Part shown: piece by piece, positions 1 through 20,887 of the stretch
Layout of the letters: every line of letters starts with the position of its first letter
Numbering within the stretch: position 1 is the first letter of the stretch
Virus record (IMG/VR): IMGVR_UViG_3300025435_000115
Span: 1-20,887 of that record
DNA length: 20,887 bases
DNA from: a virus
Direction: 5' to 3' (one strand)
Made by a program: the position numbers and the translations under genes
The notes under the pieces: generated by a model
What the model was told of the DNA's origin: nothing
What the model saw: only the letters and a program-made list of their open reading frames with translations
The model's database searches: none

Positions 1-201
1 GCTGTAGTAGCAAATACAACTCTTAGCAACTTGACTGGTCCTGGTACATACCAAGACTTGACTATTGCAAGTCCGTATAACAGCAGTTCTGCTATTACTG
101 GTTTTACAACCCAAGCCTTATTCGTTAATGTGAACACTGGTAGCGGTAATGTCGCTAACACTGCAAGCATTATGGTTTATGGCGATGTAGTGAGTTTCTA
201 A
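1..201 (+). CDS. C-terminal end of an upstream structural protein (partial)
   Basis: An open frame enters from the left edge and ends at TAA 199-201, giving the last 66 residues. They are rich in Ser, Thr, Asn, Gly and Val with alternating hydrophobic residues and no charged helix, which looks like a beta-sandwich surface domain and ends GDVVSF. The next gene starts at the base after the stop, so the two are likely co-translated. The position just before a conserved small post-capsid protein suggests a capsid, decoration or other virion protein, but the N-terminal part that would decide this lies outside the window. The reading frame is secure; the function is not. Confidence 0.75.
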   Translation, partial: AVVANTTLSNLTGPGTYQDLTIASPYNSSSAITGFTTQALFVNVNTGSGNVANTASIMVYGDVVSF

Positions 202-540
202 ATGTCAAATGTCTTTGTAACCAACAATTCTGAGAAAAAACTAACTGACGGTTACGGTGGCGTCTTTTATGAGTTTAAAAAAGGCGAAACTGTAGAGATC
301 CCAGAGAATGTTGCTCGTCATATTTTTGGTTATGGAGATCCTGACAAAGAACCTTATTTGGCACGGTTAGGCTGGGTCATCTCCCGCAATGATTTGGACA
401 AGGGTTTAGAAATCCTTAGCCAATGGGAGATCTCTACCGAACCTCCTTCAAAGAACCAATCGTTATCCCCGTTGGTGGAAAGAGTACCCCTCCCCTCTGC
501 AAAGAAGGGTGGGGGAAAAGTCCTTAAGGCGGTAGCATGA
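202..540 (+). CDS. Conserved small phage protein, probably virion-associated
   Basis: 112 aa, starting directly after the preceding stop codon. The N-terminal 75 residues are compact and contain a Gly/Tyr segment (YGGVFYEFKKGETVEIP, residues 18-34), then HIFGYGDPDKEPYLARLGW (residues 40-58). I recognise this pattern from small conserved proteins encoded between capsid and connector genes of short-tailed and some long-tailed phages; their role is not known to me. The last 35 residues are a Pro/Ser/Lys-rich tail ending in a basic stretch (AKKGGGKVLKAVA) that is likely disordered. No signal peptide or membrane helix is visible. Its place in the cluster favours a head or connector accessory role, by inference only. 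Confidence 0.7.
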   Translation: MSNVFVTNNSEKKLTDGYGGVFYEFKKGETVEIPENVARHIFGYGDPDKEPYLARLGWVISRNDLDKGLEILSQWEISTEPPSKNQSLSPLVERVPLPSAKKGGGKVLKAVA

Positions 541-554
541 ACTATGGATCGTAA

Positions 555-1472
555 ATGGCAACCTTATCGAGCTACATCACCCAAGTTCGTAGATTGCTCC
601 ACGATGCTAATGGAAACTTTTACACTGACCAACAGTTAACAGATTACATTAACGAAGCACGGGAGCGAACAGTACGAGATACAGGCGCTTTGCGTGAAGT
701 AATCGTTACGCAAGTACCTTGTCAGGTCGCACCAACAGCTACAGTAAATGGCGCATCACCAGCTTACCCAACACAGTGGGTGGCTAATACTGCCGTCACT
801 TCTGGGCAGTTTGTATTTAGTAATATTTATATTTATCAATATGTTACGAGTGGTACTTCAGGATCTTCAGCTCCTCCCTACCCTCAAGCAACACAAAACA
901 ATTACAACAACTATCCTCCAAGCACACCCTTTGCAGACGGTACGGCTACCTTGCAATATGTCGGTAATGCAGAGAATATTTCGTATGCAGCACTGACTAA
1001 TTTAGTCGGGTCTAGCCCACTTACGCCTAGTTCTGGCAACACAATTTTAGATATTATCAATATCAACCTGTACTGGGGAAACACCCGTGTACCGCTTGAT
1101 TATTTACCCTGGTCAGATTTCAACGCTAGATTGCGTTTTTGGCAAAACTACATCGGCAGACCATTGTGCTTTAGCATTTATGGTCAAGGACAGATTTACA
1201 TAGGACCAGTACCCGATCAAGTCTATCAATTAGAGATTGATTGCGTGGTATTGCCTAATCCGTTGTCATTAGCTGCATCTACTACGACAGATACCATCAC
1301 CGATCCTTACTTTACCCCTGTGCAGTTCTATGCTGCCTACCTTGCTAAGTATTACGAGCAGAGTTTTGGTGAAGCAGAGATCTTCAAGCAGGAATATCAA
1401 AAACACGCTCAATCAGTACTGAATACGGTATTTACCCGTAGAGTACCTAGCGTTTACTCAACACCATACTAA
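555..1472 (+). CDS. Putative head-tail adaptor (connector) protein
   Basis: 305 aa. Residues 1-45 (LSSYITQVRRLLHD, then TDQQLTDYINEARERTVRDTG) form the helical opening typical of phage adaptor proteins of the P22 gp4 / tail tubular A kind, which form a ring below the portal. The C-terminal 55 residues (DPYFTPVQFYAAYLAKYYEQ onward) are again predicted helical. Between them lies a Tyr/Pro/Gly/Ser-rich, beta-looking segment of about 170 residues, making the protein longer than the 150-200 aa typical of the family. The start at 555 follows the previous stop by 14 nt with only a weak ribosome site. An earlier ATG at 544 is in another frame and hits a stop. A large protein with tail-hub character follows immediately. 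The adaptor assignment comes from the N-terminal pattern and gene order and is moderately secure. Confidence 0.6.
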   Translation: MATLSSYITQVRRLLHDANGNFYTDQQLTDYINEARERTVRDTGALREVIVTQVPCQVAPTATVNGASPAYPTQWVANTAVTSGQFVFSNIYIYQYVTSGTSGSSAPPYPQATQNNYNNYPPSTPFADGTATLQYVGNAENISYAALTNLVGSSPLTPSSGNTILDIININLYWGNTRVPLDYLPWSDFNARLRFWQNYIGRPLCFSIYGQGQIYIGPVPDQVYQLEIDCVVLPNPLSLAASTTTDTITDPYFTPVQFYAAYLAKYYEQSFGEAEIFKQEYQKHAQSVLNTVFTRRVPSVYSTPY

Positions 1473-1475
1473 GAC

Positions 1476-3476
1476 ATGGCTGCTGCGGAACAGAAAAAAT
1501 CGTATCAGGTCGTTAAGCAATTTAAGGGGCTTAACACTAAAGCTAACCGCACAGCGATTGATGAAACTGAGTTTTCATGGATTGAGAACATTCAGCCGAT
1601 TGGCTACGCTAACGCCAAGATTATTTCTAACAGCAATCCTGTCACAATTGCCAACGCTACCGTAACTTTTGCGAATACGGTCACTTATCTGACCTCCATG
1701 AACATAGGTCTAAATGACTATGTGATTGCTTTTCAGCAAGATGGATCGGCTCAGTACTATCGGATACAAGACAACAGTTTTGGCAATGTTGCTGTAGCTG
1801 GCACATTTAGCAATTCTGGTATTCAGGCTACCCAGTGGTACAACGACAGGATGTTGGTGATTGATCCCAATAAAGGGATGTTTTCATGGGATGGTAACAA
1901 TACTGTCACCATTGGTGCAGTCGGTGTCATCGCTGTCACAAACCCAGGATCAGGATATACCACAGCTCCTAGCGTAGTGATTTCAGGACCAGATCAAGCA
2001 GGTGGTGTTCAGGCTAATGCTACTGCATCCCTAGTATCTGGTGGCAACACAGTAGGATCAATTAACCTGGTAGTCGGTGGTACAGGCTACACCAACGCTG
2101 CAAACCTGACTGTGACACTTAATGGTGGCGGTGGTACGGGCGCTAAAGCAGTAGCTGGAATACAGACTTTTGCTACTGGCACTGTCACAATCAATGTTGT
2201 TGACGGTGGCGCTGGCTACATCAATTCCGCCAATACCGTTGTATCCATTACTGGTGGTGGCGGTACAAATGCTGCTGGTACTGCGGTTATTAGCGGTAAC
2301 ACCGTAACTCAAGTGGTCATGACTAACCCTGGTACTGGATACACCAATACAGCCAATTTAGTGGTCAGTATCTCTGGTGGCGGTGCAACAACTAATGCTG
2401 TGCTATCAGGCGTGGTTAATACGCAAACCAATAGCGCTATAGCGAGCTTCTCAGGGCGTGTTTGGGTGGCAACAGGGCGAACTGTCACCTACTCTGCTGC
2501 GGGTCAATACAGCGACTTTACAAGCGTTTCAGCGGGTGCTGTGACGCTAACGGACAGTACTTTACATGGCAACATTATTCAACTGCTTTCTGCTAACAAC
2601 TTTTTGTATATTTTTGGCGATGATTCCATCAATGTGTTTTCTGATGTGGTCGTTAATTCATCAGGGATAACCCTATTTACTAACACCAATGTGAGCGCAT
2701 CCGTTGGTTCTAAGCGCCCTAATGCCATTTTCCCGTACTTTCGTTCCGTTCTGTTTATGAACGATTATGGCGTGTACGCACTGGTCGGTTCTACCACTTC
2801 CAAGATTTCTGATGCCTTGGATGGCATTTTTCCTAATATTGACTTTGCTAGCCCTGTTTATGCTGGACAGGTGTTGATTAACAATATTTTGTGCGCTGCA
2901 TTTAATTTTAGATATTACGATGCTACTTTCACGCAAAGCTATCGTTATGTGCAAGCGGTGTTTTTCGAGAAAAAATGGTTTATCACTAGCCAAGGAAATG
3001 ATCTTGCCTACATGACTTATGTACCTGTCGGTGGGAAGCTGACGCTATTTGGTACACGATCTAACTCGTTATATCAGTTATATGCAAATAGCACTAGCAC
3101 GATTAGTAGCATTATACAAACTGCTTTGATGCCGATGAGTGATCCGATACGGACCAAGCAAGCAACAAAAGCAGCAATTGAAGCAACAAACAGTAACACC
3201 GCAGTCACTTTGACTGCAACAATTGATACAGAATCGGTATCTGAACCATTAAATGAACTGTCTAGTTTAATTTATTGGACCAATAATAATTTTGTAACGA
3301 TTGCCTGGATTAACAACGCAAGTGCCGTTGTAGGTTGGGATGCAAGTGGCTACCAACTCTTTAAGTCAGACGCTTCAAACTATGGAAAATACTTAGGACT
3401 TACAGTAACATCCAACAGTGCTGGCTTTATCTACAACGGCTTTGAATTTGAACATGAATTGAGAGTGAGGTTCTAA
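1476..3476 (+). CDS. Large tail-hub / DNA stabilisation-like protein with Gly-Tyr repeat insert
   Basis: 666 aa. The N-terminus (QFKGLNTKANRTAIDETEFSWIENI, about residues 14-38) resembles the opening of phage packaged-DNA stabilisation or tail-hub proteins, which cap the portal. After about residue 315 come beta-propeller-like strands (FSGRVWVATGRTVTY; GDDSINVFSD; FPYFRSVLFMNDYGVYAL; YRYVQAVFFEKKWFITSQG). Between residues about 148 and 315 there is an insert of four related beta repeats, each carrying GSGY, GTGY or GAGY followed by a Gly-rich run. No signal peptide or membrane helix is seen. It starts 3 nt after the adaptor-like gene and is followed by a fibre gene, which fits a tail-hub role. 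The virion assignment is firm in outline; the exact role is inferred. Confidence 0.6.
   Translation: MAAAEQKKSYQVVKQFKGLNTKANRTAIDETEFSWIENIQPIGYANAKIISNSNPVTIANATVTFANTVTYLTSMNIGLNDYVIAFQQDGSAQYYRIQDNSFGNVAVAGTFSNSGIQATQWYNDRMLVIDPNKGMFSWDGNNTVTIGAVGVIAVTNPGSGYTTAPSVVISGPDQAGGVQANATASLVSGGNTVGSINLVVGGTGYTNAANLTVTLNGGGGTGAKAVAGIQTFATGTVTINVVDGGAGYINSANTVVSITGGGGTNAAGTAVISGNTVTQVVMTNPGTGYTNTANLVVSISGGGATTNAVLSGVVNTQTNSAIASFSGRVWVATGRTVTYSAAGQYSDFTSVSAGAVTLTDSTLHGNIIQLLSANNFLYIFGDDSINVFSDVVVNSSGITLFTNTNVSASVGSKRPNAIFPYFRSVLFMNDYGVYALVGSTTSKISDALDGIFPNIDFASPVYAGQVLINNILCAAFNFRYYDATFTQSYRYVQAVFFEKKWFITSQGNDLAYMTYVPVGGKLTLFGTRSNSLYQLYANSTSTISSIIQTALMPMSDPIRTKQATKAAIEATNSNTAVTLTATIDTESVSEPLNELSSLIYWTNNNFVTIAWINNASAVVGWDASGYQLFKSDASNYGKYLGLTVTSNSAGFIYNGFEFEHELRVRF
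1920..2415 (+). repeat. Four tandem Gly-Tyr beta repeats within the tail-hub-like gene
   Basis: Four diverged copies of roughly 40 codons encode a shared pattern: two or three beta residues, an NPGSGY/GGTGY/GGAGY/NPGTGY turn, a TNAANL-like strand, then a Gly-rich run (GGGG). The copies begin near codons 150, 194, 237 and 280 of the 666-aa gene. Similar repeats occur in many phage structural proteins and are thought to form exposed beta domains. DNA identity between copies is moderate, so the duplication is not recent. Confidence 0.65.
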
Positions 3477-3477
3477 C

Positions 3478-4797
3478 ATGGGTGTACCCTATACATTCGC
3501 ATCGGCAACAAATTCGATACCCTTATCGCAACTAGATGCCAACTTTAATACCCCAGTTACTATCGGTAGTACTACCGTAGGATTAGGGAATACCACTACT
3601 ACTTTAGCGGGTTTGGCTAATGTCAGCACAACTGCTTTAACAGTTACCAATGACGCTTCTATATCAGGTCTTACTGTTGGTAAGGGTGGTGGTTCTTCTG
3701 CTGCAACTGTTGTTGGTAGTGGTGCTGCTGCTGCTTCTAATGCAAGCGGAACTCCAACAGCTTTTGGTTATAAAGCATTAGCTGTTGATGTTAGCGGTGG
3801 TTTAAATTCTGCTTTTGGTTACCAAGCATTAACTGCAAATACAACAGGCACAGATAATACAGCTATTGGCTCTTATAATGCTTTAAGAAGCAACACATCT
3901 GGAACGGCTAATATTGCTATTGGTCGTGAAGCACTTCAAGCAAACACCACTGCCTCTAACAACACAGCAGTAGGTTATCAAGCTGGATATAGTCAATCTA
4001 CAAACCCATACAACACTTATATTGGCAGACAAGCTGGATATTCTTCAACTGGTTCAGATTGCACTTTTGTAGGTAACGGCTCTGGTTATTACACAACTGG
4101 TTCATTCAATACCTTAATTGGTGATAGTGCTGGTTTCCAAATTACTTCTGGTGCAAAAAACACAGTATTGGGTTGTTTTCCAGGAAATCAAGGCGGTCTA
4201 GACATCCGTACAGCAAGTAACTACATTGTGTTATCTGATGGTGATGGTAATCCTAGAGGTGTGTTTGATTCTAGTGGTAATTTAATTGTTGGTGGTACTT
4301 ACTATTTTGGAGGAAAAATAACATCTGTTACTCCTGCATCTTATACAGAATCTAATTACAGGTCAGATTCCGCAACAGCAGCTGGAACAACTTGGAAACA
4401 TTTTTATGGAACTAGTGGTTCTAATGCAGTAGCAAATATTAATATTTTTGGTAATGGCAATATTCAAAATGCTAATAATAGTTATGGTGCTATTTCCGAT
4501 ATTTCATTAAAAGAAAATATTGTTGATGCAACTCCAAAACTTGAAGATTTATGTAAAGTTAAAATTCGTCAATATAATCTTAAATCAGATGAAACTAAAT
4601 CAAAACAAATTGGGGTTATTGCACAAGAATTAGAAGAAGTTTTTTCTGGAATGATTGAAAAGGATAATGATGGTATTAAAGGCGTCAAATATTCTGTTTT
4701 TGTGCCAATGCTCATTAAAGCAATCCAAGAACTTAACACCTTAGTAACAACCCAAGCAGCGCAAATCGCCGCATTACAAGCTAAAGTAGGAGCATAA
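3478..4797 (+). CDS. Trimeric tail fibre with C-terminal S74 autoprocessing chaperone
   Basis: 439 aa. Residues about 95-230 are YadA-head-like repeats (for example NTAIGSYNAL, NIAIGREALQ, NTAVGYQAGY, NTYIGRQAGY), the left-handed beta-roll pattern of trimeric adhesins and fibres. Residues about 340-439 are an intramolecular chaperone of the Peptidase_S74 family: SDISLKENI, then KIRQYN, QIGVIAQELEEVF and a final coiled coil (AIQELNTLVTTQAAQIAAL). Ser340 and Lys345 sit five residues apart, the spacing of the catalytic pair in endosialidase tailspikes, where the chaperone cuts itself off just before the serine after trimer folding. I therefore expect cleavage before Ser340. The gene follows the hub-like gene by one base. 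Its 3' quarter is much more AT-rich than the rest of the window, suggesting a swapped tip. It is likely a receptor-binding fibre; the S74 call is strong. Confidence 0.88.
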   Translation: MGVPYTFASATNSIPLSQLDANFNTPVTIGSTTVGLGNTTTTLAGLANVSTTALTVTNDASISGLTVGKGGGSSAATVVGSGAAAASNASGTPTAFGYKALAVDVSGGLNSAFGYQALTANTTGTDNTAIGSYNALRSNTSGTANIAIGREALQANTTASNNTAVGYQAGYSQSTNPYNTYIGRQAGYSSTGSDCTFVGNGSGYYTTGSFNTLIGDSAGFQITSGAKNTVLGCFPGNQGGLDIRTASNYIVLSDGDGNPRGVFDSSGNLIVGGTYYFGGKITSVTPASYTESNYRSDSATAAGTTWKHFYGTSGSNAVANINIFGNGNIQNANNSYGAISDISLKENIVDATPKLEDLCKVKIRQYNLKSDETKSKQIGVIAQELEEVFSGMIEKDNDGIKGVKYSVFVPMLIKAIQELNTLVTTQAAQIAALQAKVGA

Positions 4798-4799
4798 AA

Positions 4800-4847
4800 A
4801 TGGAATTAACTAAAGAAGAACAAGTAGCACAAGACTATAAAGCATAA
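4800..4847 (+). pseudogene. 15-codon ORF resembling the N-terminus of the downstream 76-aa protein; possible remnant
   Basis: A short ORF, ATG 4800 to TAA 4845-4847, encodes MELTKEEQVAQDYKA. It starts 2 nt after the fibre stop and its stop overlaps the ATG of the endonuclease gene (TAATG). The peptide aligns without gaps to residues 4-18 of the 76-aa protein at 5509 (ITELTPAQQVQKDYVSA): E, L, T, Q, V, D and Y match in register. The simplest reading is the beginning of an ancestral gene truncated when the endonuclease gene arrived. Alternatives are a diverged duplication or a translation-coupling leader peptide. The ORF is certain as sequence; its origin is inferred. Confidence 0.55.
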
Positions 4848-5512
4848 TGCTCTATATTTACGAACATATCCGCCCTGATACCAATGCCATCTTTTATGTT
4901 GGCAAGGGTACTGACAAGCGTATGCACTCCAAGCACCGCAGAAATGCCCATTGGAATAACATTGTGCGTAAAGCTGGCGGATTTACTGTTCGTGAAGTAT
5001 GTAGGCATGAAGATGAAGAATTGCTGTTTTTGGCAGAACAAGAACGGATTGACCAGTTAAAGCGTTTAGGTATTAAGTTAGCCAATAAGACGGATGGTGG
5101 CGAAGGTCCAAGCGGTTATCGCCATACAGAAGAAACTAAGCGTAAGATTGCTGAATTACAGACAGGTGAAAAGCATTGGAGATTTGGAAAGCAAGCTACT
5201 GAAGAAGAAATAGCAAAATTAAAATATGCTAGGTCTAAATTAGTTTTTACTCCTGAAATTCGTAAGAAAATTTCTGATGCTGGAAAAGGTGTACCAAACA
5301 GCCCTGAACACAGAGCCAATATATCTAAAGCAAAGCAAAATGGCGGTCATCACATGGCTTTAACTGTGGAATATGATGGCAAAAGATTTGATTGTATTAA
5401 AGCATTATGCGTTTATTTGAATAAATCACACGGAACTGTAAATGGATGGATTAGAAATAATCCTGAAAAATATGGTATTACTGTTATTGGTAGAACAAAG
5501 GACTTGAAATGA
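4847..5512 (+). CDS. GIY-YIG homing-type endonuclease with NUMOD3 motifs
   Basis: 221 aa. The GIY-YIG nuclease domain spans about residues 1-88: YIY at 3-5, YVGKG at 17-21, an Arg at 25, the candidate catalytic Glu64 in AEQERIDQL and Asn80 in LANKTDGGEG, which match the tyrosines, Arg, Glu and Asn of the family. Residues about 89-125 and 132-163 carry NUMOD3-like DNA-binding motifs (SGYRHTEETKRKIAE; SPEHRANISKAK), and residues about 175-205 look like a NUMOD1/IENR-type helix-turn-helix (FDCIKALCVYLNKSHGTVNGW). This is the layout of free-standing mobile nucleases that cut an allele lacking them and spread by repair. The start overlaps the stop of the 15-codon ORF, and the end overlaps the next gene by 4 nt. 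All catalytic positions look intact. GC is higher in the nuclease half (about 43% by hand count) than in the DNA-binding half (about 33%). Confidence 0.9.
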   Translation: MLYIYEHIRPDTNAIFYVGKGTDKRMHSKHRRNAHWNNIVRKAGGFTVREVCRHEDEELLFLAEQERIDQLKRLGIKLANKTDGGEGPSGYRHTEETKRKIAELQTGEKHWRFGKQATEEEIAKLKYARSKLVFTPEIRKKISDAGKGVPNSPEHRANISKAKQNGGHHMALTVEYDGKRFDCIKALCVYLNKSHGTVNGWIRNNPEKYGITVIGRTKDLK

Positions 5513-5739
5513 CAACTATTACTGAATTAACTCCTGCACAGCAGGTTCAAAAAGATTATGTTTCAGCTATGGATTCGGTCAATCTTATCAATGCAGGAAA
5601 ACCTGCTGATATGACTGACGAAGATTGGGCTGATACAGTTAAGCGCAATAAAGAGCATTTAGAGATTCAAATTGCTAAAGGTTCTGAGTATTATGGTTCT
5701 AATGATTTAACACCTTTTGAAGAAGCTATTGCTAAGTAA
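5509..5739 (+). CDS. Small conserved fibre-adjacent phage protein, unknown function
   Basis: 76 aa, starting at an ATGA overlap with the endonuclease gene. It is acidic and predicted helical, with a core INAGKPADMTDEDWADTVKR followed by NKEHLEIQIAKG. I recognise DWADT(V)xRNxEHLxI as a recurring pattern in short proteins encoded just after tail-fibre genes, whose function I do not know; an accessory or chaperone role near the fibre is possible. Its first 18 residues resemble the 15-codon ORF at 4800, so the endonuclease gene appears to lie between a 5' remnant and this intact copy. No signal peptide or membrane helix. Confidence 0.7.
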   Translation: MTTITELTPAQQVQKDYVSAMDSVNLINAGKPADMTDEDWADTVKRNKEHLEIQIAKGSEYYGSNDLTPFEEAIAK

Positions 5740-5765
5740 TTTTTAACAACCGTAAGGGGATATAA

Positions 5766-5939
5766 ATGGAAGATGTAACAATTAAACTGGAATTGTCTGT
5801 TAACGAAGTAAACTACATTTTGCAAATGTTAGGTGAATTACCGACCAAAACAGGTGCATGGAATTTGTTAGCAAACATTAAGAATCAGGCAGATCCACAA
5901 GTACCTGCACCAGAACAAAAGGAAGAAACCGTACAATGA
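5766..5939 (+). CDS. 57-aa conserved phage protein
   Basis: ATG 5766 to TGA 5937-5939 encodes 57 residues. A strong ribosome site, AAGGGGA at 5754-5760, lies just upstream. The stop overlaps the next ATG (5936). The protein opens MEDVTIKLELSVNEVNYILQ and continues MLGELPTKTGAWNLLANI, a short beta strand then two helices, followed by a Pro/Gln/Glu-rich tail. The core (a helix, LGELP, then a helix ending in xxNQA) is a pattern I associate with small proteins common in tailed phages; the function is unknown. Strong initiation signal and tight packing make it very probably real. Confidence 0.75.
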   Translation: MEDVTIKLELSVNEVNYILQMLGELPTKTGAWNLLANIKNQADPQVPAPEQKEETVQ

Positions 5940-6286
5940 GCGTATCCGCAGCCTTCACTCCGTTAGGTAACACCGTAGTGCTTACGGCTGCTACCTCAGC
6001 GCCCACAGCCGTTCAAGTCAACTCGAATAGTGCTTTTGGGGGTAATCAGTACCGCATCATCAACGCATCCACTACTCAGGGATGTTTTCTTTCGTATGCT
6101 CAAACCCAATCGGTAGCGCAGTCTAATTGCGTTATTCCTACAGGTTCAGGCGCAAACAGTACAACGACTTTGTACATTTTGCCTAATACGGATGAAATTA
6201 TTACTTTTGTACCTAATGCGTGGTTTACCGCTATTACCGCAGCAAATTCAGCAACTTTGTACATAACTAACGGTGATGGGATGTAA
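5936..6286 (+). CDS. 116-aa beta-rich virion-type protein, paralogue of the gene at 14461
   Basis: 116 aa, with the start overlapping the preceding stop (ATGA). It is composed of short beta segments with many Thr, Ala, Ser and Asn residues ([51 protein letters not shown]). The gene at 14461 encodes another protein of 116 aa that aligns along its whole length: AF.P.G.TV near the N-terminus, a central Pro-x-Asn-x2-Tyr-like turn and the ending A(T/S)(L/V)YIT.G(D/E)G(L/M). The fold looks like a small beta-sandwich. Lying next to the second fibre gene, it may be a virion decoration or fibre-associated protein, but no motif gives a specific function. Confidence 0.7.
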
Positions 6287-8277
6287 TGCTTAAAGTATCT
6301 GGCAACTTTGCGGGATCGTTAACTTATCAGAGTACTTGGAACGCAAGTACCAATAATCCTTTTCTGCAAAGCTCTGTTGGAACTAAAGGTTTTTACTATG
6401 TTGTATCCGTTGCTGGAAATACCAACCTTAATGGCATCACCACTTGGAATGTGGGTGACTGGGCGGTATTTGACGGCAATGTTTGGGAAAAAGTAGATAA
6501 CAATAATGCGGTCACTTCTGTCAACGGACAGACAGGCGCAGTCGTTTTAACAGCAGCTAGTTTAGGCGCAGCAAACAACAGCACCTATATTTTGGCTGGT
6601 ACAGGGCTATCGGGTGGCGGAAACCTCACAGCTAATGTAACATTAAACAATGCTGGCGTTCTTACATTTAACACCCGTACAGGGAATATTTCTCTTACTA
6701 GCTCTGATGTCACCACTGCTCTTGGATACACCCCAGGATCGGGGAACGGCACTGTTACTAGCGTTGCTACTGGCACTGGTCTAAGTGGCGGACCAATCAC
6801 ATCTTCAGGCACGATTAGCCTAGCCAATACTGCGGTCACTGCGGGAACTTATGGTAACGCCACAATCAATGGCGTATTTACAGTAGATGCACAAGGGAGA
6901 ATCACAAGTGCAAGCAATGTTACGATTAGTGGCACTACTCCTGGTGGCACTGCTGGTGGGGATCTTACTGGTACTTATCCTAATCCCAGCCTTAATACTT
7001 CAGGCGTTGTCGCTGGCACATACGGGTCTGCAACATCATCTCCTCAAATTGCTGTAGATGCCAAAGGTCGGATTACCTCCGCTTCCAATGTCACCATTAC
7101 AGGAGTTTCCCCTGGCGGTACAGCTGGTGGTGATTTAACAGGTTCTTACCCTAACCCTACTTTAAATACGAGTGGTGTTACGGCAGGAATTTACGGTAAT
7201 GCTTCACAAGTATCTCAAGTCACTTTTGACGCTAAAGGCAGAGCAACCTCCGCAGCCAATGTCGCAATCGCTATAGGGGTGGCTTCCGTATCAGGCGCAG
7301 TATCTAATACAACTTATGTACTGGCAGGATCAGGATTATCAGGCGGTGGCGCACTGACAGGCAATGTCAGCTTAAGTGTGTCTGCAAACACCGTAAACCA
7401 AAATGTCACTGTACAGAATAATGGCGTAACCGTTGGATCAGAACCAGCAATTAACTTTATTCCTGGGTCTAACATTACCATTACTACAGCTAACAGCCCT
7501 AGCACTGGTCAAGCGAATGTGACTTTTGCAGTCAGCGGTCTTGGAACGATGGCAGGACAAAATGCCAATTCTGTATCAATTACTGGTGGAACAATCAATG
7601 GTGTAGCACTGACTTTAGACACCATTCAAAATACTCCAATTGGTACAACTACTCCCGCTGCTGGAGTATTTACATCATTATCTGCTGCCAATGTTACGGC
7701 AACCCAATCTATTACTGGATCTTCCAATATTGGTGCATTTAGCTACGGAACTCTTGCTTACACCGATACCAGCATATTGGCTTCGTTTACATCCAGCACC
7801 AACAACTACAACCAGATACTTTTGCAAAATACTAATGCTGGATCTAGCGCATCAACAGACTATGTAGTTAGCAACGACAAGGGTACGGCAAGCACTTTCT
7901 ACGGTGACTATGGCATGAACAGCTCCACATTTGCTGGATCTGGTTCAATGAATTTGCCTAACGCTGTTTATCTGCAATCTTCAAATTCAGATTTAACTCT
8001 AGGCACTTTGTCAGCTAATGCAGTCCATATTGTTGTCAATAACGGAGCTACCGATGCTCTTACCGTAAACTCAAACAACAGCGTCACAATTCCTACAGTC
8101 ATTACTGGAAACGCAGTCATTACTGGTGGTACGGTTAATGTGCAAACAACAAACCATACCGCTACCACTGCGGGTAACGCCACTTATGCAACCTCCAGCT
8201 TATTGCTCGTTCCCGCTGGATTTTTTCAATTTGACCTTAACGGCACAGTGGTAAAAGTGCCATATTATGCGGTGTGA
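6286..8277 (+). CDS. Second tail fibre, repeat-built
   Basis: 663 aa, starting on the last base of the preceding stop. Residues about 1-70 are a module common in phage fibres ([47 protein letters not shown]), followed by [13 protein letters not shown]. Three GxGLSGG units (near residues 106, 165 and 346) and three 57-residue repeats containing [15 protein letters not shown] and [14 protein letters not shown] build the shaft. The C-terminal 200 residues are Ser/Asn/Thr-rich with a Gly-rich tip-like part and end VKVPYYAV. No S74 chaperone or known enzymatic domain is visible. The gene probably encodes a fibre distinct from the S74 one at 3478, so the virion may carry two kinds of appendage. Fibre class is strong, receptor unknown. 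Confidence 0.8.
6841..7270 (+). repeat. Tandem 171-nt (57-codon) repeats in the second fibre gene
   Basis: The segment encoding AGTYGNA / AGTYGSA / AGIYGNA begins at 6841, 7012 and 7183, exactly 171 nt apart each time. The [11 protein letters not shown] segment occurs at 6940 and 7111, also 171 nt apart. The period of exactly 57 codons over three copies, the first lacking its opening part, shows internal duplication without later indels. Synonymous sites differ widely, so the copies are old or under selection against recombination. Confidence 0.8.
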
Positions 8278-8279
8278 CA

Positions 8280-8513
8280 ATGGAAACTCAAACCCTACTT
8301 AATATTTGTTTTGGACTTGCTGGCGCTTTTGGTGGCTGGATCTTGCGTGTGGTTTGGTCTGAAATCAAACTTGTACAAGAGATGCAACAAGACTTGGAAA
8401 GAGATGTTTCTGAGAATTATGTTCGCAAAGATGATTACAGAATTGATATTGCCGAGATTAAAGGGATGTTTAACCGCATCATGGACAAACTTGACACAAA
8501 GATGGACAAGTAA
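8280..8513 (+). CDS. Small membrane protein with a cytoplasmic coiled coil
   Basis: 77 aa from ATG 8280 (a GTG at 8274 would add two residues; ATG is preferred because METQTLLNICFGLAG is the expected opening). Residues about 6-25 form one hydrophobic helix with Gly-Gly (NICFGLAGAFGGWILRVVW); residues 28-77 are a charged helix (LVQEMQQDLERDV; EIKGMFNRIMDKLDTKMDK) that likely forms a coiled coil. Such one-helix proteins beside fibre genes are common in phages and are sometimes annotated as holin-like, but this is unproven. It lacks the two or three helices of class I/II holins, and better holin candidates occur at 14014 and 16525. The end overlaps the next start by one base. Confidence 0.7.
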   Translation: METQTLLNICFGLAGAFGGWILRVVWSEIKLVQEMQQDLERDVSENYVRKDDYRIDIAEIKGMFNRIMDKLDTKMDK

Positions 8514-8857
8514 TGGACTTTAATACGCTCTCCATCGTTAAATTCGGGGATGTTGAATCTCTAGGAGAGTTTTTGTTTGAAAATGGGCTACAGCATAAGT
8601 TATTTCAGCAAACCCTCCAAAGACAAGGCATTTCAGTGCCTATTTTCCCTATTACAGACGCTAATACGGACAATTTGGATGACTGGTTACTTGCCCATCA
8701 GGTCGAACATCAGGCGTTTGCCAAGCTATTAGGATTAAATAATCCGTTCAATATGCTCGATGTAAACTTTAATAACGAGAACGATTTTTATGATTGGATC
8801 GGTACGCACTTGACGATTCATCAAGAAATTGCGTCTGCCCTCAACCTCATTCAATAG
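8513..8857 (+). CDS. 114-aa protein with three His-containing helical repeats, unknown function
   Basis: The start overlaps the preceding stop (TAATG). The protein contains three similar units: FGDVESLGEFLFENGLQHKL with QQTLQRQGI; NTDNLDDWLLAHQVEHQAF with AKLLGL; NNENDFYDWIGTHLTIHQEI with ASALNL. Each has an acidic start, an aromatic residue plus Leu/Ile, one or two His residues and then a short hydrophobic helix ending in Leu-Gly or Leu-Asn. The fold is probably a small all-helical bundle. I recognise no catalytic motif. Position between fibre and internal protein genes suggests a virion or assembly role. Confidence 0.65.
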   Translation: MDFNTLSIVKFGDVESLGEFLFENGLQHKLFQQTLQRQGISVPIFPITDANTDNLDDWLLAHQVEHQAFAKLLGLNNPFNMLDVNFNNENDFYDWIGTHLTIHQEIASALNLIQ

Positions 8858-8860
8858 ACT

Positions 8861-9235
8861 ATGAATAATCTTTCCCCCGCCCCAAAAAAAATCGAAAATC
8901 CGACAACTGCTCCTATCAATGCAGATGTCGTTAACCTATTGAAAACACAGGGAAAAAAGAAATATCCTGATGATGTTACAAAGGCTAAAGAGCGTTTGTT
9001 GCAAGTTTTGAAGACCGCAAAAGTAGATCCACAAACTGTAATTCAAGCGGGTAAATTTGCACAAGCAGGATTAAAAAACCCACAAATGTATCAATTGGCT
9101 ATTCAAAATGCTATCAAAGCACAATTGATTACACCAGAAATGGTTAAGCCAGGCGGAATTGATTATCAGTTATTAGCGCAAGGAATAACAGCGGGGAAGT
9201 TAACAGAAGAACTAGTTAAGGAAGGAAGATTCTAA
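8861..9235 (+). CDS. 124-aa conserved phage protein, helical, unknown function
   Basis: Starts 3 nt after the previous stop and ends on TAATG with the next gene. Residues 1-25 are a Pro/Asn/Lys-rich, probably disordered lead. Residues 35-124 are helical and rich in Ala, Gln and Lys (TKAKERLLQVLKTAKVDPQT; QAGKFAQAGLKNPQMYQLAI; GIDYQLLAQGITAGKLTEEL). The last two segments resemble each other weakly. The protein is basic overall, with no membrane helix. It opens the block of presumed internal proteins and could be a minor virion or scaffold component; I cannot assign a family. Confidence 0.6.
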   Translation: MNNLSPAPKKIENPTTAPINADVVNLLKTQGKKKYPDDVTKAKERLLQVLKTAKVDPQTVIQAGKFAQAGLKNPQMYQLAIQNAIKAQLITPEMVKPGGIDYQLLAQGITAGKLTEELVKEGRF

Positions 9236-10014
9236 TGGGCGGATCAGTCGCATCAATAGCACCAGTAGTCACCGCAGTTGTAGCAGTTGCTGCATCTGTT
9301 GTGGCTGGACCTGAAGTCGGAGCAGCTATCATTGAATCAGTAGGCGTTGAAGGCGCATCTGAAGCCACCGTTGCTGCCGTAGGATCTGCTGCAATTAGTG
9401 GCGCTACATCTGCCGTAAATGCTGCCGTGCAAGGTAAAAATCTTGATGGTGTTTTAGCTGCTGGTGCTGAAGGCGCTGCTGCGGGCGCTGTTGGATCTGA
9501 AGTGGGAGGCGCTGTTGGCGAAGGTACAACGGATCTAGGATCTACTGCATCTAATGCCCTGAAAGGCGCTGCTAGTGGAGCTTCATCAGGATTTACCCGT
9601 GCTGAACTAGCTGGACAAAATTTATCTCAAGCTACTAAAGCTGCTGAATTGGGTGGTGCTACAGGCGCATTGACTAGCCTAGCATCTGACGCTACTGGTG
9701 CTACAAGCTCAGAAAGAGCATTGCTTGGAAGTGCCATCGGCACAGGTTTAAATTACTCTAATTTATTTGGCACACAGCCAACCCCATCTTCTCAAGTCGG
9801 AGGTCCTCCTCCTGGCGGTCCAACCTCAGTGGCATCTACAGGACAAGGTACAGCCCCAGGCGCTGCTGGTAGCACGGTATTAGGTTCAGCTTTAGGCGTA
9901 TCTGCTGATCCAGGCGGTCCAGTACAAACCACAGAAGGTGGCGGGGCTACCCGAAATGTATGGAATCAGGCATCATTACGAAATCCAGATCAAGAAGGCG
10001 GGAGTACAGTATGA
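9235..10014 (+). CDS. Ala/Gly-rich hydrophobic internal virion protein candidate
   Basis: 259 aa, dominated by Ala, Gly, Ser and Val. The first 40 residues are strongly hydrophobic (SIAPVVTAVVAVAASVVAGP), followed by many small-residue helices with GxxxG-like spacing (GAEGAAAGAVGSEVGGAVGE). The last 75 residues are Pro/Gly/Thr-rich and likely disordered. Small-residue amphipathic helices of this type occur in phage ejection proteins that insert into the host envelope to carry DNA across, as with P22 gp7/gp20/gp16 and T7 internal proteins. No sequence motif proves this. The next three genes have similar character, so they are best read as one ejection module. The end overlaps the next start by 4 nt. 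Confidence 0.6.
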   Translation: MGGSVASIAPVVTAVVAVAASVVAGPEVGAAIIESVGVEGASEATVAAVGSAAISGATSAVNAAVQGKNLDGVLAAGAEGAAAGAVGSEVGGAVGEGTTDLGSTASNALKGAASGASSGFTRAELAGQNLSQATKAAELGGATGALTSLASDATGATSSERALLGSAIGTGLNYSNLFGTQPTPSSQVGGPPPGGPTSVASTGQGTAPGAAGSTVLGSALGVSADPGGPVQTTEGGGATRNVWNQASLRNPDQEGGSTV

Positions 10015-11057
10015 GTAGGGTATTGATGGAATCATTGAAAATGGATTTGCCAGCGTTGGCAGAATTGCTACGGTCTAAAGGTCGTGGTAAAGATTCCGTT
10101 CTTGCTCACATTACTCCTAAAGAAGCTGCTTTATTAAAAAAGCGTGGTGGTAGAGGTAGTAGAAACCCTGATACTGGTTTATTAGAGTTTGATGACGGAG
10201 AAGCCGTTGGTCCTACTTACCAAGAATTAGGTTACACCCCTGCTCCAGAACAAGCAGCTCAAGCTCCTGCAACTACAGAACAATTGCAAGCTGGCGGATA
10301 CAATGTCTTAACCCCTCAGCAACAAACTTTTGCAGAAACACAACGGCAAGAGGATTTTGCAGCAACACCTCAAAATCCATATACCGATACGACTTTGTAT
10401 CCAGGCGGTCAAAGACCTACGGGGGTACAAACCGTATTTACACCTGAAGGTCAAACATACAATCAAACCCCAGGGCAATTAGTCGCAGCTGCACCTACAG
10501 CACCCACAGTAGATACTGGCGCTACTAAACAACCTCCTTCATTTACGGATAAATTAGGAACAGCACTAACTGATCCTAACAATTTATTGAGATTAGGTTT
10601 AGCTACAGGATTAGGCGTATTTGGTGCTGGACAAGCCCGTAAGACTGCACAACAAGGCGCTGCCGTAACAGGTCAAGAACAAGCAATTGCCCAGCCTTAT
10701 CAACAACAAGGTCAACAGTTAATTGCACAAGCACAGTCAGGAACTCTATCTCCAGCCAGCCAACAAGCCTACAACGCAGCAAAAGCGCAATTAGCACAAT
10801 CACAGGCTAATCGTGGTGGCGTAGGCGCACAGCAAGCTGCTAATCAATTAGCTAATGTTTATCAGACTTTATTAAATAATCAATACACCTATGGATTGAA
10901 TGTGATGCAGATTGGTGACAATATTAGCCTTGGAGCTATTAAGACTGGTATGCAATTGGATCAACAGCTTAATACTGCTACAACGAATTTCTACACTACC
11001 CTTGCTCAAATGGTGGCAGGTGGTGGCGCACCTAGCATAACGGTAAGGACTGCATAA
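10011..11057 (+). CDS. Internal virion protein candidate with HITPKEAALLK motif and Gln-rich coiled coil
   Basis: 348 aa from ATG 10011, chosen over an upstream ATG at 9960 because a good ribosome site (AAGGCGGGAG, 9995-10004) precedes it and it gives an ATGA junction with the previous gene. Residues about 30-60 contain HITPKEAALLKKRGGRG followed by NPDTGLLEF, a conserved segment I have seen in many phage and prophage proteins of the internal/ejection block; its role is not established. Residues about 75-185 are Gln/Pro/Thr-rich. A short hydrophobic segment (LLRLGLATGLGVFGAGQA) near residue 200 precedes a Gln/Ala-rich helical region (QQGQQLIAQAQSG; AKAQLAQSQANRG). Ends one base into the next start. 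Confidence 0.65.
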   Translation: MSRVLMESLKMDLPALAELLRSKGRGKDSVLAHITPKEAALLKKRGGRGSRNPDTGLLEFDDGEAVGPTYQELGYTPAPEQAAQAPATTEQLQAGGYNVLTPQQQTFAETQRQEDFAATPQNPYTDTTLYPGGQRPTGVQTVFTPEGQTYNQTPGQLVAAAPTAPTVDTGATKQPPSFTDKLGTALTDPNNLLRLGLATGLGVFGAGQARKTAQQGAAVTGQEQAIAQPYQQQGQQLIAQAQSGTLSPASQQAYNAAKAQLAQSQANRGGVGAQQAANQLANVYQTLLNNQYTYGLNVMQIGDNISLGAIKTGMQLDQQLNTATTNFYTTLAQMVAGGGAPSITVRTA

Positions 11058-12409
11058 TGGCTGATACACAAACCGCAGTACCAGAAACTACAGATCCATT
11101 AGGATCAACCATTGCTAAATACCCATTTTTAAAAGCACAAAAAGCTGCTGGAGAAAAAGCCGTAGAAGCTAAGGTAGGCGCTGAAACTGCAAAAGCAGAA
11201 GCAGAGTTTGGGGAAAAGCGTAAAGCCCTAGAAGATATTTCTGCCAAAGATAAAGCGAAGTACGAAGAAGTTAAATCTCAGATGAAAGAGATTCCTGACT
11301 TCAAACCTTCTCAAGAAAATGCTTTTGATATTGGCGCTGTATTTAGCATGATTGCTACTATGGGCGTGGCTTTAGGTGGTTCAGGAAAGCTATCTGGTTT
11401 GAACGCTATGAACGCTATGGGCGGTATGCTTAAAGGTTATCAACAAGGTCGTAAAGACTTGTTCGCTAAAGAACAAGCTATTTTTGATAAAGAATTACAA
11501 AGTTTAAAAGCACACAACGATGCTTTGCTTAAAGATTTAGAGGTATATCAAAAATTAAGCGCTACTGATAAAGAAGCTGCGATGGCAAAGGCTGCTGAAA
11601 TTGCAGCTAAAAACCCAGGCGTTATTAAATCTTTAATTGAATCAGGTCGTGCAGATGTAGCGGTAGATATTGCTAAAGCAAATACTGCCTTACAGACTAA
11701 GATTATTGAAACTGCTGCTAGAACCAGTTTAAGTGGTAAAGGAGGTGCTGGTGGTCTAAATGGTCGTTACGCTTTCAATATTTTAGAAGCAGCGCAACAA
11801 GCTGGTGCAGACTTGTTAAATATTGCACGGATGCCATCAGGTACTGTATTAGGTACATTTGCGGGTATGACTGGTCAGGGTGGCGATACCCTCCTGTCAT
11901 CTCTGTCTAATACATTTGCTCGTAATATCACTGATGAAGAATCTCGCCAATTCCAACAGTTGATTAGCGGATTTGATATGAACATGGCTAGAGCGCTTGG
12001 TGGTGGTTACGCTAACAGCGGTGCAAAAGCTGCGGTTCAAGCCTATAAAGAGCAAGTTGCAAGAAGTGGTGATACGCCACTTGCACAAGCTACATTCTTG
12101 GCTAGAGCTAAACAAGAATTGGCAATTCTTAACAATGCTTACAAAGCACACCCAGGCGCTAACGATGCAGAGAAGCAGCAGATGCAACAATTGACAGATA
12201 GCATCAATCAAGTTGTACCGTTTACTGTACAAGATGTTGTTACTGCGTCTGGTGGTAAGGGTGTACCAACAATTGCTCAAGCAGCTCAATCTATGGTTTT
12301 ACCGCAAGCTCCAACCCTTGAAGAGTTCTTACAAAAGGCTGGCGCTGCTAATCCAAATATGACTACAGATCAGCTAAAAGCTAAATATAAAGAACTTTAC
12401 GGGGGTTAA
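11057..12409 (+). CDS. Internal virion protein candidate, Ala/Lys-rich with coiled coils
   Basis: 450 aa. Residues about 30-80 are a highly charged Ala/Lys/Glu helix (EKAVEAKVGAETAKAEAEFG; KAKYEEVKSQMKEI). Residues 95-125 are a hydrophobic, Gly/Met-rich stretch (IGAVFSMIATMGVALGGSG; NAMNAMGGMLKGYQQG) that could enter a membrane. More helices follow (EKEQ-like segments; DKEAAMAKAAEIAAKNPGV), then a Gln/Ala-rich C-terminal third (NNAYKAHPGANDAEKQQ). No enzyme motif is visible. Like its neighbours it fits an ejection protein: long helices and an isolated hydrophobic patch without a signal peptide. Its ATG overlaps the preceding stop. Confidence 0.6.
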   Translation: MADTQTAVPETTDPLGSTIAKYPFLKAQKAAGEKAVEAKVGAETAKAEAEFGEKRKALEDISAKDKAKYEEVKSQMKEIPDFKPSQENAFDIGAVFSMIATMGVALGGSGKLSGLNAMNAMGGMLKGYQQGRKDLFAKEQAIFDKELQSLKAHNDALLKDLEVYQKLSATDKEAAMAKAAEIAAKNPGVIKSLIESGRADVAVDIAKANTALQTKIIETAARTSLSGKGGAGGLNGRYAFNILEAAQQAGADLLNIARMPSGTVLGTFAGMTGQGGDTLLSSLSNTFARNITDEESRQFQQLISGFDMNMARALGGGYANSGAKAAVQAYKEQVARSGDTPLAQATFLARAKQELAILNNAYKAHPGANDAEKQQMQQLTDSINQVVPFTVQDVVTASGGKGVPTIAQAAQSMVLPQAPTLEEFLQKAGAANPNMTTDQLKAKYKELYGG

Positions 12410-12411
12410 TT

Positions 12412-13773
12412 ATGGCTGACGGATTTGTAAACCCTTTTGATGGATCTACTTCCAAACCTTCTGGAACAACAGAGTTTGTAAACCCATACGAGAGCAGACC
12501 AGGAAAGTCTATTGCTAAAGGTCCTGGTAGCCCATCATTTGCACAACAAATGGGTGGTCTAGTTTATGGTGCTGGTACTGAGTTAGCTGGCGCACCTGGA
12601 GAGATTGAAGAGTTTTTTACAACCAGCGGTAAAGGTGAAAAATTAGGTGGTTCAGGACAAGCATTACCTACCGCACCTGAAATCCGTAAGGGTCTTAAAG
12701 GCACAGCATTAGAACCCGTGCGTGGTACTGAAGCCATGCAAAAGACAGGCGAAGTTCTTGCTAGTGTTGGTATGCTTGCCCCCGCTGCTTATCGTGGCGT
12801 GGGAAAAATGGTAGGTAGCACAACCAAAGAAGGCGAGCGTATTGCTGGCGTGGCTGAGAAATTAGGTTTTAAATTATCCCCATCTCAAGTGCGTGCCGAT
12901 GCTCCAGTGTCTGAAAAAGGCGCAGCTTTTTATTCAAAAGAAAACCAATTACTTGCTAATCGCCTTGTATCTAAAGGTACTGGTGTACAAGCTGATGAAG
13001 TTACTGGCGATTTTATTAAAGGCAGAATCAAGGCTTTAGGTAGAGAGTTTGATAATGTTTACAAGGGCAAAGAATTTAAAATTGATCCTTCTGTAGAACC
13101 CACTCTTGAGAACATTCTTGCTAGAGAACAAGATTTAGGTTTTGCTGGCGTTCCTGCTGTTAAGGGAGCTGCACAATCTATTCTCGAAAATATTGCTACT
13201 GGCAAAGTTAAAGGTGATGACATCCAGCGTCTGCGTAATGCGTTGACACAATCAGCTAGGTCTGCTGGTAGTCGTGGCAAAGCGCACGAGATCTATGAAT
13301 TAGTGGATGTATTGGATAGAGCTGTTGAAAGCGCTAACCCAGCTATGAAAGCGACTTTAGAGCGTATCCGACCTCAGTATCGCAACACAATCATTTTAGA
13401 GGACTTATACAACTCTGATGGAATTAAACAAGGTAATGTCAGCTTAGAGCGTCTTGGTGGCGTTGTAGGAGATAAAAACACCCTACGCAGAAATCCACAA
13501 GATATTGATACTTACGGTGAGCTAGGTCGTGAGCTTGGTCTGCGTGCAAGGTGGGAATCTGCTGGTGGCGATATACCTGAACTGGTAGAAAAGACCACTA
13601 GAACACATGGTCCACTATCCACAGCTATTCGTGGTTTAGCTACCCCACTGCGTACCCGTTATGCTCGTGCAGCGCAAAGATCTGCACAAAGAGGAAGCAC
13701 TGCTCAAAAGCTCGGTGAAGCATTAGGCACAGTGCCAGCAATTGAAGAAGTTATTAGTCCAAGACAAAGATGA
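12412..13773 (+). CDS. Fourth internal virion protein candidate
   Basis: 453 aa, starting 2 nt after the previous stop with a GGGGG ribosome site at 12401-12405. The first 35 residues contain two copies of a FVNPF/FVNPYE motif (GFVNPFDGS; EFVNPYESR). A Gly/Ala-rich segment (QMGGLVYGAGTELAGAPGEI; LASVGMLAPAAYRGVG) precedes a long, charged and mostly helical region containing LGFKLSPSQVRAD, SKENQLLANRLVSKGTG, LRNALTQSARSAGSRGK and ELGRELGLRARWESAG. I recall this LGF-x-LSPSQ plus RLR.AL pattern from large phage proteins described as structural or injected. The C-terminus is Arg-rich (RTRYARAAQRSAQRG). It probably completes the ejection set; no lytic transglycosylase motif was found, so peptidoglycan opening must lie elsewhere. 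It ends in an ATGA junction. Confidence 0.6.
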   Translation: MADGFVNPFDGSTSKPSGTTEFVNPYESRPGKSIAKGPGSPSFAQQMGGLVYGAGTELAGAPGEIEEFFTTSGKGEKLGGSGQALPTAPEIRKGLKGTALEPVRGTEAMQKTGEVLASVGMLAPAAYRGVGKMVGSTTKEGERIAGVAEKLGFKLSPSQVRADAPVSEKGAAFYSKENQLLANRLVSKGTGVQADEVTGDFIKGRIKALGREFDNVYKGKEFKIDPSVEPTLENILAREQDLGFAGVPAVKGAAQSILENIATGKVKGDDIQRLRNALTQSARSAGSRGKAHEIYELVDVLDRAVESANPAMKATLERIRPQYRNTIILEDLYNSDGIKQGNVSLERLGGVVGDKNTLRRNPQDIDTYGELGRELGLRARWESAGGDIPELVEKTTRTHGPLSTAIRGLATPLRTRYARAAQRSAQRGSTAQKLGEALGTVPAIEEVISPRQR

Positions 13774-13976
13774 GTAAGAAACAAAAAGGACTAAACCCTG
13801 AACTAGAGAGCGCTGTAGAGCTGCTCCTAAAACAAGTTATGGCTGATGACACAGCGTCATTAACTGACAAGTGTAAGGTCATTGATCGTATGGTCAATAT
13901 TGAAAAGCTCAAACAAAAGATCTCAGATGATGAGTGGGGATCGGGCTTCATGAATACTGACGATAATGATGAGTAG
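13770..13976 (+). CDS. 68-aa conserved phage protein, helical and acidic
   Basis: The start overlaps the previous stop by 4 nt (ATGA). The core LLLKQVMADDTASLTDKCKV with IDRMVNIEKLKQKI reads as two or three helices, followed by SDDEWGSGF and an acidic tail (NTDDNDE). Helix-LTDK-xx-VIDR-helix followed by DDEWGSGF is a pattern I recognise from small proteins of aquatic phages, without a known role. A helix-turn-helix of the terminase small-subunit kind is conceivable, but the protein is only about half the usual length. The gene is tightly coupled to the internal protein gene. Confidence 0.65.
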   Translation: MSKKQKGLNPELESAVELLLKQVMADDTASLTDKCKVIDRMVNIEKLKQKISDDEWGSGFMNTDDNDE

Positions 13977-14013
13977 GGTTATACTATGATTTTTAGATTT
14001 AAAGGGGATAAGA

Positions 14014-14229
14014 ATGGATGCAGTAGCCTTGGTACGCCTAGCTTTGGCGGTCATTACAGACCGTTCAATCACAATTTTGGCGCTCTTAGCATCGAGCGTG
14101 ATGTGCGGGTGGACAATGTGGAATCCCATGTGGGAGCGAGTGGTAACACTAGCAATATTTGTCGTATTCAGTTATCTTGTCGTTAATACGAAGGAAAGGA
14201 CTAAAAATGAGCTTAAAACCCAAGAATGA
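14014..14229 (+). CDS. Two-helix small membrane protein, possible holin
   Basis: 71 aa from ATG 14014, chosen because AAAGGGGAT (14002-14010) lies just upstream; other frames over this stretch lack such a site. Two hydrophobic segments, about residues 18-34 (SITILALLASSVMCGW) and 42-58 (VVTLAIFVVFSYLVV), are joined by a short MWNPMWER turn and followed by a charged tail (NTKERTKNELKTQE). Two helices, small size and a basic C-terminus match class II holins, but the gene lies about 2.5 kb from the endolysin and a second candidate lies nearer, so the role remains open. It overlaps the next gene by 23 nt. Confidence 0.65.
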   Translation: MDAVALVRLALAVITDRSITILALLASSVMCGWTMWNPMWERVVTLAIFVVFSYLVVNTKERTKNELKTQE

Positions 14230-14461
14230 GGGCAGCAGTCACAACAGCCCGTATAAAAGACCAGCTGATGTGAACCAGCAAATTGCTAAATCTACACGCC
14301 CACAGTTGCCCCGTGACGGATCTATCAATGGTCTAAACACTACTTTTGGTGGCAAGATGCCTTCAGGATATGTTTCAGTTTGGAACTTTGACGGCAACCG
14401 CAACACTAAAGATTCCGCTACTACTAAACCTGGCAACGCTGGTAAAAAGAGTATTTTCTAA
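14207..14461 (+). CDS. 84-aa small protein, unknown function
   Basis: Starts at ATG 14207, with the ribosome site AAGGAAAGGA at 14191-14200. A longer frame back to 14159 exists but has no ribosome site and would overlap the membrane protein further. The protein is polar and low in hydrophobic residues (SLKPKNEGSSHNSPYKRPAD; RPQLPRDGSINGLNTTFGG), with one short aromatic stretch SGYVSVWNFDG, and ends GNAGKKSIF. It is basic and probably mostly disordered. It ends on the ATG of the 116-aa gene, suggesting they act together. No family recognised. Confidence 0.6.
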   Translation: MSLKPKNEGSSHNSPYKRPADVNQQIAKSTRPQLPRDGSINGLNTTFGGKMPSGYVSVWNFDGNRNTKDSATTKPGNAGKKSIF

Positions 14462-14811
14462 TGGCAAACAATATCGCTTTTCAACCGATGGGAAAAACGG
14501 TAAAAGTAGCCGTTACTGGTGCTGCAAACACGCAGTCTAATGTATATACCATCACCTCAGACAGCCCTGTTAACCAGTATTTTATTTCTAACGCTGATGT
14601 CAATAATGCTGTTTATGTTTGGATCAACCCTACCAACACTTTCAATGTAGCGTTGCCTGATAACGGTCCTGTTTATGTGATTTCTTTGCCACCTTATTCT
14701 TACAAAGTAATTACTGGTCCACAAGTTAGCCCTACAGGTAGTGTTTATGCAAGAGTAATTGGTGATGCTGCTAACGCTTCTGTTTACATCACACCAGGAG
14801 AAGGTCTGTAA
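14461..14811 (+). CDS. 116-aa beta-rich protein, paralogue of the gene at 5936
   Basis: Its ATG overlaps the preceding stop codon (TAATG). Like the protein encoded at 5936, it has 116 residues, opens with a short AF.P.GKTV strand, passes through Asn/Ser-rich turns (VNQYFISNADVNNAVYVWIN) and ends SVYITPGEGL, compared with [10 protein letters not shown] in the other. Pro/Tyr turns (SLPPYSYKVITGP) lie at the same place as [16 protein letters not shown] beta-sandwich fold is likely. Two diverged copies 8.5 kb apart, one beside a fibre and one in a small-gene block, suggest two related but distinct virion or surface roles. Confidence 0.7.
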   Translation: MANNIAFQPMGKTVKVAVTGAANTQSNVYTITSDSPVNQYFISNADVNNAVYVWINPTNTFNVALPDNGPVYVISLPPYSYKVITGPQVSPTGSVYARVIGDAANASVYITPGEGL

Positions 14812-14951
14812 TGCCGTTGGCAAAAGGATCATCTAAGAAAACCGTATCCCGTAACATCAGCAAGATGATGCGGGAAGGTTATCCACAAAAGCAAGCTGTC
14901 GCTGCTGCTCTTTCTACCGCTAGAAAAACCAAAAGAAAAAGTAAGCGCTAG
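14811..14951 (+). CDS. 46-aa highly basic phage protein
   Basis: ATG 14811 overlaps the preceding stop; TAG 14949-14951. The protein reads MPLAKGSSKKTVSRNISKMM, then REGYPQKQAVAAALSTARK and a Lys/Arg tail (TKRKSKR). This is a widespread phage micro-protein type: basic, with a helix REGYPQKQAVAAAL. It has about 14 Lys/Arg and one Glu, so nucleic-acid contact is plausible. Three further basic micro-proteins lie at 17687-18184. Function unknown. Confidence 0.75.
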   Translation: MPLAKGSSKKTVSRNISKMMREGYPQKQAVAAALSTARKTKRKSKR

Positions 14952-15015
14952 TCACACTTTTGTAATAATATAGCTTTACATTTCAAGGGGATAATAACCG
15001 CACAAGGGGATTAGC
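14952..15015 (+). promoter_or_regulatory. Short intergenic leader with a duplicated ribosome-site motif
   Basis: This 64-nt gap is one of the two longest clean gaps of the rightward unit, excluding start signals. It begins AT-rich (TTGTAATAATATAGC, 14960-14974), which could hold a sigma-70-like -10 element, but no convincing -35 box at the right distance is seen. CAAGGGGAT occurs twice, at 14984-14992 and 15003-15011, 19 nt apart. Only the second is followed by a start codon (GTG 15016). The first may be a relic of a duplicated leader or of a lost start. Promoter status is a guess. Confidence 0.3.
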
Positions 15016-15450
15016 GTGCTTGAAAGTCGTATCCGCAAGGCGAATACCACAAAATTAGCAATCCGTTCACTGCTTAAAGATATGCAGTTGGAAACGCTCC
15101 CCTCCGATACGGTTTACGATGTCACCAAAGGTCACTGGTGGATTCTCTATGTAGATTACGAACCCGCAGGATATTGCGGTTTAGTGCCATCTAAGCAGTG
15201 GCAAGACACAGGATACTTTTGCCGTGCTGGAATCCGTGAAGCCTATCGTGGGCATGGGTTACAACGCAAACTCATTAAAACCCGCATACGCAAAGCCAGA
15301 GAACTCGGTTATAACTGGCTGATTACCGATACTAACGATAACCCTGCATCAGCAAACAATCTGATTGCTTGCGGTTTTCGCATGATTACTCCCTCAAAGC
15401 CCTGGTGTGAAAGCGAAGCTGCTTGTTATTGGGCGCTAAAACTAAGGTAA
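15016..15450 (+). CDS. GNAT-family N-acetyltransferase
   Basis: 144 aa from GTG 15016, preceded by AAGGGGAT (15004-15011). The acetyl-CoA binding motif A is present: GIREAYRGHGLQRKLIKTRI (Arg/Gly-x-Gly loop, about residues 72-91). The flanking strands are a central VDYEPAGYCGLV and the C-terminal NWLITDTNDNPASANNL followed by ACGFRMI, the usual GNAT B motif where Asn and Gly-Phe close the site. Its substrate could be a protein, a small molecule or an antibiotic-like compound; nothing here decides. It lies between a basic micro-protein and a phosphoesterase gene, ahead of the lysis genes. Family assignment is strong, substrate unknown. Confidence 0.8.
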   Translation: MLESRIRKANTTKLAIRSLLKDMQLETLPSDTVYDVTKGHWWILYVDYEPAGYCGLVPSKQWQDTGYFCRAGIREAYRGHGLQRKLIKTRIRKARELGYNWLITDTNDNPASANNLIACGFRMITPSKPWCESEAACYWALKLR

Positions 15451-15452
15451 CT

Positions 15453-16565
15453 ATGTCAACAAAACCTCTCAGCACTGAAATCATGGAGCAAGCGGTAGAT
15501 GCTGTAAAACAATATCCTACTGTCAAAAGCGCAGCAGCATCACTCGGAATACCGCCACAAACCCTACATCACCGCCTAAGCAAAGCTGTTGAAGCAGGAT
15601 TATTTAGCGCAGAAGAACGCAACAGAAAGTATAAAGTTGACAAATCTATCAACATTCATCCCATGCTCGAAACCGATATTCTTCCTGATGAGGATATTGA
15701 TGTAGATGAACTGGTAGAACACCGCATTAAGCAGTTTACTAAGAAAAAAGAAGCCAATGATGCTAGGCGTTGCATCAAGGTTAAGGTCAAAACGAAAGGT
15801 CCAGTCGGTATTCTATGGTTTGGCGATCCCCATGTTGATGATGACGGAACAGACTTAGAATCCCTAAAAGCCCATACCGATATTTGCCGTGATACCCCTG
15901 CCATGTTTGCAGCCAATGTGGGTGATACGACAAACAACTGGGTAGGCAGATTAGCCAGGTTGTATGCCACACAAGGAACGACTGCTAAACAGGCTTGGAT
16001 GCTCGCAGAATGGTTTATTAAGCGTTGCCCTTGGTTAGTCATCATCGGAGGAAATCATGATCTCTGGAGCGGTTCTGGCGATCCTATTAACTGGATAGCA
16101 AGAGGACAAACCTACATTCATTCTGCTAGTGAAGCGAGGTTTGCTCTGGTTTTCCCTAATGGCAGAGAAGTGATCGTCAATTCTAGGCACGATTTTTCAG
16201 GTCATTCTCAATGGAATACTGCTCATGGCGTAATGAAAGCCATTCAAATGGGCAGTCGAGATCATATTTCTGTTGCTGGACACAAGCACATTTCTGGATA
16301 TGGCGTTATTAAGGATAGTATTTCTGGAAGAATCTGCCACGCACTTCAGGTAGGAAGTTATAAAATGATGGACAGGTACGCCCAGGAAAAGGGTTTCCGA
16401 GATCAGATGATTAGTCCTTGTGCTGTCACAGTAATTGACCCAGAATTAGAGGACACTAATCCAGACATGATTAAGGTTTTCTGGACACCAGAGGAGGGGA
16501 GAGATTATTTGGAGTACAAGCGCAATGGAAAACTGGCTAAAACAACTGCTGACAGGAAAGGATAA
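15453..16565 (+). CDS. Calcineurin-type metallophosphoesterase with N-terminal helix-turn-helix
   Basis: 370 aa from ATG 15453, 2 nt after the previous stop with AAGGT at 15444-15448; a longer TTG-initiated frame to 15423 lacks support. Residues about 22-55 are a helix-turn-helix (TVKSAAASLGIPPQTLHHRL). The phosphoesterase core shows every metal-ligand motif: GDPHVD (D125, H127), GDTTN (D158), GGNHDLW (N201, H202), SRHDFSGHS (H246) and AGHKHISG (H277, H279). Such enzymes hydrolyse phosphodiesters or phosphomonoesters with two metal ions; phage homologues include SbcD-like nucleases, but the substrate here cannot be read. The HTH suggests DNA or RNA binding. Its 3' end overlaps the holin candidate gene by 41 nt, coupling it to the lysis cassette. 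Confidence 0.85.
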   Translation: MSTKPLSTEIMEQAVDAVKQYPTVKSAAASLGIPPQTLHHRLSKAVEAGLFSAEERNRKYKVDKSINIHPMLETDILPDEDIDVDELVEHRIKQFTKKKEANDARRCIKVKVKTKGPVGILWFGDPHVDDDGTDLESLKAHTDICRDTPAMFAANVGDTTNNWVGRLARLYATQGTTAKQAWMLAEWFIKRCPWLVIIGGNHDLWSGSGDPINWIARGQTYIHSASEARFALVFPNGREVIVNSRHDFSGHSQWNTAHGVMKAIQMGSRDHISVAGHKHISGYGVIKDSISGRICHALQVGSYKMMDRYAQEKGFRDQMISPCAVTVIDPELEDTNPDMIKVFWTPEEGRDYLEYKRNGKLAKTTADRKG

Positions 16566-16746
16566 TGCTACTCTCGACCTTGGTAGGGTTTCTTGGATTG
16601 TCGGTCTTGGTATCGTACTTTGTGTTTCGGTGTATGAAATTTTGGAAAAACAAGTAAATATTATGGAGTTAGCGCAAGCCCTAGGCATCATTAGTGGCGC
16701 ACATGGCGCAGCGATTTGGGCTAAGAAAGATACTGAACCTCAATGA
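16525..16746 (+). CDS. Small membrane protein, putative holin
   Basis: 73 aa from ATG 16525, overlapping the phosphoesterase gene by 41 nt; GGAG at 16511-16514 is its ribosome site. After an amphipathic start (MENWLKQLLTGKDNATLDLG) there is a strong membrane helix, residues about 22-40 (SWIVGLGIVLCVSVYEIL), a short polar link and a second, weaker hydrophobic segment (AQALGIISGAHGAAIWA, about 50-66), then a charged tail KKDTEPQ. Proteins of this shape, ending in WAKKDTEP, occur directly before spanin and endolysin genes in many phages and are presumed holins, which control the timing of lysis by opening the inner membrane. The neighbours here support it. Confidence 0.7.
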   Translation: MENWLKQLLTGKDNATLDLGRVSWIVGLGIVLCVSVYEILEKQVNIMELAQALGIISGAHGAAIWAKKDTEPQ

Positions 16747-17171
16747 ACTTTATATTCAAACTAATAGGCGGTCTAAGTGGACAAATTTACATTTATCTTG
16801 CTCTCGTACTTGGTGGGTTTGGTGCTGGCTTTTATCTTGAGCATTTGCGTTTTGTGGAATACCGACAGGAAGTCCAGATTGCAGGAGAAAAACAGATTGC
16901 AGAGAACGCAGCAAAACAGAAAGAACAGGAAATAATCAATGACAATCTCAAACAAACTTACGAAGCTCGGATTAGCAATATTCACACTTTCTATACTGGG
17001 ATGCTCAACTCCCGTAGCGGTGCAGTGTCCAGCGTTCCCAACGCCACCCTCACAGTTAATGGAAAAACCCTCGACAGCGTGGCTGTTGCCGAACAGTGTG
17101 CAGCCGAAACCGCAAAACTAATCACCTTGCAAGACTGGGTGAATCAACAGATCAGCTTAAATGCCAAGTAG
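16743..17171 (+). CDS. Rz: i-spanin (Rz-like inner-membrane lysis protein)
   Basis: 142 aa, with the start overlapping the holin candidate stop (ATGA). One N-terminal membrane helix, about residues 14-32 (YIYLALVLGGFGAGFYL), is followed by a long charged helix to about residue 75 (EYRQEVQIAGEKQIAENAAK; KEQEIINDNLKQTYEARI) and an Ala/Gln-rich C-terminus (EQCAAETAKLITLQDWVNQQ). This is the topology of Rz: anchored in the inner membrane with a periplasmic coiled coil that binds the outer-membrane partner to fuse the membranes at lysis. The partner Rz1 gene is embedded within it in the +1 frame. Gene order and the embedded partner make this assignment strong. Confidence 0.85.
   Translation: MNFIFKLIGGLSGQIYIYLALVLGGFGAGFYLEHLRFVEYRQEVQIAGEKQIAENAAKQKEQEIINDNLKQTYEARISNIHTFYTGMLNSRSGAVSSVPNATLTVNGKTLDSVAVAEQCAAETAKLITLQDWVNQQISLNAK
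16939..17121 (+). CDS. Rz1: o-spanin (Rz1-like outer-membrane lipoprotein), embedded in Rz
   Basis: 60 aa read in a different frame entirely within the Rz gene. A ribosome site AGGA (16927-16930) lies 8 nt before ATG 16939. Residues 1-21 are a lipoprotein signal (MTISNKLTKLGLAIFTLSIL, then G) with lipobox I-L-G-C, so Cys22 should be lipidated. The mature 39 residues contain nine prolines (CPAFPTPPSQLMEKPSTAWL) as in Rz1 proteins, which join Rz to the outer membrane. The embedded layout is that of lambda Rz/Rz1. It demands an outer membrane and so a Gram-negative host. Confidence is high despite the overlap. Confidence 0.85.
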   Translation: MTISNKLTKLGLAIFTLSILGCSTPVAVQCPAFPTPPSQLMEKPSTAWLLPNSVQPKPQN

Positions 17172-17178
17172 GTACAAA

Positions 17179-17694
17179 ATGCAACAAACTTATGATGAAG
17201 CGTTCCAATACTTAATGAAGTCCGAAGGAGGATTCGTTAATGACCCTCGTGATAGCGGGGGTGTTACAAACTGGGGAGTAACCAAAGCAGCCTGGGAAGA
17301 TTATTTAGGTCGAACAGTCACGATTGATGAAATGAAAGCGCTTACACAGACAATGGTTAAGCCTTTTTACAAGGATCGTTACTGGAATACCGCAGGATGC
17401 GATTCTTTTCAAAGAGGTGTTGATTATGTGGTTTTCGACTTTGGTGTTAACGCAGGAGTTCGCAGATCAATTAAGTGCTTACAACAAGCAATTGGAGCAG
17501 ATCCAGATGGAGTATTGGGATCTGTTACTCAAGCCCTTTTACAGCAACAAAATGCCTTGGACCTTATTCCAAAATTCTCTGCTGCCAAAAGAGCTTTTTA
17601 CGAAGGATTGAACAAGCCAGCCTTTCTAAAAGGGTGGTTAAATAGAGTTGACGAAGTGGAAAAAAACGCTTTAAATATGGTTAAGAATGGCTAA
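17179..17694 (+). CDS. GH108 endolysin (N-acetylmuramidase) with peptidoglycan-binding domain
   Basis: 171 aa from ATG 17179, preferred over ATG 17161 because AAGTAGG (17166-17172) is properly spaced before it. The N-terminal catalytic domain carries FQYLMKSEGGFVNDPRDSGG followed by TNWGVTKAAWEDYLG: Glu16 of the EGG motif is the expected catalytic acid of glycoside hydrolase family 108. The C-terminal half (GVDYVVFDFGVNAGVRRSIK; AIGADPDGVLGSVTQALL) matches the PG_binding_3 domain usually joined to it. It cuts the glycan chain of the host cell wall. No signal peptide is visible, so export depends on the holin. It follows the spanins by 7 nt. Confidence 0.92.
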   Translation: MQQTYDEAFQYLMKSEGGFVNDPRDSGGVTNWGVTKAAWEDYLGRTVTIDEMKALTQTMVKPFYKDRYWNTAGCDSFQRGVDYVVFDFGVNAGVRRSIKCLQQAIGADPDGVLGSVTQALLQQQNALDLIPKFSAAKRAFYEGLNKPAFLKGWLNRVDEVEKNALNMVKNG

Positions 17695-17821
17695 AGGAAA
17701 CTACCCTACCAACACTACAAGCGCTGCCGAAAGACGGATGGGCGTAGGTGGAGGTTTGACCCAGAAAAAAGCGGTAAAACGCAATAATCTTAAGGTCAAG
17801 AGAAAGGCTACTCGTGGCTAA
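17687..17821 (+). CDS. 44-aa basic micro-protein
   Basis: ATG 17687 lies inside the end of the endolysin gene; TAA 17819-17821. The protein reads MAKGNYPTNTTSAAERRMGV, then GGGLTQKKAVKRNNLKVKRK and ATRG. It has about 12 Lys/Arg and one Glu. AERRMGVGGGL followed by a basic tail resembles the phage micro-protein style of the neighbours. Its 3' end overlaps the next gene by 8 nt. Function unknown; too short for firm family placement. Confidence 0.6.
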   Translation: MAKGNYPTNTTSAAERRMGVGGGLTQKKAVKRNNLKVKRKATRG

Positions 17822-18035
17822 TGTCAATCTTTCCGTAGGCAGAGGTGAAAAGCTATCCGTTTCTAAGGGTGGCGGTCTGACTGCGAAAGGGCGTAGAAAA
17901 TATAACAAAGCCACAGGATCAAAACTAAAAGCACCCCAAAAATCAGGCAGTCGGCATCGCTCATTTTGTGCCAGGTCTAAACATTGGAAGGGTGAAAGAG
18001 GAAAAGCTGCCAGAAGAAGATGGGGGTGCAGATGA
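17814..18035 (+). CDS. 73-aa basic phage protein with SKGGGLTAKGRRKYNKATGS motif
   Basis: Begins at GTG 17814, with AGAAAGG at 17801-17807 six bases before it; no ATG fits the frame. The core SVSKGGGLTAKGRRKYNKAT followed by GSKLKAPQKSGSRHRSFCAR is one I recognise as a conserved short phage protein; a Cys later in the chain (RRRWGC) pairs in the family with the first. It is very basic. Role unknown: suggested functions for such proteins range from DNA binding to head-internal components. It overlaps the following gene by 4 nt (ATGA). Confidence 0.75.
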   Translation: MANVNLSVGRGEKLSVSKGGGLTAKGRRKYNKATGSKLKAPQKSGSRHRSFCARSKHWKGERGKAARRRWGCR

Positions 18036-18184
18036 AGCCAGGACTTTATGCCAATATCCATAAAAAGCGTGAGCGTATCCGTAAAGGATCGGGCGAGAAA
18101 ATGAGAACGCCTGGTTCAAAAGGCGCTCCCACAGATAAAGCCTTTCGCAAAGCCAAGAAAACCGCAAGGAAATCCAAACGGTGA
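18032..18184 (+). CDS. 50-aa basic phage protein of the KPGLYANIHKKRERI type
   Basis: ATG 18032 (ATGA overlap) to TGA 18182-18184. The sequence MKPGLYANIHKKRERIRKGS, GEKMRTPGSKGAPTDKAFRK and a Lys/Arg end (TARKSKR) is a very common phage micro-protein pattern; KPGLYANI and GSGEKMRxPGSKGAPT are its hallmarks. Function unknown. It is the last rightward gene before the convergent junction, 29 nt from the stop of the leftward glycosyltransferase gene. Confidence 0.78.
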   Translation: MKPGLYANIHKKRERIRKGSGEKMRTPGSKGAPTDKAFRKAKKTARKSKR

Positions 18185-18204
18185 TTCATTGGGTACTAGG
18201 TGAA

Positions 18205-18225
18205 CCCGCATCATCATGGAGCGGG
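18205..18225. terminator. Inverted repeat at the convergent gene junction, weak terminator candidate
   Basis: CCCGC (18205-18209) and GCGGG (18221-18225) can pair, and TC/GA inside can extend the stem around one bulged base. A rival stem GGGT (18191-18194) with ACCC (18204-18207) shares the CCC bases, so the two are mutually exclusive. There is no U-run on either strand, so a standard intrinsic terminator is not supported. Position between two converging transcripts is the main reason to list it. Confidence 0.3.
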
Positions 18226-18954
18226 AATCAGTTGCCCCTCAAATGCGTAACTGCCTATATGAGCGAGCTGACACCAGGGAGCAGCAAAGACTTGACCGCC
18301 ACTCTTGCGCCAAATATGGCAGAAGTGGTAATCCTCAGAAAGTAATCTGCCAGTTTCAGGTTCAATTGAAGTTGCAAAGTATTCTTTGACTTCATCCCTT
18401 ACACCTAACTGACCACCTAAATCAGCTACATCGTTGTAATACATTGGCACTTTGTCTGCTAACTGCTCAAAGACTTCTCGCTTAATCATCATAAAACCAG
18501 TGCCACCATTGAAGATCTCCACTGGTTCACCAATAGGCACAGTTACCTCGCCCTTGTAATCCACCAAGTTCACTACAAAACTGCCTGTATAGGCTTTTAA
18601 CTGGTCATTGGGTACTCCAGCATCCATCGCTTGCTTAACCGTATTCCAGTTGATTTCTTTTTTAGGGTAGATACCGCAAATCACATCCTTATCAGCCCCT
18701 AGCATGGCAAGAACATCACTGGATCTAAATTTAATATCGCTATCAATAAACATTAGATGTGTTGCATCGCTTTTGAGAAAGCCCTTAGTTAAAGCGTTCC
18801 TTGCCCTAGTTATCAAGCTCTCGTTAAACATGAAACTGTACGCAGCTTCAATCCCTGCCTTTTGCAAGGTTATGTTCAATTCCATAATGGATTGTGTGTA
18901 ATAACCAGCACACTGCCCGCCATACATCGGTGTAGCTACAAATAATTTAGCCAT
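18214..18954 (-). CDS. GT-A fold glycosyltransferase
   Basis: 246 aa from the ATG at 18954, chosen over ATG 18960 and TTG 18966 because GGGGA (18965-18961) is well placed before it. The protein opens AKLFVATPMYGG, a typical Rossmann strand, then has ESLITRARNALTKGFL, and the DxD motif D71-S72-D73 (HLMFIDSDI), followed by IYPKK. Near the C-terminus SEDYHFCHIW supplies the expected acidic base and CQLAHIGSYAF the metal-binding His. These are GT-A features for transferring a sugar from a nucleotide donor; acceptor unknown. It ends the leftward unit. It could glycosylate host surface polymer, virion protein or modified DNA. The enzyme class is solid, the target is not. Confidence 0.82.
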   Translation of the reverse strand: MAKLFVATPMYGGQCAGYYTQSIMELNITLQKAGIEAAYSFMFNESLITRARNALTKGFLKSDATHLMFIDSDIKFRSSDVLAMLGADKDVICGIYPKKEINWNTVKQAMDAGVPNDQLKAYTGSFVVNLVDYKGEVTVPIGEPVEIFNGGTGFMMIKREVFEQLADKVPMYYNDVADLGGQLGVRDEVKEYFATSIEPETGRLLSEDYHFCHIWRKSGGQVFAAPWCQLAHIGSYAFEGQLIPAP

Positions 18955-18990
18955 TGCCATCCCCAAAAAAAGTTAATTTGTTGCACTGCA

Positions 18991-19425
18991 TCAATATTCA
19001 ATAAGCTGTTTACCATAAGCAAACAACAAGTCTTTAGGTACTAAAAACGCCTTTTTAGACACTGTGTCACCGTTACCCGTAAACTCAACATACTGCAATT
19101 TATTGGTAAAAATACAATGCACAATATCCATTGGCTTCATCACTTGAATGATGTGGTCATCATAAAAAGCCCAATAATCAGCCGTAGTTGCCATTAAAGC
19201 AGATCTTTTGCCATACATCTCAATTTCAACAACGATATTACCCGTGACATTGCTCATAGGATCGTATTTAACTTCCATAGACTTATGAATCTCAGGAATC
19301 CAAATATCGTAACCCTTGTACTTGTGTATTAGGCTTGCAGAAGGGTATCTTTGACGAATCTGGTTTAAAACCTTATCCTCAACTTCAAAACCCCTGGCTA
19401 AATCGTTGTAAAACGGATCAGTCAT
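18991..19425 (-). CDS. PD-(D/E)XK-type nuclease candidate
   Basis: 144 aa; its ATG at 19425 overlaps the preceding stop by 4 nt. Around residues 38-55, KGYDIWIPEIHKSMEVKYD gives Asp40 followed by Glu51-Val-Lys53, the D...ExK arrangement of the PD-(D/E)XK nuclease core; an early helix with Glu14 and Glu16 and a later strand (TGNIVVEIEMYG) fit the usual fold. The ending (TVSKKAFLVPKDLLFAYGKQ) is helical. Phages use such enzymes in recombination, restriction-like cleavage or DNA repair; which one applies here is open. Its place behind the RecT/RusA genes points to DNA processing. Confidence 0.65.
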   Translation of the reverse strand: MTDPFYNDLARGFEVEDKVLNQIRQRYPSASLIHKYKGYDIWIPEIHKSMEVKYDPMSNVTGNIVVEIEMYGKRSALMATTADYWAFYDDHIIQVMKPMDIVHCIFTNKLQYVEFTGNGDTVSKKAFLVPKDLLFAYGKQLIEY

Positions 19426-19622
19426 GAAAACAAAAAATAGCTAAATAAAGTCATGACAACCAAAAACACATACATCACCTCTGACAAATAGCGTTTTCGG
19501 TAAGCATCGCAATCAATTAAAGCGGTTTGCAGCACTATGGCATCAGCATCCATGTAAGGTCTGCTGTCTTTTTGGTAATACTTACCAATCTCTACTTTGC
19601 CTGTGTTGTATGGTGTATTCAT
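19422..19622 (-). CDS. 66-aa protein with C-terminal membrane helix
   Basis: Begins at ATG 19622 with AAAGGGAT just before it (19634-19627). The soluble N-terminal part MNTPYNTGKVEIGKYYQK, then DADAIVLQTALIDCDAYRKR is followed by a single hydrophobic end (VMYVFLVVMTLFSYFLFS, about residues 49-66). NTPYNTGKVEIGKYY is an opening I recognise from small proteins in aquatic phage early regions; function unknown. A membrane tail anchor would face the soluble part to the cytoplasm. It overlaps the nuclease gene by 4 nt. Confidence 0.65.
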   Translation of the reverse strand: MNTPYNTGKVEIGKYYQKDSRPYMDADAIVLQTALIDCDAYRKRYLSEVMYVFLVVMTLFSYFLFS

Positions 19623-19638
19623 GTTATCCCTTTAATAA

Positions 19639-19668
19639 GTGCCAGCTACCCAGAAAGTTGGCTGGCGC
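19639..19668. promoter_or_regulatory. Strong hairpin between rusA and the membrane protein gene
   Basis: GTGCCAGC (19639-19646) pairs with GCTGGCGC (19661-19668) over 8 positions including one G-T wobble; the loop is 14 nt. It lies in the 73-nt gap, the longest of the leftward unit. No U-run follows on either strand, so it is not a classic terminator. It could stabilise or process the leftward transcript, attenuate transcription, or bind a protein. The nearby CCTAACTACCTAGCTAATT stretch is AT-rich with CTAG repeats but shows no clear promoter. Confidence 0.4.
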
Positions 19669-19695
19669 AACCCCTAACTACCTAGCTAATTCACG

Positions 19696-20070
19696 CTAGA
19701 TTCCCTCTGAGCTGGTGTATTCCTCCATCGTGCCTACCATCACTACGCACGCACCACCCTTTTTCGGAATACCTCTCTCAATACGAACCCATTGGACTTG
19801 TACATCATCGTCAAACACTCCCGCATCTTGCAAGGCATCCAATATCGGTTTTATGCAGTTATCCACATCCATTAAGCGTTTCGTTGCTGGTCTAAGAATG
19901 ATGTCCACCCAAACTGGTTTATCACCAAATTTAGGCACTCTCCATTCAACAACATATTCAGCAACATCTTCCTTGAATTGCCTTCCCCGTTGGCTGATAA
20001 ACCTGCGTTTACCGCTTGCAATCCAATAATTGTTAATAGATGGTGGATATGGTAGATACAAAATGACCAT
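19696..20070 (-). CDS. rusA: RusA-family Holliday junction resolvase
   Basis: 124 aa, close to the family's usual 120. It opens LYLPYPPSINNYW and carries KRLMDVDNCIKPILDALQDA with GVFDDDVQV, matching the RusA core where Asp68, Asp70 and Asp88 (with Lys74) form the metal site. RusA cuts four-way DNA junctions; in phages it resolves recombination or replication intermediates before packaging. Its ATG at 20070 overlaps the stop of the 37-aa ORF (TAATG), so initiation is probably coupled. It lies downstream of RecT-like and SSB-like genes, completing a recombination set. Confidence 0.9.
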   Translation of the reverse strand: MVILYLPYPPSINNYWIASGKRRFISQRGRQFKEDVAEYVVEWRVPKFGDKPVWVDIILRPATKRLMDVDNCIKPILDALQDAGVFDDDVQVQWVRIERGIPKKGGACVVMVGTMEEYTSSEGI

Positions 20071-20183
20071 TAGCAGCCTGGCGGTCCAAAAGGTCCATCA
20101 ATTTCGGTATCCCAGCAACAAATTTCTCCACTGCCGTCAAGACCGCACTTTTGGTAAGCGTAGCTGTTACTAATCATGAGCAT
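20070..20183 (-). CDS. 37-aa Cys-rich micro-protein
   Basis: ATG 20183 (an internal ATG also lies at 20177) to TAA 20072-20070, sitting exactly between two genes: 4 nt after the SSB-like stop and overlapping the rusA ATG. The residues are MLMISNSYAYQKCGLDGSG, EICCWDTEIDGPFGPPGC. Four Cys (one adjacent pair), a Trp and a Pro/Gly end suggest a small metal-bound or disulphide fold. The ribosome site is weak, so translation may depend on coupling. No family recognised; the exact fit argues that it is real. Confidence 0.6.
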   Translation of the reverse strand: MLMISNSYAYQKCGLDGSGEICCWDTEIDGPFGPPGC

Positions 20184-20187
20184 CAAA

Positions 20188-20448
20188 CTAAAAAGGCACA
20201 TCGCCATCTTGAACACGATTGACCTCCTTAGGATATGTGCCACCCTCAGGTTTCCAGTTATCTTCAGATAGGCTAATTAAGCTGCCTTTAGGCGTTTGCT
20301 TAGTCCACCCTGCAATCTTGAGTGTTTGACCTGCTTTATAGTCCTCAGAAAGCAATAGAGTGCCTTTCCAGTCTGGTGATCTCTCGTGTTTTTTCTCGTT
20401 TTGAAATAACACGCCTTTGCCCATCTGAGCGATATGTCCATTAGCCAT
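20188..20448 (-). CDS. Putative SSB-like single-stranded DNA-binding protein
   Basis: 86 aa from ATG 20448, with AAAGGAAAT (20462-20454) before it; a longer frame to 20532 overlaps the upstream gene and lacks this signal. It has HIAQMGKGVLFQNEKKHERS, then DYKAGQTLKIAGWTKQTPKG and SLISLSEDNW, like small phage proteins with an OB-type strand pattern. The final residues DGDVPF closely copy the acidic tail tip (DDDIPF) of bacterial SSB, which binds partner enzymes. It overlaps the RecT-like gene by 8 nt. Function as a ssDNA-binding protein is inferred from tail and neighbours, not proven. Confidence 0.6.
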   Translation of the reverse strand: MANGHIAQMGKGVLFQNEKKHERSPDWKGTLLLSEDYKAGQTLKIAGWTKQTPKGSLISLSEDNWKPEGGTYPKEVNRVQDGDVPF

Positions 20449-20887
20449 TGTGGATTTCCTTTCTAATTGCTTGGAGCTTTGATAAAAACTTTGCTGTTGT
20501 ATTCCCGTCAAAAGACTTCGTATACTCTTCATTTACTTCCCTGAACTTTTTGATCTTTTCAAACTTTTCCTCAGCCGTAAATTTTGGTGATTCGTGAATC
20601 TTGGCGTGAATTTCTGCAAAACCTTCGATCCAGTCATCACGAGTGATGTATTTAGCGTAAGGTTCTTCCTGACCTGGCACATACATAGGAATGGCAATAT
20701 CTTGCAAATCCTCAGGAATAGCTGAAATCTCCACAACATTAGGAATAACCGATCCCATCACCTTTTCTTTTACTTGGCTAGGCTTGGTGGTCGGGCTTTC
20801 AAAGTTTTCAACTTCATCGGGGCTGTAGAACCCTGTAACAGATCCAGGGAAAACTGATCTAATCCCCTCTGAAATACAACGGCTTCG
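20441..20887 (-). CDS. C-terminal part of a RecT/Bet-family ssDNA annealing protein (partial)
   Basis: The frame is open from the right edge without a stop to TAA 20443-20441, so 148 residues of a larger protein are seen; a GTG at 20761 is only an internal codon. The first residues CISEGIRSVFPGSVTGFYSP with DEVENF match the conserved segment of Bet/RecT recombinases (xxAxxEAxRxxFPxxxxGxYxxDEM). The rest (PYAKYITRDDWIEGFAEI; NEEYTKSFDGNTTAKFLSKL) has the charged helical character of the family C-terminus. Such proteins anneal complementary single strands. It heads the recombination genes transcribed leftward. Its N-terminus and start lie outside the window. Confidence 0.72.
   Translation of the reverse strand, partial: RSRCISEGIRSVFPGSVTGFYSPDEVENFESPTTKPSQVKEKVMGSVIPNVVEISAIPEDLQDIAIPMYVPGQEEPYAKYITRDDWIEGFAEIHAKIHESPKFTAEEKFEKIKKFREVNEEYTKSFDGNTTAKFLSKLQAIRKEIHNG

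Follow-up and report, generated by a model that had tools for sequence, protein, structure and literature searches.

A small gene of the tail region is interrupted, in the 20,887-nucleotide stretch of virus DNA analysed here (IMG/VR record IMGVR_UViG_3300025435_000115, positions 1 to 20,887, called the window from here on), by what is very probably a 721-bp homing cassette with a built-in replacement gene end. Judging from the alignments with relatives, the resident gene was once uninterrupted, the cassette entered it after codon 15, and the rest of the gene is now read from a start carried by the cassette. Comparison between loci shows insertion, replacement of the gene end, and joint movement of this end with an endonuclease gene. 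On the other hand, cleavage, repair by homology and self-immunity would be expected from the enzyme family, and the rescue of the target gene is suggested by intact reading frames and ribosome-binding sites.

Organisation of the locus

The features of the locus are listed in Table 1, where related loci carry labels of the form L001. The open reading frames and overlaps described in an earlier sequence-only reading are all present: the 15-codon frame (4800-4847), the GIY-YIG gene (4847-5512) and the 76-aa frame (5509-5739), linked by TAATG and ATGA. The TAA that closes the frame of the remnant (4845-4847) is made by the cassette, and TAATG (4845-4849) combines this stop with the start of the endonuclease gene, while ATGA is the overlap between the end of the endonuclease gene and the start of the 76-aa gene. 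Elsewhere in the window, three frames (14811-14951, 17687-17821 and 18020-18184) encode small lysine/arginine-rich proteins, two of which match PHROGs 2423 and 16028, the third matching none.

Table 1. Features of the interrupted locus (window positions) and list of the loci with mirror-image layout
Feature	Position	Strand	Evidence
Tail fibre gene, C-terminal S74 chaperone domain, outside the cassette	3478..4797	+	Pfam PF13884, E 4e-10; PHROG tail fibre matches
Remnant of the resident target gene: its first 15 codons, now stranded (MELTKEEQVAQDYKA)	4800..4844	+	44/45 nt identity to intact-gene starts of L067, L039, L034
Inserted cassette, 721 bp: TA, endonuclease gene, ribosome-binding site, substitute 5' end	4845..5565	+	Edges of alignment with relatives; 99-100% match in L001/L082
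Gene of a 221-aa homing endonuclease with a GIY-YIG domain, NUMOD3 and a DNA-binding domain like that of I-TevI	4847..5512	+	Profile, domain and fold matches
AAAGGA, probable ribosome-binding site of the rebuilt target gene, within the endonuclease gene	5497..5502	+	Sequence; AAAGGA ahead of the new start in 12/12 loci of the class
Substitute 5' end carried by the cassette: 19 codons (MTTITELTPAQQVQKDYVS), from a diverged allele	5509..5565	+	100% in L001/L082; best intact match 34/57 nt
Resident body of the target gene, AMDSVNLINAG to stop	5566..5739	+	Alignment with intact relatives (L007 95%, from 5564 on)
Chimeric target gene as rebuilt, encoding a small tail-region protein of 76 aa	5509..5739	+	Family in hundreds of phage loci, beside fibre genes
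Next gene, 57 aa, right-side resident marker	5766..5939	+	Up to 100% aa identity in endonuclease-free L002-L007, L011-L013, L016
Mirror-image loci	L104-L108, L110-L112, L114, L117-L120, L126, L131, L132, L137-L139		

GIY-YIG enzymes are frequent in group I introns, which is the point in favour of a self-splicing intron or intein whose removal would join remnant and body as RNA or as protein. Such an arrangement is hardly credible at this locus. The endonuclease gene contains a start and a stop of its own, and the complete 5' end that the body possesses would be redundant after splicing. Besides, a search for intron RNA at 4300-6000 gave no Rfam match (E up to 1) and no group I intron was recognised, and the intron reading was rejected on this negative result.

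Insertion into an uninterrupted gene

The remnant aligns without gaps to the 76-aa protein, as had been noticed from the sequence, at residues 5-19 instead of the residues 4-18 originally given. The accompanying statement that the two N-termini differ at most synonymous sites was overstated, since seven of the 15 residues are identical and only three of these seven use a different codon (CAA/CAG, GTA/GTT, GAC/GAT). The two gene starts of the window share 27 of 45 nt, and the similarity between the two peptides taken alone does not exceed chance (local score 36, with a maximum of 41 and a mean of 24 for shuffled sequences), so relatives were needed to decide. Their kinship is secure because the remnant is identical, at 44 of 45 nt, to the starts of intact genes in other phages.

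A search of IMG/VR with the 76-aa protein returned 80 loci, nearly all of which carry a single uninterrupted gene, for instance MELTKEQQVAQDYKAAMDSVNLINAGKPADMTDADW in L014 and MELTKEQQVAQDYKA-AMDSVNLINAGKPADMTDADW in L007. The uninterrupted gene predicted for endonuclease-free relatives, starting with MELTKEQQVAQDYKA and continuing with AMDSVNLINAGKPADMTD, was thus observed, and the gene to the right of the target in the window (57 aa) has a 100% amino acid match in several of these relatives. The alignment to L007, L003 and L014 ends at window position 4844 and restarts at 5564, with two nucleotides (CA) shared, which defines an insert of 721 bp (4845-5565). This insert is made up of TA, the endonuclease gene and 57 nt coding for MTTITELTPAQQVQKDYVS, in place of the first 15 codons of the resident gene; when the flanks are joined without it, they read MELTKEEQVAQDYKAAMDSVNLINAGKPADMTDEDW followed by the remainder of the gene.

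The remnants of five loci match intact alleles at 44/45, 44/44, 52/53, 48/48 and 44/44 nt, while those of L087, L088, L100 and L101 had no close intact match among the collected loci. Most substitute starts are without a close intact match, the exception being the start of L101, which agrees with intact L182 at 52 of 60 positions. The donor allele of the window's substitute start was not found, and a degenerate peptide pattern run over IMG/VR recovered only the L001 contig. In a frequency sample of 160 loci gathered by similarity to the target gene, 157 have no adjacent endonuclease relative and three are filled, one of them being the query's own contig. The cassette is consequently a present/absent polymorphism with empty alleles, at a site whose position is fixed in the nine remnant-bearing loci.

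Joint movement of endonuclease and substitute start

Pairwise identities of the segments, in the 5' set as well as in the mirror-image set described below, show the replacement gene end moving with the endonuclease. The window and L001 are 46% identical in the fibre gene, 94% in the remnant, 99% in the endonuclease gene and 100% in the substitute start (both at DNA level) and 82% in the body, and the body of L001 has the DWKGTDAEWADVITRN form, as in other alleles. L087 and L088, two loci near opposite ends of one 40,421-base contig and at distant fibre loci, are identical in endonuclease gene and start (100% each) and differ in remnant (94%), body (84%) and fibres, a comparison on which the possible misassembly of metagenome contigs at repeats bears the most. 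The substitute starts of L100 and L103 are 97% identical over bodies at 59%, and those of L084 and L085 are 84% identical over bodies at 67%. From these sequence comparisons, the endonuclease and the substitute start travel jointly between different alleles.

The sequence-only reading had left two possibilities, an insert bringing along a flank of a diverged allele and two old paralogues standing in tandem, between or into which the endonuclease gene was inserted. The first is favoured because the substitute start moves with the endonuclease across alleles (window and L001, L087 and L088, L100 and L103) and the rest of the gene is local. The second is very improbable. The divergence of the two N-termini would fit it, and two copies of the target gene do occur in some genomes, as in L087/L088, but these copies lie at distant fibre loci, the remnants all end at about the same codon, and the substitute start covaries with the endonuclease over different bodies. 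Moreover, a second copy of the target gene within 1.5 kb is absent from all 157 uninterrupted loci, by which tandem paralogues are largely refuted. Neither tandem short frames nor a separate 15-aa frame was present in those loci, in agreement with the homing insertion originally proposed.

One endonuclease clade at one site

The layout of the window occurs in 12 loci on 11 contigs, the window counted. The nine sequences of this 5'-replacement class included in the tree form one clade (support 100/97), all endonucleases of the class sit in the same gene, and the remnants end only a few codons apart. In each of the 12 loci the new start is preceded by AAAGGA and the reading frames are intact. 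A remnant is absent from L086 and L102, so that the left junction varies and the stranded remnant is probably dispensable; the L103 locus is truncated at the position of the remnant. The hybrid gene may be expressed.

The endonuclease of the window matches NUMOD3 (Pfam, E 3e-13) and the homing endonuclease family PHROG 314 (E 3e-23). A profile of 46 relatives, compared with the PDB, matched the I-TevI DNA-binding domain (1i3j, E 2e-6) and a GIY-YIG structure (9u75, E 6e-5), and residues Y5, Y17, G19, R25, E64 and N80 are invariant across the 46; a weak match to the Pfam GIY-YIG (LEM-3-like) family was obtained for 12 of them. The structure model built from the 46 sequences (pLDDT 88.5) superseded a poor one from 8 sequences (pLDDT 65) and gave the same top folds, including 1i3j, with Foldseek E-values of 0.01 or weaker. 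Sequence and model together predict a GIY-YIG fold with DNA-binding modules of the NUMOD and I-TevI types, and cleavage would be the activity expected of this enzyme family. No cultured phage with the cassette was found, the best isolate match to the enzyme of the window being below 40% identity, and one scan of cellular genomes gave no confirmed relative of the endonuclease. Members of the target-gene family occur at hundreds of phage loci, with 197 and 458 related stretches retrieved. The product is probably tail-associated, since in the window, as in annotated phages, the gene comes after fibre genes.

It is unlikely that ordinary homologous recombination among the tail modules of phages spread the cassette, with the endonuclease as a passenger or inactive. 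The fibre regions are mosaic, the flanking homology is enough for exchange, and general recombination with an inactive enzyme would give similar patterns. However, the GIY-YIG residues are conserved and the frames are intact in divergent members, whereas passengers are expected to decay; besides, one endonuclease clade is exclusive to one site, and identical cassettes lie at two loci of one contig (L087/L088).

Mirror-image cassettes and a second target

In 19 further loci, some of them near-identical, the endonuclease gene is located after the target gene (Table 1). The order is then a substitute 3' end, the endonuclease and the stranded resident 3' end, which is fused to the endonuclease, whose C-terminus thus ends in the C-terminal sequence of the target (KELAKGAEYYGSNDLTPFENAVK in L111, KTKDLAPLQAASA in L104). 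L112 and L114 are 81% identical in the body, 100% in the substitute tail, 100% in the endonuclease, 89% in the stranded tail and 34% downstream; for L131 and L132 the values are 82% (body), 95% (substitute tail), 98-99% (endonuclease) and 78% (stranded tail). In these pairs the substitute tail, which ends the upstream copy, varies together with the endonuclease, unlike the body and the stranded tail. By this comparison, the mirror-image loci are 3'-end replacements, belonging to two separate endonuclease groups.

The 5' layout was also found in the gene of an unrelated tail protein (L136:2923-5498). There, a remnant (MSVKDNFPTTRPSLLLD) is followed by a related endonuclease, and an ATGA overlap leads into a complete tail protein starting with MSVKDNFSPIKPSLLLDFANAKVL.

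Other arrangements were recorded as well. In L121, L122, L129, L134 and L156, related endonucleases lie right downstream of an intact target copy and no tail is stranded, the first four having a C-terminal cysteine/histidine motif (WHFDxCK). In L019, L022, L024, L026 and L067, related GIY-YIG genes are non-adjacent, an uninterrupted target lying some 1.3-1.5 kb upstream of them.

Proposed mechanism and implications

During co-infection, the endonuclease would cut cassette-free alleles near codons 15-20. Repair of the break would copy the cassette, with the remnant serving as the left homology arm and the conserved AMDSVNLINAG stretch as the right one. The substitute start would keep the phage gene functional, and its divergence may shield the filled site from cutting. 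The cassette would depend on translation already going on in the operon: translation of the endonuclease could be fed by the resident start and stop (TAATG), and that of the rebuilt gene by the end of the endonuclease gene (ATGA and AAAGGA).

We lean, though only slightly, towards a wider reading, in which phages harbour a GIY-YIG family whose general strategy is 'cut and repair': each cassette would bring a recoded replacement for the displaced target end (the 5' end in one clade, the 3' end in others, with at least two tail genes, unrelated to each other, as targets), thereby sparing the phage and perhaps being self-immune. Engineered homing drives carry a recoded rescue copy, and the cassettes would be their natural counterpart. 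A selfish gene could in this way invade a coding sequence without intron, intein or gene loss, by means of a replacement end. Since phage examples exist for either end of the gene within a single family, and hundreds of empty alleles can be compared with them, the roles in rescue and self-immunity are testable. The cassettes would also explain short orphan frames beside phage endonucleases and the chimeric origin of tail-region proteins.

Comparison with known systems

In the open-licence papers searched, no phage report of replacement gene ends was found, only split genes of the T4 type. In T4, mobA in the topoisomerase genes 39/60 is, as in the window, a phage homing endonuclease gene that splits another gene; the downstream part acquires a start of its own, and a nearby sequence change may protect against cutting (PMC2988022, PMC5009743). 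However, T4 has two cooperating polypeptides and a 50-nt bypass, and MobA is an HNH enzyme (PMC2988022, PMC5009743), whereas in the window a substitute 5' end rebuilds one complete polypeptide. The mobE gene in nrdA of Aeh1 and the GIY-YIG seg genes of T4 are also free-standing phage endonuclease genes, and the overlapping stop and start of T4 mobE (UAAUGA) resembles that of the window (PMC2988022). Unlike the window cassette, Aeh1 mobE leaves a split gene and the seg genes are intergenic, no substitute gene end being described (PMC2988022).

Cassettes with replacement ends are of a kind known from fungal mitochondria. Tremella mitochondrial introns with N-terminal duplication carry, like the cassette, a homologous foreign piece and exchange 5' gene fragments, but these elements are described as introns (PMC7315562), whereas the endonuclease of the window is free-standing and no intron was found there. 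Mobile ORFs have formed gene hybrids in Allomyces (atp6) and Glomus (atp6, atp9, cox2 and nad3) (PMC3630166). As in the cassette, the endonuclease gene enters a protein-coding gene, brings a diverged replacement end and leaves the native end stranded; some of these ORFs are in frame with the stranded end, and the one in atp9 uses a GIY-YIG enzyme (PMC3630166). The fungal elements are mitochondrial, replace C-termini and mostly encode LAGLIDADG enzymes (PMC3630166), whereas the element of the window has a phage host and replaces a 5' end. The phage cassettes also differ from the fungal mobile ORFs in having mirror-image forms within one gene family.
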